Below are positions 1 through 64,000 of a stretch of 64,000 bases of DNA, piece by piece; the first letter of the stretch is position 1, and each line of letters starts with the position of its first letter. The notes beneath the pieces were generated by a model that was not told the origin of the DNA, ran no database searches, and saw nothing but the letters and a program-made list of their open reading frames with translations. Source of the stretch: Nitrospira sp. GTDB lineage: Bacteria; Nitrospirota; Nitrospiria; Nitrospirales; Nitrospiraceae. The position numbers were made by a program, and so were the translations under genes. Location: NCBI GenBank assembly GCA_015709715.1, contig CP054184.1, forward strand, positions 1,349,001-1,413,000, written 5' to 3'.

Positions 1-248
1 TGCGCAGTCAAGACGCGGTCACCTTGCGAGTGGAAGACAATGGGGTCGGCATCCCCGATGATTCGGTGCAAAAGGGACGCGGCTTCGGGCTCCGTGGCCT
101 CCAGGAGCGCACCGCCCTGCTCAACGGCTCGCTGATCGTTCGAGCCGAAGCCGGCGGCGGAACGCTCGCCATGGTCCGCATCCCCCTGCCCGCGACGGCT
201 CAGACCGCGCCCTGTACCACGGGCACGAACCGAAAGCTGAGTGTATGA
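1..248 (+). CDS. Sensor histidine kinase, C-terminal fragment (NarX/UhpB-type ATPase domain)
   Basis: Only the last 80 or so codons lie in the window; the open frame enters from the left edge in frame 3. It holds the end of a GHKL ATPase domain: the N/G1-box DNGVGIPDD, then GRGFGLRGLQERTALLNG, the G2-type box typical of HisKA_3 kinases that pair with NarL-type regulators. Its TGA overlaps the start of the next gene (ATGA), a four-base overlap that fits translational coupling with the response regulator. The signal it senses cannot be judged because the sensor domain lies outside the window. Confidence 0.85.
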   Translation, partial: RSQDAVTLRVEDNGVGIPDDSVQKGRGFGLRGLQERTALLNGSLIVRAEAGGGTLAMVRIPLPATAQTAPCTTGTNRKLSV

Positions 249-871
249 ACATTCTGTTGGTAGACGACCATGCCGTGGTCCGCAAAGGACTTCGGCAGGT
301 CTTGGCCGAGGAGCTGTCGGGCCCGTCCTTCGGTGAAGTCGGGTCGGCGGCCGGCCTTCAGCAAGCCCTGCACGGTCGCACGTGGGACCTGGTGATCCTC
401 GATCTAAACCTGCCGGACCGACATGGCCTCGAAGTTCTGAAGGACCTCAAGACTCGACACCCGGCGCTTCCCGTCCTGGTCTTCAGTCTCTACCCCGAGG
501 CCCATTACGCCACCCGTGCCATCAAGGCCGGTGCTGCCGGCTACCTCTCGAAAGACAGTGCCCCGGAAGACTTGGCCGCCGCCGTCGAAAAGGTGCTGTC
601 CGGAGGGAAATTCGTGACTTCTGCGCTTGGCGAGCAGTTGGCACACGAGCTGGGCCGTCCAGCCTCGACCGCTTCCTTTAAGCCGTCGGATCGAGAATTG
701 CAGATCCTTCGCCTGATTGCCGAAGGGCATACGCTGGCCGAGATTGCCGACCGGCTGGCCCTCAGCGCCAAGACGGTCAGCACCTACCGGAGCCGACTCC
801 TCGACAAACTGCGGTTGCGCACCACGGCCGACTTGATCCGATATGCCATCGAGAGCCGCCTCATCGGGTGA
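245..871 (+). CDS. NarL/FixJ-family response regulator
   Basis: 208 residues with a receiver domain (about 1-120) and a LuxR-type helix-turn-helix (about 145-205). The acidic pair is at VDDHA (residues 6-8), the phospho-acceptor is Asp53 in VILDLNLPD, and the conserved Lys is in YLSKDSAPEDL. The DNA-binding part reads LSAKTVSTYRSRLLDKL, the usual recognition helix. It starts at an ATG overlapping the stop of the upstream histidine kinase, so the two form a cognate pair and the kinase presumably phosphorylates it. Its target genes are unknown. The following gene is a stand-alone copy of the same kind of DNA-binding domain. Confidence 0.92.
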   Translation: MNILLVDDHAVVRKGLRQVLAEELSGPSFGEVGSAAGLQQALHGRTWDLVILDLNLPDRHGLEVLKDLKTRHPALPVLVFSLYPEAHYATRAIKAGAAGYLSKDSAPEDLAAAVEKVLSGGKFVTSALGEQLAHELGRPASTASFKPSDRELQILRLIAEGHTLAEIADRLALSAKTVSTYRSRLLDKLRLRTTADLIRYAIESRLIG

Positions 872-999
872 TTCGCATCCGGACCGAAGGATTCATCATT
901 CAGGTCGTTTCTGTACGAATAAGGATGACGCCAGAACGCGCTTTTCCCCGATAGGACCAACCCACGCCAATTGATATAACGATAGGCTGAATCAAGACC

Positions 1000-1024
1000 G
1001 GCAGATCCCACATCGTGATCTGCC
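1000..1024. terminator. Hairpin after the response regulator (weak terminator candidate)
   Basis: An 8-bp perfect inverted repeat, GGCAGATC and GATCTGCC, encloses a 9-nt loop. It lies 129 nt after the response-regulator stop and 34 nt before the next gene. No clear T-run follows, so it may be a weak terminator or an operator. The rest of 872-1057 shows no gene. Confidence 0.3.
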
Positions 1025-1057
1025 ACAGTGATCATTCTTTCATCACCTTAACCACGA

Positions 1058-1342
1058 ATGCCTATGTCCAAGCCTCCTCGTCGACTCAAATCAGCACCTC
1101 GAAAGGTGCTCGCGGCTCCCCTGGTGCCCACGCAGCGGCCGATCGAGCTGACCAAACGCGAACAAACCATTCTCAACCACGTCTGGCTGGGGGCGCAGAA
1201 CCAAACCATCGCCGGCGAGTTGCATATCAGCGTGCGCACGGTGGAAGCACACCGGGCCATGATCATGCGGAAATTCGGCGTGACGAACGTCGCGCAGCTG
1301 CTCCGATCGGCCTTACTGGGAGGGTTCCTGCAATTGCGCTAG
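1058..1342 (+). CDS. Small stand-alone LuxR-type helix-turn-helix protein
   Basis: 94 residues: a basic, proline-rich N-terminus of about 28 residues, then a GerE/LuxR helix-turn-helix (about 30-90) with LTKREQTILNHVWLGAQN and ISVRTVEAHRAMIMRKFGV. There is no receiver or ligand-binding domain. A second ATG at 1064 is an alternative start, and no strong Shine-Dalgarno precedes either. It lies 186 bp after a NarL-type regulator whose C-terminal domain it resembles, so it could act as an unphosphorylated competitor or constitutive regulator; that role is inferred from architecture only. Confidence 0.8.
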   Translation: MPMSKPPRRLKSAPRKVLAAPLVPTQRPIELTKREQTILNHVWLGAQNQTIAGELHISVRTVEAHRAMIMRKFGVTNVAQLLRSALLGGFLQLR

Positions 1343-1372
1343 CGTGCGGCGAGCCGGCCGATCGGGGCCATC

Positions 1373-1936
1373 TCAATAGCCCATCGCTCGATTGAGCTTC
1401 GTGAGGACAGGCGCGGGCAGGGTGAACTCCGCCGCGACCTCGATTCTGGCCGGCACCAGCAAGGTCGTGTGAAACACGATGTCGCGGATAGGGATCTTCA
1501 ATTCCGGCTGTTGCGGCGTACTGAGTTCGACCGATTCGACGGACTGCGTGATGGTTGTCACGTCCTGCGGTCCGTAGGTCGTCACGACTGCCTGCACGAG
1601 ATCTCGCACCTTTTCGTTGGTCTCATTCCCGTCAATCGCCCTTGTCAAGAGCGGTAAGACCTCTTCGCGAGCCTGATCGGACAACGTAAAGTTCTCAATC
1701 CGCTCTCGGCGGCGGAGCGACGTGAGATCGTTATCGAGATCCTTGCTGAACGTGCCGTAGGCGAAACGGAAAAATTCGAAGTGAAACCCCTTCAGCCCCT
1801 TCCCGAACAGTTGGAGTTCGCACAGGAAGCAGAGCTGTTGCAGCTTGACATCGCTCAAGAGTCCGAACGGCTCGGTAAGCGACAGCACATAGAGCAGCAG
1901 CGCACGATCCACAGCGATTTCATGAGGCTTCCGCAC
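1373..1936 (-). CDS. SocA/Panacea-like protein of unknown function
   Basis: The frame is open to an ATG at 1993, but a GGAGGA six bases before a GTG at 1936 supports a 187-residue protein. The segment LLYVLSLTEPFGLLSDVKLQ, the following CFLCELQLF stretch and FRFAYGTFSKDLDNDLTSL resemble the DUF4065/SocA (Panacea) fold, where a KLQ...YF helix precedes a YGP-like turn; here the turn is YGT. That family often serves as antitoxin or proteolysis adaptor, but no toxin-like partner lies next to it, so I do not call a toxin-antitoxin pair. It converges on the small LuxR-type gene and diverges from the Fur-family gene. The function is unknown. Confidence 0.65.
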   Translation of the reverse strand: MRKPHEIAVDRALLLYVLSLTEPFGLLSDVKLQQLCFLCELQLFGKGLKGFHFEFFRFAYGTFSKDLDNDLTSLRRRERIENFTLSDQAREEVLPLLTRAIDGNETNEKVRDLVQAVVTTYGPQDVTTITQSVESVELSTPQQPELKIPIRDIVFHTTLLVPARIEVAAEFTLPAPVLTKLNRAMGY

Positions 1937-2091
1937 AACGTTTCCTCCGCGCCCCGACGCAAACCGTTGGACTATAGCCAGGCCCCTTTCCATTCGTCAA
2001 TCGACCACCGGATGTTTTTGACCAGACTGCCCTCTTGACCCTCGACAGCGCTTTCGTTTTTAATGTCGGCTTCTTCGGCATATCGAACGTC

Positions 2092-2523
2092 ATGAATAAA
2101 GCGACGAAAGAAATGGAGGTGCTTCGGCAGCACCTGGCGAAGCATCAGCTCAAGTTGACGCGCCAGCGTGAGCTCATTCTCACGGCGTTTCTCCGGCAAG
2201 AACACGTCACGGCGGAGGCCATGTACCATCAGTTGGCCAAAAAAGATCCCCACCTCGGGCTCGCCACGATTTACCGCACGTTGAACTTGTTTTGCGACGC
2301 CGGCATCGCTCAGGCCCGCCATTTCGGTTCGCAGACGCAGTACGACAATATCTCCCATAAGGGGCATCACGACCATCTGATCTGTACCGGTTGCGGCACC
2401 ATCGTGGAGTTTGAGAACTGCGAGATCGAGCGATTGCAGGAGGAGGTCGCTACGAAAAACGGCTTCGTCATCCAGACCCATCGCCTCGAGCTGTACGGCC
2501 TCTGCTCGCGTTGCCGCCATTGA
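2092..2523 (+). CDS. fur: Fur-family metal-dependent transcriptional regulator
   Basis: 143 residues from ATG 2092; an upstream in-frame TTG at 2035 would add 19 unusual residues. It has a winged helix (LTRQRELILTAFL, then LGLATIYRTLNLFCDAGI) and a metal-binding dimerisation domain with the HHDHLICTGCGTIVEFE motif and a second CxxC near the end (CSRC), giving the four structural zinc cysteines. The Glu in VEFE, rather than Asp, fits Fur better than PerR. It sits 102 bp before a ferric-iron ABC importer, which suits an iron repressor. Which Fur-family branch it belongs to is not certain. A small imperfect GC-rich hairpin lies at about 2585-2604. Confidence 0.88.
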   Translation: MNKATKEMEVLRQHLAKHQLKLTRQRELILTAFLRQEHVTAEAMYHQLAKKDPHLGLATIYRTLNLFCDAGIAQARHFGSQTQYDNISHKGHHDHLICTGCGTIVEFENCEIERLQEEVATKNGFVIQTHRLELYGLCSRCRH

Positions 2524-2625
2524 CGGGCCGCGCCCGTTCCAGTTATCATTCATCAATCTTGAGACGGCTTATCAATTTCAACGAGGACGCCGTGCCGGCC
2601 GTCCTTTAACCTGGAGGCACGCCGC

Positions 2626-3657
2626 ATGGCTTCATGTCCCCGCATCGCCCTCGCTTCGCTCCTGTCATTCGGCATCCTGCTCGCCTCATTCTTCCCGATC
2701 CCATCCGTGGGCGCGGCCGAGAAGCTGGTGGTCTATTCCGGGCGGGCTGAACGGCTGATCAAGCCCGTGCTGGACGAATTCCAGGCCAAGAGCGGCATCC
2801 AGGTGGAATTGCTGTCATCGGGAACGACTGAACTGGTCAATCGGCTCCAGGCTGAAGGCGACAATACGCCGGCCGATGTCTTCCTCACGAACGATGCAGG
2901 CAGCCTGGAACATGCGCGGGAACTCAAATTGCTCCGGCCGATGAACATGCGGGAAGTCGAACGCGCCATCCCTCCTCAGTTCCGAGCTCCGGACAACAGT
3001 TGGATCGGCCTCTCGGGACGATTTTGGGTCGTGGTCTACAACACGAATCTCGTCAAGCCATCGCAGGTGACTTCACTCCTCGATTTGGCCCAGCCTCAGT
3101 GGAAGGACAAGATTGCCATCCCGAATTCCGGCAGTGAATATCTGCAGGCGGGGGTCTCCGTCATCAAGGCCACATTCGGCGACGAACGAACCAAACAGTT
3201 CCTTCAGGGCCTCAAGACGAACGCCGGTGGACAGGTCTACCAGAAGAGTTCGCAGATCGTCGACGCGGTGGCCAAGGGCCAAGTGGCGATGGGCATTGTG
3301 AACCACTACTATATCTACCGGCACCTCACGACGCAGCCTGGCGCCCCGATCGCCGCGCTCATGACGGACCAGCAGGAAGGCGGGATGGGTGCCATCATGA
3401 ATGTGGCGGGAATCGGCGTGACCCGCGCGTCAAAGCGTGTCGACGGCGCCAAACTCCTCATTGAGTTCTTGGTCGCCCAGGCCGGACAAAAACTGTTCGC
3501 CGACCTCGACAAGGAATACCCACTGCACCCGGAGGTGAAAGCCGATCCCGCGCTGGTTGACCGACACAGCTTCCGCGCAGCCATGGTACCCCTCGCCCGG
3601 CTGGCCGAACTGCGGGAGCCCACCCTTACCCTGATCGAACAAGTCGGCCTCCGCTGA
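2626..3657 (+). CDS. fbpA: Ferric-iron ABC transporter periplasmic binding protein
   Basis: 343 residues, with a signal peptide of about 30 residues (MASCPRIALASLLSFGILL, cleavage near VGAAEK). The mature protein has the FbpA/FutA/AfuA fold of extracellular solute-binding family 1: KLVVYSGRAERLIKPVLDEF at the start of the N-lobe, and the tyrosine pair of NHYYIYRHL, which ligates Fe(III) in this family. It binds iron in the periplasm and delivers it to the permease that starts 17 bp after its stop. A good Shine-Dalgarno (CTGGAGGCA) precedes the ATG. Its position next to a Fur-family gene supports iron as the substrate. No strong Fur box was found directly upstream. Confidence 0.9.
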   Translation: MASCPRIALASLLSFGILLASFFPIPSVGAAEKLVVYSGRAERLIKPVLDEFQAKSGIQVELLSSGTTELVNRLQAEGDNTPADVFLTNDAGSLEHARELKLLRPMNMREVERAIPPQFRAPDNSWIGLSGRFWVVVYNTNLVKPSQVTSLLDLAQPQWKDKIAIPNSGSEYLQAGVSVIKATFGDERTKQFLQGLKTNAGGQVYQKSSQIVDAVAKGQVAMGIVNHYYIYRHLTTQPGAPIAALMTDQQEGGMGAIMNVAGIGVTRASKRVDGAKLLIEFLVAQAGQKLFADLDKEYPLHPEVKADPALVDRHSFRAAMVPLARLAELREPTLTLIEQVGLR

Positions 3658-3674
3658 CCGATCGTGTTGGCACC

Positions 3675-5276
3675 ATGGCGGCCACCAGGCTTCAGATCCC
3701 AGCGCCGTTGCAGTGGGTCACCGTGCTCACCGCCGCATTCCTGGTGCTGCCTACGTTCTACATCGTTTACGTCGCACTGACGGCGGCACCGACGGTATGG
3801 AGCAGACTCTGGTCCACTCGCATCCCTGAACTCCTTTGGAACACGCTGTCGCTCGCCTCCGCGGTGGCGGCTCTCACGTTTATCCTGGGCGTATCCCTGG
3901 CTTGGATCATGGTCCGTTGCGAGTTCCCTGGCCGAGCCTTTTGGGAATGGGCCCTCGTGCTCCCGCTCGCCATGCCGACCTATGTGTTGGCCTATGTCTA
4001 TGCGCACCTCCTGGGCATGGGAGGGCCGGCGGAACAATGGTGGCAAACCCTCTTGGGACCGGACGCCCGGCTCCTGTCGCCACAAAGTTTCACCGGGGTG
4101 ACCCTCATCATGACGCTGGATACCTTTCCCTTCGTGTACCTCCTAGCGAGAGGCGCCCTGCTGAACCTCAACGTCTCCTTCGAGGAAGTGGCCCGTGCGT
4201 GCGGCGTGTCTCCCTGGGTGACGCTGCGCCGGGTGACGCTGCCGCTGATCCGTCCGGCCATCGCAGCAGGGCTGGCGCTCGTCATTCTGTATGTCATCTC
4301 GGATTTCGGCGCCGTCTCGCTGCTTCGATATCAAACCTTGACCTATGCCGTCTATCAACAAATGACCGGCCGTTATGACCACACCGCCGCCAGCATTCTC
4401 AGCTTGCTGCTCCTTGTGATGGCCATCCTGTTCCTCGTTACCGAGCGATGGTTCCGCCGACGAAGCCGCTTCTACCAAACCTCCGGTCGATTTCGGAACC
4501 CGACCCGGAGCCGCGGAGGGTTCCTCCGAACGACCGCGATCGTCGCCTATGTCACCCTGGTCTTCGGCGCCTCCTTCGGAGTTCCGGCTTACATGCTGAT
4601 CCAGTGGAGCATCACGGCAATTGCTCAAGGGGCTCTCGACGCGCGCTTCATGGGATTCATCTGGAACAGCAGTCTTCTCTCGGCATTGGCCGCGGCAGGC
4701 GCCGTCGTGATCGGGCTCCCCCTGGCCTACCTGGCCAGCCGGCGCCCTTCCCCGCTGAATATCGCGTGCCTGCAAGCCGCCTATGCGGGATATGCCCTTC
4801 CAGGACCCGTTGCTGCACTGGCGGTCTTGATCCTCTTCACACACTTTGTCCCGGCCCTCTATGGATCGGTGGTCGTCCTGCTCGTCGCCTACGTCCTACA
4901 CTTCCTTCCCGTCGGCCTGCAATCCATGGAGCCGGCCCTGCAACAGGTGACGCCCAACGTGGAGGAAGTCGCGCGCACGCTGGGGTGCACAACACGCCGA
5001 ACCATCCGGCGAGTCACCCTTCCTCTCGTGCAAAACGGATTTATCGCCGCCTGGGTGCTGATGTTCTTGCAAACGATGAAGGAACTGCCCGCAACCCTGC
5101 TGTTACGGCCGGTTGGATTTGATACACTGGCAATTCGTGTCTGGCTTGAAGCCAGCGAGGAATACTATCAATTGGCCGCCCCGTCCGCCCTGTTGATCGT
5201 ACTCCTGAGTTTGCCGGCACTGATGCTGCTGGTTTCCCGGGATTGGCGAGGACAACGACGGGAGAGCGCCACGTGA
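3675..5276 (+). CDS. fbpB: Ferric-iron ABC transporter permease (fused two-domain)
   Basis: 533 residues with about 12 membrane segments forming two homologous permease halves, as in FbpB/SfuB/HitB. Each half carries its EAA loop, which docks onto the ATPase: EEVARACGVSPWVTLRRVTL (about residues 173-192) and EEVARTLGCTTRRTIRRVTL (about 432-451). It forms the inner-membrane channel for iron handed over by the upstream binding protein. The stop codon overlaps the GTG start of the ATPase gene (GTGA), so the three genes form a coupled operon. Length and architecture are normal for the family. Confidence 0.92.
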   Translation: MAATRLQIPAPLQWVTVLTAAFLVLPTFYIVYVALTAAPTVWSRLWSTRIPELLWNTLSLASAVAALTFILGVSLAWIMVRCEFPGRAFWEWALVLPLAMPTYVLAYVYAHLLGMGGPAEQWWQTLLGPDARLLSPQSFTGVTLIMTLDTFPFVYLLARGALLNLNVSFEEVARACGVSPWVTLRRVTLPLIRPAIAAGLALVILYVISDFGAVSLLRYQTLTYAVYQQMTGRYDHTAASILSLLLLVMAILFLVTERWFRRRSRFYQTSGRFRNPTRSRGGFLRTTAIVAYVTLVFGASFGVPAYMLIQWSITAIAQGALDARFMGFIWNSSLLSALAAAGAVVIGLPLAYLASRRPSPLNIACLQAAYAGYALPGPVAALAVLILFTHFVPALYGSVVVLLVAYVLHFLPVGLQSMEPALQQVTPNVEEVARTLGCTTRRTIRRVTLPLVQNGFIAAWVLMFLQTMKELPATLLLRPVGFDTLAIRVWLEASEEYYQLAAPSALLIVLLSLPALMLLVSRDWRGQRRESAT

Positions 5277-6403
5277 CCCCTGTGCACGAATTGCAACCGA
5301 ACAGGCCTCAATCGGCGATCATCTCCGCGCCTGCAGATGGTATGAACTCGGAACCGGGCCGATCACCCGTCCTGGAGCTGCGCGACGTTGCCTGCGCCTA
5401 CGAACCGGGTAAGCCTGCGGTCGAACATATCTCCTTCTCGGCTGAGCAAGGGGAAATTGTCTGCCTTTTAGGCCCTTCCGGCTGTGGGAAAACGACCATT
5501 CTGCGCGCCATCGCCGGATTTGAACCGATCATGGCCGGCAACATTATACTCTCCGGACGGATCGTCTCCACGCGAGAGTCCCTGCTTCCTACCGAGCAGC
5601 GGCAGATCGGCATGGTGTTCCAAGAGTACGCACTGTTTCCGCACCTACGCGTCGACAAGAATATCGCGTTCGGTCTGAGCCACTTGCCACGAGACCAACA
5701 ACAGGCGATCGTGCAGGAGCTGCTTCAATTGGTTGGGTTGCGCGGACTGGAGCACCGATACCCACATGAACTGTCGGGCGGCCAACAGCAACGGGTCGCG
5801 TTGGCTCGGGCACTGGCTCCACGCCCTGTCCTCTTGCTGCTCGACGAACCCTTCAGCAATCTGGACCCCGACATGGCTGGGCGCATGCGCCGGGATCTCC
5901 ACGAGCTGCTCCGCACTACCAAGACAACGGCTGTTCTGGTGACCCACGACCATGAAGAAGCCTTTGCCATGGCCAATCGCGTGGCGGTGCTCAATCGCGG
6001 AAAGTTGGAACAGTTCGATACGCCTGAGGCGGTGTACCACACGCCGACCAGCGCGTTCGTCGCCGATTTTGTCGGCCAAGCCGACTTTATTCCCGGCCTC
6101 GTGCGGCAGGAGGCAGTTGAAACCGAGATCGGCGAATTCCCCAATACTCAGCACCTGCCGACCGGCACCAAGGTGGTGGTGATGATTCGTCCGGATGACC
6201 TGCACATCGTTCCGACCAAGGGCGCCGATGCCCATATCCTGTCTCGGCAGTTCAAAGGGTCGGAGAACCTCTACACCATTCAGCTCCGCTCAGGGCAGAT
6301 CGTCCACAGCAGCGAATCCTCCTTGAGCGTGTTTCAAGTCGGTACTGCAGTCGCGTTGCGCATGGTCGCCACCCATACGGTGCTCTTCGTACAGGATCCG
6401 TAA
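5273..6403 (+). CDS. fbpC: Ferric-iron ABC transporter ATP-binding protein
   Basis: 376 residues from the GTG that overlaps the permease stop, preceded by GGGAGAG; a TTG 30 bases upstream is less likely. All ATPase motifs are present: Walker A GPSGCGKTT, Q-loop FQEYALFPHL, signature LSGGQQQRVALARAL, Walker B VLLLLDEPFSNLDP and the switch His in LVTHDHEEAFAMA. A C-terminal TOBE-like region of about 110 residues follows. The N-terminus carries about 25 extra residues before the ABC fold. It energises the iron importer together with the two upstream genes. A related thiamine or sulfate importer is possible from the ATPase alone, but the binding protein argues for iron. Confidence 0.9.
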   Translation: MTPVHELQPNRPQSAIISAPADGMNSEPGRSPVLELRDVACAYEPGKPAVEHISFSAEQGEIVCLLGPSGCGKTTILRAIAGFEPIMAGNIILSGRIVSTRESLLPTEQRQIGMVFQEYALFPHLRVDKNIAFGLSHLPRDQQQAIVQELLQLVGLRGLEHRYPHELSGGQQQRVALARALAPRPVLLLLDEPFSNLDPDMAGRMRRDLHELLRTTKTTAVLVTHDHEEAFAMANRVAVLNRGKLEQFDTPEAVYHTPTSAFVADFVGQADFIPGLVRQEAVETEIGEFPNTQHLPTGTKVVVMIRPDDLHIVPTKGADAHILSRQFKGSENLYTIQLRSGQIVHSSESSLSVFQVGTAVALRMVATHTVLFVQDP

Positions 6404-6512
6404 GCCGACGAGCAGCCGTTGTTTTCAGGAGGCGTGGCGTACAGAACAGGCGGTTGGGTTGGCCCGACGAATCGACAGGAGGCTCAACAGTGGAGCGGTG
6501 GAGGAGCGAGGT

Positions 6513-6938
6513 ATGGATGTACTAAAAAATGCAGTTGAATATGGAATCATCGGCCTGCTGATCTCACTCAGCATCTGGTCGGTGGCGGTGGCGATCGAAC
6601 GATGGCTTTATTACCGTCGTGTCGACTTGTCTCAATTCACAGATGTGCAGACCTTTGAGATGGCTCTAACCAAGCGGTTGGTGATCATCGGCACCGTGGC
6701 GGCCAATGCTCCCTATATCGGCTTGCTGGGAACCGTCCTCGGGATTATGATGACCTTTCATACGATGGGCACATCAGGCACCATGGCCGTCAACACGATC
6801 ATGATCGGCCTGAGTCTCGCGCTGAAGGCAACGGCGGTCGGTCTTTTGGTGGCCATCCCCTGCGTGGTGATGAACAACGTGCTGCGCCGCCGCGTGGCGG
6901 AACTGCTCACGACGTACAGGACGCGACATGGAGCGTGA
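6513..6938 (+). CDS. exbB: ExbB/TolQ-type proton channel subunit (short form)
   Basis: 141 residues from an ATG six bases after GGAGGAG; the open frame extends to 6459 without supporting signals. The three expected membrane segments are visible: residues about 10-30, then PYIGLLGTVLGIMMTFHTMG and SLALKATAVGLLVAIPCVVM, the two channel helices that conduct protons. The cytoplasmic loop between segments 1 and 2 is much shorter than in E. coli ExbB, as in short-form ExbB proteins. It overlaps exbD by 11 bp, followed by tonB, so the complex powers outer-membrane uptake, probably of ferric chelates given the ABC importer upstream. Confidence 0.9.
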   Translation: MDVLKNAVEYGIIGLLISLSIWSVAVAIERWLYYRRVDLSQFTDVQTFEMALTKRLVIIGTVAANAPYIGLLGTVLGIMMTFHTMGTSGTMAVNTIMIGLSLALKATAVGLLVAIPCVVMNNVLRRRVAELLTTYRTRHGA

Positions 6939-7302
6939 AGTCAACCAAATCAACGTGATCCCGCTGGTGGACGTCATGCTGGTCCTGCTCGTCATCGTCC
7001 TCACGACCGCCACGTTCATCAGCACCGGCCAAATCCCGGTGAATTTGGCCAAGGCCAAGGAAGCGGGCGACCACAAGGACGTTCCCATCGTGGTCACGCT
7101 GACCTCGAACGGGGACCTGTTTCTAAATGATAAACCTGTCCCTGCCGAGGGGCTGAAGCCGCTTCTCCTTCCACATCCACGGGAATCGCCGGTCGTCGTC
7201 CGAGCGGACAAAGTTACTTTGCTGGAGCGGTTCGTCTCGATCGTGGATGAAATCCGAGGGCTCGGTTTTCAATCGGTCAGCTTGGAGGTCGTACGATCGT
7301 GA
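6928..7302 (+). CDS. exbD: ExbD/TolR-type biopolymer transport protein
   Basis: 124 residues. A short cytoplasmic start (MEREVNQINVIP) leads into one membrane helix, PLVDVMLVLLVIVLTTATFI, carrying the essential proton-carrying Asp of the family (LVDVML), then a periplasmic domain. It overlaps exbB by 11 bp and the GTG start of tonB by four bases (GTGA), so the three are translationally coupled. ExbD and ExbB form the proton-driven motor that energises TonB. Confidence 0.92.
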   Translation: MEREVNQINVIPLVDVMLVLLVIVLTTATFISTGQIPVNLAKAKEAGDHKDVPIVVTLTSNGDLFLNDKPVPAEGLKPLLLPHPRESPVVVRADKVTLLERFVSIVDEIRGLGFQSVSLEVVRS

Positions 7303-8264
7303 TCGCCCGCCAGGGCACCCTCTTCTCCCCTGGCACCCGTTTTCAGGTGAGCGGGTGGATCGCCTCGCTCTGCCTCCACAGCGCAGTGCTGTTTCTCGCG
7401 GGCCTCCTTGCAGCCAGGATGAGCCTGGCCCCACCGGCATCGGATTTTCGCTGGGACGTGTCAGTCCGGGAAGCGCAGAGCCGGCCCTTACCATCCCCCC
7501 AACCTTCATCTGCAGTCCCATCTACAGTTCATTCACGAGCAGCTGTTCCGCCTGCCCACAGGGAAAAGACTCCTGTTGCTCCAGCCACTCCTGCCCCGTC
7601 TCCGCCTCAGGCAGCAACGCTGACGCCTGAGGCGGCACCGGTGGATTTCCGTGCAATCGTGCCCAGCCTGCAAGACCCGGAGCCTGAAGCCTCCCGGCAG
7701 TTGGCCGAACCGCTCACCCCTCTGCCGCCGACCGAGATCTCAACGCAGACAACGGAACCAGACGTCAGGCTCCTCTTGGAGCAGGCTCCCACAACACTGC
7801 CTGTCGAGCAAGCGCCTCCCCTCTCCGAATCGATTCAGACAGAGCGTGTGCCCGCACCCAACCCGCTTTCCGACGATACTGCGACTCCTGATGCGGACTC
7901 GAAGCAAGAACCAGAGCCTACGCAGGTGGCCTTAGCTCCCACTTCACCATCGCCAAACTCCGTTGTGACGAAACCGGATCTCTCCTGGCTGCAAGATACC
8001 CTCATGCGTCGGATTGAGAGCTTTATCCAATACCCTGCCGAGGCCCGCTTGAATCATATGGAGGGGCGGGTACTCGTACGACTGGTAATCGAAGGGACCG
8101 GGCACATCGTTTCAGTAGCTATCGCCAAGAGTTCCGGCTACCCCGTTCTGGACCAGGCGGCGCTGGACACGCTTCGACGGGCATCGCCGATTCTGTTGTC
8201 TCAGCCGCTCCCCAAATCTTCCGTGACGATTCAAATCCCACTCAGATATCGACTCGACCGCTGA
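7299..8264 (+). CDS. tonB: TonB-family energy-transducing protein
   Basis: 321 residues from a GTG overlapping the exbD stop. It has an N-terminal membrane anchor (about residues 20-42), a long proline/glutamate-rich periplasmic spacer (about 50-220, many PxP repeats) and a C-terminal TonB domain: RRIESFIQYPAEARLNHMEG, then VLVRLVIEGTGHIVSVAIAK and SSGYPVLDQAALDTLRRASP. The order exbB-exbD-tonB with overlapping starts is the classical arrangement. It couples the inner-membrane motor to TonB-dependent receptors; none is encoded in this window. It ends 10 bp from a convergent lipoprotein gene. Confidence 0.9.
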   Translation: MIARQGTLFSPGTRFQVSGWIASLCLHSAVLFLAGLLAARMSLAPPASDFRWDVSVREAQSRPLPSPQPSSAVPSTVHSRAAVPPAHREKTPVAPATPAPSPPQAATLTPEAAPVDFRAIVPSLQDPEPEASRQLAEPLTPLPPTEISTQTTEPDVRLLLEQAPTTLPVEQAPPLSESIQTERVPAPNPLSDDTATPDADSKQEPEPTQVALAPTSPSPNSVVTKPDLSWLQDTLMRRIESFIQYPAEARLNHMEGRVLVRLVIEGTGHIVSVAIAKSSGYPVLDQAALDTLRRASPILLSQPLPKSSVTIQIPLRYRLDR

Positions 8265-8274
8265 CTCCGGGGCG

Positions 8275-8658
8275 TCACCCTCGACAGGAGCGTTGCTGCC
8301 AATCGCGCAGTACGCCCTGTTTGTCGAACGTCAAGACATAGGAGCGACACATGCCGCCGTGGGCCTGCCCGCTGAACCCGGCGGTTCCACTACCCCGCTC
8401 AAAATAGGTCCAGATTTCCCCGCCATCAGGTGCGGGCTCCACCTTGTGTGGGCTTCCGTGGCGCTTGCCGACCATGTCGCGTGTGGCCTCATTGACGCTC
8501 CGCTGAAAATATTTGGAGTCCGGTGCGCAGGCAGACAACCCCATTACGCCGGATAAGAATAGACCGAGCCAGACTCCGCACCAAAGGCTCTCGCGCCGGC
8601 TCTTCCACCCAAACTCCGCACGTGCCGGCCCACGTCCACTGTCATTCGCGTTGCTCAT
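8275..8658 (-). CDS. Small lipoprotein, BamE/SmpA-like
   Basis: 127 residues starting at an ATG that overlaps the end of apbE by 17 bp; the longer open frame upstream is only the shadow of apbE. The N-terminus is unusually long (about 28 residues with several Arg) before the hydrophobic stretch WLGLFLSGVMGLSAC, whose LSAC is a lipobox. The remainder (DMVGKRHGSPHKVEPAPDGG, IWTYF, SYVLTFDKQGVLRDW) resembles the small BamE/SmpA fold in which a short sequence sets which outer-membrane partner is bound. It is the last gene of the lipoprotein-apbE-lipoprotein unit. The family call is from motif pattern only. Confidence 0.7.
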   Translation of the reverse strand: MSNANDSGRGPARAEFGWKSRRESLWCGVWLGLFLSGVMGLSACAPDSKYFQRSVNEATRDMVGKRHGSPHKVEPAPDGGEIWTYFERGSGTAGFSGQAHGGMCRSYVLTFDKQGVLRDWQQRSCRG

Positions 8659-9676
8659 TGATTCTGACCTTTCCTCGGAGAGCGGAAGACACCCACACCG
8701 TCCCCTCTCGATCCACAATGACGGCCCCAACTCCCGGTAGCCGATCGACGATCTCCAATCCCTTCCTCGGTCCCAGGACAAAAATTCCGGTATCCAATCC
8801 ATCTGCCATCGTTCCGTCGTGCGCCACGACCGTAACGCTTTGACAGTCCCGGGCAGGCTGTAACGTCGAGGGGTCCAAAATATGGTGGTACCGCACCCCA
8901 TCCCGCTCAAAATAGCGCTCATAATCACCCGCAGTGGAAATAGCCTCATCCGCGAGGTCGACATAGGCCAGCACCTCTCCTTCGCGACGAGGATGCCTGA
9001 TGGCAAAAGGGAAGGCCGCGCCGCCGGGAAGCCGACCGAACGTCTTCATGTCACCGGAGAGCGCGACCACTCCCGCGGTAGCTCCGACTCGCTGCATGGC
9101 GATGACCGCCCTATCCGCCGCAAACCCTTTGCCGATTCCGCCTACATCTACCTGCATACCGGTCCGAGCCAGAAACACCGTCCCACGATCCCGATCCAGG
9201 TGCAAAGCCGCCAGATCCGTGAGCGGGCGAATCACCGACAGCTCCGAATCAGTCGGAATCTGCTGACGATCCAGCACACTCCACGCCTGTACGGCAGGTC
9301 CGACCACAATATTGAACCGCCCCTCGGTCAGCCGCGCGATTTCCAGCGATGCAGCCAGTACGTCCATTGTCTCGGGGGCGACCGTCACCGACGCATGTCC
9401 CGCAGCCTCATTGACGCGCGACAGCTCACTCGTGGGAATCCAGGTGCTGAGCAATTGCTCCAGGCGATGGATCTCCTGAAATCCTGCCGTGGCCGCATCG
9501 TAGGCCGTTTGCCGATCGGCTGCCACCGAGGTGATCGTCACCAGCGTACCCATGTGCATCTGCGTACGTTTGATCAACACGGGCTGTCCCAGGGGGCCGC
9601 CCCCTATGCAGCCGGTGACCCCGAACAGCATGACCATCATCCACCCCGCAACTGCTGCACCATACGCTCTGGACAT
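8642..9676 (-). CDS. apbE: FAD:protein FMN transferase (flavin transferase ApbE)
   Basis: 344 residues from an ATG seven bases after AGGAGG. It is a lipoprotein: MSRAYGAAVAGWMMVMLFGV leads into the lipobox Cys. ApbE motifs follow: MGTLVTITSVAADR, DVGGIGKGFAADRAV (flavin/Mg binding), ALSGDMKTFG and the HHILDPSTLQPA motif near the C-terminus. The enzyme moves FMN from FAD onto a Thr of extracytoplasmic target proteins through a phosphoester bond. A likely target is encoded 3 kb away: the FMN-binding protein at 12725-13405 with an SGATMS motif. It overlaps the downstream small lipoprotein and follows another lipoprotein by 10 bp, so the three appear to be one unit. Confidence 0.93.
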   Translation of the reverse strand: MSRAYGAAVAGWMMVMLFGVTGCIGGGPLGQPVLIKRTQMHMGTLVTITSVAADRQTAYDAATAGFQEIHRLEQLLSTWIPTSELSRVNEAAGHASVTVAPETMDVLAASLEIARLTEGRFNIVVGPAVQAWSVLDRQQIPTDSELSVIRPLTDLAALHLDRDRGTVFLARTGMQVDVGGIGKGFAADRAVIAMQRVGATAGVVALSGDMKTFGRLPGGAAFPFAIRHPRREGEVLAYVDLADEAISTAGDYERYFERDGVRYHHILDPSTLQPARDCQSVTVVAHDGTMADGLDTGIFVLGPRKGLEIVDRLPGVGAVIVDREGTVWVSSALRGKVRINEQRE

Positions 9677-9686
9677 GGCCTGCCTC

Positions 9687-10289
9687 CTACCATAGATGGC
9701 GTTGAAAATACTTCGGGTATCGTGGATAGGGCAATACCTCGTAGAGACGAGTTTCCACTTCGCCAGGGACCGGAACGGTTGTCGAGACGGCGGCCCCCAC
9801 GAATGCCGGATATCGTGCTTCAATGTGACGCATTGCTTCAGCTCTTCCCTCATTCTCGACCACCATTGAGATGAGGACTTTTCGGCCATACCGAGGAGAC
9901 TCCACCCCAAATCGCCACCTGCCGACATACAACACGGTCTCCTCCCCTATGGTAAAGAGGGAGCCGACTTGCGCGATGGACAGAAACGGTCCTTCACTGA
10001 TCTGCACCCTCGTCACCTCATAGGTCCCTGGAGGAAGAAACCATGCAAAGTCTTTGGCTTGAGCTTCGACTTCAAGCCGATACCGTGCGCCGGCTTGCTG
10101 ATGTTGCAGCTCGAGCCAGCGAATCTCCGGTTCGAATTTTCGAGCCCGCTCTCCCGTGATGGCAACTACCGCCTCTCCGACCACCAGAACCATCCGTTCG
10201 CCGTCGACCTGGGGCGCTATCGTCAGGTCTGTGGCACAGCCTCCAAGGGTAAGAAGGGGGAGCAGTATGATGAGGCCCCCTAAAGCAAT
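9687..10289 (-). CDS. Lipoprotein of unknown function with an abnormal start
   Basis: The frame from ATG 10193 gives 168 residues, but the same frame continues upstream as an obvious lipoprotein signal: LIALGGLIILLPLLTLGGC followed by ATDL. No ATG, GTG or TTG exists in frame between that signal and the upstream in-frame stop near 10347; the best in-frame option is an ATT at 10289-10287. An ATG one frame off (10297) would fit if a single-base indel were present. The mature part is beta-rich (WFLPPGTYEVTRVQISEG, a prealbumin-like turn) and ends in a Tyr/Pro-rich tail. It is the first gene of the apbE unit and diverges from a Fur-box promoter. Confidence 0.6.
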   Translation of the reverse strand: MALGGLIILLPLLTLGGCATDLTIAPQVDGERMVLVVGEAVVAITGERARKFEPEIRWLELQHQQAGARYRLEVEAQAKDFAWFLPPGTYEVTRVQISEGPFLSIAQVGSLFTIGEETVLYVGRWRFGVESPRYGRKVLISMVVENEGRAEAMRHIEARYPAFVGAAVSTTVPVPGEVETRLYEVLPYPRYPKYFQRHLW

Positions 10290-10380
10290 GAGACCATGGC
10301 ACGTCTTCCGCCTGTCCGGACAGGGATAAGGGCTAGGCGCTGGGTTTTAGCCATAGATCAAAAAATGAGGTGCCTCGGGC

Positions 10381-10408
10381 TTGACATTTTCTCCTCCAAC
10401 GAGATACT
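10381..10408 (+). promoter_or_regulatory. Sigma-70 promoter for the zinc-ribbon/porin unit
   Basis: TTGACA at 10381-10386 is a perfect -35; GATACT at 10403-10408 (four of six) is the -10, with a 16-nt spacer. The promoter points rightwards at the Com-like gene starting 46 nt further on. Its -10 is buried inside the Fur box, the classical position for repression. Confidence 0.6.
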
Positions 10409-10421
10409 AATAATCGTTCTC
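10403..10421 (+). promoter_or_regulatory. Fur box (iron operator)
   Basis: GATACTAATAATCGTTCTC matches 15 of 19 positions of the consensus Fur box GATAATGATAATCATTATC. It covers the -10 region of the rightward promoter and lies about 115 bp upstream of the divergent lipoprotein-apbE unit, so both directions could be iron-repressed. A Fur-family gene lies at 2092-2523. The match is seen directly; regulation is inferred. Confidence 0.75.
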
Positions 10422-10453
10422 AAAATCATCCACGAAAGTGACCGCCCCTTACG

Positions 10454-10630
10454 ATGTCCACCAATACGTCAGCGTTTTCTCCCTGCCAGAACAGCGAGAC
10501 CCGCTGCGAATGCGGGCAGTTGATCGCCAAAGTCCGTGGCCAGGGATTGGAACTGAAATGCAAGCGCTGCAAACGCATCGTCATCATTCCCTTCACCTCA
10601 ATCGAAGGCTGGGGCACCGTGGCCCTATGA
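10454..10630 (+). CDS. Com-like small zinc-ribbon protein
   Basis: 58 residues. Four cysteines in two knuckles, ETRCECGQLIAKVRGQGLEL and KCKRCKRIVIIP, match the Com family (named after phage Mu Com), usually a short stand-alone zinc ribbon that binds nucleic acid. It is the first gene after the Fur-box promoter and precedes a porin gene by 135 bp. There is no strong Shine-Dalgarno before the ATG. In Mu, Com is a translational activator of mom; no mom-like gene is present here, so the role is unknown. Iron-dependent expression is inferred from the operator. Confidence 0.75.
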   Translation: MSTNTSAFSPCQNSETRCECGQLIAKVRGQGLELKCKRCKRIVIIPFTSIEGWGTVAL

Positions 10631-10765
10631 CGTACCGTATGAAAGGAGGCTTCATCACCACCAACAACCCTGGGCAGCAATCTTACACCGTCGTTTTCCT
10701 CACAGACCAGAGACCTTTGAGTCCCGAGTCCAATGTCAACCTTTACTCGTGGATGGAGGATCCCC

Positions 10766-12220
10766 ATGAAGTTGCGGGCAATCCTCGGGGCTCTCGTCTT
10801 GGCCAGCCTGCCGACACTGCCGGCGCTGGCGGAAAACATGACCCCGGAGGAAATTAAAAAGTTGGTCGATGAAGCCGTTGAGAAACGCTTGAAAGAACAC
10901 GAGCAGCGTGAAGGTGGGGTGCCGACCGGACCGGAAAGCGCCGCCGGATCCCCCCAATATCCGGTGGCCACCGGCCCGATTACTGACATTCGGGTCGAAC
11001 GGCAGGGCGAAGAGAAGATTCCGTTGGGGTTCGGCTCAACGGGATCAGGCAAACTCATTTATGCCAAGCCCTTCCTAAGCGCCCCGAAAGCCACCGTCGG
11101 GGGATACGCCGACGTCATGTACAACTCTTTGTCGCGCCAGAATCTCGACAATCCGAGTCGCAATTCATTCGGCCAGCAACGACTGGTGCCGTTCATCTAC
11201 GCCGACATTACGGATCACATCAAATTCGCGACTGAAATCGAGATTGAACGCGGTGGCTCAAACGCTCCGCAGAGCGGCGATGGGTCCATGCAAATCGAAT
11301 TCGCTCAATTGGACTATTTGATCGACGAAGCGATCAACCTTCGGGCCGGTATCCTGCTCATGCCGGTCGGCAAGTTCAACTTGCTCCATGATTCCCCTCT
11401 GAACGACTTGGTCGATCGCCCCATGGTGTCTCGTATCGTTATCCCCAGCACCTGGTTCGAGGCCGGCGCGGGCATCTATGGAACGCTCTATCCTTCTTCA
11501 CGCTCCAAGTTGGACTATGAAGTCTATGCCGTCAACGGCATGAGCCAGACTGCGGGAGGCATCACGGATGCGGGCGTGCGGAGCGCCCGCGGCAGCGTCT
11601 CCCGAGATCGAGACGACAGTAAAGCCGTCGTCGGGCGCGTAGCGTTCAGCCCGATTCTCGGCATCGAAGTCGCGGGATCTGGCTACCACGGCCAGTACAA
11701 ACCGGCTGCCGGGGCGGTGGGAGCCGGCTACATCGATGTGTTCGCCGTCGACTGGACCTTGCAACGTGGCCCGTTTGAATTAATCGGTGAGTCAGCCTGG
11801 ACGCGCATCAGCAACAACAACGCCACCGGGGTCGCAGGGAGCGGCATCGGACCGGCTGGCATGCACGGTTATTATGTGCAGGGGAACTATCACTTCATGC
11901 CGGAGTTTCTGAAGAAGTGGGCTCCAAGCCACTTCACAGACGCATCGACTTTTACGGCGGTCGTGCGGTGGGAGCATGTCGACACCGATACCGACGACCG
12001 TACGCGAACCGCCGTCAACACGGTGGGGAACCGCCGCGAACTGGAGCGGCTGACGCTCGGGTTGAACTTCCGGCCGATCGAAGACACCGTCTTCAAGTTC
12101 GACTGGCAGTTTAACACGCAAAAGGGTGCTCAGGGCCTCGTCAATGCGGGAGATCTGGGCACGGCCAATAGTCCGATGAACGGCAACGGGTTCCTGATTC
12201 AAGCAGCAACCTATTTCTAG
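10766..12220 (+). CDS. Outer-membrane porin (copy 1)
   Basis: 484 residues from an ATG five bases after GGAGGA. Signal peptide: MKLRAILGALVLASLPTLPA then LAEN. A short predicted coiled coil (MTPEEIKKLVDEAVEKRLKE) precedes a long beta-barrel with repeated aromatic/Gly strands and a terminal ATYF, the usual C-terminal aromatic of barrel proteins. It is clearly paralogous to the protein at 41829-43310: both share SGKLIYAKPF-type, VPFIYADIT, INLRAGI.LMPVGKFNLLHD-type and FRPIEDTVFK segments. A phosphate-selective-porin-like or general diffusion role is likely; the substrate is unknown. Control by the upstream Fur box would make this the iron-responsive copy. Confidence 0.8.
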   Translation: MKLRAILGALVLASLPTLPALAENMTPEEIKKLVDEAVEKRLKEHEQREGGVPTGPESAAGSPQYPVATGPITDIRVERQGEEKIPLGFGSTGSGKLIYAKPFLSAPKATVGGYADVMYNSLSRQNLDNPSRNSFGQQRLVPFIYADITDHIKFATEIEIERGGSNAPQSGDGSMQIEFAQLDYLIDEAINLRAGILLMPVGKFNLLHDSPLNDLVDRPMVSRIVIPSTWFEAGAGIYGTLYPSSRSKLDYEVYAVNGMSQTAGGITDAGVRSARGSVSRDRDDSKAVVGRVAFSPILGIEVAGSGYHGQYKPAAGAVGAGYIDVFAVDWTLQRGPFELIGESAWTRISNNNATGVAGSGIGPAGMHGYYVQGNYHFMPEFLKKWAPSHFTDASTFTAVVRWEHVDTDTDDRTRTAVNTVGNRRELERLTLGLNFRPIEDTVFKFDWQFNTQKGAQGLVNAGDLGTANSPMNGNGFLIQAATYF

Positions 12221-12226
12221 GCACCA

Positions 12227-12264
12227 CCTGTCCGCCTCTCCCAGCATGAAGAGGGGCGGACAGG
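12227..12264 (+). terminator. Hairpin after porin copy 1
   Basis: CCTGTCCGCC and GGCGGACAGG form a 10-bp perfect stem beginning six bases after the porin stop. No T-run follows, so termination would be inefficient and the downstream genes may still be co-transcribed. Confidence 0.5.
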
Positions 12265-12278
12265 GCACACATGACGAT

Positions 12279-12746
12279 ATGACACACTTCCTGCGACGCT
12301 TCAGTTTGCTCCTCGTTCCCGGCCTGCTGGCGGGCTGCACGACGTTCGGCGATGTTCAAGAACGATTCGCCGTCTGCAGTTACGACCATGCCTGGGATGC
12401 GGCTCTGGATGCCGTGAAAGATCGTGCCGTGACCAAAAAGGACAAAGAGGATGGCCTGATCGAAACCGGCTGGCTCGAGATTCCCATGCCCGGCCGCACC
12501 TTTGGCGCACTTCAACGAGAGATGGGCGAAAGCAAAGACCGGTCTAGACTCATCATGACCGTCAAACGTCTCGATGATGTCGCAAAAGTCAGCTTCTCCG
12601 AAGAACGTCAGCGCTGGGCCTTCCGGGGTGGCTCCCGGCTGTTTGGTTGGACTGCCACGAACTCCTCCGACGAGGTATTGGCCGAGGTGAATTCACGGTT
12701 GAGCAAGAAACTGAAGGAACACGGATGCGTACTTACATCAACATAA
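12279..12746 (+). CDS. Lipoprotein of unknown function
   Basis: 155 residues from ATG 12279. An ATG at 12246 lies inside the loop of the preceding hairpin and is less likely. The signal MTHFLRRFSLLLVPGLLAGC carries a LAGC lipobox. The mature part (YDHAWDAALDAVKDR, LIMTVKRLDDVAKVSFSEER, SSDEVLAEVNSRLSKKLKEH) has the helix-sheet pattern of small BamC/NlpB-like lipoproteins. Its end overlaps the FMN-binding gene by 22 bp, so the two are co-translated and it may be an outer-membrane partner of that protein. No precise family is recognised. Confidence 0.7.
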   Translation: MTHFLRRFSLLLVPGLLAGCTTFGDVQERFAVCSYDHAWDAALDAVKDRAVTKKDKEDGLIETGWLEIPMPGRTFGALQREMGESKDRSRLIMTVKRLDDVAKVSFSEERQRWAFRGGSRLFGWTATNSSDEVLAEVNSRLSKKLKEHGCVLTST

Positions 12747-13405
12747 TGGCGCTGGCGACTCTCGGGTGGATCTGTGCGTTGGGCAACAGTTTCGCGGCTG
12801 AGCGCGTTTGGGATAGCGAGCTGCGACGCTACATTACCGACGACGACTTTAAGTATGAAGAATTCATGACGGAAGACGAAGCGGTCAAGCGCATTCTTCC
12901 CAAGTCCCAACGCATCCGCAAAGAAACTATCCGGTTGCCGCAAGACAAGAAAAGCCTCATCGAACAACGCATCGGGTGGAAGTTTCCGGAGGAATCCTTT
13001 GATCTCTACATCGGGGAGACCGGAGACAGGGTGGACGGCTATGCCATGGTGCACAACACGATCGGCAAGTACAAGCCGATGACCTACATGGTCGGGGTCG
13101 ACCCTTTGGGTTCGTGCACCGATGTCGAGCTACTGATCTTCCGCGATGCCAAGGGGAGTGAAGTCGGCAAGAAACGCTTCAATTCGCAGTATGAGGGAAA
13201 GGCCGTGACGGATCCTATCCGGATCAACAAAGACATCATCAACATCAGCGGCGCCACGATGTCGGTCCGGTCGATGAATGCCGGAGTGAAGCGTGTTCTG
13301 GTATTGGTCGATGAGTTTTATCTGAAACCGGCAGGACTCGGAAGCGAGACGGTCACGGCGCGCAAAGAAGGGAAAGGCTTTTTCGGTTCTTGGTTCGGGA
13401 ATTAA
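12725..13405 (+). CDS. Exported FMN-binding domain protein with flavinylation motif
   Basis: 226 residues from ATG 12725. The signal peptide (MRTYINIMALATLGWICALG then NSFAAE) exports it. Residues about 95-200 match the FMN_bind domain of NqrC/RnfG: VDGYAMVHNTIGKYKPMTYM, a Cys-containing strand, and INISGATMSVRSMNAGVKRV. SGAT is the site where ApbE attaches FMN to Thr through a phosphoester. The apbE gene lies 3 kb away across the Fur-box promoter. It overlaps the upstream lipoprotein and is followed after 18 bp by a histidine-rich membrane protein. Together they look like an electron route across the inner membrane to a periplasmic flavin. The electron acceptor is unknown. Confidence 0.82.
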   Translation: MRTYINIMALATLGWICALGNSFAAERVWDSELRRYITDDDFKYEEFMTEDEAVKRILPKSQRIRKETIRLPQDKKSLIEQRIGWKFPEESFDLYIGETGDRVDGYAMVHNTIGKYKPMTYMVGVDPLGSCTDVELLIFRDAKGSEVGKKRFNSQYEGKAVTDPIRINKDIINISGATMSVRSMNAGVKRVLVLVDEFYLKPAGLGSETVTARKEGKGFFGSWFGN

Positions 13406-13423
13406 GGCGAACACGGCATAGGC

Positions 13424-13942
13424 ATGAGAAACTTCAATGCCCGATTTCGCCTCCGCGATTCGGATCGCCACATCAGGCTTCTCTACACGCAGTTCCTGTT
13501 TTTGATGCTGGTGGGGTTTCTCTTTTCATTTTTCTGGGCGCATAGCATGACCGGCCTCAGCCCTCAAGGCATTGCCGACCACTACCGCGGATCCGATGCC
13601 ACATTTGGCGAGCCGATGTCCTTCCGGGAATTGGCGGAAGTGACACATTTTCATCTTTTCACGATGCCGGTCGTGTTCATGATCCTTGTCCACGTTCTCT
13701 ACCTGACCAGTGCCAGCCACGCCACGCAAGTATGGCTGACTTGGCTGTCGTTCGGCGGAGTCGCATTAGATCTCCTGTCGCCCTGGCTCATCAGCTACGT
13801 CTCCCCGGTCTTTGTTCTCACGATGCTCGCCGGCGACACCCTGATGATGCTGAGTTTTCTTGCCATGATGGCGATCCCCCTCTACGAAATGTGGATCTTG
13901 AAACAGCCCCTCATGGCCGGCAAACGCAAAGAGGATTCGTAA
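13424..13942 (+). CDS. Four-helix membrane protein with conserved-looking histidines
   Basis: 172 residues with four predicted membrane helices, at about 19-41, 75-97, 102-125 and 130-157. Histidines sit at helix edges or inside: WAHS at the end of helix 1, and THFHLFTMPVVFMILVHVLY in helix 2 (two His 12 residues apart). That spacing could bind b-type heme, but no known cytochrome b signature is recognised. It is the last gene of the lipoprotein/FMN-binding unit, 18 bp after the FMN-binding gene. I infer a quinol-to-FMN electron transfer role from context; the sequence alone does not prove it. Confidence 0.7.
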   Translation: MRNFNARFRLRDSDRHIRLLYTQFLFLMLVGFLFSFFWAHSMTGLSPQGIADHYRGSDATFGEPMSFRELAEVTHFHLFTMPVVFMILVHVLYLTSASHATQVWLTWLSFGGVALDLLSPWLISYVSPVFVLTMLAGDTLMMLSFLAMMAIPLYEMWILKQPLMAGKRKEDS

Positions 13943-13967
13943 GCCAGGTTGCATGTTCCAGCCTCCA

Positions 13968-14010
13968 GCACAGGCCCGTCCGTTCAAAAAGAGAACGGAC
14001 GGGCCTGTGC
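13968..14010. terminator. 18-bp perfect hairpin between convergent genes
   Basis: GCACAGGCCCGTCCGTTC and its exact complement flank a 7-nt A-rich loop, located between the ends of the membrane-protein gene (rightward) and the bacterioferritin pair (leftward). It is probably a bidirectional terminator, although no T-run follows on either strand. Confidence 0.6.
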
Positions 14011-14037
14011 CGAGAGGTGTTTCCCACAATCACAGCG

Positions 14038-14508
14038 TCAGCCGTTGATTTGCTCCGACAAGTAGGCAGGCGCCCCCACTTGCTTGATCGTGCGCAGCTG
14101 CGTTTCAAACCAATCGATATGCTCTTCGGTATCGATCACCATATGCTCAAGCAAGTGACGCGTCGTAAAGTCACCCACCTTCGTACAGTGTGTAATCGCC
14201 TCTCGCAACAATTCGGCGTCTTCCATTTCAAACCGCAGATCCGCCTCCAACAATTCAGCCACAGTCTTTCCGGCCGCAATCGCCTCCACAGTATCAACTT
14301 TAGGCGTCCCTTCCAGATAGAGTATATGGTCGATCAGGCCTGAAGAGTGCCCCACCTCTTCTTGTGCGAGATGCTGAAAATGTTCGTGGAGCCGGTGATA
14401 CCCCCAGTTCTTGCACAATGCCGCATGGAGCAAATACTGATGTACCGCCGTGAGTTCCGCAATGAGCACCTTCTCCAGGTACCCCAGCACACCCTGTTTG
14501 GCTTTCAT
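14038..14508 (-). CDS. bfr: Bacterioferritin subunit A (ferroxidase-type, heme Met missing)
   Basis: 156 residues aligning without gaps to E. coli Bfr numbering. Ferroxidase ligands Glu18, Glu51, His54, Glu94 and His130 are present; position 127 is Thr rather than Glu, with Glu128 and Glu129 beside it. The heme-ligating Met52 is replaced by Val (EEVGH). This subunit should oxidise Fe(II) but not bind heme axially through Met. It is 38 bp downstream of a second bfr gene with opposite losses, and the two probably co-assemble in a 24-mer iron-storage cage. Confidence 0.93.
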   Translation of the reverse strand: MKAKQGVLGYLEKVLIAELTAVHQYLLHAALCKNWGYHRLHEHFQHLAQEEVGHSSGLIDHILYLEGTPKVDTVEAIAAGKTVAELLEADLRFEMEDAELLREAITHCTKVGDFTTRHLLEHMVIDTEEHIDWFETQLRTIKQVGAPAYLSEQING

Positions 14509-14546
14509 GGTCTCTCCGTCCCTCAGATGAAATGATCAGCGGGTTA

Positions 14547-15023
14547 TTAGCTTTCCTTTTTGATTTGCTCAGCCAAGTAGTTCTCCAGCCCCACCTGCTT
14601 GATGGTTTCCATCTGGGTTTCAATCCAGTCGATATGCTGATCCACGTCCTTGACCATATCTTCCAGCATATGGCGAGTCGTAAAGTCCCCCACCTTAGTG
14701 CAATGCACCACGCCGTCGCTCAAGAGCGAGAGCATCTCCTGTTCGGCCTTCAGATCCGCCTTGAGCTGTTCCGGTACCGTCTCGCCGACATGCACGGTAT
14801 TCATGCGTTGTAGGTTCGGCACGCCTTCGAGATAGAGGATGTGTTCGACCAATTCCTCGGCATCCTTCATCTCGTCAAAGGAGCGCTGTCTGACGTGATG
14901 ATGTAACCGGTCATACCCCCAATTCGCACACATCTTCGCATGGACGAAATATTGATTAATGGCGGTAAGATCCGCCGTCAGAATTTTGTTCAAAATCTCG
15001 ATGACACCCTGCTTGGCCTTCAT
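14547..15023 (-). CDS. bfr: Bacterioferritin subunit B (heme-type, degraded ferroxidase site)
   Basis: 158 residues. Heme ligand Met52 is kept (DEMKD), but ferroxidase positions are altered: Asp18, Asp54 in place of His54, and Val127, while Glu51, Glu94 and His130 remain. It is preceded by a strong Shine-Dalgarno (AAAGGAGGGGG). Together with the downstream copy it matches the known pattern of two-subunit bacterioferritins in which one subunit carries the ferroxidase centre and the other the heme. It follows the iron region, so iron-dependent expression is likely; the upstream region holds an inverted repeat but only a poor Fur match. Confidence 0.92.
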   Translation of the reverse strand: MKAKQGVIEILNKILTADLTAINQYFVHAKMCANWGYDRLHHHVRQRSFDEMKDAEELVEHILYLEGVPNLQRMNTVHVGETVPEQLKADLKAEQEMLSLLSDGVVHCTKVGDFTTRHMLEDMVKDVDQHIDWIETQMETIKQVGLENYLAEQIKKES

Positions 15024-15062
15024 GACCCCCTCCTTTCGAATAGCATGTACTCACCACTGTAT

Positions 15063-15138
15063 GTGTATGAGGATTGCTCCGCTCTTGTCAAGCCATAAAA
15101 TACGTATATTTGACTACCATTCTCAAATTCGCTGAGAA
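15063..15138 (-). promoter_or_regulatory. Putative bacterioferritin promoter and operator-like repeat
   Basis: On the minus strand TTGACA (15091-15086) is followed after 17 nt by a weak -10 ATACAC (15068-15063). Upstream of it, TTCTCA N7 TGAGAA at 15120-15138 is a perfect 6-bp inverted repeat and could be an operator. The overlapping segment 15106-15124 matches the Fur consensus at only about 10 of 19 positions. Confidence 0.35.
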
Positions 15139-15263
15139 CGGATCTCATTGTCGCCTCTGCAATAGGCGCACGGGCCGGAGTGGTGCATCGGGCATCAGAG
15201 GATCAGGCGGCTGAACGGGCCGACAGAACAGCGGGACGAAGAAAGAAACCGAGACCAACGGCA

Positions 15264-17600
15264 TCACCCGGCTTCGCGATACCCACAGTCTTCATTGCGG
15301 CACTGCACGCTACGCCCGGCTTGCTTGCTGATTTTTTCTATAAGGAATGGCGCCTGACAAGCGGGACAAGGTTTGTTGATCGGCCGATCCCACAGAGCAT
15401 ATTCACACTGAGGATACCGGCTGCAAGAATAGAAATTTCGCCCCTTCTTCGTACGCTTCTGGACGAGATCTCCGTCGCATCCCGGCTGAGGACATTTGAC
15501 CCCCAACGCGATGGGCTTTGTCGTTTTACACTCCGGATAGGCGGAACACGCGAGAAACTTGCCGAACCGCCCCGTTTTCACCACCATGGGGCTGGAGCAT
15601 TTTTCACATTTCTCGTCTGTTGTTTCTTCCAGCTTCGGAACAATCTTGATCGTTCCGTCGGCAAGCCGTTCAAAATTCTGAGTATTCTTACAGGGCGGGT
15701 CGTCCTTGTAGCCCGGGCAGGCCAGGAATTTTCCGTTTCGGCCCCACTTGATCTCCAACATGCGACCGCACTTTTCACAAGGAATATTGGTCGGCGGCTC
15801 TACCGCATCTTTGGGACCGGGAATGTTTTGGGCCAATTCCATATCTTTAGTGAAGGGGGCATAAAACTCCCGCACCGCCGCAACCCACGGCTTGGTTCCT
15901 TCCTCCACCTCATCCAACTGCTCTTCCATGTGGGAAGTGAATTCCGTATCCAGCAGATCCGGAAAACCCTTCAGCAAGAAATCATTGACGGTCCGTCCGG
16001 TTTCGGTGGGCAGGAATCGGCCCTCCACCTTCTCGACGTACTTTCTATCCTGGATGGTGGAAATGATCGAGGCATAAGTCGATGGCCGCCCGATCCCTTT
16101 CTCTTCCAACTCTCGGACGAGCAATGCTTCGTTATATCGCGGGGGCGGCTGGGTGAAGTGCTGCTTTGACATCAACCCGGCCACGGTCTGCCCTTCCTGC
16201 ATCACCAACCGCACCCCCTCCCCCTCGTTGAGTACCGGGAGACGTCGTTCGGAATCATCCTCGGTCTCTTGATCACTCTTAGGCTTTTGCGAGGGGGCTT
16301 CTTTGTCGGTACCCTCCAGGTAGACAGCCGTGTGCCCGGCGAACTTGACGACCGTCCCGGTGGCACGAAACACATATCGTTCAGCGGTATTGAGCGGCGT
16401 CGAATCTACCCGCGTCACATCGAGAATCGCCGGCACCATCTGAGAGGCGATGAACCGATTCCAAATAAGTTTGTACAGCTGGTATTGATCGTGATCCAGA
16501 AATTGCCTGATCGACTCAGGCTCGCGCCCCGCTGAAGTCGGCCGAATGGCTTCGTGTGCTTCTTGAGCCGCCTTTTGGGTCTTGTACACATTGGGAGTGG
16601 CGGGAAGATACTCTGCCCCAAACCGTTCCCGGATGACAGTTCGGGCGTCTTCCATTGCTTCCTGGGAAATACGCGGAGAGTCCGTTCTCATATACGTAAT
16701 CAAACCCGTCGGGCCTTCAGCCCCGACCTCCACGCCCTCATATAACTGCTGCGCGAGGGTCATGGTTTTCTTCGGGGTATAATGCAATTTGCGGGCGGCT
16801 TCCTGTTGGAGCCGACTGGTGATAAACGGAGCGACGGGGTTTCTTTTTTTCTCCTTGCGTTCGACTGACTGCACGACGAAGGATTTGCCTTGGATTTCGT
16901 TAAGAACTCGCTGCGCCTGTTCTCCCGTCGAAATTTCCGCGTCCCGCCCATCAATGGAATGTAGTTTCGCCTCGAACGGGGGAGGGCTGTTCCCCGCGAG
17001 CAGTGCCGTGACCGACCAGTATTCTTCCGTTCGGAACGCTTCGCGTTCCTTTTCACGGTCACAGATCAATCGCACGGCCACGGACTGCACACGTCCCATG
17101 CTGAGGCCTCGACGAACTTTCTTCCACAGCAACTGGCTGCCCTGATACCCCACGATACGATCAAGCACCCGGCGAGCCTGCTGGGCCTGGACCAGCTTCA
17201 TATCGATGTCGCCCGGGGATTGCAAGGCGCGTTTGACGGCCGATTCAGTAATCTCGTTAAACAGCACACGAAAGACCTTGCCGTCCTTTCTCTTCCCCTT
17301 TCCATGCAGTTCCTGCGCGATATGCCACGCGATCGCTTCGCCCTCACGATCAGGGTCAGGAGCCAAGAATACCCTGTCGACCTCTTGCGCCTTCTTTTTG
17401 ATATCCGCCAGAACTTTTGACTTTCCCTTGATCGTCACGTACTGCGGCTCGAAATCGTGTTCAAGGTCCACGCCCAGCTTGCTCGTCGGGAGATCTTTGA
17501 CGTGCCCCACCGAGGCCATGACCGAATAACCTCGCCCAAGATACTTGGTAATCGTTCGCGCCTTGGTCGGAGACTCCACGATGATCAGCGATTTAGCCAT
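15264..17600 (-). CDS. topA: DNA topoisomerase I
   Basis: 778 residues. It has an N-terminal TOPRIM domain (SLIIVESPTKARTI, APDPDREGEAIAWH with the acidic metal triad), the central type IA domain with the catalytic Tyr in ITYMRTDSPRIS, and a C-terminal tail with four zinc-ribbon-like cysteine clusters (CEKCGRML, CEKCSSPM, CPQPGCDGDL, CPACQAPF). It relaxes negative supercoils. It lies 82 bp downstream of dprA on the same strand, a common bacterial pairing, and has its own candidate promoter in that gap. Length is normal for zinc-ribbon TopA. Confidence 0.97.
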   Translation of the reverse strand: MAKSLIIVESPTKARTITKYLGRGYSVMASVGHVKDLPTSKLGVDLEHDFEPQYVTIKGKSKVLADIKKKAQEVDRVFLAPDPDREGEAIAWHIAQELHGKGKRKDGKVFRVLFNEITESAVKRALQSPGDIDMKLVQAQQARRVLDRIVGYQGSQLLWKKVRRGLSMGRVQSVAVRLICDREKEREAFRTEEYWSVTALLAGNSPPPFEAKLHSIDGRDAEISTGEQAQRVLNEIQGKSFVVQSVERKEKKRNPVAPFITSRLQQEAARKLHYTPKKTMTLAQQLYEGVEVGAEGPTGLITYMRTDSPRISQEAMEDARTVIRERFGAEYLPATPNVYKTQKAAQEAHEAIRPTSAGREPESIRQFLDHDQYQLYKLIWNRFIASQMVPAILDVTRVDSTPLNTAERYVFRATGTVVKFAGHTAVYLEGTDKEAPSQKPKSDQETEDDSERRLPVLNEGEGVRLVMQEGQTVAGLMSKQHFTQPPPRYNEALLVRELEEKGIGRPSTYASIISTIQDRKYVEKVEGRFLPTETGRTVNDFLLKGFPDLLDTEFTSHMEEQLDEVEEGTKPWVAAVREFYAPFTKDMELAQNIPGPKDAVEPPTNIPCEKCGRMLEIKWGRNGKFLACPGYKDDPPCKNTQNFERLADGTIKIVPKLEETTDEKCEKCSSPMVVKTGRFGKFLACSAYPECKTTKPIALGVKCPQPGCDGDLVQKRTKKGRNFYSCSRYPQCEYALWDRPINKPCPACQAPFLIEKISKQAGRSVQCRNEDCGYREAG

Positions 17601-17652
17601 GACCCTCCATATCGGTTCCCATCTCCGGTCCTATCCACACTCGCATCGACCC

Positions 17653-17680
17653 ACTATAACAAATATCCGTTCTCTGTCAG
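17653..17680 (-). promoter_or_regulatory. Promoter candidate for topA
   Basis: CTGACA (17680-17675), a 16-nt spacer and TATAGT (17658-17653) on the minus strand, in the dprA-topA gap. The TTTGTTATAGTG context of the -10 is repeated exactly in the promoter before the rod-shape cluster. Confidence 0.5.
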
Positions 17681-17682
17681 CA

Positions 17683-18831
17683 TCAGTCTCCATGGCGAGG
17701 CCCACCGAGACGAATGTATTCATTACCCGGTAGCTGGCGAAGGCAGTGCCTCAACTCCAACGATAACAATACCGCCGCCACCTGCGCGGCATCGAGCCCG
17801 CTCCGTCGGATCACCTCGTCCACGGAGCAGGGCAAATCGCTGAGGGCATCATACACCAGCCTCTCTTCGTTTCCCAAATGAAACGCCGCCTGTGCCGCCT
17901 CGATACTCGTCCGTTCCTCGAGCCGCCGGCGAAACGCGGCATCCAGTTGGGGCAACAACTCGTCCACCACGTCTTGCGCACATTCGATCAATCGCGCACC
18001 ATCACGGATGAGGCGGTTCGAACCACGGCAATTCTCCGCCTTCACAAACCCCGGCACTGCGAAGACTTCTCGCCCCTGTTCCGCCGCAAGCCTCGCCGTG
18101 ATCAAGGAACCGCTTTCGAGACTCGCTTCCGTAACGATCACACCGAATGCCAACCCACTGATAATGCGATTGCGGCGGGGAAAATGATGTGCTTGCGGCG
18201 CGGCGCCGAGCGGAAGCTCGGAGATCACGGCCCCCTGCTGCTCGATCGCCGCGCGGAGGCGCCGATGCTCTGTCGGATAGGTCCGGTCCAATCCACAGCC
18301 CATCACCGCGAGGGTCCGGCCCTTTGCGGCAAGCGCACCTCGATGAGCCGCGCCGTCCACGCCGCGGGCCAAGCCGCTCACGATCGTAAACCCCATTGCA
18401 GCCAAATCGTGCGCCAGTTCCTCGGCCACCACCCGTCCGACGGCACTCACCGTTCTGCTTCCAACGATCGCGATCGCGTGCTGGTCGCCGTCCGTCAGCG
18501 CCCCTTGCACATAGAGGAGCGGCGGCGGATCGGGGATGGTCCGCAATCGTGAGGGGTATTCGGGATCGCAATACGTGAGCACTCGCACACGACCGGCCTG
18601 CAACTGCATCAATTCGTCATCGATGTCGTGCAACACCGACGATTCAACCCCTCGTCGAATGGCCTCAATAAGAGGCGGGCGGCATCCGAGTTCTTCAAGG
18701 TCTGGAGGCGAGGCCCGAAGGACCGCCTCAGGTGTACCACATGCCTGGACCAGCTTGAGCAGGAGCGTATCTCCCACACCGGGAACGGCGCGCAGCAGCA
18801 GCCACGGACGAAGAGGGTGATCAGCCACCAT
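17683..18831 (-). CDS. dprA: DNA-processing protein DprA
   Basis: 382 residues. A helix-hairpin-helix-like N-terminus (LLLRAVPGVGDTLLLKLVQA), a Rossmann-like DprA core with IAIVGSRTVSAVGR, VSGLARGVDGAAHRGAL, LAVMGCGLDRTYP and FPRRNRIISGL, and a C-terminal winged-helix domain (LSDLPCSVDEVIRRSGLDAA). DprA protects incoming single-stranded DNA and loads RecA in natural transformation. It is also widely kept in species not known to be competent. GAGG precedes the ATG. It is upstream of topA on the same strand. Confidence 0.95.
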   Translation of the reverse strand: MVADHPLRPWLLLRAVPGVGDTLLLKLVQACGTPEAVLRASPPDLEELGCRPPLIEAIRRGVESSVLHDIDDELMQLQAGRVRVLTYCDPEYPSRLRTIPDPPPLLYVQGALTDGDQHAIAIVGSRTVSAVGRVVAEELAHDLAAMGFTIVSGLARGVDGAAHRGALAAKGRTLAVMGCGLDRTYPTEHRRLRAAIEQQGAVISELPLGAAPQAHHFPRRNRIISGLAFGVIVTEASLESGSLITARLAAEQGREVFAVPGFVKAENCRGSNRLIRDGARLIECAQDVVDELLPQLDAAFRRRLEERTSIEAAQAAFHLGNEERLVYDALSDLPCSVDEVIRRSGLDAAQVAAVLLSLELRHCLRQLPGNEYIRLGGPRHGD

Positions 18832-18941
18832 TGCCTTACCTCATCCCAGTCGTTCAGGCGACGACGTCGGCGTTGTCGGGGGACTGTCTCTCGCGGCGAG
18901 GAGAACCCGGCCGACCCAACCGGTCGACGGGTTTGACCGTA

Positions 18942-20453
18942 CTACATCACAACCAAGTCAAATTGTTCCAAATGCAATCGATCATCCGCGGTGACCAGGA
19001 TTTTGGCCCCGTAGCGATGCTCCAGTTCATCGAGCCCAGCCTGTTCCTGTTCCTGCATGAGCTGCGCCACCGTAGGATGGGCTCCCACCACGACGCGTTG
19101 CTGCTCGATTTCTTGTCCCAGCCGACGCACCTCGCGAAAAATCTCATAGGCCACCGTCATCGGCGACTTGGTATACCCACGCCCGTCGCAATAGTGACAG
19201 GGTTCGGACAGCGAGCGAAGCAGGTCCTCGCGGACACGTTCACGGGAAATTTCGATCAAGCCGAGATCGGACACGCGCGAGATTCTGGTTCGTGCCTTAT
19301 CGGCGGACATGGCATCGACCAGCGCATGGTACACTTTGTCCCGGTTCTTCTCCCGCTCCATGTCGATGAAGTCCACGATGATGATGCCGCCGATACCGCG
19401 CAACTTCACCTGGTACGCAATTTCGCGCGCCGCTTCCAGATTATTGCGAAGGATTGTTTCTTCCTGGTCGCGTTTTCCGACAAATCGACCCGTATTGACG
19501 TCGATGACCGTCATCGCCTCGGTATGATCGATCACCAGATATCCGCCTGACTTCAGCCAGACTTTCCTGCTCATCGCGCGCGCGATTTCCTGCTCTACCC
19601 CGAGGTGATCGAACAGACTCTCTTCTTTGTCGTAGAAATGAATCCGGGAGGTCTGCTCCGGAGAAAACCGTTGCACAAAATTCTTGATGGCGTTGTATTC
19701 TTCCCGCGAATCGATCAGCAGCCGATCCACTCGCCGGCTGAAGAGATCGCGCACGACACGAAAGCTCAGACTCAAATCACTGTGCAAGAGGCTCGGAGCC
19801 GGCTGCTGGTCACGCTTGGTCAGGATGTCCTGCCAGAGGACATGAAGGAATTCGACATCGGAGCGTAACTCCTCTTCTTTCACGCCCTCGCTGACCGTCC
19901 TGACGATGTAGCCGAAGCCGGGACGCCGCGCCCGCTTCATGATCTCTTTCAACCGCGCCCGCTCCTCGTCACGTGGGATGCGTCGGGATACGCCGATGTG
20001 TTCCACCGTCGGCATGAATACCAAATACCGTCCCGGCAGTGAGACATAGGTCGTCACGCGCGAACCTTTGGTGCCGATCGGCCCTTTGGAGATTTGCACC
20101 ATCACTTCCTGGCCTTCCGAGAGCAGTTCTTCGATGGGCTTGGACGACTGGCGTTTCGGCTTAGGAACTTCGGACTCCTTGCCGTCCTCATCATCCCCTT
20201 CCACGAGAGTGTCCCCGGTCTCCAGATCCAACGAAAGGTCCGACACATGCATGAACGCGGCCTTTTCGAGCCCGATGTCGATGAAGGCTGCCTGCATGCC
20301 GGGCAATACCTTTGCAACGCGTCCTTTGTAAATGTTTCCGACAAAATCCTGATCTTTGGCACGATCCCCATACAGATCGGTCACTACACCGTTATCAAGA
20401 ACCGCGACACGGGTTTCTTCCCGCGCGATACTGATAGCTATTTCAACACCCAT
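18942..20453 (-). CDS. rng: Ribonuclease E/G family endoribonuclease
   Basis: 503 residues, the size of RNase G rather than full-length RNase E. An N-terminal S1-like domain (KDQDFVGNIYKGRVAKVLPG, FIDIGLEKAAFMHVSDL) carries a charged insert of about 35 residues. The catalytic part has VIDVNTGRFVGKRD and IIIVDFIDMEREKNRDKV, the Asp/Asn metal site, followed by the zinc-link motif EPCHYCDGRG. It cleaves single-stranded, AU-rich RNA from a 5' monophosphate and matures 16S rRNA. It follows rodA by 141 bp on the same strand; rng next to the mre cluster is a widespread order. Confidence 0.93.
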   Translation of the reverse strand: MGVEIAISIAREETRVAVLDNGVVTDLYGDRAKDQDFVGNIYKGRVAKVLPGMQAAFIDIGLEKAAFMHVSDLSLDLETGDTLVEGDDEDGKESEVPKPKRQSSKPIEELLSEGQEVMVQISKGPIGTKGSRVTTYVSLPGRYLVFMPTVEHIGVSRRIPRDEERARLKEIMKRARRPGFGYIVRTVSEGVKEEELRSDVEFLHVLWQDILTKRDQQPAPSLLHSDLSLSFRVVRDLFSRRVDRLLIDSREEYNAIKNFVQRFSPEQTSRIHFYDKEESLFDHLGVEQEIARAMSRKVWLKSGGYLVIDHTEAMTVIDVNTGRFVGKRDQEETILRNNLEAAREIAYQVKLRGIGGIIIVDFIDMEREKNRDKVYHALVDAMSADKARTRISRVSDLGLIEISRERVREDLLRSLSEPCHYCDGRGYTKSPMTVAYEIFREVRRLGQEIEQQRVVVGAHPTVAQLMQEQEQAGLDELEHRYGAKILVTADDRLHLEQFDLVVM

Positions 20454-20594
20454 ACAAACTCCTTTGCACTCAGTTCAATCGGATGGAGACACACGCGGAT
20501 CGAATATCCGGGTCTTTCTAATCTTCTCCTGCTCCGTGGTTGATCCGATTTGATTGGTTATTCCACATCCTCTTGATGCCTGTCCAGGCACCGC

Positions 20595-21713
20595 CTAATA
20601 GAAGAGGCTGAGCCGTCGCCGCTTGACGTTCAACAAGAGGCCCAAAGATGCCATGGTCATGATCGTCGCGCTCCCCCCATAACTTACCAACGGAAGCGGA
20701 ATGCCGACGATGGGAAACATCCCCGCGGTCATTCCAATATTGACCACCATGCAGAAGCACAACATCGCGATGATCCCTGCCGCCAACAGAGCCCCAAGCG
20801 TGTCCTTCGCACGCGCGGCAATTTCCAGAGAGACCCAGATCAACGCCACAAAGAGCGCCAGGAGCACCAAGACGCCGAGAAACCCCCACTCTTCGGCATA
20901 GACGGCAAAGACAAAATCCGTATGACCTTCCGGAAGAAATTTCAGCTGACTTTGCGTGCCACCGTAGAGTCCCTTGCCGGACAACTCCCCCGAGCCGATG
21001 GCAATGCGAGACTGCAACGCATGGTAGCCCTTTCCACCCGGATCATAATCAGGATCGACGAAGGCCATGACACGTTGTCGTTGGTAGTCATGCAATGACG
21101 CCCACACCATTTCCCAGACGAACGGGAACAACATGACCGACAACAGCAGAATGATGCCCAGCGCTTTCGAGCGCACGCCGACCATCAACAACATGGCGGC
21201 ATAGACCGCCAGGAAGCTCAACCCGCTGCCCAAATCCGGCTGTTTGAGGATGAGGAGCAATCCCGGCAGCACAATGAGGCCCGGCAAAACCACCCGCTGC
21301 ATCCACCCCACCCGAGGCACCCGGGAGTAATAATTGGCCAGAACCAACACCAACACCAGTTTAGCGAACTCGGAAGGCTGGAAGGCAAACGGCCCGATCG
21401 GAATCCAGCGCTGGGCGCCTCGGCTGGACTTCCCCATCACCAAGACCACCGCCAACAAGATCAGAATCACCGCATAGGTCGGATAGGCTAGGCGGGCGAT
21501 CTTGTGATAATCCGACAAATACATCACCAGAAACGCCACAGTCCCGAGGAGAATCCACACGAGTTGCTTGAGATAGAAGGGAAAGGCGGTGTCCTGGGAA
21601 TGGGTCACACTGTAGATCGAAACCACCCCAACCGACAGGATGACGACAATCAGCCCGATGAAACGGAGGTCGAAACTATCTAACCCACGACTGTCTATCA
21701 TCCGATCGATCAT
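20595..21713 (-). CDS. rodA: Rod-shape peptidoglycan glycosyltransferase RodA
   Basis: 372 residues with about ten membrane helices, a SEDS-family protein. Signatures are GRGAQRWIPIGPFAFQPSEF-like (here SSRGAQRWIPIGPFAFQPSE), PDLGSGLSFLAVYA and VGIPLPLVSYGGSATIMTMA. It polymerises glycan strands during cell elongation with the transpeptidase encoded immediately upstream. Its ATG shares a base with the PBP2 stop (TGATG). Two GTG/ATG starts three bases apart are possible. Typical family length. Confidence 0.95.
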   Translation of the reverse strand: MIDRMIDSRGLDSFDLRFIGLIVVILSVGVVSIYSVTHSQDTAFPFYLKQLVWILLGTVAFLVMYLSDYHKIARLAYPTYAVILILLAVVLVMGKSSRGAQRWIPIGPFAFQPSEFAKLVLVLVLANYYSRVPRVGWMQRVVLPGLIVLPGLLLILKQPDLGSGLSFLAVYAAMLLMVGVRSKALGIILLLSVMLFPFVWEMVWASLHDYQRQRVMAFVDPDYDPGGKGYHALQSRIAIGSGELSGKGLYGGTQSQLKFLPEGHTDFVFAVYAEEWGFLGVLVLLALFVALIWVSLEIAARAKDTLGALLAAGIIAMLCFCMVVNIGMTAGMFPIVGIPLPLVSYGGSATIMTMASLGLLLNVKRRRLSLFY

Positions 21714-23596
21714 CACGTCCTTGATCGCCCACCGGCTCCTGAAGTCGACGCCTTCGGAGCATGACCGCTCACCGATTGCTTCAGGAGTTCGGGATACGCC
21801 TTCACGTACGCTTCGATCACGTCCTTGGCCAGAGGCGCCGCTGCCGACCCGCCATGGCCCATGTGTTCAGCCAGCACGGCCACGGCAATCCGAGGGGCGT
21901 CCACGGGAGCGAAGGCTACGAACCAGGCATGGTCTCGGAGTTTTTTCGGGATATCCTTCTCCGGTCCCGTCCGCAATGCCGCCGTCTGCGCCGTTCCCGT
22001 CTTGCCGGCGATGGTTACCAAGGGCGATTTGGCCCGCGTGGCGGTTCCCTTCGCCACCACGTCCGCCAAGGCATCCTTGATCAAGGCCAGAGTAGCGGGT
22101 TTCACCGCAACTTTTCCGCGCACGGTGGGAGCAAACTCCTCGCGTTCGCCGGTTGCTCGGTTCATCACCGCCTGCACCAGACGCGGCCGGACCGAGACTC
22201 CGTCGTTCGCGACCGTGCCGATGACGCTAGCCATTTGCAGAGGTGTCACGGTGACATATCCCTGGCCGATCGCCGCGGAAATGGTCTCGCCGGGATACCA
22301 GGGCTGATTTCTCGCCTTCTGCTTCCAGGCCGTCGAGGGAACGATTCCAACCCGCTCGGACGGTAACTCCACCCCCGTTTCCTGCCCAAGGCCAAACTGC
22401 TTCGCATATTCGGCGATGGTGTCGATCCCCATGCGCTGGCCGACTGTATAAAAATACACGTCGCAAGAGTGGATGAGCGCCTCATTCATATCGACCGCAC
22501 CGTGGCCGCCGGCCTTCCAGTCACGAAACAGGCGATTCCCGAATTGATACCCGCCGTTGCAGCGGACCGTGGTCGACGGAGTGACGGTGTTGGTTTCAAG
22601 CGCCGCCGCGGCCATGACCACCTTGAAGGTCGAACCCGGCGGATATTGCCCCTGCGTCGCGCGATTGTTCAACGGACGCCCTTCATTCTGCACGATTTCA
22701 ACCCACTGTTTGTTGGACAGTTCCTTCGACAGGACATTCGGATCAAACCCCGGCCGGCTCGCCATCGCCAAAATATCGCCGTTCGTAGGATCCAGCGCGA
22801 CGATGGCACCGGATTCCTCTCCAAGAAGGTCTTCGGCAATTTTTTGCAGGCGGATATCCAGCGTCAGATACAGGTCATCGCCGGCGATCGGTTTCTCCGA
22901 AACCACCGCGCGTTTTTCATGGCCCAATGCGTCTACCTCGACACTTTTCTGCCCCGATCGCCCTCGTACCCGGCGATCGAAGGCCTTTTCGACGCCGTAT
23001 TGCCCAACGATGCTTCCTTGGTGCAGATCCGAGAAGTCCGGCTTCTCAAGCTGATCCGCAGACACTTCTCCGACGTACCCCAGCACATGCGAAGCCACCG
23101 CCCCTCCGGGGTAATTCCGCTGGGACTCGACCTGGATCATGACACCGGGTAAATCCAGACGGTGAGATTCGATCAACGTCGCCTCCCTCAGCGTCAATCG
23201 ATCCTTGATCTTACGAGGTTGCAGCTTCCCCCCCTTGCCGGTCGACAGCTTTTTCTGAATCAGCTCCGAGTCTAAATTCAGGAGGGAGGCTAACTGAGCC
23301 ACCAACCCTGGACGGTCTTTGACGTCCTCCAACGTGACGTATAACGCAAAGCTCGGCACGTTGTTGGCCAACAGCACGCCGTTACGGTCGAAAATTAATC
23401 CGCGGGCCGGTTCCAATACCACCGATCGGGTTCGGTTGTTTTCTGAGAGGTCTCGATAATAGGGCCCCTCGCGGATCTGCAGATGCCAGAGACGGAGGGC
23501 GAGCAGGGCCATGACCAGCAACAGCCCCACGCGGAGGATGACCAGCCGACGTTGAAGGTCTAGGAGATCGGAATCGTTGAATCCTATCGATGCCAT
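21713..23596 (-). CDS. mrdA: Penicillin-binding protein 2 (elongasome transpeptidase)
   Basis: 627 residues. One N-terminal membrane helix (LVILRVGLLLVMALLALRLW), a PBP dimerisation domain and a transpeptidase domain with the catalytic Ser in PPGSTFKVVMA, a second motif SCD (HSCDVYF) and AGKTGTAQ. This class B PBP crosslinks side-wall peptidoglycan and pairs with RodA, whose gene follows directly. A Pro/Ser/Gly-rich tail ends the protein. It sits 37 bp after mreD. Confidence 0.95.
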   Translation of the reverse strand: MASIGFNDSDLLDLQRRLVILRVGLLLVMALLALRLWHLQIREGPYYRDLSENNRTRSVVLEPARGLIFDRNGVLLANNVPSFALYVTLEDVKDRPGLVAQLASLLNLDSELIQKKLSTGKGGKLQPRKIKDRLTLREATLIESHRLDLPGVMIQVESQRNYPGGAVASHVLGYVGEVSADQLEKPDFSDLHQGSIVGQYGVEKAFDRRVRGRSGQKSVEVDALGHEKRAVVSEKPIAGDDLYLTLDIRLQKIAEDLLGEESGAIVALDPTNGDILAMASRPGFDPNVLSKELSNKQWVEIVQNEGRPLNNRATQGQYPPGSTFKVVMAAAALETNTVTPSTTVRCNGGYQFGNRLFRDWKAGGHGAVDMNEALIHSCDVYFYTVGQRMGIDTIAEYAKQFGLGQETGVELPSERVGIVPSTAWKQKARNQPWYPGETISAAIGQGYVTVTPLQMASVIGTVANDGVSVRPRLVQAVMNRATGEREEFAPTVRGKVAVKPATLALIKDALADVVAKGTATRAKSPLVTIAGKTGTAQTAALRTGPEKDIPKKLRDHAWFVAFAPVDAPRIAVAVLAEHMGHGGSAAAPLAKDVIEAYVKAYPELLKQSVSGHAPKASTSGAGGRSRT

Positions 23597-23633
23597 ATCC
23601 TCAGTTCACGCCCCGGTAGGCGGTGTTCCGTGA

Positions 23634-24134
23634 TCAGAGCGCTCCATCCGTGACCATGCGATCATCCGACCACTGCTGCCGGAACAGGAGATACAAAAGA
23701 ACACCGATTCCCGCATCGAACGCGGCCTGCAGCACGATCGTCGACCGCACTCCGATCCAGAGTTCCTCCGGGCTGGAAGGTGCTAGGGAAGAGAGAAACA
23801 CAGCGCTGGAGAGACAGGAGAGCACCGCCAATCCCACGGCCAAGACCGCAGGAGTCAAATGGGCCATGTGACGCCCGGCCAGACCGGCGAGAAAACCTGC
23901 GCCCCCCTTCGTCACGACGTTGACCCAAAGGTCCCCAGCCGAAAACATGTCTTGCGAATAGCCCAAGAGCAACCCGAGCAGCAGCCCGTCAAGCTCTCCA
24001 CCGAGAAAGCCGACGAGGCAGGCCGCCACCAACCCGAGATCGGGGCGGACGCCGAAGAAGCTCACGTAATGCAGCAGCGTTGCCTGGATCGGCGCAATGA
24101 CCACCACGAGCCCCGCATACAAGAAAAGCTTCAC
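23634..24134 (-). CDS. mreD: Rod-shape determining membrane protein MreD
   Basis: 166 residues with five or six membrane helices and the family segment GVRPDLGLVAACLVGFLGG, followed by GYSQDMFSAGDLWVNVVTKG. It overlaps the mreC stop by four bases. MreD is the inner-membrane linker of the elongation complex. Sequence is weakly conserved in this family, so the call rests on topology, the GVRPDL motif and its position between mreC and the PBP2 gene. Confidence 0.9.
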   Translation of the reverse strand: MKLFLYAGLVVVIAPIQATLLHYVSFFGVRPDLGLVAACLVGFLGGELDGLLLGLLLGYSQDMFSAGDLWVNVVTKGGAGFLAGLAGRHMAHLTPAVLAVGLAVLSCLSSAVFLSSLAPSSPEELWIGVRSTIVLQAAFDAGIGVLLYLLFRQQWSDDRMVTDGAL

Positions 24135-25012
24135 GACTTTTTGCGGTCTCCTTGAATCTCCTGCAGAAGTTTTTGCGCAGCCTCGGCATTCTCATAAGGT
24201 GCGGTAATGATGAGCACCTCTTCCACTTTTGACAGGTCAACCTCGGGCTCCAATTCGGCTGTTTGGAACAGATCTCCTTCCGACTTTTCCACCTGCATCA
24301 GCGTCCCAACCATCAACCCTCGTGGAAACACGCCGGTCAGCCCCGACGTCACCACGTGATCACCGGCCTGGACTCTCGACAAGAGCGGAATGTACTTCAG
24401 CCGCGCGCGTCCATGGCTGGTCCCTTCGACGATGCCTTCATCGCGTGTCCGCTGCACCAGCCCGGCGACGGCATTGTTGGGATCGGTGACAAGGAGAACG
24501 ACCGATGACCTCGCGTTGGTCTTGACGATCCGTCCCACGACTCCGGCTGGGGTCACCACCCCCATCTCCGGGCGTATCCCGTCACTCTCTCCCTTGTCGA
24601 GAATCATCCCTCGGTACCAGTTGGTCGCATCCCGCCCAATCACTCGGGCGGCTACCGTCTGCGAGGACAATTGCTGTTTGAAGGCCAGTAACGTCTCATA
24701 CCGTTGGGTAGCCGATAGAGATTCCCGCAATTGAGTGTTCTGCCCCTTGAGTAATTCGACCTCCCGGCGAAGTTGCCGATTTTCCTCACGCATGCCCTGG
24801 AGGGCGACATACCCATCCCAGGTTTCGGACAGGCCGTGATCGACGGAAGAGAAAATGGACAAAGGGAAAGTCAATACCTGGCCGAGCGGCCCACCCACGT
24901 ATTGCAGCACTCGTTGACTTTGGCTAGGAAGGAGAAGCAGCGTCGCGAGCAAGACGGCGAACAAAACGATGGCAAGACGTCTGGTGCCGTATGTTGAGCG
25001 TGATAGTGCCAT
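24131..25012 (-). CDS. mreC: Rod-shape determining protein MreC
   Basis: 293 residues from ATG 25012; a GTG at 25018 is an alternative. An N-terminal membrane helix (LAIVLFAVLLATLLLLP), a coiled coil (about 65-105, ENRQLRREVELLKGQNTQLR) and two beta-barrel lobes (VIGRDATNWYRGMILDKGES, GVVGRIVKTNARSSVVLLVT, GDHVVTSGLTGVFPRGLMVG) are the standard layout. It is the periplasmic scaffold that activates PBP2-RodA. It starts 18 bp after mreB. Confidence 0.94.
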   Translation of the reverse strand: MALSRSTYGTRRLAIVLFAVLLATLLLLPSQSQRVLQYVGGPLGQVLTFPLSIFSSVDHGLSETWDGYVALQGMREENRQLRREVELLKGQNTQLRESLSATQRYETLLAFKQQLSSQTVAARVIGRDATNWYRGMILDKGESDGIRPEMGVVTPAGVVGRIVKTNARSSVVLLVTDPNNAVAGLVQRTRDEGIVEGTSHGRARLKYIPLLSRVQAGDHVVTSGLTGVFPRGLMVGTLMQVEKSEGDLFQTAELEPEVDLSKVEEVLIITAPYENAEAAQKLLQEIQGDRKKS

Positions 25013-25030
25013 CCCCACTCAGGGTGGAAC

Positions 25031-26589
<1,559 letters not shown>

Positions 26590-26612
26590 TGGAGTCTCCC
26601 CAATTGATCGTC

Positions 26613-26641
26613 ACTATAACAAATCTGTCCGGCGCGCACAA
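26613..26641 (-). promoter_or_regulatory. Promoter for the RDD-mreBCD unit
   Basis: TTGTGC (26641-26636), a 17-nt spacer and TATAGT (26618-26613) on the minus strand, about 25 bp before the RDD start. The TTTGTTATAGTG context is identical to that before topA. Confidence 0.5.
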
Positions 26642-26688
26642 ACAAAGTCGTAATCTGTTCGGCCTTGTCCGCAACAAACGTTCGCCCC

Positions 26689-26718
26689 TTGCCTTTGTCG
26701 TCATCGCCTGAGTAGAAT
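26689..26718 (+). promoter_or_regulatory. Promoter for the SurA_N/PpiD-like gene
   Basis: TTGCCT (26689-26694), an 18-nt spacer and TAGAAT (26713-26718, five of six) on the plus strand, 34 bp before the ATG. Confidence 0.45.
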
Positions 26719-26752
26719 CCGCGAAACCGGGCCGACAAGAGGCAAGATCCAG

Positions 26753-27451
26753 ATGATTAAACTGCTCCGTGAGGCTGCTCACGACTATCCGTGGTTCCTT
26801 AAATCCATCATGGGCGTGCTCGCGCTTGCCTTCATCATCACCATGGGGTGGTGGGGATTCGGAGAGCAGGGGGGCAACGTCATCGCCTCCGTCGGAGACC
26901 AGACGATCCCGCTGGATGAGTTTCGCCGTGCCTACGAGAATACCTACCGGTTCTACAAGGATAGAGGACAAAACGAGATCAAGGACGAGCAGCTCAAGCA
27001 GTTCGTTTTGGATCAACTCATCGAAAACCGCATGTGGCTGCAGGTGGCAAAAGAGATGGGCCTGACGGTCTCCGATGAGGACTTGCGGAAAGCGATCATG
27101 CAGCGCACCGAGTTTCAGCGCAACGGGAGTTTCGACCCCGATGCCTATCGCAGGCTGCTGGCCGCAAACCGGTTGACGCCCTCCTCGTTCGAGGCAATGG
27201 AAGCCAAGGACATTCTCACGAACAAAGCCCGCCTAGTCATCATGGATGCAGTGGCCCTGACACCCGCCGAGGCCTCGGAAGCGCAAGCCCTGGTGGCGCG
27301 AGAAGCCGCCACCGATCCTGCCAAGACCGAGGCCGCCAAGGAACGCATTTTCCAGAGCTTCCTCTTCCAAAAGCAACAGCGCGCCCTGATGGCCTATGCG
27401 GAATCGCTTAAGACCAAGGTGCCCATCAAGGTCCACAAAGAGTTGATGTAG
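26753..27451 (+). CDS. Membrane-anchored SurA_N/PpiD-like chaperone lacking a PPIase domain
   Basis: 232 residues. A single N-terminal membrane helix (FLKSIMGVLALAFIITMGWW) anchors a periplasmic domain like SurA_N of PpiD/SurA: ASVGDQTIPLDEFRRAYEN, QLKQFVLDQLIENRMWLQVA and RTEFQRNGSFDPDAYRRLLA. No parvulin domain follows, so it is about one third the length of PpiD. A chaperone role at the inner membrane is plausible; catalytic isomerase activity is not. Its 3' end overlaps the convergent queA gene by 26 bp. Confidence 0.85.
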   Translation: MIKLLREAAHDYPWFLKSIMGVLALAFIITMGWWGFGEQGGNVIASVGDQTIPLDEFRRAYENTYRFYKDRGQNEIKDEQLKQFVLDQLIENRMWLQVAKEMGLTVSDEDLRKAIMQRTEFQRNGSFDPDAYRRLLAANRLTPSSFEAMEAKDILTNKARLVIMDAVALTPAEASEAQALVAREAATDPAKTEAAKERIFQSFLFQKQQRALMAYAESLKTKVPIKVHKELM

Positions 27452-28484
27452 TGTCGGCCCATCCCGTCCCGATCAACATCGCATCTCCATAACTATAGAA
27501 CCGGTACCGTTGCGAGACCGCCTCGGCATAGGCGGCACGCAACCGTTCCACGCCGACGAACGCCGACACCAACATCAACAGCGTGGTGCGAGGCAGATGA
27601 AAGTTCGTCACCAGCGCATCGACGACCCGAAATTCGTAGCCGGGCGTGATGAACAATTCGGCCGCCCCTTGAAACGCCTCCAGCCCCCGCTCGCCCAGAG
27701 CCGCCGTTTCCAGGGCGCGGACCACCGTGGTACCCACGGCCACCACACGATTCCCCCGTTCGCGCGCGAGCCTGATTTGCTCCACGGTGCGAATCGGCAC
27801 ATCCACCCGCTCAGCGAGCATGCGATGCTCTTCAATGCGCTCGCTCTGGACACCTCGAAAGGTACCAGGCCCGACATGTAGGGTCACCTGCGCCAGTTCG
27901 ATTCCCTGTCCCCTCAACGTTTGTACCAACTCGCGAGTGAAATGGAGCCCGGCCGTTGGAGCTGCTATTGCCCCTTCATTGCGGGCAAAGACGGTCTGAT
28001 ACCACTGGAGGTCGTCCTGAGTCGGCATACGCTTGATATAAGGCGGCAGCGGCATGGTTCCGATGGCCTGCATAAGGTCGTAAGCACGGGCCCCTTCGTT
28101 CAGCCGCAACGTGGTTCTCGCATGGCTCCGTTCCACGATCGTCCCGCAATCACTATTGGAAAACGTGAGTACGGTGCCTGGTTTCCAACGGCCTTTAATC
28201 AGAATCTCCCACAGCCCTCCCCCTAGATCCGCCACGAACAGCAGGTCGCAGAACTTGCCGTTCGCACCTGCCCGAACCGGCACTCGTGCCTGCATCACTT
28301 TTGTGTCGTTCACTACGAGAAGATCGCCCCGTCGCAGCAACAGCGAAAGATCCGCGACATGTCGGTGCAGACGTGCACCCGTGCTCCGCTCCATCACCAA
28401 CAACCGCGCTCGATCGCGCGGCGTGACGGGATGGTCGGCGACCAAGGTGGGATCGAAGGGAAAGTCGAACTCGCTCAGCAACAT
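27426..28484 (-). CDS. queA: S-adenosylmethionine:tRNA ribosyltransferase-isomerase
   Basis: 352 residues from the ATG sharing one base with the upstream stop (TGATG). QueA motifs are LSEFDFPFDPTLVADHPVTP, LVVNDTKVMQARV, PTAGLHFTRELVQTLRGQGI, THVGPGTF-like (here LHVGPGTFRGVQSERIEEH), and the terminal YRFYSYGDAMLIG. It adds the epoxycyclopentene ring in queuosine synthesis. The C-terminus has about 14 residues beyond the usual end, and these overlap the convergent SurA_N gene. Last gene of the long leftward cluster. Confidence 0.95.
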   Translation of the reverse strand: MLLSEFDFPFDPTLVADHPVTPRDRARLLVMERSTGARLHRHVADLSLLLRRGDLLVVNDTKVMQARVPVRAGANGKFCDLLFVADLGGGLWEILIKGRWKPGTVLTFSNSDCGTIVERSHARTTLRLNEGARAYDLMQAIGTMPLPPYIKRMPTQDDLQWYQTVFARNEGAIAAPTAGLHFTRELVQTLRGQGIELAQVTLHVGPGTFRGVQSERIEEHRMLAERVDVPIRTVEQIRLARERGNRVVAVGTTVVRALETAALGERGLEAFQGAAELFITPGYEFRVVDALVTNFHLPRTTLLMLVSAFVGVERLRAAYAEAVSQRYRFYSYGDAMLIGTGWADTTSTLCGP

Positions 28485-29728
28485 CACGGAGCCGGAAGCG
28501 TCGGCGGAGCCAGCACCTGCGTGGATGCGACCTGGTGCAGTTCCGTACCGGGATAATAATACTGCAAGATGCTGTCGTACGAATACCCAAGTTCGGCGAG
28601 TTCTTTCGCCCCCCATTGGCAGAGACCCACCGCATGCCCGGCGCCGTAGCCGGTAAAGACCACCTCGGCGCCCATCGACTCGACTTCAAACTGAGTGCTG
28701 GGAATGACCGTATAGCCGACCGCCTTGCGCAAATCTTCCCCACGCAGCACTGTCTCTCCATTCGAGTGCAGAATCCTCAAACGAGCCACTCGCCCGGCCC
28801 GGCTATACAGAATGGGCGTGATGGTCGCAACCGTGCCGATGGAAAATCCCTGACGACGGAGGCTCTGTTCAAGCTGCTCAACCTTGACGTTGGCTTTCCA
28901 TTGGTAGTAGGGCGAGTCGAGATCGAAGGGGCACTCCACCCCCTTGAGATAGGGCAAATCCTTGTTAGCCCAGACGTTCACGGCATCTTCGGTCGGCCCG
29001 GCAGCCGTCGATGAAAAGGCGGCATAGATAGGTGCCCGTTGGTAGGTGACAACGATGCCTCGAGTGGATTCCACGGCTTCTTCGACACGGCGGTCCACGC
29101 CGGAACGCCCACGGTAGACCTGGTCTTGCGTCGTCGCGACGACATCGTACTCCCGTCCGCCGCTCAGCATCTTGTTATAGAGGGCATAGGTTCTGGCCGC
29201 GACCGCCTGCACCTTTAACATCTCCGGATGCCAGGCCGAGTTCACCTCGGAAGGCACCACTCCCTTCACATACTCTTCCAAATCGAGCTGGTTGACGACG
29301 GACAACAGCCGCCCCTTATGCAGAATGCGCAGGGCTCCGCTGACCGACAGCTCGGCCCCTTGTGCCGAACCGGTGAAGCCGCCGTTTCCGCTCCGCTGCC
29401 CTTCTTCCTTACTCATCTTCAACGAGAGCTGGCTCATGACGGGTCGGATAAGAATGTATCCGCCCGACAGGTGGCGCCCGTTGACCTCCAATCCTTCCTT
29501 ACGCGCCGACACCTGCAGGGGCGGGTGCAGCACTTTCGTGTCTCCGGTTTCGGTGATCACAGCCACATCGCCCTCTGAGCGCACCGTCAAGAGCGCGACA
29601 TCCTGTCCTACCAGAACACGAATGGATTCGGCGCGGGCGGGATCGGCAGCAGCGACAACCCCGAGCACCAAGGCAGAGCCAGCCAACACACCTGTCATGA
29701 CGGATCGAATCAGCGCCGAAACAGCCAT
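28484..29728 (-). CDS. SpoIID/LytB-domain exported protein
   Basis: 414 residues. A signal peptide of about 34 residues (VMTGVLAGSALVLGVVAAAD then PARAES) precedes a beta-rich region and the SpoIID domain: YVKGVVPSEVNSAWHPEMLK, VQAVAARTYALY, EAVESTRGIVVTYQRAPIYA and FTGYGAGHAVGLCQWGAKEL. SpoIID is a lytic transglycosylase acting on denuded glycan in sporulating Firmicutes; homologues in non-sporulating Gram-negatives are probably cell-wall enzymes. It overlaps the DUF2905 gene by 19 bp and touches queA. Confidence 0.88.
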   Translation of the reverse strand: MAVSALIRSVMTGVLAGSALVLGVVAAADPARAESIRVLVGQDVALLTVRSEGDVAVITETGDTKVLHPPLQVSARKEGLEVNGRHLSGGYILIRPVMSQLSLKMSKEEGQRSGNGGFTGSAQGAELSVSGALRILHKGRLLSVVNQLDLEEYVKGVVPSEVNSAWHPEMLKVQAVAARTYALYNKMLSGGREYDVVATTQDQVYRGRSGVDRRVEEAVESTRGIVVTYQRAPIYAAFSSTAAGPTEDAVNVWANKDLPYLKGVECPFDLDSPYYQWKANVKVEQLEQSLRRQGFSIGTVATITPILYSRAGRVARLRILHSNGETVLRGEDLRKAVGYTVIPSTQFEVESMGAEVVFTGYGAGHAVGLCQWGAKELAELGYSYDSILQYYYPGTELHQVASTQVLAPPTLPAP

Positions 29729-29964
29729 GAGAGGATGGAAAACAGAAAACTCAACAAGATACTGAGTATGAGACTGGTTGCAAGTGGAATGTAGACGCTG
29801 AATTGGTCCCGTTTGAACGAGAGATCACCGGGCAACTTCCCGAACCAACCGAGCAACGAACCGAGGCCCACCCACTTATCCGCAAGGGTGAGCAACACCC
29901 CGACGGCTGCCAAGGCCAAGCCCAAGACCACGAACCATCGGCCGACATCGCTCCACATGGACAT
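29710..29964 (-). CDS. DUF2905 small membrane protein
   Basis: 84 residues with two membrane helices, WFVVLGLALAAVGVLLTLAD and YIPLATSLILSILLSFLFSI, linked by LGWFGKLPGDLSFKRDQFSV. The GxLPGDI/L turn is diagnostic of DUF2905. Function unknown. It lies three bases after asd and overlaps the SpoIID-like gene. Confidence 0.88.
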   Translation of the reverse strand: MSMWSDVGRWFVVLGLALAAVGVLLTLADKWVGLGSLLGWFGKLPGDLSFKRDQFSVYIPLATSLILSILLSFLFSILSWLFRR

Positions 29965-29967
29965 GGT

Positions 29968-30987
29968 TCATTGTATCAAACATTCGGCGATCTGAATCGC
30001 GTTCAGAGCGGCGCCCTTCCGAAGGTTGTCGCTGACCACCCACAGGTTCAACCCGTTGGTGATCGACTCGTCTTCCCGCACACGGCCGACGTATACCTCA
30101 TCTTTGCCTGACACGTCGAAGGGCATGGGGTACAACTTCTTCAGCGGATCATCGTACACGATGACACCTGGCATCTCCGCCAAGGCGGCTCGCGCATCGT
30201 TCGCTTTGAGCGGCCGCTCCAGTTCGACGTTAATCGCCTCGGAATGACATCGGAGCACCGGCACACGCACGGTGGTCGCCGTCACCCTCAAGGAGGGCAG
30301 GTCCAAGATTTTTCTGGTCTCGCGGACGATCTTGACCTCTTCAGAACAGTCGCCCCCCTCACCGAATGAGCCGATTTGAGGCAGCAGGTTGAAGGCGATC
30401 TGATAGGGATAGACCTGAACCTTGACGTCTTGAAAGGAGATCAGAGCCTTCGTCTGATCGATCAGTTCGTCCATGGCCGCCGCTCCGGTACCGGAGACGG
30501 ACTGAAAGGTCGTGACGACCACGCGCTTGAGTCCTGCCGCATCCGCCAACGGCTTGAGCGCCATGACCAGCGGAGTCGTCGTGCAGTTGGGAATCGCAAC
30601 AATCCCCCGTTTCATGGTACCTAACGCCGCCGCGTTCACCTCGGGCACCACCAAGGGCACATCGGGATCCATGCGGAAGACCCCGCTGTCGTCGATCACC
30701 GCAATGCCGGCCGCTCCCAGCCGAACTCCATACTCCCGGCTGATTGCATCGGTTGCAGAGATGAACGCGATGTCCACTCCGTCGAACGACGAAGACTCCG
30801 TCAATTCCTCAACCTTGTACTCCTTCTCTTGGCACGTCAGCACTTCCCCCGCCGAGCGCTTCGACGCGAAGAGTCGCAGTCCTTCGATGGGGAACTTGCG
30901 TTCTTCCAGGATCTCAAGGCTTTCTTTCCCCACTGCCCCGGTTGCGCCGAGCACGGCCACCGTATAGGCCTTTTTCTTCTTCAACAT
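29968..30987 (-). CDS. asd: Aspartate-semialdehyde dehydrogenase
   Basis: 339 residues. NADP-binding start YTVAVLGATGAVGKESLEIL, catalytic Cys in VAIPNCTTTPLVMALKPL, and RVPVLRCHSEAINVELERPL near the C-terminus with the substrate-binding Arg and the base His. It reduces aspartyl phosphate to the semialdehyde for lysine, threonine, methionine and diaminopimelate. It sits downstream of leuB and an NHL-repeat gene in the leftward amino-acid cluster. Confidence 0.96.
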   Translation of the reverse strand: MLKKKKAYTVAVLGATGAVGKESLEILEERKFPIEGLRLFASKRSAGEVLTCQEKEYKVEELTESSSFDGVDIAFISATDAISREYGVRLGAAGIAVIDDSGVFRMDPDVPLVVPEVNAAALGTMKRGIVAIPNCTTTPLVMALKPLADAAGLKRVVVTTFQSVSGTGAAAMDELIDQTKALISFQDVKVQVYPYQIAFNLLPQIGSFGEGGDCSEEVKIVRETRKILDLPSLRVTATTVRVPVLRCHSEAINVELERPLKANDARAALAEMPGVIVYDDPLKKLYPMPFDVSGKDEVYVGRVREDESITNGLNLWVVSDNLRKGAALNAIQIAECLIQ

Positions 30988-30997
30988 GATACCGTCC

Positions 30998-32209
30998 TCA
31001 CTCGGTTGGGCTCAGGACCCTGATGCGGTGATTGAAGGTGTCCGCAATATATACAGTCCCCCGCTCGTCCACCGCCACTCCGAATGGATAACTCAGACTG
31101 CCGGCGAGAGCATCCCCTCCATCACCACCGTACTGTGCGGCCCCGGCTCCAGTCAGACGAATGATGGTCTTAGTCCCAGAGTCCCACCGGCGGATCAAAT
31201 GGCTGTCGGAGTCCGTAATATACAAAGCGCCATCACGACCGGCGGCAATCCCCGCGGGTCTGGACAGGCTGGCAGAAATCGGCTCATCCGGTCCTTGATA
31301 TCGATAGATGCCGCCGTCGCCGGCCACGGTTGCAATCCGACCGGTCGAGGGATCGATGGATCGAATGCGGCTATTGAACGTATCAGCCACATACAACATG
31401 CCGTCCACGCCCACTGCCAACCCACTCGGCCCGGCCAGACTGGCCTGCACCGCCGCAATCTCGTCTCCATTGTATCCAGCCACGCCGTCGCCGGCGATGG
31501 TGCTGATGAAACCGGTCGCCAACTCCACCTTGCGCACTCGATTGTTGCTCTGATCGGCAATGTACAGGGCTCCGCCTTCCACCGCGACGCCGGTCGGCTC
31601 ATTGAGGGCCGCCTGCACCGCCAGCCCACCGTCCCCCGAAAAGCGAGCCTGTCCGGTACCCGCCACTGTAGCAATGAGACCGCTTGACGCATCAACCTTC
31701 CGGACGCGATGGTGCATCGTGTCCGCGATGTATAGATTCCCCACCTCATCCACGGCGACCGCACTGGGAAAATTCAACTTTGCGCACACCGCCGGCCCAC
31801 CGTCGCCCAACTCTTGCTCGACGGCCAACCGTCCGCCGGTCACATATCGCACGGTCCCGCTGAGATCAGTCACCTGCGTATACGCCTTGGTGGAATCGCC
31901 TGAGGGTTCGGCAAACGGGTCGTCGTCTGCGGAGTCCACAAGCTCCTCAGCATGTAGGGACCGGGACACCAAGGCCTTCTCCGACGAAGCACGCCCTGCG
32001 ACCGTCGTGATGGTTCCCGTAATCCGATCGACTCGACGCACCAGGTGATTTTCGGAATCGGCGATGTAGAGGTTGCCGAAGCGATCGAGACAGAGGCCCT
32101 TGGGTTCATTCAACGAAGCCGAGCGGGCCGTCCCTCCGTCCCCGGCATACCCGGGTTCGCCGTTGCCGGCCACCGTCTCAATCGTCAGAGGGTGCACTGC
32201 ATGAGTCAT
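30998..32209 (-). CDS. NHL-repeat beta-propeller protein
   Basis: 403 residues without signal peptide. Six NHL units of the type PxGLAVDxxGNLYIADTxNHRVRKVD are visible (for example LYIADSENHLVRRVD, LYIADTMHHRVRKVD, LYVADTFNSRIRSID, VYIADTFNHRIRVL), separated by linkers ending in TVAGxG...GDGG; this makes a six-bladed propeller. An acidic insert of about 60 residues (ending near GTVRYVTGGRLAVEQEL) splits blades one and two. Such proteins are protein- or RNA-binding scaffolds. Its place between leuB and asd, with gaps of 6 and 10 bp, implies co-expression with amino-acid synthesis, but no role is known. Confidence 0.85.
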   Translation of the reverse strand: MTHAVHPLTIETVAGNGEPGYAGDGGTARSASLNEPKGLCLDRFGNLYIADSENHLVRRVDRITGTITTVAGRASSEKALVSRSLHAEELVDSADDDPFAEPSGDSTKAYTQVTDLSGTVRYVTGGRLAVEQELGDGGPAVCAKLNFPSAVAVDEVGNLYIADTMHHRVRKVDASSGLIATVAGTGQARFSGDGGLAVQAALNEPTGVAVEGGALYIADQSNNRVRKVELATGFISTIAGDGVAGYNGDEIAAVQASLAGPSGLAVGVDGMLYVADTFNSRIRSIDPSTGRIATVAGDGGIYRYQGPDEPISASLSRPAGIAAGRDGALYITDSDSHLIRRWDSGTKTIIRLTGAGAAQYGGDGGDALAGSLSYPFGVAVDERGTVYIADTFNHRIRVLSPTE

Positions 32210-32215
32210 GGCGGT

Positions 32216-33292
32216 CTAGGACTCGAGACTACGCACGATGGCATCACCCATCTCGGCAGTGCTCACTAACTTCATGCCGTCCGCATGGATGTCCTTCGTC
32301 CGAATTCCCTGATCCAAGGTCTTGACGATCGCCTGCTCGATGGCTTCGGCTTCTTTCTCCAACTGGAACGCATAGGACAGCATCATCGCCGCGGAGGCGA
32401 TGGTGGCGATCGGATTGGCGATATTTTTCCCGGCAATGTCCGGCGCGCTTCCGTGAATCGGCTCGAAGAGGCCGACCTTCGCCCCCAGACTGGCGGAGGG
32501 TAACATACCGATGGAGCCCGTGAGCATCGCCGCTTCGTCACTGAGGATGTCGCCGAAGATGTTATTACACAACAATACGTCGAACTGCTTCGGGTTACGG
32601 ACGAGCTGCATGGCACAGTTGTCGACATAAATGTGACTCAAGGCCACGTCAGTATAGTCTTTCTGCACCTCGGTCACGACTTTCCGCCAGAGTTCGGAGG
32701 ACTCGAGCACGTTGGCCTTGTCGACCGATGTCACTTTCTTCCGCCGCTTGCGCGCCGCTTCGAAGGCCACTACCGCGATCCGCCGGATCTCATCCGTCGT
32801 ATACACCTCGGTGTTGAACCCGCGCTCTCCGCCGTTCGGCAGTTTTTCGATTCCCTTGGGTTTGCCGAAGTAAATGCCGCCCGTCAATTCACGGATCACG
32901 AGCATGTCGATCCCCTCGATGACCTCGCGGCGCAACGTGGAGGCATCGGCCAGCATCGGATACAACTTGGCAGGCCGCAAGTTGGCATAGAGTCCCAGTT
33001 GCTCGCGGAGCCCCAGAAGGGCCCGTTCCGGACGCAGGCTGTATTCCAAGCCTTCCCATTTCGGTCCACCCACGGCGCCCAACAACACGGCGTCACTTTG
33101 CTTGGCCAACGACAAGGTGTCCTGCGGCAACGGAACACCGACCTTATCGATGGCATGGCCACCGACATCCCCGGAGGCAAATTCGAAGTGATGCCCGAAT
33201 CGTTCCGCCACGGCCTTCAATACCTTGACGGCTTCCGGCACAATCTCCCGGCCGACCCCGTCGCCCGCCAAGACTGCAATTCTCGCTTTCAC
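32216..33292 (-). CDS. leuB: 3-isopropylmalate dehydrogenase
   Basis: 358 residues. Start [20 protein letters not shown], substrate-binding [20 protein letters not shown] with its Arg residues, [14 protein letters not shown], and the NAD site [20 protein letters not shown]. It oxidises and decarboxylates 3-isopropylmalate, the third step of leucine synthesis. leuC and leuD are not in the window. It is 18 bp downstream of a cupin gene and belongs to the leucine T-box-headed segment. Confidence 0.97.
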
Positions 33293-33310
33293 CTGTATAG
33301 CTCCTCTCGA

Positions 33311-33673
33311 CTAATCGACGATCGTCTCACAGTCCGGCGTCCAAGCCGGATCCACGAGACACAAGAATTCAATCGGGCCCGTGCCGGTGTTGACCAGTGA
33401 CTGGTTTGCCCCAGGCGGCACATAGACCACCGAGCCCGGCTCTACCGCGGTCTGCTCTCCATCGATCTTCATCACCCCACGGCCAGCAATGACGTAATAC
33501 ACCTCCGAAAACTCCAGCCGATGTCGGAGCGACTGCCGCCCAGGATCCAGACACCCGTGGGCCATGCTATAGCCCAGCTTGAGGGGCGCCTTGTTCGGAT
33601 GCAACAACTCCCGCAGCCGCGTATGGTCGCCAGCCAGGAATTCCGGACATTCTCGAAGATGGGTATGGAACAT
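33311..33673 (-). CDS. Cupin-domain protein
   Basis: 120 residues forming one cupin barrel. Motif 1 is LRHRLEFSEVYYVIAGRGVM with the His/Glu metal ligands, followed by PGSVVYVPPGANQSLVNTGT as motif 2. The C-terminal WTPDCETIVD is short. Between leuA and leuB, it may be a small metal-dependent enzyme or sensor serving the pathway, but no substrate can be inferred. Confidence 0.85.
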   Translation of the reverse strand: MFHTHLRECPEFLAGDHTRLRELLHPNKAPLKLGYSMAHGCLDPGRQSLRHRLEFSEVYYVIAGRGVMKIDGEQTAVEPGSVVYVPPGANQSLVNTGTGPIEFLCLVDPAWTPDCETIVD

Positions 33674-33720
33674 CTGTCTTCACCGCACCAGAGCAGAGGA
33701 CTGTACCCCGCAGGTCAGGA

Positions 33721-35268
33721 TCAAATCAAGCCGACCTTCTGCTCCCCTTCAGCCTGCTTCGCGGCCAAATAGGCCAACTTGTTCAGGGCATTGAGATAGG
33801 CCCGCGTAGCCGCCGTGATGATATCCGTGTCGGCGCCATGTCCGGACACCGTCCGCCCGTCTTCCTCCAGGCGCACGGAGACCTCTCCCTGTGCGTCGGT
33901 TCCGCCAGTGATGGCATTGACGCCAAACATCAGCAGCTTGCTCCTGGTTTGGGTCATGGCTGCAATCGTCCGATAGACGGCATCCACAGGACCGTCACCG
34001 GTCCCGCTTTGGGTCACCTGCTTGCCGTCGATCTCCAGTTCGACCGTGGCTTTAGGCACCATATTGGTGCCGCTTTCAACGTGGAACGACTTCAACAGCA
34101 CACGCTCCGACATCTTGGCCACTTCTTCCGAGACGATCACCTCCAGGTCTTCCTCATAGATCTCTTTCTTCTGATCTGCCAACCGCTTGAAACGCTCGAA
34201 GGCATGGTTCATCTCTTCTTCGGTCAGCTTATAGCCCAATTCTTCCAACCGCTGACGGAACGCATGGCGCCCCGACAACTTGCCCATGACCAACTTGTTC
34301 TGTTCGAGCCCGATCGATTCCGGACGCATGATCTCGTAGGTGGTTTTATCCTTGAGCAACCCGTCTTGGTGAATGCCCGACGTGTGGGCGAAGGCGTTCG
34401 CGCCGACGATAGCCTTGTTCGGCTGAATGACCATGCCGGTAATCTTACTGACGAGGCGGCTGGTCTTCGAAATCTCTTCGGTGACGACCCGCGTATCGGC
34501 GCCATACCAATCCTTGCGCGTCCGCAGCCCCATCACGATCTCTTCCAGCGACGTATTGCCCGCCCGTTCGCCGATGCCGTTGATCGTGCATTCCACTTGA
34601 CCGGCTCCGGCCATCACCGCCGCCAGGCTGTTGGCGACAGCAACTCCCAAGTCGTTATGGCAATGAACCGAGATGACCGCTTGGTGACTGTTCGACACGC
34701 GGTCCTTGATCCGTTTGATCAGCGCGCCGAATTCCTGCGGCACCGCATACCCCACGGTGTCGGGAATATTGACCGTCTCGGCCCCCGCAGCGATGACCGC
34801 CTCGATGACTTCACAGAGATACGTCGGATCCGATCGGCTGGCGTCCATGGGTGAGAACTCCACGTCCTCGACATAACTCCGAGCCAACTCCACCATTTCC
34901 ACCGCCCGTTTCTTGGCCTCCTCACGGGTCATGCGAAACTGGTGTTTGAGATGGATATCCGACGTAGACAGGAAGGTGTGGATACGCACTTTCGGCGCCC
35001 CCTTCAGCGCCTCGTAGGCCCGGGTAATGTCTTCCGGCCTGGCTCGCGCCAGGCTACAGACCACCGGACCTTCCACTTCCTGGGCAATCCGGCGTACCGC
35101 CTCGAAATCTCCGGGTGAACTGTACGCGAATCCCGCCTCGATGATATCCACGCCGAGGCGTGCCAGTTGCTTGGCGATCATGAGTTTCTCCTCGACGTTC
35201 ATACTCGCCCCCGGCGATTGTTCCCCGTCCCGCAACGTCGTATCGAATATTCTGATCATCCTGGTCAT
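33721..35268 (-). CDS. leuA: 2-isopropylmalate synthase
   Basis: 515 residues. The DRE-TIM barrel starts with [20 protein letters not shown]; metal-binding [20 protein letters not shown] follows, and a C-terminal regulatory domain (about 390-515) normally gives leucine feedback inhibition. It condenses acetyl-CoA with 2-ketoisovalerate, the entry to leucine synthesis. A strong Shine-Dalgarno (AGGAGGTGAGCC) precedes the ATG. The leader carries a T-box riboswitch with a CUC leucine specifier, so expression should respond to uncharged tRNA-Leu as well as to allostery. Confidence 0.97.
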
Positions 35269-35351
35269 GGCTCACCTCCTCTGTCCTGCAGGTTACTCGA
35301 ACAGGTTCTCCAACACGGCCTCAGACGGAAAAAACACCGGATCCTGCCAAT

Positions 35352-35385
35352 AAAAAAGCCTCCGCCCCGAGACAGGGACGAAGGC
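35352..35385 (-). terminator. Regulated terminator of the leuA T-box
   Basis: GCCTTCGTCCC pairs with GGGGCGGAGGC (11 bp, two G-T wobbles) and is followed by TTTTTTATT, a textbook rho-independent terminator. It begins 12 nt after the T-box sequence, the normal distance for mutually exclusive folding. Confidence 0.9.
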
Positions 35386-35620
35386 CTTTCGGAACTTCGT
35401 GGTACCACCCTGATTCAGCAGTCGATGAAAGCGCGCTTCCATCCGACCGCCCTTGATTCTGTCCGTCACGTGGACGACTCGGAACCCACTACAACCTCTG
35501 CAGGTTTCGCAGGTCCAGCTCGGAGGCGAGTTCAGCGAATGACCGGCTGGTTCACACCACCCACCAGCTCTCTCGATTCGGTCACGATCGCCTACTACTC
35601 CTCGTCAGTGCTGTTGTCAC
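35352..35620 (-). promoter_or_regulatory. Leucine T-box riboswitch upstream of leuA
   Basis: Reading the minus strand: stem I begins near the pssA stop with GAGGAGTAGTAGGCGA, has the AG-bulge/distal-loop sequence AGAGAGCTGGTGGGTGG, and returns through GAACTCGCC, where CTC (35530-35528) after GAA is the specifier triplet, a leucine codon; GGCGA pairs with TCGCC around it. The T-box AGGGTGGTACCACG lies at 35411-35398; its TGGT can pair with the ACCA end of tRNA-Leu. A strong terminator follows at 35385-35352. Low leucine charging would favour the antiterminator and leuA transcription. No separate promoter is evident between pssA and stem I. Confidence 0.93.
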
Positions 35621-36417
35621 TCTTTGGAATCCAACACGGGTACATCGGGCTTGGCCCCCTGCTTGCTGGCCCCCTTCATCACCACCGCCCATAAACGCGC
35701 GGCTGGCCCAGACAGGGCGTACCCCGCAAAGATGACGAACACCATCACCTGCGGCCAGGCGGCGATCATCATCAACGCCAGGATGCCCCACACCAGGTAG
35801 GTGAAGTGGTCGCCGCGCCGGAACTTCAGGTCTTTGAAGCTGCGGTACTTGATCGTGCTCACCATAAGGAAGGCCAGCGCGAACGTGATCACCAGAATCA
35901 GGAGCGGCTTGACCTCTGCTCCCATTTGCGTGATGTGGAGATCGAATATGACCAACGAGGCGATCACCCCTGCCGCCGCAGGGATGGCGAGACCAGTAAA
36001 ATATTTACTGTCGGCCGTGCTCACGGTGGCGTTGAATCGGGCCAATCGTACAGCCCCCATGGCGACGTAAGCGAACATCACCGCGACGCCGAACATCCCC
36101 TGCCCGCTGAGCGCATAGGAATAGATCAACACCCCCGGTGCGACTCCAAACGACACCACATCCGACAGCGAATCGTACTCGATGCCGAACTGGCCCGTGC
36201 TGTTGGTCAATCGGGCCAATTTGCCGTCCAGCATGTCGAAGACCATGCCGCCCAAAATCGCAATGGCGGCGGCCAAATGCTGGCCGTTGAACACCGACAG
36301 GATCGCGAACACGCCGCAAAACAGGTTGCCCGTCGTGCATAAATTGGGGATAAGGTACATCGCCTGACGCCGTCGGTTTCCCTTGGCAAACGAGGCTCGC
36401 ACGCCCGATGCTTTCAT
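35617..36417 (-). CDS. pssA: CDP-diacylglycerol-serine O-phosphatidyltransferase
   Basis: 266 residues with about eight membrane helices. The CDP-alcohol phosphatase motif DxxDGxxARx8GxxxDxxxD is complete in DMLDGKLARLTNSTGQFGIE followed by YDSLSD. It makes phosphatidylserine from CDP-diacylglycerol. Its ATG overlaps the psd stop by four bases, so the two phosphatidylethanolamine enzymes are coupled. The gene ends exactly where the leuA T-box begins. Confidence 0.95.
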   Translation of the reverse strand: MKASGVRASFAKGNRRRQAMYLIPNLCTTGNLFCGVFAILSVFNGQHLAAAIAILGGMVFDMLDGKLARLTNSTGQFGIEYDSLSDVVSFGVAPGVLIYSYALSGQGMFGVAVMFAYVAMGAVRLARFNATVSTADSKYFTGLAIPAAAGVIASLVIFDLHITQMGAEVKPLLILVITFALAFLMVSTIKYRSFKDLKFRRGDHFTYLVWGILALMMIAAWPQVMVFVIFAGYALSGPAARLWAVVMKGASKQGAKPDVPVLDSKE

Positions 36418-37064
36418 CGAAGTTCTCCCAGAATGGATTCTCCGCCCTTAACCCGATCCCCCACTGCGACTCGGATGCTCGACCCCAGCGGCAAAAACGT
36501 ATCCATCCTCGACCCAAACCGGATCAACCCGTAGCGCTCACCCCGCTCCACACGATCACCCTCTCCCACCCAACACACGATGCGACGGGCGATCAACCCG
36601 GCAACCTGCACACACAAGACCTTGGCTCCGGATTCCGCCTTCAACATGACGGCATTCTGTTCATTGTGCAAAGTCGCCTCGGGCTTACTCGCCACGAGAA
36701 ACTGCCCGGGCTGGTAGCTGACGCCTTCCACAATGCCCGCACAGGGCATCCGGTTCACATGGACGTCGAACACATTCAGAAACACCGTAACCCGAATGCT
36801 CTTTTCCTTCAAGTAGCGAGGCTCAAACTCCTCCTCGATTGCGATCACCTTGCCGTCTCCAGGCGACACCACCATGTTGGGCTGCTGCGGAATCGTCCGG
36901 CTGGGATTCCGAAAAAACCACGCCGTAAACAGCGTGAACCCACCGGCCACCAACGCCGGGATGGGCCAGCCGACTCCTCCGAAAAGCAACGCCAAACCGC
37001 CCAGTCCTCCGACAAACGGCCAGCCTTCCTTAACGATCGGAATCCCTACCGCATGATCAGCCAT
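36414..37064 (-). CDS. psd: Phosphatidylserine decarboxylase proenzyme
   Basis: 216 residues from ATG 37064, five bases after GGAG. This is the short, single-anchor form: hydrophobic LALLFGGVGWPIPALVAGGF near the start, NVFDVHVNRMPCAGIVEGV with the catalytic His, and LPLGSSIRVAVGDRV near the end, where self-cleavage at GSS creates the pyruvoyl group. It decarboxylates phosphatidylserine to phosphatidylethanolamine and overlaps pssA. Confidence 0.95.
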   Translation of the reverse strand: MADHAVGIPIVKEGWPFVGGLGGLALLFGGVGWPIPALVAGGFTLFTAWFFRNPSRTIPQQPNMVVSPGDGKVIAIEEEFEPRYLKEKSIRVTVFLNVFDVHVNRMPCAGIVEGVSYQPGQFLVASKPEATLHNEQNAVMLKAESGAKVLCVQVAGLIARRIVCWVGEGDRVERGERYGLIRFGSRMDTFLPLGSSIRVAVGDRVKGGESILGELR

Positions 37065-37115
37065 ACCACTCCGCGCCCACGACAAACCCTCTATATGCGG
37101 TGTTGCCCTTGGGTG

Positions 37116-38132
<1,017 letters not shown>

Positions 38133-38196
38133 TTACTCCTGAAAGTTCGTGGTGCCCATGGATGGAACGCGACGGTCGTGAACAGAGGTGTGCGCG

Positions 38197-38715
38197 CTAC
38201 TCGCGAGCGACTTTTTTCGGTTGGCTGGCCGCCGGCCTGATGGCCTCGCGCGCAATCGCCACACGACCCGTCCGAATCAATTCCTTGATGCCGAGCGGTT
38301 GCAGCAAATTGATGATGGCCTCGATTTTCTTCGGGTCCCCCGTCACCTCGATGGTGTAGGTCGACGGCGTCGAGTCGATCACGTTGGCCCGGAAAATGTC
38401 GGCGATCCTGAGCGCCTCCGCCCGGTCTTCCGACTTGGTATGAACCTTGATCAAGGCCGTCTCCCGAGAGACGAACTCACTTTCATTGAGGTCCACGACC
38501 TTGATGACATCGATCAACTTGTTCAGCTGCTTGACGATCTGTTCCACAATGCGATCGTCACCGGACGTCACGATCGTCATCTGGGACATCGAGGGATCGA
38601 GAGTCGGCGCCACGGAAAGGCTTTCGATGTTGAACCCGCGCCCGCTGAACAATCCCGCCACGCGGGACAATACCCCGAATTTATTCTCGACTGTGACTGA
38701 AATAATGTGTTCCAT
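38197..38715 (-). CDS. ilvH: Acetolactate synthase small (regulatory) subunit
   Basis: 172 residues from ATG 38715. An N-terminal ACT domain (HIISVTVENKFGVLSRVAGL, FSGRGFNIESLSVAPT) binds valine for feedback inhibition, and the C-terminal domain has FRANVIDSTPSTYTIEVTGD. It activates and regulates the large subunit encoded 64 bp upstream. A Lys-rich tail of about 12 residues ends the protein. Confidence 0.95.
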   Translation of the reverse strand: MEHIISVTVENKFGVLSRVAGLFSGRGFNIESLSVAPTLDPSMSQMTIVTSGDDRIVEQIVKQLNKLIDVIKVVDLNESEFVSRETALIKVHTKSEDRAEALRIADIFRANVIDSTPSTYTIEVTGDPKKIEAIINLLQPLGIKELIRTGRVAIAREAIRPAASQPKKVARE

Positions 38716-38779
38716 CGACCTCGACGAACTGGGTCCTCTCAGCACGTCCAATGCACTGCAGAGGCTCAGCCCTCTCTCC

Positions 38780-40558
38780 CTATGCTGTCAGAATCGTGTC
38801 CTTGTCTTCATTGCTGCCGGTGCCGACCGCCCCGGCCTGCTTCTTCTTGAGTTCCGGCGGATCTTCCAGGATCATTTCGTGATTGCACCCACCGGCCGGA
38901 ATCATCGGATAACAATTCTCGTAGGGATAGGTCGGCACATCCACGACGACCGGCTTGTCGCTCTCGATCGCCGCCTTGAGGACACCATCCAAGTCGTTCA
39001 GGGAATTGGCGCGTAACCCCACCGCGCCATAGGCCTCGGCCAGCTTCACAAAGTCCGGCGTCGTATCGAGATAACTGGAGGCGTACCGACCTTCATAGAA
39101 CAGGTCCTGCCACTGCCGAACCATGCCGTGGAAACGGTTGTTCAGGATAACGATTTTGACCGGCAGCTTCGAGACCATGGCCGTCGCCATTTCCTGCATG
39201 TTCATTTGCACGCTCCCGTCGCCGGCCACGCACAACACCAACCGGTTCCGAAAGGCCGCCTGGGCTCCCATCGCGGCGGGAAACCCGAACCCCATCGTGC
39301 CGAGACCACCGGACGTGAGCCAGCGATTCGGCTTCGCCAGCTTGAAGTACTGGGCCGTCCACATCTGATGTTGCCCCACATCCGTCGACACGATCGGATC
39401 CCGATCCTTCGTCAGCTCGTACAACCGCTTGATCACATGTTGCGGCTTGATGGCCCCCTCCGGCTCTTGGTGATAGCTGAGGGGGTGCGCCTGCTGCCAT
39501 TCTCGGATTTGGTCCCACCAGGGTTTCCGAAGCCCGCTCTGATCACCGTTCACGGTTGCTTTCAAAATCTGATTCAAGTCCCGCAATACGGCCTTACAGT
39601 CACCCACGATCGGAATATCGACGTGGATATTCTTGCGGATCGACGTCGGGTCGATATCGATATGGATGACCTTGGCGTGTGGACAGAATTCAGAGACCTT
39701 GCCGGTCACGCGATCATCGAATCGCGCCCCCACGGCGATCACGAGGTCGGAATAGTGCATCGCCATGTTGGCGCTGTAGGTTCCGTGCATGCCCAACATG
39801 CCCAGCGACAGCGGATGTTCGCCGGGGAATGCGCCTAAGCCCATCAGCGTCATGTCGACGGGGATCTGCGTCATCTCCGCCAGTTCAAGCAATTCCTTGG
39901 AGGCGCCTGAAAACACCACTCCTCCCCCCACGTAGAGGATCGGCTTCTTCGCCTTGACAATGGCTTCCGCAGCTTGCTTGATCTGCCATTTATTACCCTC
40001 ATACGTCGGATTGTATCCACGGATGGACACGGAGTTGGGATAGGTAAACTCCGTCTTGGCCATGGACACATCCTTGGGAATATCCACCAAGACCGGCCCA
40101 GGACGGCCGGTGGTGGCGATATAGAAGGCTTCCTTGATCGTGGTGGCAAGATCGTTCACGTCCTTCACGAGGAAGTTGTACTTCGTACAGGGCCGGCTGA
40201 GGCCGATGTTGTCCGCCTCCTGGAACGCATCGTTGCCGATCAGACTGGTCGACACCTGTCCGCTGAAGCAGACCAGAGGAACGGAGTCCATATAGGCATC
40301 GGCCAGCGCGGTGATCACGTTCGTCATGCCTGGTCCCGAGGTCACCAAACAGACCCCGGCTTTCCCGGTTGCCTTGGCATAGCCCTCGGCCATGTGACCG
40401 GCACCCTGCTCATGCCTGGTCAGAATAACTTCGATCTCATTCTGCTGATGGAGCATGTCAAAGATCTTCAGCACGACGCCGCCCGGCAAGGCGAAGATCG
40501 TCTTCACACCCTCCCGCTTCAGGCATTCGATAAAGATTTCCGACCCTGTCAACTTCAT
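38780..40558 (-). CDS. ilvB: Acetolactate synthase large subunit
   Basis: 592 residues from ATG 40558, preceded by GGAGGGTGAT. Thiamine-diphosphate enzyme domains are in order: N-terminal PYR (the catalytic Glu in LTRHEQGAGHMAEGYAKATG), central FAD-binding domain, and C-terminal PP domain with GDGSVQMNMQEMATAMVSKL and ILNN as Mg-TPP motif. It forms acetolactate or acetohydroxybutyrate. First gene of the long leftward cluster, behind its own candidate promoter. Confidence 0.96.
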   Translation of the reverse strand: MKLTGSEIFIECLKREGVKTIFALPGGVVLKIFDMLHQQNEIEVILTRHEQGAGHMAEGYAKATGKAGVCLVTSGPGMTNVITALADAYMDSVPLVCFSGQVSTSLIGNDAFQEADNIGLSRPCTKYNFLVKDVNDLATTIKEAFYIATTGRPGPVLVDIPKDVSMAKTEFTYPNSVSIRGYNPTYEGNKWQIKQAAEAIVKAKKPILYVGGGVVFSGASKELLELAEMTQIPVDMTLMGLGAFPGEHPLSLGMLGMHGTYSANMAMHYSDLVIAVGARFDDRVTGKVSEFCPHAKVIHIDIDPTSIRKNIHVDIPIVGDCKAVLRDLNQILKATVNGDQSGLRKPWWDQIREWQQAHPLSYHQEPEGAIKPQHVIKRLYELTKDRDPIVSTDVGQHQMWTAQYFKLAKPNRWLTSGGLGTMGFGFPAAMGAQAAFRNRLVLCVAGDGSVQMNMQEMATAMVSKLPVKIVILNNRFHGMVRQWQDLFYEGRYASSYLDTTPDFVKLAEAYGAVGLRANSLNDLDGVLKAAIESDKPVVVDVPTYPYENCYPMIPAGGCNHEMILEDPPELKKKQAGAVGTGSNEDKDTILTA

Positions 40559-40688
40559 ATCACCCTCCCCTCCACCTCGGTTGGCGAAGGACATGATGCC
40601 TCACCGGAGAATAATCTTCTCTTCCTGCCTCGTCTCCGAGACACAGGTTGATACGATCTTACTGAAAAAACAATGGGTAAGATGGCGG

Positions 40689-40718
40689 ATGGTATCACCA
40701 GATCTCAAGAGAGGTCAA
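40689..40718 (-). promoter_or_regulatory. Promoter candidate for the ilv cluster
   Basis: TTGACC (40718-40713), an 18-nt spacer and TACCAT (40694-40689) on the minus strand, leaving a leader of about 125 nt before ilvB. No T-box or leader-peptide attenuator was recognised in it. Confidence 0.4.
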
Positions 40719-40785
40719 TAGAGCACACCAGAGAGCCTGGATCTCACCTAGTAGCCAACGACCGAGGCATGGTAAGAAGGGCGCC

Positions 40786-41091
40786 ATGGCTCAGACACGC
40801 GTCACGATCCTCTCCCGCCGAGAATGCCATCTCTGCCGAGTAGCACACCGGATCGCCCGACAACTGCAGGAGGACCTCTCCTTCGACCTGAAGGAGGTGA
40901 ATGTGGACGATGATCCGCAGTTAGTCTCGCGCTATGGGAACCGAGTGCCGGTACTGCTCATCGATGACCGGGAGGCCCTTGCGGGAAGGTTGACGGGCGG
41001 CGAGTTGCGCGCCGCCATCAAAAGGGCGCGTTGGAGGAACCCTATAAGCCGGATTCTGTCCCGTGTGAAACTTGCGCTCGCACGGGGGTGA
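40786..41091 (+). CDS. Glutaredoxin-like (DUF836) thiol protein
   Basis: 101 residues. A thioredoxin-fold start RVTILSRRECHLCRVAHRIA carries CxxC (CHLC), followed by the cis-Pro region NRVPVLLIDDREALAGRLTG. This fits the small glutaredoxin-2-like/DUF836 group. The core ends near residue 80; the last 22 codons, rich in Arg, are encoded by DNA antisense to the 3' end of the RNase P RNA gene. It diverges from ilvB. Physiological partner unknown. Confidence 0.85.
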   Translation: MAQTRVTILSRRECHLCRVAHRIARQLQEDLSFDLKEVNVDDDPQLVSRYGNRVPVLLIDDREALAGRLTGGELRAAIKRARWRNPISRILSRVKLALARG

Positions 41092-41461
41092 TCATTTCTC
41101 TGGGACTCGAGTTGCCCCGAGCCTCAAGCAACCTACCCGGGAACCTCGGCCGGGCCGGCCTTTCTGCTGAGCCCTGACGGGCGCCGCAGGCGTCCCCCTA
41201 TTTGGTCTTGCTCCGGACGACGCTTACCGTGCCGTTGATGTCGCCATCACCGCGGTAGGCTCTTACCCCACCGTTTCACCCTTACCTGAGCCGGCAGGAG
41301 GACCAAGGTCGCTCGCGCCGGCCATCGGCGGTCTGTTCTCTGTGGTGCTGGTGTCGGATCACTCCGCCTGGACGTTATCCAGCGTCCTTGCCCTTGGAGT
41401 CCGGACTTTCCTCCCATCGAGCAGACTCGACGAGCGACCACCCGTGCTCCCCCAGCGCGCC
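41025..41461 (-). ncRNA. rnpB: RNase P RNA (bacterial class A)
   Basis: The minus strand carries the diagnostic conserved blocks: GATGGGAGGAAAGTCCGGAC near the 5' end, GGTAAGGGTGAAACGGTGGG and GTAAGAGCCTACCGCGG in the middle, and GACAGAATCCGGCTTATAGG near the 3' end. The boundaries were set from the P1 helix: GGCGCGCTGGGGGA at the 5' end pairs with TCCTCCAACGCGCC at the 3' end (13 of 14 positions). Length about 437 nt. It is the catalytic RNA that matures tRNA 5' ends. The 3' 67 nt overlap the convergent glutaredoxin-like CDS. Confidence 0.95.
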
Positions 41462-41466
41462 TTCAC

Positions 41467-41496
41467 AGTATAGAGTTCATAAGCCGCGCGATTCAA
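41467..41496 (-). promoter_or_regulatory. rnpB promoter
   Basis: TTGAAT (41496-41491), an 18-nt spacer and TATACT (41472-41467) on the minus strand, six bases before the first nucleotide of P1. Position and quality fit a strong stable-RNA promoter. Confidence 0.75.
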
Positions 41497-41828
41497 GCCA
41501 CGGGCCCCGACGCAGGATGAGCGACGTCGCACAGTCTGCACGGAGCACAACCGCACCTCTCTCCCTGTCGCTCCGAGCCGGCTAGCACATGCTCGGAATA
41601 TCCCGCGCCAATTACATCCCATAGCCGCCTCGTTAGTCATTCGGCTCAGCCTGGTTCTTGCACAGCCCGCCATGATTCGTCCACACGCCGTCTGTGCCTC
41701 CAGGCACCCGGCTGACCAACAGAGAGGAGGACTGGCACCCACAAACCCGTTCCCCGACGACCTTCAGGCCAGAGACCATCCAGAGTCCCGAGTCATTCCA
41801 TTCACATCTTGAGAGCAGGAGAATGATG
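41497..41828. other. Intergenic region between rnpB and porin copy 2
   Basis: About 330 bp between the divergent rnpB promoter and the porin start. No convincing gene, Fur box or RNA was recognised. The open frame that continues upstream of the porin through this stretch lacks signal-peptide or coding character. Confidence 0.4.
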
Positions 41829-43310
41829 ATGCGGACTCTGATCTTACTCTGGATATTTTTGCTAAGCTCCACAATCGTGCCGAGCGCCTTCGCAGACGAT
41901 GGCAGCGTCGAAACACGCATGCGAAAATTGGAGCAACGGTTACAGGAACTCGAACAGCATAATCGCCAGCTTCAGCGATCTCACTCGCCGGAAGCCGAGG
42001 CACCCGAGCCGGCCCCTTCGCCGGATTCCTCCGGTCCGCCGACTGGAACGATCCTTCCGGACATCGCACGAGACTCGCGGCAGAAAAAACAAGCACCGCT
42101 TTCCTTCAGCACGGCCGGTTCCGGCACCATGATCTACGCCAAACCGTTCGTTACCGCCCCCAAAGCCTTCGTCGGCGGATACTTCGATCTTCAATACCGC
42201 AATCACCGAAAAGACGTGATCGACAACGGCGCCGGGTCTCCCGGCAGCAATCCCGGTATCGGCGCCACGAACAGTTCGTTCGACCAGCAACGCTTCGTTC
42301 CCTTCATCTATGCGGATATCACCGAGCATGTGAAATTCGCGTCCGAACTTGAAATCGAGCACGGCATACGTGAAGGAACCGAAACGGAGGTCAGCCTGGA
42401 GTTCGCCCACGTCGACTATCTGTTTCAGGAGCCGATCAACCTGCGCGCGGGCATCATTCTCTTACCCGTCGGCAAGTTCAACCTCCTGCACGATTCCCCG
42501 CTGAACGACCTGACTGATCGCCCGCTGGTCAACCAATTCATCATCCCGACGACCATGTCCGAGGCCGGCGCCGGCTTCTACGGCACGGTGTATCCAGGCC
42601 GCTATTCCAAGATGGATTATGAGTTCTATGTCACTCAAGGGCCGAATGGGTACCAACCGGACGGATCGTCCAGGATCGGAGAGGCCAGTGGACTGAAGAA
42701 CTCCCGGCAGCGCAAATCCTTGACGGATGACGGGTTCGACAACAACCGCGGCAAGGCTGTGGTCGGGCGAGTCGCCTACAGTCCGATGTTAGGGGTCGAA
42801 ATCGCAGGGTCCGGATACCACGGCACCTACGATCCGGAGAGCAAGCGGTCGCTGTCGATCTTCGTACTCGATTGGACGCTGCAACGAGGCCCCTTTGAAC
42901 TGATCGGCGAAGCCGCGTGGGCCTATGCGAAGAACAACTCCCGGAATCTGGACGGCACTCCGGCCGTCGATCCCGACACAGGACGCCTGCGGCCGCAGCG
43001 GATGAATGGGTACTACATCCAGGGGAATTATCATTTTATGCCGGAGATGTTGCGGCGGATGTTGCCGCAACGTTTTTCGGAGGGATCGACCCTGACGGCG
43101 GTAGTCCGGTGGGACAAGATCAACACCAACCGGGATGCCATCGGCGGATTCGGCGACCTTGAACAACTGAGCCTTGGACTGAACTTCCGCCCGATCGAGG
43201 ATACGGTGTTCAAGGTGTCATATCAATTCGGCATGCGAGCCTTCAACCCCAATACCAGCCAGCGGGTCCACGACAATGCGCTGGTGTTATCGGCTGCGAC
43301 CTACTTCTAG
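41829..43310 (+). CDS. Outer-membrane porin (copy 2)
   Basis: 493 residues from the third of three consecutive ATGs, seven bases after AGGAG. Signal peptide MRTLILLWIFLLSSTIVPSA then FADD; a coiled coil (ETRMRKLEQRLQELEQHNRQ) and a Pro/Ser linker lead to a beta-barrel ending in AATYF. It shares its layout and many segments with the porin at 10766-12220 (GTMIYAKPFVTAPKAFVGGY, VPFIYADITEHVKFASELEI, FRPIEDTVFKVSYQF). No Fur box is seen here, so the two copies are probably used under different conditions. Substrate unknown. Confidence 0.8.
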   Translation: MRTLILLWIFLLSSTIVPSAFADDGSVETRMRKLEQRLQELEQHNRQLQRSHSPEAEAPEPAPSPDSSGPPTGTILPDIARDSRQKKQAPLSFSTAGSGTMIYAKPFVTAPKAFVGGYFDLQYRNHRKDVIDNGAGSPGSNPGIGATNSSFDQQRFVPFIYADITEHVKFASELEIEHGIREGTETEVSLEFAHVDYLFQEPINLRAGIILLPVGKFNLLHDSPLNDLTDRPLVNQFIIPTTMSEAGAGFYGTVYPGRYSKMDYEFYVTQGPNGYQPDGSSRIGEASGLKNSRQRKSLTDDGFDNNRGKAVVGRVAYSPMLGVEIAGSGYHGTYDPESKRSLSIFVLDWTLQRGPFELIGEAAWAYAKNNSRNLDGTPAVDPDTGRLRPQRMNGYYIQGNYHFMPEMLRRMLPQRFSEGSTLTAVVRWDKINTNRDAIGGFGDLEQLSLGLNFRPIEDTVFKVSYQFGMRAFNPNTSQRVHDNALVLSAATYF

Positions 43311-43316
43311 GTTGAT

Positions 43317-43344
43317 CGGGGCCTCCGCCGAGGCGCAGGCCCCG
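43317..43344 (+). terminator. GC-rich hairpin after porin copy 2
   Basis: CGGGGCCT and AGGCCCCG form an 8-bp stem six bases after the porin stop, in the gap between convergent genes. No T-run. Confidence 0.4.
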
Positions 43345-43397
43345 GTTCCCCATGGAGCCACACAGACCTGCCGTCCCTCGTTGCGAAGGCTGAGGAG

Positions 43398-44249
43398 TCA
43401 GCGCAGCTGCGGCAACTCGCTGTTCGGCGCCGGCGGTTTGGATTGGTAGATCGGAAGGGCTTCGGCCATCCACTCTTCGAGTTGCTGAATTCTCGTGTCG
43501 TGACTGGGATGCGTTGAGAGGAATTCCGAGGTGCCTTTTCCTCCCGAGAGTTCACCCATACGCGTCCAGAGCTGAATCGACTCCCTGGGATCATACCCTG
43601 CCTCTGCCGCCAGCAGTACCCCGACGTAATCAGCTTCCGACTCATGCTTACGGCTGAACGGCAGCAGCACCCCGACTTGCGCACCGACCCCGAGCGCAGC
43701 CATGGCGCCTTGCGTCAGAACCGGGTTAGTCCCACTCACCCCGAGCGCGATGCCGATCGCTTGAAGCGTGGTCTGCGCCAAAGTGTTCTGACTCATGCGT
43801 TCGCCTCCGTGCCGAGCCAAGGCATGCACGACCTCATGGCCCATCACGGCCGCCAAGCCCGCTTCCGTTTTCGCCACAGGGAAAATCCCCGTGTAGACGG
43901 CGATCTTCCCTCCCGGCAGCGCAAAGGCGTTCATGGTCTTATCATCCTTGATGACGGTCACTTCCCACTCGAATTGGTTGGCCATCTCACTGTATTTGGA
44001 TCGCTTCGCCGCCTCGATCACTCGCGCCGCAACCCGCCTCACCGGTTCGATTTCACGGGGATCGGTCGACTGCTTCATCTTGGGATCGCTCTTCACCTGC
44101 GCATACGCTTGCGCCCCCATTTGCGTTTCCTGCGACATCGGCATCATCATCAGCTGCCAACGTCCGGTGTAGGGATTGGTTTGACAACCGGTCGTCGTGA
44201 GCAGGACGGCCCCCCCCATCATCAGCCAGAAGACGGACGAACGCTTCAC
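43398..44249 (-). CDS. M48-family metalloprotease lipoprotein
   Basis: 283 residues from a GTG five bases after AGGGGG; the frame is open to 44297. The signal VKRSSVFWLMMGGAVLLTTT ends in a TTGC lipobox. The protease domain has the zinc motif HEVVH (MGHEVVHALARHGGERM) and the third ligand Glu in KHESEADYVGVLLAAEAGYD, followed by THPSHDTRIQQLEEWM, as in the BepA/YcaL/LoiP group. It probably does quality control of outer-membrane proteins; the porin gene converging on it is compatible but not proof. Confidence 0.92.
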   Translation of the reverse strand: MKRSSVFWLMMGGAVLLTTTGCQTNPYTGRWQLMMMPMSQETQMGAQAYAQVKSDPKMKQSTDPREIEPVRRVAARVIEAAKRSKYSEMANQFEWEVTVIKDDKTMNAFALPGGKIAVYTGIFPVAKTEAGLAAVMGHEVVHALARHGGERMSQNTLAQTTLQAIGIALGVSGTNPVLTQGAMAALGVGAQVGVLLPFSRKHESEADYVGVLLAAEAGYDPRESIQLWTRMGELSGGKGTSEFLSTHPSHDTRIQQLEEWMAEALPIYQSKPPAPNSELPQLR

Positions 44250-44376
44250 TGTCGCCCCCTGCGTCACACGCTCCCCGTGGTACGTCATGCCATGCACCTC
44301 CGCAAATTGACCGCCCTTGCGGGCTTTGCTAGATTACCGCGCCACCTTTCTGGTTTCCACATGGGAGTTTCACCGA

Positions 44377-45036
44377 GTGCCCGCCGCTCCAGACCTGTCC
44401 GCTCTCAACCGCATCGGAATCGACGAATCCGGCAAGGGCGATTATTTCGGTCCATTGGTCATCGCCGCCGTCTTCGTGACAGGCGACACCCGTCGAGACC
44501 TCGCGCTCATGCAGGTCCGCGACAGCAAGAAGATCTCCGATGGCCGGATTCTGGAGATGGCACCCGACATTCGGTTACTCTGCCCGCACAGCATCGTGGC
44601 CATCGGCCCCCAGCGCTACAATGAACTCTATGCCAAGATTCGGAATTTGAATCGCCTGTTGGCCTGGGGCCACGCCCGCGCGCTCGAAAACCTCCTTCAA
44701 CAGGTGCAATGCGACCTGGCCATTGCCGACCAATTCGGCGACGAGCGCCTGATCCTGAACGCCCTTCAGGAGAAAGGGAAGCAGATACGCTTGGTGCAGC
44801 AGCCGAAGGCCGAAGCCGACATCGCCGTTGCGGCTGCTTCGGTTTTGGCCCGAGCAGAATTCCTTCTTCGCCTGCAGCGCCTTTCACAAGAGTTGAACAC
44901 GACCCTGCCCAAGGGCGCGTCCCCCGCAGTGGAACTTGCCGGGAAAATGGTAGTGAAGAAGTATGGGCAGGAGCGACTCGGAACCGTGGCGAAATTACAC
45001 TTTAAGACGACCAGACAAGTGCTGGGAGAGACTTAG
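44377..45036 (+). CDS. rnhC: Ribonuclease HIII, catalytic domain only
   Basis: 219 residues from GTG 44377 (GGGAG ten bases upstream); the frame is open to a TTG at 44317. The HIII signature is clear: RIGIDESGKGDYFGPLVIAA, the ELYAKIRNLNRLLAWGHARA helix specific to HIII rather than HII, DLAIADQFGDERLI and EADIAVAAASVLARAEFLLR. It degrades RNA in RNA-DNA hybrids. The usual N-terminal TBP-like substrate-binding domain (about 80 residues) is missing. Its end overlaps the convergent zinc-ribbon gene by four bases. Confidence 0.9.
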   Translation: MPAAPDLSALNRIGIDESGKGDYFGPLVIAAVFVTGDTRRDLALMQVRDSKKISDGRILEMAPDIRLLCPHSIVAIGPQRYNELYAKIRNLNRLLAWGHARALENLLQQVQCDLAIADQFGDERLILNALQEKGKQIRLVQQPKAEADIAVAAASVLARAEFLLRLQRLSQELNTTLPKGASPAVELAGKMVVKKYGQERLGTVAKLHFKTTRQVLGET

Positions 45037-45809
45037 ACCGATTCGCCGACTTCGAAGTTCTGCGCCTGCTCCCGTTCCGCAGGAGCCTTGACTTCAGCCA
45101 TGGGCTCGCCGTCCCAATAGAGCATACGATAACAATAAGGGCAGGCATAGGCATCTTCGGCACGTTTGACTTGAGAGACGAGTTGCGGCGGCAAGTGCAA
45201 GCGGCAGCCCTGACAAATGCCGTCCTTGAGTTGGGCCAGCGCCTGATCCTTCCTCGTGGCCTTCAACTTGTCGTATCTGGCCAGCAAGGCCTTGTCGACC
45301 TTCCCGGACAACTCCTGCTGCTGAGCTTCCAGCGAAGCCAATTCGGCCGCAAGCGTACGGTCCAGTTCGTCGAGTGCGGCCTTCTCCTTTGCAAAAGCCC
45401 CTTCGGCCTGGCCCAACTGAGACTTGGCCTCGGCACTCACCTTTTGAGCCTGCTCGACCTGCTCCATTACCAGAAGAATCCGCTCCTCGATTTCGCCTTT
45501 CTTCTTATTTGCCAATTCGACTTCGAACAGGTGGGCCTGATACTCCTGGTTCGTCTTCAACTGAGCGGCCCGGTCCCTCATCTTGGCGATCCGGTCCTCA
45601 TGGGCTTCGAGATCCTTCTCCTGACTACGGCGCTCTTTGGTCAGGCTGTCGATAGACGCGGAGGCCTCTTGCAGCAACCGCCTCGCGTCGCGGACCGGAG
45701 CTTCGACGCTGTCGAGCCGCCCGGGAATCTTCCGTCGTCGCTCCTTGAGATCGGCGATACGGAGATCGAGTTTCTGCAGCTCAATGAGAGGAAGCAGCTG
45801 TGGATTCAA
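45033..45809 (-). CDS. Coiled-coil C4 zinc-ribbon protein
   Basis: 258 residues: a long antiparallel coiled coil (about 10-180, rich in Glu, Lys, Ala, Gln) followed by a C4 zinc ribbon, GICQGCRLHLPPQLVSQVKR then YACPYCYRMLYW. This is the zf-RING_7/CdsZ-like family, for which roles in flagellar or secretion export and in nucleic-acid binding have been suggested. It lies 70 bp downstream of the tRNA gene on the same strand. Confidence 0.88.
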   Translation of the reverse strand: MNPQLLPLIELQKLDLRIADLKERRRKIPGRLDSVEAPVRDARRLLQEASASIDSLTKERRSQEKDLEAHEDRIAKMRDRAAQLKTNQEYQAHLFEVELANKKKGEIEERILLVMEQVEQAQKVSAEAKSQLGQAEGAFAKEKAALDELDRTLAAELASLEAQQQELSGKVDKALLARYDKLKATRKDQALAQLKDGICQGCRLHLPPQLVSQVKRAEDAYACPYCYRMLYWDGEPMAEVKAPAEREQAQNFEVGESV

Positions 45810-45879
45810 CGGTACTCCTTGTACGATGCGTCAGGACCTCGTCGCGCGACAGGTCTCGCCCTGATCGCCCGGCCCAGGT

Positions 45880-45956
45880 TGGTGGGCCCACTAGGACTTG
45901 AACCTAGGACCAGCTGATTATGAGTCAGCCGCTCTAACCACCTGAGCTATGGGCCC
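45880..45956 (-). tRNA. tRNA with CAU anticodon (Met or Ile2)
   Basis: A 77-nt cloverleaf including encoded CCA. Acceptor GGGCCCA pairs with TGGGCCC (7 bp), D-arm AGCTCAGGTGGTTAGAGC, anticodon stem GGCTGA-loop-TCAG with CAT anticodon, and T-arm CCTAGGTTCAAGTCCTAG. It lacks the mismatched acceptor of initiator tRNA, so it is either elongator Met or the lysidine-modified Ile2; sequence alone does not decide here. It is downstream of rpoD on the same strand. Confidence 0.95.
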
Positions 45957-46026
45957 GGTCCCATGACCTGAGCAAATTCTAGGCCCTCGGCCGCGGCAGA
46001 GTCAAACCGCGGTAAAACGAAATCTG

Positions 46027-47832
46027 TTACAAACTCTCCACGAAGCTGCGCAGCTTCTTGCTTCGACTCGGATGTCGGAGCTTGCGCAACGCCTTGGCTT
46101 CGATCTGCCGGATCCGCTCGCGGGTCACTTCGAAATCCTGGCCGACCTCTTCCAACGTGTGGTCCGTCGCCTCTCCGATGCCGAAGCGTTTGCGCAGCAC
46201 CTTCTCTTCGCGAGGGGTCAGGGTTTCGAGCGCCCCGTTGATTTGACGCTGCAAGTCGTACCGGATGGCTGCCTCCAGCGGCGACACCGCCTTCTTGTCT
46301 TCGATGAAGTCGCCCAGGTGGCTGTCTTCCTCCTCGCCGATGGGCGTCTCGAGCGAAATCGGCTCACGCGCAATCTTCAGGATCTTTCGAACCTTGTCCA
46401 GCGGCAAATCCATCCGCTCGGCAATCTCCTCCGGCGTCGGTTCGCGCCCGAGCTTCTGCACCAGATGGCGCGAGGTCCGGATGAGCTTATTGATCGTCTC
46501 GATCATATGCACGGGAATTCGGATGGTACGCGCCTGGTCGGCGATGGCCCGGGTAATGGCCTGCCTGATCCACCAGGTCGCGTAGGTGCTGAACTTGTAG
46601 CCGCGCTTATATTCGAATTTGTCCACCGCCTTCATCAGGCCGATGTTGCCCTCTTGGATCAGGTCCAGGAATTGGAGCCCGCGGTTCGTGTATTTTTTCG
46701 CAATGCTCACCACCAATCGCAGATTCGCCTCGACCAGCTCGGCCTTGCCGCGCTTGACCTTCTCTTCCGCCACATCGAGATGCTTGACCGCATCCTTGAT
46801 TTCGTCCGCGGAGATCAGCGCCTCTTCGGTCTCCAGTTGGCGGATCCGCCCCTTGGCAGACTGATAATGCTTCTTGATGTCCTGCAAGACCTCTTCCGAC
46901 AGGCCGGTTCTCCGCTTGACGGCCAGAAAGTCCTTGTGCGTACGGCACAACCGTCGCAACAATTCGGCCCCCGCCTCGCCCCCGACGCCCAAACGACGCT
47001 GACAACTCGTCACTTCCCGCTCGGCGGTCCGAAACTGCAGATTGAGATCGCGAACCCGCTGCGTCATCCGATCTTTCAGGACCCCATGGAGATTTACCGA
47101 CTCCATCTTGTCGACGACCTGTCCGCGCACCGTATCGATCTGCTTGCGCAGTTTCTTCTGCTTCTCAGGATCCCCCCCGACCTGGCGAGCCTTGTCGTAG
47201 AGGTCCTTGAGCGTAGCCGAAACCTTGCGGACGGCATTCAAGGAGTCCAGGGTCTTGAGTCGCAGTTCTTCGTAATCTTTCTCGACGGCTTCTTCTTCGA
47301 AGTCTTCTTCGGTCTCCACTACCGGCACGATTTCCCGCACATCGATCTTGCCGTTCTTCAGCTGGTCTCGGAGGTTCAGGACAAACTCCAGCGTCATCGG
47401 TAGCCCATACACGACGGTGGCGATGTCCTTTTTACCCTCTTCGATGCGCTTGGCGATTTCGATCTCCCCCTCGCGGCTGAGGAGCGCCACACTACCCATC
47501 TCCTTCAAGTAGAGCCTGACCGGATCATCGGTCCGGCTGAGCGCGCCGGGGGTGAGGTCGATCTCTTTTTCGTTCTCCTCGAGCGCTTCGCCCTCTTCGC
47601 TTTCTTCAATGACGTCTTCTCCGTCGGCGGCCTTCGGTGCACGCTCCGTGTCCGCAGACTCCACGATCTCAATGTCCATTTCTCCGAACATCGTCATGAT
47701 CGTGCTGAATTGGTCCGACGACACAACATCCGCCGGCAACGTACTGTTGAGATCGTCGTACGTGAGAAAGCCCTTCTCTTTGCCAAGATTGATGAGCTTC
47801 TTCACCTCGCCGAGCAACTCTTGTTTCGGCAT
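46027..47832 (-). CDS. rpoD: Principal sigma factor RpoD (sigma-70)
   Basis: 601 residues from ATG 47832, after AAGGAG; a GTG six bases upstream is less well placed. Region 1.1 at the N-terminus, a long acidic non-conserved region (about 180-330), region 2 ([40 protein letters not shown]), region 3, and region 4.2 ([20 protein letters not shown]). It directs RNA polymerase to housekeeping promoters like those listed here. It starts two bases after the dnaG stop, the classical macromolecular-synthesis order. Confidence 0.97.
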
Positions 47833-47834
47833 AC

Positions 47835-49679
47835 TCACTCCTTCACCGCAGACATCAGCACAGCCGGCGGGGCGCCGGCTTTCTGCATCCGCATCTCGTT
47901 GATCTGTTGATTCAGGCGTCGCACATCGTCCTCACGCCGTTCGCGTTCAGCCGCCTTCAATTCTTGAATCAAGACGCCGAGAGCCCGTTCGCGCCCCCGG
48001 CGTTCCAAAGTATCCAAGCAGCCGGCAATGTGGGCCGGCACGTCGTCATAGTGTTGTTCGAGCATCGAGAGTTCCGTCGCCAGAGGCGCGCAATCCGCAT
48101 CTTCGAGCACGTCGTCGAGGAACGCTCGCACCGACAGTCGACCATCACGCTCGAGATGGCGAAACGCACATTCCACGAGTCGACGATAGGCCGGAACGGA
48201 AAAGGCATCCGGGGACAACTTGCGGAGGTCCGCAGGGGTGAGGCACCCCTGAATCAGCAGATGTACCAAATCCCGCTCCTCGGGCTGTCCTTTGGGTTTC
48301 GAGGGGAGCGCCGGCGCGGGCCCAGAGCCCCGCACTGCCCCTCCGCGCGGTTCCAAGGCGGCCAGCGTCGGGTAGCGATCGATCAGGCGTTGCTGGTTCA
48401 ACCCCAATCGCTCGGCGACCAGTCGAATGCGTTCCTCTCGTTCGATGGGATGCGCGCTCTTGTGAAGGATGCGCAACACCGCATCCACGGCCCGGATCCG
48501 ATCTTCGACCGTGCCGGACTCAGCCGACCGGAGACTGTGCTCGACGGCAAAGTCCAAGAGACTGGGCGCCGTCCGATGTAACGCGGCAAAGCCCTCGGCG
48601 CCGAATCGCCGGACATACGTATCGGGATCGTCCCCTTCGGGCAATGAGACCACTTTCACAGCCATACCGCTATTGACGAAAAGGTCCAACGTCCGCAACG
48701 CGGCCCGCACCCCCGCTTGATCCGGGTCGAACAGCAGCACCACATTCGAGGCAAATCGCCGAATCACGGCGATGTGGTCCGCCGTCAACGCAGTGCCCAA
48801 GGTCGCCGCCACATGGCGGATTCCGGCCTGGTGCAGCGCGATGGCATCAAAATAGCCTTCGACTACCACGAGGGCCTGCTCGCGCGCCGCTGCTTCACGC
48901 GCGGCATCCAACGCAAACAGCGTATGGCCTTTTTTAAACAGCGGCGTCTCGGGAGAATTCAAATACTTGGGCATTCCCTCTCCCAGGATTCGCCCCCCGA
49001 ATGCCACCACCCGCTTCCGCAGATCGACGATCGGAAACATCACCCGAGAGCGAAACCGATCGTATTGCCCGGAGACCGATCGCTTTGGATCCCTCCCTTG
49101 ATCCCGGGGCACCGCCAACCCCGCAGCAATAAGGTCGCCCGGTGAAAATCCTTCCTTGAGCATGGACTTCGTGAGCCCATCCCAATCGGCCGGGGCGTAC
49201 CCAAGGTGAAACTGCTCGACCGTCTCGGGCCGGATACCTCGTTTATCCAGATAGGCTCTGGCTTGAGCACCTCCCGGACCGTCCGCCAGCATGCGCCGGT
49301 ACCAGTCCGCAGCTGCACTGTTCAAACGTTCTAACCGCCCCAGTTGGGAGCGCTCTTGGGGAGAGGGACCGCCGCTGGACTCCGGCACCTCCACCCCTGC
49401 CTTCCGGCCGAGATCCCGTACGACTTCCGGAAATCCTGCCCCGGTCAATTTCATCAGAAACGTAAACACGTTGCCCCCAGCGCCGCACCCGAAGCAATGG
49501 AAGATCTGTCTCGAAGAACTGACCGTAAAGGAGGGTGATTTTTCTTGGTGAAATGGACACAACCCTTTGAGGTTTTGACCGGTCCTGGTGAGTGCCACAT
49601 GCTGCCTTACGATCTCGGCGATGTCGATACGCTCTTTGATCCGACTGATGACATCGTCCGAAATGAGGCCTCGGCCCAC
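47835..49679 (-). CDS. dnaG: DNA primase
   Basis: 614 residues from a GTG preceded by GGGAGGAC. N-terminal zinc-binding domain ([20 protein letters not shown] then HCFGCGAGG), the RNA-polymerase core with TOPRIM motif [18 protein letters not shown] and [19 protein letters not shown], and a C-terminal helicase-binding region (about 440-614). It makes RNA primers at the replication fork. It is co-oriented with and nearly touching rpoD. Confidence 0.97.
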
Positions 49680-49747
49680 GGTGGTCCTCCCGACGACCCA
49701 CAGGAACCCACCCCGCGGGTGGCGCAGGTGGCATACATACGCGCAAA

Positions 49748-49778
49748 ATGAAAATTGACCGTTTAGCCTACCAAACGG
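49748..49778 (-). terminator. Terminator of the his operon
   Basis: On the minus strand CCGTTTGG and CTAAACGG form an 8-bp stem (one G-T) with a TAGG loop, followed by TCAATTTTCATTTT. It lies 38 bp after the HIT-family gene and before dnaG. Confidence 0.6.
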
Positions 49779-49815
49779 CTCTCAGAAGTGTCAATCAATG
49801 CAGTCCGGCTTCGGT

Positions 49816-50160
49816 TCAACCAGGAGGCCAGGCCATATTGCGCCCGCCCAGCACGTGCAGGTGCAAGTGAAAGACCGTTTGGCCGGCATTGGCTCCGGTA
49901 TTCGTAACGATGCGATACCCGGATTCGGCAAGCCCCTTCATGCGCGCGACCTTGACACAGGCTAACAACAGTTGACCCAGCAGGGTCTGATCCGAATCCT
50001 GGCAGTCCTGAACGGCCGCCACATGACGTTTGGGGATCACCAGTGTGTGGACCGGAGCTTGGGGATTGATATCTTCAAAGGCCAGCGCCACTTCGTCTTG
50101 GAACAAAATTTTCGCCGGGATGCTCCCTTCGACGATGCAGCAGAAAATGCAACTATTCAC
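49816..50160 (-). CDS. HIT-family (HinT-like) nucleotide hydrolase
   Basis: 114 residues from a GTG directly after AAGGAGGAGGG; the frame is open to 50220. Start [39 protein letters not shown], and the histidine triad HLHLHVLGG. HinT-like proteins cleave nucleoside phosphoramidates. Its start overlaps the hisIE stop by eight bases, so it is the last gene of the his operon. Confidence 0.93.
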   Translation of the reverse strand: MNSCIFCCIVEGSIPAKILFQDEVALAFEDINPQAPVHTLVIPKRHVAAVQDCQDSDQTLLGQLLLACVKVARMKGLAESGYRIVTNTGANAGQTVFHLHLHVLGGRNMAWPPG

Positions 50161-50836
50161 CCCCTCCTCCTTCCGGTGAAGGTCGTAACCCGGTTTTGCC
50201 GAAACGCGCTCCCAATTCACGGTAGACGTCGCTCAGCGTCACATCGTGATATCCGAGGACCAGCAGAGTGTGAAACAGGAGGTCGGCCGTCTCGTAAATG
50301 ATTTCCTCCCGCTTCTGATTCTTGGCGGCAATGATGACCTCACCCGCCTCCTCCGCGACCTTTTTCAGAATCCGGTCCGGGCCGCCCGCCAATAATTTCG
50401 ACACATACGATCCTGGCTGAGGCGACGATTTGCGCGCCAGGATGGTTTGATAGATGCGCTCAAGAATCCCTCCCGCCGCGTCCTGCGTCTTTTCGCCTCC
50501 GGCCTTCCCCGCGTCGGTCATGCGTACGAAGAAACAGGCGCGTTCTCCGGTATGACAGGTGGGACCGACCGGCTCCGCCTTGATCAGCACGGTATCACGA
50601 TCACAATCCACGAACAGATCCTTCACCCGCAGAAAATGCCCGGAGGTTTCTCCCTTTTCCCACAATTTTCCCCGGGAGCGACTCCAAAAGTGGACGGACT
50701 TGGTGGCCAGCGTCTTCGCGATGGCTTCGTGATTCATGTACCCAAGCATCAAGACGGTGCCATCGAGCCAGTCCTGAACCACCGCCGGCACCAACCCCTG
50801 GGCATCCAACTTCATGTCGTGCTCGTCGTTCGTCAT
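50153..50836 (-). CDS. hisIE: Bifunctional phosphoribosyl-AMP cyclohydrolase/phosphoribosyl-ATP pyrophosphatase
   Basis: 227 residues. HisI half (about 1-115): [60 protein letters not shown] with the zinc Cys/His. HisE half (about 130-227): [20 protein letters not shown] and [20 protein letters not shown]. It catalyses steps two and three of histidine synthesis. It overlaps hisF by four bases and the HIT gene by eight. Confidence 0.96.
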
Positions 50837-51621
50837 GCCTGTTGCTCCGCCGGCACCGGCGCCAACCGCACCGGCACGCCGCGTTTATGCAGATAGGCTT
50901 TTGCTTGCTGAATCGTGTAGGTTCGGTAATGGAAAATCGACGCTGCCAGCACGGCGTCGGCCTTACCCTGCACCAGCCCTTCGTACAAATGCTCCAATGT
51001 CCCCACCCCGCCGGAAGCGATCACCGGAATGGACAGTCGCTCCGATGCCGCCGCCGTCAAGGCCAGGTCATACCCATTTTGGCGACCGTCCTGGTCCATG
51101 CTGGTCAGCAGAATTTCTCCGGCGCCGTACGTCTCCATTCGCTGTGCCCACTCCACCGCATCCAAACCGGTGGCCTTGCGTCCTCCATGAGTGAACACCT
51201 CCCAATGGTCGCCCCGTTCGGATCGTTTTGCATCGATGGCCACCACGATGCACTGGGTGCCGAACCGGCGCGCCGCTTCCTGAACGAATTCCGGCTGTTG
51301 CACTGCGGTCGTATTGATGCTGACCTTATCGGCCCCGGCATTGAGTAGGGCTCGAATGTCGTCCGGTGTCCGCACCCCGCCCCCCACGGTCAGCGGCATG
51401 AAGACCTTCGCGGCGGTTTGCTCCACCACTTCCAGGATCGTCTTGCGATTCTCGTGGGAAGCGGTGATGTCCAAAAAGCACAATTCGTCGGCCCCTTCGC
51501 GATCATAGATCGTCGCTACCTCGACAGGATCGCCGGCATCCCGCAGGTTGACGAAACTCACCCCCTTGACGACCCGGCCGTCTTTCACATCCAAACAAGG
51601 AATGATGCGCTTTGTCAGCAT
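50833..51621 (-). CDS. hisF: Imidazole glycerol phosphate synthase cyclase subunit
   Basis: 262 residues. TIM barrel with the catalytic Asp in [40 protein letters not shown], and [20 protein letters not shown] as phosphate-binding loop. It works with HisH, whose gene is three positions upstream in the same operon. 27 bp follow hisA. Confidence 0.97.
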
Positions 51622-51648
51622 TGGTGGCGGGACTCTTTCCTTCCGGCC

Positions 51649-52374
51649 TCAACTCCGGCGCAACGACGCCAGCGCCTCGCGGTAGTCCAGTTTGCCGTCA
51701 TAGAGGGCCTTGCCGACGATGGCGCCTTCCACCCGAGGCCCGAGCGCCCGTACGGCTTGCAGATCCTCTACCCGCGTAATCCCGCCGGAGGCGATCACCG
51801 GAAATGCCGAAAGTTCGACCACCTGTCGGAGAGCAGGCAGGTTGGGTCCGCTCAACATGCCGTCCCGAGCGATGTCGGTGTAGATGACGGCGCCCAACTC
51901 GTGGTCGGCCAGCTCTTTGAGCAAATCGACCGCCTGGGTTTGAGAGACGCTGGTCCATCCCTTGACGGCGACCAAGCCATCACGCGCATCAAGGCCCAGC
52001 ACAATCCGCCGGGGAAACTCGCGGCAGGCTTGCGCCAGGAACGCGGGGTCCGTCAGCGCAGCCGTCCCGAGCACCACCCGCGCCACTCCAGCCTGCAGGT
52101 ACCGACGCACGGTGTCGAGGGTCCGAATGCCGCCGCCGACTTGCACCTTCACGTTCACCGTTTGCAATACCGCTTCGATTTGAGGCAAATTTTTCGGCCG
52201 GCCGTCCACCGCGCCGTTCAAATCCACCACGTGTATTAAATCGGCACCCTGGTGCTGCCACCGTTGTGCAACTGACGGCACGTCGTCCGAGTAGACGGTC
52301 TCGGCGGCCATATCGCCCTGTCTGAGCCGCACACATCGACCATCTTTTAAATCAATCGCTGGAATTACCCGCAT
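51649..52374 (-). CDS. hisA: Phosphoribosylformimino-AICAR ribotide isomerase
   Basis: 241 residues. TIM barrel with RVIPAIDLKDGRCVRLRQGD (catalytic Asp), VDLNGAVDGRPKNLPQIEAV, VQVGGGIRTLDTVRRYLQAG, DIARDGMLSGPNLPALRQV and VIASGGITRVEDLQAVRALG. It makes the substrate for HisF/HisH. A lipoprotein gene lies between it and hisH, 33 bp upstream. Confidence 0.97.
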   Translation of the reverse strand: MRVIPAIDLKDGRCVRLRQGDMAAETVYSDDVPSVAQRWQHQGADLIHVVDLNGAVDGRPKNLPQIEAVLQTVNVKVQVGGGIRTLDTVRRYLQAGVARVVLGTAALTDPAFLAQACREFPRRIVLGLDARDGLVAVKGWTSVSQTQAVDLLKELADHELGAVIYTDIARDGMLSGPNLPALRQVVELSAFPVIASGGITRVEDLQAVRALGPRVEGAIVGKALYDGKLDYREALASLRRS

Positions 52375-52407
52375 GAACCCACCCCTATTGCCATGAACCC
52401 CCGCATG

Positions 52408-53133
52408 TCAGTCGACCCGGCCAAAGGGAAACGCCTCCGCCAATTCACTGGCTCCATATGCCGCCAGTTCGTCTGCGGTCACGAACATGCCGTACCGCTG
52501 AACGAATCCTCGAAAATCCTCAGTCATCGGACGCTGCTTTTCGTAATAGTTCCCTTCCCACAATACCAGCCCATCGGGAGCCACCAGTTTGACCTCGAAT
52601 CCGACGGCAGCCGGGGGATCGGCACCCAGTCGGCTGCCGACCCGCTCCTGATACAGGAGAACTTTTCCGATCAAGGCTGCGTCCGCCGTCAAACGTTGCG
52701 CGATCTTCTGGGGAGACGGCGGTTCCCCTCCCCCTTCTTTGGCCAACTCGCGAGCCGCACCCACGGCCTCAGAGGGAGACAGGAATTGAAGCTCGGATCG
52801 GCTCTTGAGTTTGCGCCACATAAGTTCCGTGACCTTCTCTCCGGCCGACGGTGGCACCAAGTGAGTCGGGCGCTCGACGGCCTGATCGGTCGGCAGCGGC
52901 ACCGCCACAGACATATGAGTTCGCCGCCCACCGGCAGGAATGGGAAAGGAGGGCCCCACGGATTCCACCACCTGCGGAGTCGCCAGGGTTTCGAAGGGCA
53001 CCATCGCGATGGTGCGGACCTGATACCGGTTCAGCTGTGACGAGGTTTTGGTCGTCACCTTCGCCCCGCTGCACCCCGACAAGACCAGACAGGCCAACGA
53101 AAGAAACCCGACACGAGCCCACCACGCGCTCAC
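52408..53133 (-). CDS. Lipoprotein of unknown function inside the his operon
   Basis: 241 residues. Signal ARVGFLSLACLVLSGC with a LSGC lipobox. The mature part starts with VRTIAMVPFETLATPQVV and contains GEKVTELMWRKLKSRSELQF, LSPSEAVGAARELAKEGGGE and AALIGKVLLYQERVGSRLGA; this alternation is reminiscent of outer-membrane lipoproteins of the LpoB/GNA1162 type, but I do not recognise a firm family. It overlaps hisH by four bases, so it is co-transcribed with histidine synthesis, for which it has no obvious role. Confidence 0.8.
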   Translation of the reverse strand: MSAWWARVGFLSLACLVLSGCSGAKVTTKTSSQLNRYQVRTIAMVPFETLATPQVVESVGPSFPIPAGGRRTHMSVAVPLPTDQAVERPTHLVPPSAGEKVTELMWRKLKSRSELQFLSPSEAVGAARELAKEGGGEPPSPQKIAQRLTADAALIGKVLLYQERVGSRLGADPPAAVGFEVKLVAPDGLVLWEGNYYEKQRPMTEDFRGFVQRYGMFVTADELAAYGASELAEAFPFGRVD

Positions 53134-53738
53134 GTCCAGGCTCCGAAATTTTTCACGAGCTGAAGACCGACCGCCTGACTCTTTTCCGGGTGAAACTGGC
53201 AGGCCACGACATTATCCTTCCACACGGCGGAGGCGAAGGGCCGCCCATAGTCAGTCAGCGCCGCCACCACAGCGGAATCGGTCGGCTCAACATAGTAGGA
53301 GTGGACGAAATAACAATGGCTTCCGGACGCCACCCCCTCGAAGATCGGCGCAGGCCGCAGGAAGCGGACTTCGTTCCAGCCCATATGCGGCACTTTCAAC
53401 GCCGGATCCAGGGCAAACCGCTTCACGCGGCCGGGGATGATATCCAACCCCTTATGAATGCCGAATTCCTCACTTTCCGTGAACAACAGCTGTAACCCCA
53501 GGCAGATGCCCAAGAAGGGTTTGCCGGACCGGACGGCGGCCTGGATCGGTCCGATCAAGTCGTACCGGTCGAGATTCGCCATGCAATCGCCGAATGCCCC
53601 GACCCCCGGCAACACCACGTGATCGGCATCGGCAATTACTCGCGCCTCGCGCGTCACAACCGCCTGATGGCCGACGGCCTCGAACGCCTTCTGGACGCTG
53701 CGCAAGTTTCCCATTCCGTAGTCGATGATTGCGATCAT
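53130..53738 (-). CDS. hisH: Imidazole glycerol phosphate synthase glutaminase subunit
   Basis: 202 residues. Class I glutamine amidotransferase with IIDYGMGNLRSVQKAFEAVG, nucleophile Cys in GKPFLGICLGLQLLF and the His/Glu pair in VVACQFHPEKSQAVGLQLVK. It supplies ammonia to HisF. It follows hisB after 82 bp and overlaps the lipoprotein gene. Confidence 0.97.
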   Translation of the reverse strand: MIAIIDYGMGNLRSVQKAFEAVGHQAVVTREARVIADADHVVLPGVGAFGDCMANLDRYDLIGPIQAAVRSGKPFLGICLGLQLLFTESEEFGIHKGLDIIPGRVKRFALDPALKVPHMGWNEVRFLRPAPIFEGVASGSHCYFVHSYYVEPTDSAVVAALTDYGRPFASAVWKDNVVACQFHPEKSQAVGLQLVKNFGAWT

Positions 53739-53820
53739 GATTGCGTTGGAAGCCGGCCTGGAGAATCTCGGAGCCGTCGTCGAGGTTGAAGACCGTTTCC
53801 CTTACGAGCAAGGGCTGTGG

Positions 53821-54429
53821 TCAGAGACTTCCCTTCGTCGAGAGCACCGCGCCGGATAGCCGTTCCTCAACCATAGTGGCCTGATCCAGAGCCTTGGCCA
53901 GCGCCTTGAAGATGGCCTCCATGATGTGGTGGGGATTGCGTCCGTATTGGAGATTGACGTGGAGATTCAGGCCGCCGTGCGTCACGAAGGCTTGAAAAAA
54001 ATCTTCGAACAGGCCGAGATCGAAGGACTTGATCTTTCGATCGGGCAAGCTGACGTTATACACGAGATAGGGCCGCCCGCTGAGGTCGACCGTCACGTGC
54101 GCCAAGGTCTCATCCAATGGGACGGATGCGAACCCAAACCGCTTGATCCCGGCTTTTTCTCCCAACGCCTGATGCAGCGCCTGCCCCATGACGATCCCGA
54201 CGTCCTCAACCGTATGGTGTTCATCGATATCCACGTCGCCTGTGGCCTTCACCGAGAGATCGAAAAAGCCGTGTTTCGCCAACAGATCCAGCATGTGATC
54301 GAAAAACCGGATCGAGGTATCAACCTTCCCCTGCCCGCTGCCGTCCAGCGCCCATTCGACCCGGACATCCGTCTCCTTGGTGGCCCTATGGAGAGTTGCT
54401 CTGCGCGCTGCTGTCCCTGATGATTTCAT
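53821..54429 (-). CDS. hisB: Imidazoleglycerol-phosphate dehydratase
   Basis: 202 residues, the single-function form without a phosphatase domain. Metal-binding motifs [35 protein letters not shown] and a later [20 protein letters not shown] with [12 protein letters not shown]-like [20 protein letters not shown]. It dehydrates imidazole-glycerol phosphate. The ATG overlaps the hisD stop. Confidence 0.96.
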
Positions 54430-55709
54430 ACGAACCTGCTCTGCGCCGACTTGGCATGCGCATCGAACCCTTCGATATGTGCCAGCCGGACAATATGATC
54501 TTTGGCTTTGGTCAGCTCTTCCTTCGTATAATGCACGATGTTGCTTACCTTGACATAGTCCCCGACGGAGAGCGGCGAGAAAAATCGTGCGGTGGCGCCG
54601 GTCGGCAACACATGGTTCGGGCCGGCGACATAGTCGGCCACGGCTGGCGGCGTATATCGACCGAGGAACAGGGCCCCCGCATGGCGCACGCGCTCCAGAT
54701 AGTCGAAAGGCCGGTCGACGGACAGCGTCAAATGCTCGGGAGCGATGGCATTGGCAACGTCGATCGCCTCGTCCATGGTCGGCACGACGAACGCCACGAA
54801 ATGTCGCGCGATCGATTTCGCAGCGATTTTTTCGCGTTGCAACCCCTTTAATTGGGTGTGAAGCAGCCGCACCACCTCGCGAGCCAGCTCGGCGGACGTG
54901 GTCACGAGATAGACCTGCGCCTCTTCGTCATGTTCCGCCTCGCAGAGCAAATCCGCCGCCACGTGGGCCGGTTTGGCACCCCCATCAGCCACCACCAGCA
55001 GCTCGCTGGGCCCTGCGACCATATCGATGCCAACCGTGCCGTAAAGGAGGCGTTTCGCGCTGGCAACGTACATGTTGCCGGGACCGACGATCTTATCCAC
55101 CTTCGCGATGGTCTTCGTGCCGAACGCCATCGCCCCAATCGCTTGCACGCCCCCGACCCGATAGATTTCGTCGACACCGGCGATATCCGCAGCGACCAGT
55201 AGGTAGGGATTGATGGCTCCCTTCGGCGTGGGCGTACACATGACGATGCGCCGCACCCCCGCAACCTTCGCGGGAATGGCGCACATCAGGACCGACGAGG
55301 GATAGACCGCCTTGCCGCCCGGAACGTACACGCCCACGGCGTCCAGCGGAGTGACCAGCTGCCCCAGCGTGGCGGTGCGCTCCTGGTACATCCAGGTCTT
55401 GGTTCGTTGCCGTTCATGAAATTGCCGCACACGCTCGGCGGCATAGCGGAGGGCGTCACCTTCGTCCTTGCGGATGTGGTAATAGGCCTCCTTGACCTCC
55501 TCAGCCGGCACACGCAGCTGATCGAGCGTGAGCGTGAGACGATCAAACTTCTTGGTATACCGCAGCACCGCTCGGTCGCCGCCGCGCTCGACGGCTTGGA
55601 GAATCGTCCGGACGTTCTTCTCGACCGTGCCGTGCTGGGATCGCGACCGGGTCACGATCTTCTGCAGCGCTTTGGCAAAACCTCGATCTGTGCTGGCGAT
55701 AATAGCCAT
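54426..55709 (-). CDS. hisD: Histidinol dehydrogenase
   Basis: 427 residues. [20 protein letters not shown], the signature region [20 protein letters not shown] and [20 protein letters not shown], and catalytic [20 protein letters not shown] with its Glu-His pair. It oxidises histidinol to histidine. It lies 59 bp after hisG and overlaps hisB. Confidence 0.97.
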
Positions 55710-55768
55710 GGCTTCATACCGCTTCCCGAACCACTGCCTCGATGGCGAGCCGTACGGCCCTCGGGGGA

Positions 55769-56464
55769 TCAGCTCCTCGTTCCCGATTCGGACTTTTCCG
55801 CGTTCGCCACCGCTTCCCGCAACTGCGCAATCAACGCCGTCAACGGCTCATGTTTCAACTTCATGCTGGCCCGATTCACGATCAGGCGGGCGGTAGACTG
55901 CGTAATCACCTCGATCTCCGCCAGATCATGCGCCCGCAGGGTACTGCCTGTTTCGACGAGGTCGACGATGCGATCGGCTAGCCCGACGATCGGCGCCAGT
56001 TCAATCGACCCATACAACTTCACGATCTCAACCGGTACGCCGCGCTGGTTGAAGTATCGTTCGGTCACTCGGGGATACTTCGTGGCGACTCGAATCTTGG
56101 AGGACCATCGATCCGGCGACGCCTGCCCCTGCAAAGCGGCGACGGAGATTCTACACGCTCCGACCTTCAAATCCAACGGCTCATAGACGTCGCTGTCCTG
56201 CTCCAGGAGCACGTCTTTTCCGACGACGCCGACATCGGCGGCCCCGTGTTCGACGTAGGTCGGCACATCGGTCGGGCGGACGATCAGGAACGTCGCCGGC
56301 CGAGTCGAGCAGGCAAATACCAGCTTGCGACTGTCACTCGACAGCCCATCACAGCCATACCCGGCCCGCTTCATGAGCTGGAGCACCGGCCCCAGCAATT
56401 TCCCCTTGGACAACGCGATCGTCAGCCCTTGCGCCGGCTCCTGCCGCACTGCCTTCCGTTTCAC
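55769..56464 (-). CDS. hisG: ATP phosphoribosyltransferase, short form
   Basis: 231 residues from a GTG four bases after the murA stop, with AAGGGGAAG as Shine-Dalgarno. Phosphoribosyltransferase motifs: LTIALSKGKLLGPVLQLMKR, RPTDVPTYVEHGAADVGVVG and the PRPP loop ELAPIVGLADRIVDLVETGS. It lacks the C-terminal regulatory ACT-like domain of the long form (about 300 residues), so by family knowledge it should need HisZ, which is not in this window. First step of histidine synthesis. Confidence 0.95.
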   Translation of the reverse strand: MKRKAVRQEPAQGLTIALSKGKLLGPVLQLMKRAGYGCDGLSSDSRKLVFACSTRPATFLIVRPTDVPTYVEHGAADVGVVGKDVLLEQDSDVYEPLDLKVGACRISVAALQGQASPDRWSSKIRVATKYPRVTERYFNQRGVPVEIVKLYGSIELAPIVGLADRIVDLVETGSTLRAHDLAEIEVITQSTARLIVNRASMKLKHEPLTALIAQLREAVANAEKSESGTRS

Positions 56465-56468
56465 CGCG

Positions 56469-57725
56469 TCACTTCCCCTTTCTCCGTTCCACGCTGGCCC
56501 CAAGGGCACACAACTTCTCTTCGAGCCGCTCATAGCCCCGATCGAGATGGTAGACGCGCGAGACCTCGGTGGTCCCTCGGGCCGCCAACCCAGCGACGAT
56601 GAGCCCCGCGCTGGCCCGAAGGTCAGAGGCCATCACCGGAGCACCCGTTAACCACTCCTTTCCCGTGATCACCGCTCGGTTTCCCTCGACGCGAATGTCG
56701 GCTCCCATTCGGCGCAGTTCCTCCACATGCATAAAGCGACTTTCGAAAATGGTTTCCGTGACCACGCTGGTTCCCTCGGCCACCGCCATGAGCGCCACAA
56801 ACTGCGCCTGCATGTCTGTGGGAAAACCCGGGTGCGGGCAGGTCCGAACATTGGTCCCCTTGAGACGGCCGGTCACCTTGAGACGCACTAGATCCTGCTC
56901 TTCGGTCAACTCGACACCGCTCTCTCGCAGCTTGATCAGGAGCGGTTCCATGTGATCTGGACGACAGCGTTCCACCACGATCTCACCGCCGGTGATCGCG
57001 CCGGCCACAAGATAGGTCCCCGCTTCGATCCGATCGGGAATCACCGCATGCTCGGCGCCGTGCAACTCAGACACGCCTTCGATCGTAATCATGTCGGTGC
57101 CTGCTCCGGCGATACGCGCCCCGCGCTTGATCAGAAACGTGGCCAAGTCGGCGATCTCGGGTTCTTTGGCGGCATTCTCCAACACCGTCGTGCCGTCGGC
57201 CAACACTGCTGCCATCATCAAATTTTCCGTCCCGGTCACGCTGGGAGTGTCGAAGTAGATTCGGCTGCCTCGTAATCGCCGCGCGGTGGCCTTGATGTAC
57301 CCATGCTCGATTTCGACCGTCGCCCCCATTTTCTCCAGACCGGCCAAGTGGAAATTCACCGGTCGAGACCCAATGGCGCATCCGCCGGGCAGGGAAACCT
57401 TGGCCTCTCCCAGACGGGCAACCAGCGGTCCCAACACCAGGACCGATGCGCGCATGGTCCGAACCAGATCGTAAGGTGCTTCCGTGGAGGCCGGGGCTTG
57501 AGCCGACACGACAGTCTGGCCGTCTTCATGGGTCACGGTAACACCCAGCATTCCCAACAGTTTCCCCATCGTCAGCACATCGACGACCTGCGGCATGTTC
57601 GACAGGACGCACTCGCCCCCGCCCAAGATCGTCGAAGCCAGTATCGGGAGGGCCGCGTTCTTCGCCCCACTGGTGCGCACCGTTCCTCGCAGAGGCGTGC
57701 CGCCTTGAATGATGATTTGGTCCAT
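56469..57725 (-). CDS. murA: UDP-N-acetylglucosamine 1-carboxyvinyltransferase
   Basis: 418 residues from ATG 57725. [20 protein letters not shown] with the catalytic Lys-Asn, the fosfomycin-target Cys in [20 protein letters not shown], and [20 protein letters not shown] near the C-terminus. It commits UDP-GlcNAc to peptidoglycan synthesis. The Cys means fosfomycin sensitivity at the target is expected. It follows prmC by 10 bp. Confidence 0.97.
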
Positions 57726-57735
57726 CGACGTTAAC

Positions 57736-58668
57736 TCAGAGTCCCCGCACGCGAGACGGGCCATCGTCTCTCAGTGCAAAACACACGACTCGCTCAATCC
57801 CCGCGTCATCCCGCAAACAGTCGTACAGCCGGAAGGATCCCAGCTCTTCGGCTTCTCGACTGATTGCGGGAGCCTGCCCCAGGCCGATCTCCATCAACAG
57901 CAGCCCTCCGGGTTTCAGGCAAGCCGGAGCCTCCCGCAGCAATCGACGGTGGACCTCCATCCCATCAGGCCCCCCAGCCAACGCCAGACGCGGTTCGAAT
58001 TGACGGACTTCCGGCTGAAGCGTTGCCCAGTCGGTTTCGGCGATGTATGGAGGGTTCGAGAGGATCACATCGACCTGCAGCTCAGGCCCTCGTTCTTGTA
58101 GTGGCCCGAGCAGATCCCCGCAGAGGCATTCGATGTGCGCCTCGACCCCATGGTGCGCCATGTTATGTCGCGCCACCGCCAACGCCTCGGGCGACAGGTC
58201 GATCGCCAGGACTCGGGCTCCAGGCAATGCCGCAGCAACCGACACCGCCAGACACCCGGAACCGGTCCCTACATCCACGATAGTCGCCGTAGGGTTGTCG
58301 CAGCATCGTCGAACGGCTTCCTCCACCAGCAGCGCACTTTCCGGACGAGGGATCAGGACGGATGGGCCGACAAAAAATTCTCGCCCACAGAACTCCTGCG
58401 TCCCCAAGAGGTATTGCAACGGCTCGCGTTCCGCGCGCCTCGTGACCAGCCTCCCTACTGCCTCCCAGTCCGACGGCGTCACGTCACGTTCCGGCTCAAG
58501 TCTGGCCACGAGCGGAGAGAGACGGAGCACCTCCCGAAGCAGCCACCCGGCTTCCAACGAAGGCTGTTCGATTCCTGCGCCTTTCAAACGATGTTCGCTT
58601 TCGGTGAGCAACCGTCCAACGGTGCGAAGATCCGACATCGCGTCGTCCTGCTGCACAGCGGCGTTCAT
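57736..58668 (-). CDS. prmC: Release factor glutamine methyltransferase
   Basis: 310 residues. Helical N-terminal domain, then a Rossmann methyltransferase with [20 protein letters not shown] and the substrate motif [13 protein letters not shown] (NPPY). It methylates the GGQ glutamine of release factors, here the neighbouring prfA product. Its start overlaps the prfA stop by four bases. Confidence 0.96.
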
Positions 58669-59744
58669 GACTCCATGGTCGCCAAGTGTTCGTAGTGTGC
58701 GCGCAACGCTTGGACGATTTCCTCGAGGTCGCCCGCCAAGACTTGGTCGAGCTTGTGCACCGTCAAGCCGATGCGATGGTCGGTGACGCGGTTTTGCGGG
58801 AAATTGTAGGTGCGGATCTTCTCGCTGCGGTCCCCGGTTCCGACCTGGGCTTTGCGATTTTGCGCGATCTCGGCCTCTTGTTTCTCTCGTTCGGCTTCCA
58901 CGATCCGTGCCCGCAAGGTCCGCATGGCTTTCGTCCGGTTTTTGAGCTGCGACCGTTCATCCTGGCAGCTGACGACCACGCCGGTCGGGATGTGTGTGAT
59001 GCGCACTGCGGAGTAGGTCGTATTCACGCTCTGCCCACCGGCTCCGGAGGAACAGAAAGTATCGATGCGTAGATCCTTGGGGTCGATGTGCACGTCAACC
59101 TCGTCCACCTCCGGCATCACCGCCACGGTGACGGTGGAGGTGTGGATCCTGCCGCTGGCCTCCGTGGCGGGCACACGTTGCACTCGATGGACGCCGCTCT
59201 CATAGCGCAGGCGCCCATAGGCGCCCTTCCCCTCCAGCAGCGCAATCACCTCCCGATACCCACCGATACCGGTTTCAGAAGCATCCACCACCTCGAGGCG
59301 CAACCGATGCCGTTCCGCATACTTGAGGTACATACGAAACAGATCTCCGGCGAAGAGCGCCGCTTCATCGCCGCCCGTTCCAGCCCGGATCTCCAGAAAG
59401 ACGTTCTTCTCATCCCTCGGATCTTTCGGAGTCAGAAATTCCTTGGCACGCGCCTCGAGATCCTGCACTTGCTGCTTGAGCTGCTCGCTTTCCTCGGCGA
59501 ACAATTGCTTCATGTCTGCTCCCGCCGTAACATCTTGGAGCATGGCCGAGACTTCATCGAGCTGCTTCTTAGCCTCGCAGTAGGCCGTGAATTGCAGGGC
59601 GGGTTCCTCGAGTTCCGTCCGTTCCTTGTTCAACTTGTGCAACATTGTCGGTTGATTGAGGATGGACGGATCCATCAGCTGATCGGTCAATTCCCGATAC
59701 CGGGCAGCCATCCCTTCCCACTTTTTTACCAGCAGCTCTTCCAT
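58665..59744 (-). CDS. prfA: Peptide chain release factor 1
   Basis: 359 residues from ATG 59744. The stop-codon motif PAT ([16 protein letters not shown]) and the catalytic GGQ ([20 protein letters not shown]) are intact. It reads UAA and UAG. A strong terminator ends about 30 bp upstream of its start, so transcription must come through that terminator or from within rpmE. Confidence 0.97.
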
Positions 59745-59775
59745 CCCTACCCGCTCCGCGACATCACCGCGAGTC

Positions 59776-59814
59776 AAAAAACAAAAGACCCTGCCCCAAA
59801 ACGAAGCAGGGTCT
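59776..59814 (-). terminator. Rho-independent terminator between rpmE and prfA
   Basis: On the minus strand AGACCCTGC and GCAGGGTCT form a 9-bp perfect stem, with the T-rich tract TTTTGTTTTTT directly after. It separates rho-rpmE from prfA-prmC-murA. Confidence 0.85.
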
Positions 59815-59836
59815 CCATGTTGCTCTGGCCTGAAGC

Positions 59837-60043
59837 CTACTTGTCTTTCTTGGCGTACTTCTTCTTGAACCGCTCAACCCGTCCTTCGGTATCGACAATC
59901 TTTTGAGTGCCGGTGAAGAAAGGATGACAGGCTGCACAGATGTCAACTTTGATATCTCCGATCGTCGATCTCGTCTTGAACGAATTGCCACAGGCACAAT
60001 GCACGGTCGCTTCACGATACACCGGATGAATTCCCTTTTGCAT
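59837..60043 (-). CDS. rpmE: 50S ribosomal protein L31
   Basis: 68 residues from ATG 60043, five to six bases after AAGGAG. Start [20 protein letters not shown]; the cysteines CACG and CAACHPFF make the zinc-binding (C+) form. The end is basic ([14 protein letters not shown]). It lies 97 bp after rho. Confidence 0.97.
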
Positions 60044-60140
60044 ACGCACTCCTTCGCGCCCTTGAGTCAGTGATTCGCGCCTTCGCCCAGTCAGGGTGCC
60101 CGACTTTACACCGGACCGCCCCGGGCTGGCAAGCCGAGGG

Positions 60141-61388
60141 TTACCGATTCATGGATTGCAGAAACTCCTGATTGGTCTTGGTGCCGCTGATCTTGTCCAT
60201 GAGGAATTCCATAGCCTCCATGGTCCCCAAGGGGCTCAACACCTTGCGCAGGATCCACATTTTGTTCAAGCGATCGCGATCGACCAGCAACTCCTCCTTG
60301 CGGGTGCCGGATTGGCTGATGTCGATGGCCGGGAAGATTCGCTTGTCGGCCAAACGACGGTCCAGATGAACTTCCATGTTACCGGTTCCCTTGAATTCCT
60401 CGAAGATGACGTCGTCCATTCGGCTTCCCGTATCGATCAAGGCCGTGGCCATGATGGTCAGGCTTCCGCCGTTTTCGATATTACGCGCCGCACCGAAAAA
60501 CCGTTTTGGCCGTTGCAACGCGTTGGAGTCCAACCCGCCCGACAGGACCTTTCCGCTCGGGGGTGCGATGGTATTGTAGGCCCGAGCCAAGCGGGTGATG
60601 CTGTCGAGCAGGATCACGACGTCTTTCTTATGTTCCACGAGGCGCTTGGCCTTCTCCAAAACCATTTCCGCGACTTGCGCATGTCGCTGGGCCGGCTCGT
60701 CGAAGGTGGAGCTGATGACCTCGGCCTTGACCTGGCGCTGCCAATCCGTCACTTCTTCAGGACGCTCGTCGATAAGCAGCACGATCAGGGTGACTTCCTT
60801 GTGATTCTTCAGGATCGCGCGGGCGATGGCTTGCAAGAGCATGGTTTTACCGGTACGTGGAGCCGCCACGATCAGGCCCCGCTGGCCCTTACCGATCGGC
60901 GTCGTGAGATCCATGACCCGGGTGCAATATTCCTCTCGGTCGAACTCGAGGTTCAGCCGCTCCTCGGGATAGAGAGGGGTCAGGTTGTCGAACAGGATCT
61001 TGTCTCTGGCGACCTCGGGATCTTCGTAGTTGACCTTCTCGACCTTCAGTAAGGCGAAATACCGCTCACTCTCCTTCGGCGGCCGGATCTGCCCCGAGAC
61101 GATGTCGCCCGTCCGTAAATTGAACCGACGGATCTGAGAGGGTGAAATGTAAATATCGTCGGGGCCAGGCAGATAGTTGGAGTCCGGTGCGCGGAGGAAC
61201 CCAAAGCCGTCCGGCAGCGTTTCCAGCACTCCCTCGCCGAAGACCACACCATTTTTCTCGGTCTGCGCCTGGAGGATGGCAAAGATGAGCTCCTGCTTCC
61301 GCAGGTTCGCCGCTCCTTCAATTTTAAGATCTCGCGCGACCTCGTTCAGATCAGCGATGGTCTTCTGCTTGAGCTCCGCCAGATGCAT
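60141..61388 (-). CDS. rho: Transcription termination factor Rho
   Basis: 415 residues from ATG 61388, preceded by AAGGGGAAG; an ATG at 61412 also has a Shine-Dalgarno (GGAG). Rho N-domain ([20 protein letters not shown]), RNA-binding domain ([40 protein letters not shown]), Walker [21 protein letters not shown] and Walker [17 protein letters not shown] hexameric helicase that ends untranslated transcripts. A perfect 8-bp hairpin abuts the first Shine-Dalgarno. Confidence 0.97.
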
Positions 61389-61419
61389 AACTTCCCCTTT
61401 AACCTGTGCCATACCTCTC

Positions 61420-61442
61420 CTATCGGGCTTTCAACCCGATAG
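61420..61442 (-). promoter_or_regulatory. Hairpin in the rho leader next to the ribosome-binding site
   Basis: CTATCGGG and CCCGATAG form an 8-bp perfect stem with a 7-nt loop. Its 3' arm runs directly into GAGAGG, the Shine-Dalgarno of the first rho start, so it could limit initiation there or act as an attenuator. Confidence 0.5.
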
Positions 61443-61828
61443 CTCCCCGTGAGAAAGCTGATTTAGTGCTCATGAACGAATCCACAGAAGTGATATCTAG
61501 TACTCAACCTGCTGGATATTGATGGCAGGATAATTCGATGTAGGCGTTGTCGATTTAGTTTACGCGGAAATAACGATGAGCCACTGTTGCACGACCGATG
61601 CTGAAACTACCCGGATTTTTTATTGAGATGGGTCTCGGAAGCTGGCACTAAAGAAGATGAAACGTTTCCAGAATTGCGAAGTTGTTGTGATCATAGCGTC
61701 TGCCCCTGAATAATGTCAACAGATTTAGCCGACGGAACCGACCTTCTCTTCATTCGCATGATCGATGGGGGCCGGAGGTTGCAGGCCAGGGATCGATATG
61801 CTACACATCGGCCCGCAGTTTTTGAACG
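61443..61828. other. AT-richer gap between rho and the DUF2203 gene
   Basis: About 386 bp, lower in GC than its surroundings, between divergent genes. It must hold the rho promoter and probably that of the DUF2203 gene; no convincing -35/-10 pair or small gene was recognised. Confidence 0.4.
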
Positions 61829-62242
61829 ATGGCAAAACCCGACCACGACGCACCGGATCGAATTTTCACCTTGGCGGAAGCCAATGAACTGCTTCCTCAG
61901 CTCGTCGACCGCTTCGCCGTCATTCGCCGCGCCAAAACAGTCATCACATCCACCAAGGATGAGATTGGGAAAGCCAGTGCTCGAGCGGCTTTCGGCGGAG
62001 GCAGTCTCGCCGGACCTTCTTATATCAGGGCCCTCCATGAAATCAGCGGAAGCCTGCAGACCATCCACGAATTGGGCGTGGTGATCAAGGATGTCGACTT
62101 GGGCCTCTGCGATTTTCCGGCCATGCTGGGAGGGCGCATGGTCTACCTCTGCTGGAAACTGGGCGAAGACCACATCGAATGGTGGCATGAAGTTTCCTCA
62201 GGCTTCAAGGATCGCCGCCCACTGGATGACACCACTCCTTAA
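61829..62242 (+). CDS. DUF2203-family protein
   Basis: 137 residues. FTLAEANELLPQLVDRFAVI at the start, LGVVIKDVDLGLCDFPAMLG and VYLCWKLGEDHIEWWHEVSS at the end match DUF2203, a small conserved protein of unknown function whose end resembles a metal-site motif. It is 26 bp before a YciI-like gene and probably co-transcribed. Confidence 0.88.
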   Translation: MAKPDHDAPDRIFTLAEANELLPQLVDRFAVIRRAKTVITSTKDEIGKASARAAFGGGSLAGPSYIRALHEISGSLQTIHELGVVIKDVDLGLCDFPAMLGGRMVYLCWKLGEDHIEWWHEVSSGFKDRRPLDDTTP

Positions 62243-62268
62243 TCATCTCCATTTTCAGACACACGCCG

Positions 62269-62553
62269 ATGAAATTTGTGATACTGGGTTTTGACGGGCC
62301 GGATGGCCAAGCAAAGCGCAAGATCCATCGCCCAGCCCACCTGGCCGGCTTGGAATCCCTCCGTCAAGCCGGAAAACTCCACTTGGCCGGCCCCTTCATC
62401 GACCAGATCGGCAGCCTGGTGATCATCGAAGCGGATTCTTTTGGTGAGGCCAAACAGATAGCAGATGCCGATCCCTATACCATTCATGGCGTTTTCGAGC
62501 GGGTGGAAATTCATCCCTTCCAACAAGTCCTACCGCCCACCGGATCTTCGTAA
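62269..62553 (+). CDS. YciI-family protein
   Basis: 94 residues. A ferredoxin-like alpha/beta barrel: FVILGFDGPDGQAKRKIHRP with the conserved His/Asp-type site, AHLAGLESLRQAGKLHLAGP, and ADPYTIHGVFERVEIHPF. YciI-like proteins are small dimeric proteins, some acting as dehydrochlorinases or muconolactone-isomerase-like enzymes. It pairs with the DUF2203 gene. Substrate unknown. Confidence 0.88.
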   Translation: MKFVILGFDGPDGQAKRKIHRPAHLAGLESLRQAGKLHLAGPFIDQIGSLVIIEADSFGEAKQIADADPYTIHGVFERVEIHPFQQVLPPTGSS

Positions 62554-62629
62554 CTGAACGGATCCCGTCGCCCTTCAGCCCAACGCTTTTTACTTGCCGC
62601 ACACAGACGGATCCCGCTCGCAACTCGGA

Positions 62630-62659
62630 TTGACAACACGAAAGATTGCCACCTATAAT
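62630..62659 (+). promoter_or_regulatory. Near-consensus sigma-70 promoter of the 2-oxoacid oxidoreductase operon
   Basis: TTGACA (62630-62635), an 18-nt spacer and TATAAT (62654-62659): both hexamers are perfect. It is the strongest promoter seen in the window and leaves a leader of about 200 nt before the first gene. Confidence 0.85.
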
Positions 62660-62701
62660 GCGCACTTACGAGATTTTGATTGGGTCGGACCACTCTAGTT
62701 C

Positions 62702-62721
62702 AAAAGGCCTAACCGCCTTTT
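62702..62721 (+). promoter_or_regulatory. Hairpin in the oxidoreductase operon leader
   Basis: AAAAGGC and GCCTTTT form a 7-bp perfect stem with a CTAACC loop, about 35 nt after the expected transcription start. A second weaker pair GGCCC/GGGCC lies at 62730-62755. The rest of the leader shows no gene. It could be an attenuator or mRNA-stabilising element. Confidence 0.45.
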
Positions 62722-62867
62722 CCTCTGCTGGCCCTAAATTTCCTCACGGTGGGCCTTCTGCCAAGTTGCAGGGGGGTATTGAAAAAGCATAGAGTAGCCG
62801 AGCCTTGCGTTAACAAAGGACATATTTTTTTGAACGCCATAACCCCCAAACAAGAGAGTATGTTGGA

Positions 62868-63503
62868 ATGACTCAGTATCGCGTGTTACCAGGTCCGGAG
62901 CATTTCCTCCCGCCGGCTGCGGCTTCCATGGGAGTCTACCTACCCAACCCCGGCGAGGCCCATATCAACGGCGTCATCGTTCCTGAGGAAAAAGCCTACG
63001 AAGAGGCGGCTCGCCAATTTCTCATGGCCAAAGTCCCCACCATCTTCCCTGGTCCGCTGGTACTCTGGGCCTGGAATGAAAAGGCAGCCAAGAAAGCCGC
63101 GGCGATCAGGAAGCTCTACGAAACGCTGAAAGAATGCGTGCAGCCGGGGCAAAAACCGATGCTGATTCCCATGCCCGACTATCGCCCCAAGTACCCCAAG
63201 ATCAATCCCGAGATCGAAATCAATCCCAACCATCCCAACCTGACCATCTGGCACAACAAGATCGATTGCTGCATGTTCATCGGAGTGCACTGTCACCAAG
63301 CGAACTTGTCGCTCAAGATCATCCGCGGTGGAACCTCCTGTTACACGATCGCTATGTGTGCCCAGGCGGGGCATGAGGACGCGATGCTCTCGTTCAGAGA
63401 TACCTCCGTAGAGAAAATCATGACGCTGGCCGATTGGGTGCGAAAGCTCAAAGGCACGGTGCAACCACGGCTGACAGCAGCCAAGACCGGCGCTTCGAAC
63501 TGA
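62868..63503 (+). CDS. Accessory subunit of a 2-oxoacid:ferredoxin oxidoreductase (putative)
   Basis: 211 residues, no signal peptide or membrane segment. The C-terminal half has Cys/His-rich stretches: IWHNKIDCCMFIGVHCHQAN, then RGGTSCYTIAMCAQAGHEDA and a final helix VEKIMTLADWVRKLKG. It is the first gene after the near-consensus promoter and lies 40 bp before an alpha-subunit gene. Five-subunit 2-oxoacid oxidoreductases of Hydrogenobacter and Nitrospira type carry an extra subunit not found in four-subunit enzymes, and this is the best explanation. I do not recognise a classical ferredoxin CxxCxxC cluster. Confidence 0.65.
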   Translation: MTQYRVLPGPEHFLPPAAASMGVYLPNPGEAHINGVIVPEEKAYEEAARQFLMAKVPTIFPGPLVLWAWNEKAAKKAAAIRKLYETLKECVQPGQKPMLIPMPDYRPKYPKINPEIEINPNHPNLTIWHNKIDCCMFIGVHCHQANLSLKIIRGGTSCYTIAMCAQAGHEDAMLSFRDTSVEKIMTLADWVRKLKGTVQPRLTAAKTGASN

Positions 63504-63543
63504 CCTTCGAAGCCCAGATAACGCTAGAAAGGAGGCCGAGGCC

Positions 63544-64000
63544 ATGGCGGAAACAAAATCCTACATCGGGACCCAAAATAAAAAAGGCCAGACGTATACA
63601 GACCCCTGGGTGATGATGAACGATGCGCCGCGTAAGCCGTCGTTCTATACGGGCAGCGAGGTCATCAAGGAAGCCATCCGTCGGGCAAGTTGCGACGTGA
63701 TGATTGCCTATCCCATCACGCCGCAGAGCGAAGCCGCCGCCTTGATCGGCGAATTGTTTGCCGAAGGCTACATCGGAGACTATTTCAGGGGTGAAAGCGA
63801 ATTCGCCGTCATGTCCCAATGCGCGGGTGCGGCATTCGGTGGAGCGCGCGTGTTTACAACGACCGCCGGTCCCGGCACTATGCGCGCCATGGAAAACTTT
63901 CCCATGTGGGCAGGCGCTCGGCTTCCCATTCAAATGATCGTCACCTGCCGCGGCATCAATTCCCCGTTGTCGATTCAACCCGATACACTGGAGATTGCTT
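63544..64000 (+). CDS. porA: 2-oxoacid:ferredoxin oxidoreductase alpha subunit (N-terminal part)
   Basis: The first 152 codons are present; the gene runs off the right edge. AAGGAGG lies nine bases before the ATG. The family start is clear: FYTGSEVIKEAIRRASCDVM, IAYPITPQSEAAALIGELFA (YPITP motif), GESEFAVMSQCAGAAFGGAR and TTTAGPGTMRAMENFPMWAG. Such enzymes carboxylate acetyl-CoA or succinyl-CoA in the reductive TCA cycle, or work in reverse. Whether pyruvate or 2-oxoglutarate is the substrate cannot be told from this part. Confidence 0.9.
   Translation, partial: MAETKSYIGTQNKKGQTYTDPWVMMNDAPRKPSFYTGSEVIKEAIRRASCDVMIAYPITPQSEAAALIGELFAEGYIGDYFRGESEFAVMSQCAGAAFGGARVFTTTAGPGTMRAMENFPMWAGARLPIQMIVTCRGINSPLSIQPDTLEIA

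Follow-up and report, generated by a model that had tools for sequence, protein, structure and literature searches.

A leucine T-box leader at the pssA–leuA junction of Nitrospira as a probable operon-internal gate

In the Nitrospira sp. DNA analyzed here (the window, a stretch of 64,000 nucleotides), a leader with the features of a T-box riboswitch lies between pssA and leuA, within a series of genes on one strand, which raises the question of what this element recognizes and whether it serves a promoter of its own or a transcript arriving from the genes upstream. The phylum adds to the question. Surveys published in 2008 and 2013 described T-boxes in Firmicutes, Actinobacteria, Chloroflexi, Deinococcus-Thermus, and Geobacter only (PMC2494555, PMC3766115), and Nitrospirota are named neither in these surveys nor in the text of the T-box database paper (PMC7778990). 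The view taken in the preliminary description, that T-boxes are sparse outside Firmicutes and Actinobacteria, fits this literature, and, judged from the surveys and the text of the database paper, a leucine T-box is probably new for the phylum Nitrospirota.

A covariance search with the Rfam T-box model, which had been set beforehand as a check, returned a full-length match to RF00230 (window 35617-35371 on the minus strand, model positions 1-219, E 2.3e-20) with a score of 98.1 bits against a gathering score of 93 bits. The element is a full-length class I T-box of the transcription-terminating type, a known class, and it is the only T-box found by a search of the whole 4.16-Mb genome. All of the hallmarks that had been listed for it, namely the AG bulge, the GAA-CUC sequence, the T-box core, and the terminator, can be read directly in the sequence. 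From 5' to 3' in the RNA, AGUAGU near the base of stem I is followed by AGAGAG (the AG bulge), the distal loop GGGUGGUG, GAA-CUC, a stem II region reading CGAAA...GUAG, the core, and the terminator, the stem I motifs AGAGAG, GGGUGGUG, and GAA-CUC being placed as such in the RF00230 alignment. The terminator ends in UUUUUU, with the U run extending to 35352. The stop codon of pssA (TGA) occupies 35619-35617, the RF00230 model begins on this codon, and pairing in stem I sets in about 6 nt past it, in agreement with the earlier placement of stem I at the pssA stop; the originally proposed span of 35352-35620 correctly takes in both the T-box and its terminator. The coordinates are collected in Table 1.

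Table 1. Features of the pssA–leuA junction and the surrounding gene run, in window coordinates
Feature	Position	Strand	Basis or remark
Candidate operon promoter TTGACC-18-TACCAT, TG before -10, 5' of ilvB	40689..40718	-	9/12 consensus; weak
ilvB, acetolactate synthase large subunit, first gene of the upstream run	38780..40594	-	TIGR00118
ilvH, acetolactate synthase small subunit	38197..38751	-	NF008864
ilvC	37116..38129	-	NF004017
psd	36414..37085	-	NF003678
pssA, directly upstream of the T-box, stop codon touching it	35617..36417	-	TIGR00473
Leucine T-box leader, class I, transcriptional	35371..35617	-	RF00230
Specifier codon CUC (Leu)	35528..35530	-	sequence and RF00230 alignment; directly 3' of GAA 35533-35531
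T-box core AGGGUGGUACCACG, 5' antiterminator strand with tRNA-end-binding bulge	35398..35411	-	RF00230 match
Intrinsic terminator hairpin, 16 bp	35353..35390	-	arms 35390-35375 and 35368-35353
leuA, 2-isopropylmalate synthase, first controlled gene	33721..35268	-	NF002086, 805 bits
Cupin-domain protein, in the gated run	33311..33673	-	weak matches only
leuB	32216..33292	-	TIGR00169
NHL-repeat protein	30998..32209	-	NHL/Scy-type models, below cut-off
asd, aspartate-semialdehyde dehydrogenase	29968..30987	-	NF011456, TIGR01296

The flanking genes were checked with NCBIfam models. Upstream of the T-box lie ilvB, ilvH, ilvC, psd, and pssA, downstream the run from leuA to asd, and all of them are on one strand. 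The three genes leuA, leuB, and asd that had been assigned to the downstream run were recovered, but the cupin gene, which is conserved 3' of leuA in several relatives, and the NHL-repeat gene had been missed. Beyond the upstream end of this series, an RNase P RNA gene (window 41029-41453, minus strand) overlaps at its 3' end with the last part of a small ORF that is glutaredoxin-like and lies on the opposite strand (40786-41091, plus strand). As for the spacer between terminator and leuA, many other Nitrospira (L004, L007, L010, L018, and others) carry there a conserved stretch (GCTGAAAC.GGCTTCCAAC.TTGTTCTCGGCTCGAAAAC) that is absent from the window; a dispersed repeat was considered for this spacer and rejected, the window version having one weak second match in its own genome.

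Whether the T-box has its own promoter was addressed at the 3' end of pssA. No sigma-70-like site was found in the last 230 nt of pssA in the window, where the best candidate scores 6/12 and none of 300 synonymous shuffles scored lower; the scan uses the sigma-70 consensus, from which Nitrospira promoters may deviate. Synonymous constraint is likewise not raised at the pssA 3' end in 26 Nitrospira genomes (diversity 0.57 and 0.43 vs a mean of 0.49). Throughout the genus the specifier lies only about 83 nt past the pssA stop, which leaves no room between pssA and the T-box. In contrast, the specifier of Geobacterales loci with pssA is situated about 180-240 nt after that gene, and in three Geobacteraceae loci (L101, L102, L105) the T-box follows pssA by about 130-150 nt and the same scan detects a strong promoter, TTGACA-17/18-TATTAT, immediately 5' of stem I. 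Sites of 9-10/12 are also present just 5' of stem I in three Geobacterales loci without upstream pssA, and two loci of the Nitrospirota family f12 contain TTGACA-17-TAAGAT inside the end of pssA. Because one and the same scan detects promoters in Geobacteraceae and f12 and none in the window, read-through is the best supported reading, and the earlier proposal that the T-box gates read-through into leuA rather than serving a dedicated local promoter is supported on these grounds.

The strongest competing explanation is a functional T-box served by a promoter concealed within the 3' part of pssA, which would make it an ordinary leader and no read-through gate. Such a layout exists in the phylum, given that the f12 T-box also abuts pssA, and some members of the genus have a site scoring 8/12 roughly 150 nt 5' of stem I. 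That site is, however, missing from the window and from about ten other loci of the genus, and neither the consensus scan nor the average synonymous diversity at the pssA end lends support to a hidden promoter in the window, which makes this explanation rather improbable. With the T-box as a read-through gate, a continuous transcript would have to extend from the upstream genes into leuA. The candidate promoter 5' of ilvB may be its origin, although sites of the 9/12 type are no commoner than chance in that region.

The T-box core and the terminator form two competing structures. When pairing was tested in an alignment of 25 3' domains drawn from Nitrospirota and Geobacterales, the antiterminator kept its pairs in 99.6% and the terminator in 96.4% of cells, three pairs of each structure had changed at both positions, and both pairings were far above slid controls. 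The two are mutually exclusive, since the 3' strand of the antiterminator is part of the terminator's 5' arm. Single-sequence folding is only modestly better than shuffles (z -2.5), the tRNA-bound state of the antiterminator being absent from such a fold. Across the genus, one T-box is present in 28 of 29 Nitrospira genomes; the assembly of the 29th (G024) has no leuA match, and a true T-box loss was therefore rejected for it. These data bear on the possibility that the T-box has decayed to a relic whose sole remaining role is that of an operon-internal terminator. The several T-box losses within Nitrospirota and a window score that barely exceeds the gathering cut-off would suit a relic, but the compensatory changes in both alternative structures, the invariance of specifier and core across the genus Nitrospira, and the retention of the sole T-box in every Nitrospira genome having a leuA match render it highly improbable.

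Leucine specificity, as originally claimed, is supported by the sequence. A tRNA-Leu(GAG) gene is present in the genome, with A as the discriminator base and the CCA end encoded; the anticodon GAG fits the specifier CUC, and the ACCA end of this tRNA is complementary to UGGU of the core. Among 50 Nitrospirota T-boxes, in which the specifier calls depend on motif position, the specifier is CUC in 49 and CUG, also a leucine codon, in one (L036). The L036 T-box, which is the same as that of L067, comes from a small Nitrospiraceae genome encoding tRNA-Leu with anticodons GAG and CAG. The dependence of the calls on motif position is the one point in favor of recognition of another amino acid, the least probable of the alternatives, against which stand the exclusive occurrence of leucine codons at the specifier of these 50 loci, leuA as the target gene, and the assignment of the Geobacter leuA T-box to tRNA-Leu GAG (PMC2700814). 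The window T-box is thus taken to be specific for leucine, with tRNA-Leu(GAG) as its probable cognate.

Based on these features, the T-box very probably acts as a class I element for tRNA-Leu(GAG) that lies within a longer operon and controls leuA-(cupin)-leuB-(NHL)-asd, and a possible mechanism can be outlined. RNA polymerase that has passed ilvB-ilvH-ilvC-psd-pssA would transcribe the T-box. When tRNA-Leu is charged, the terminator (35390-35352) would form and transcription would end after pssA. When uncharged tRNA-Leu accumulates, its anticodon GAG may pair with CUC and its ACCA end with UGGU in the antiterminator bulge; the tRNA-bound antiterminator would then break the terminator, and polymerase could continue into leuA. 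With the leuA run gated by tRNA in this way, the leucine-specific steps would therefore be adjusted independently of the shared upstream genes of branched-chain and phospholipid synthesis.

The published counterpart of the window T-box is the leuA T-box of Geobacter and Pelobacter (Wels 2008, PMC2494555; Aklujkar 2009, PMC2700814), which is of the same class and has the same GAA-CUC. Each of four Geobacteraceae tested has one T-box per genome, as in Nitrospira, and the pssA/leuA junction is common to three of them. The ilv-leu T-box of Bacillus subtilis likewise responds to tRNA-Leu and belongs to the branched-chain pathway (PMC5794164); it precedes the ilv-leu operon, whereas the window T-box lies in mid-operon and would gate the leu part only.

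In the Nitrospirota sample, 59 of 198 genomes have a T-box, never more than one each. At 20 mapped loci from six families, the T-box is located 5' of leuA and 3' of pssA in every case in which the contig extends as far as the gene concerned. At one locus (L055:7600-8770), a tandem array of three short, similar ORFs of coiled-coil-like character separates pssA from the T-box, and another ORF separates the T-box from leuA. Outside the phylum, a whole-genome search of 23 named genomes found the four Geobacteraceae T-boxes and 12 in a Pelotomaculum, and no T-box in the other 18. Among 80 named LeuA loci of many phyla, most of which have ilv genes and leuA in the same order and many of which have pssA, the core pattern adjoins leuA in Nitrospira and Geobacteraceae only; L089, a Nitrospira locus, has the specifier, and the strict core pattern is not matched there. 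One genome of a Methylomirabilota sample has a T-box-like leader of 65 bits, under the cut-off (L183:1501-1770, minus strand), 5' of an ORF resembling a homocysteine-biosynthesis protein, and its specifier region GAACAUGG possibly contains AUG (Met).

In the LeuA tree, the T-box-bearing Nitrospirota form one clade (SH-aLRT 97) that includes one T-box-free member, and Geobacteraceae form a separate clade (99) that is not resolved as sister to it. Because the LeuA proteins of the T-box carriers form one clade, inheritance within Nitrospirota is indicated and, within the phylum, a recent transfer into Nitrospira was rejected. Judged by this phylogeny, the leucine T-box is old and has been passed down within a deep set of Nitrospirota. 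At a locus of family f8 (L192), a hairpin GGCCTTCGTC...GATGAAGGCC without a U run lies between pssA and leuA, just 5' of leuA; it may be what is left of the terminator of a lost T-box.

A different arrangement is found in family f2, which belongs to the same order. The phylum sample contains no T-box in f2, and no Rfam match at E<=1, including Leu_leader, was obtained in the leuA loci L186-L199. The operon is the same as in the T-box carriers, and f2 is sister in the LeuA tree to the T-box-bearing family f1. As f2 is nested among T-box carriers, T-box loss is the simplest reading. In the genera g10, g11, g13, g12, and g100, a terminator (GCCTTC...GAAGGC or similar) with a T run lies between pssA and leuA; genus g14 has a bare gap of about 60 nt. 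Short leucine-rich ORFs precede the terminator in g10 (L189, L190, L207, L208, L214, L216, L219, L223, L225, L229, L232), g11 (L187, L224, L226), and g13 (L186, L204, L205, L210, L222); over 22 ORFs, with starts chosen by inspection in related sequences, leucine makes up 21%, and most have leucine runs. Three g10 loci (L214, L216, L219) have lost the exact run. In g10 and g11, the ORF has 31 codons and starts a few nt past pssA (e.g., MDQWQGKGRGTLLLGDAVLTLADLLKTAVSP; MGKWQRTGRATLLLCDEHLTLLGFLGPSVLL). The pN/pS ratio of the g10 ORF is 0.47 in frame vs 0.93 and 1.09 in the other frames, a modest difference among 11 closely related sequences, with no significance test.

Pairing with the terminator is possible downstream of these ORFs. 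In g10, ACCCCGA 3' of the ORF stop could pair with UCGGGGU in the loop and 3' arm of the terminator, and in g11, too, a strand adjoining the ORF stop could pair with this part of the terminator. In g13, where the ORFs end in ...CLFLLGKV*, ...FFCLLLAKD*, or ...RLLEKE*, GATCGGG located 9-10 nt past the stop could pair with CCCGATC in the terminator. The g13 spacing GGG-7 nt-GUGAA...UUCGU-CCC repeats that of the T-box antiterminator, with UGCCUGG in the bulge instead of UGGUACC, so that a match to the tRNA end is no longer possible. Of the 22 post-stop segments, 18 outperform 95% of shuffles in pairing with the terminator, these being related sequences with few independent cases; those of L187, L191, L226, and L231 are not within the best 5%. 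With modest support, all of it from sequence, it is considered fairly likely that in f2 the T-box was exchanged in place for leader-peptide attenuation at the pssA/leuA junction, g13 apparently re-using a T-box-like antiterminator and terminator. An inherited T-box may have lost its tRNA-reading half, and a leucine-rich leader peptide could have taken over in several genera; a ribosome at the ORF stop would force termination, and one stalled on leucine codons would allow read-through. A precedent is known from Staphylococcus aureus, where ilv-leu has a leucine-rich attenuator peptide at a place that a T-box occupies in a relative, and where this leader bears a loose resemblance to a T-box lacking stem I (PMC5794164). 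This case, from another phylum and another gene, bears on f2 and not on the window.

The leucine T-box is an inherited element in Nitrospirota and would stand in the window as an operon-internal gate with no visible promoter. With the sister family f2, which has the same operon and junction, the pssA–leuA junctions may be read as a natural series consisting of a T-box, a candidate leader peptide, a terminator remnant, and nothing, in which the replacement of one sensor by another is directly testable.
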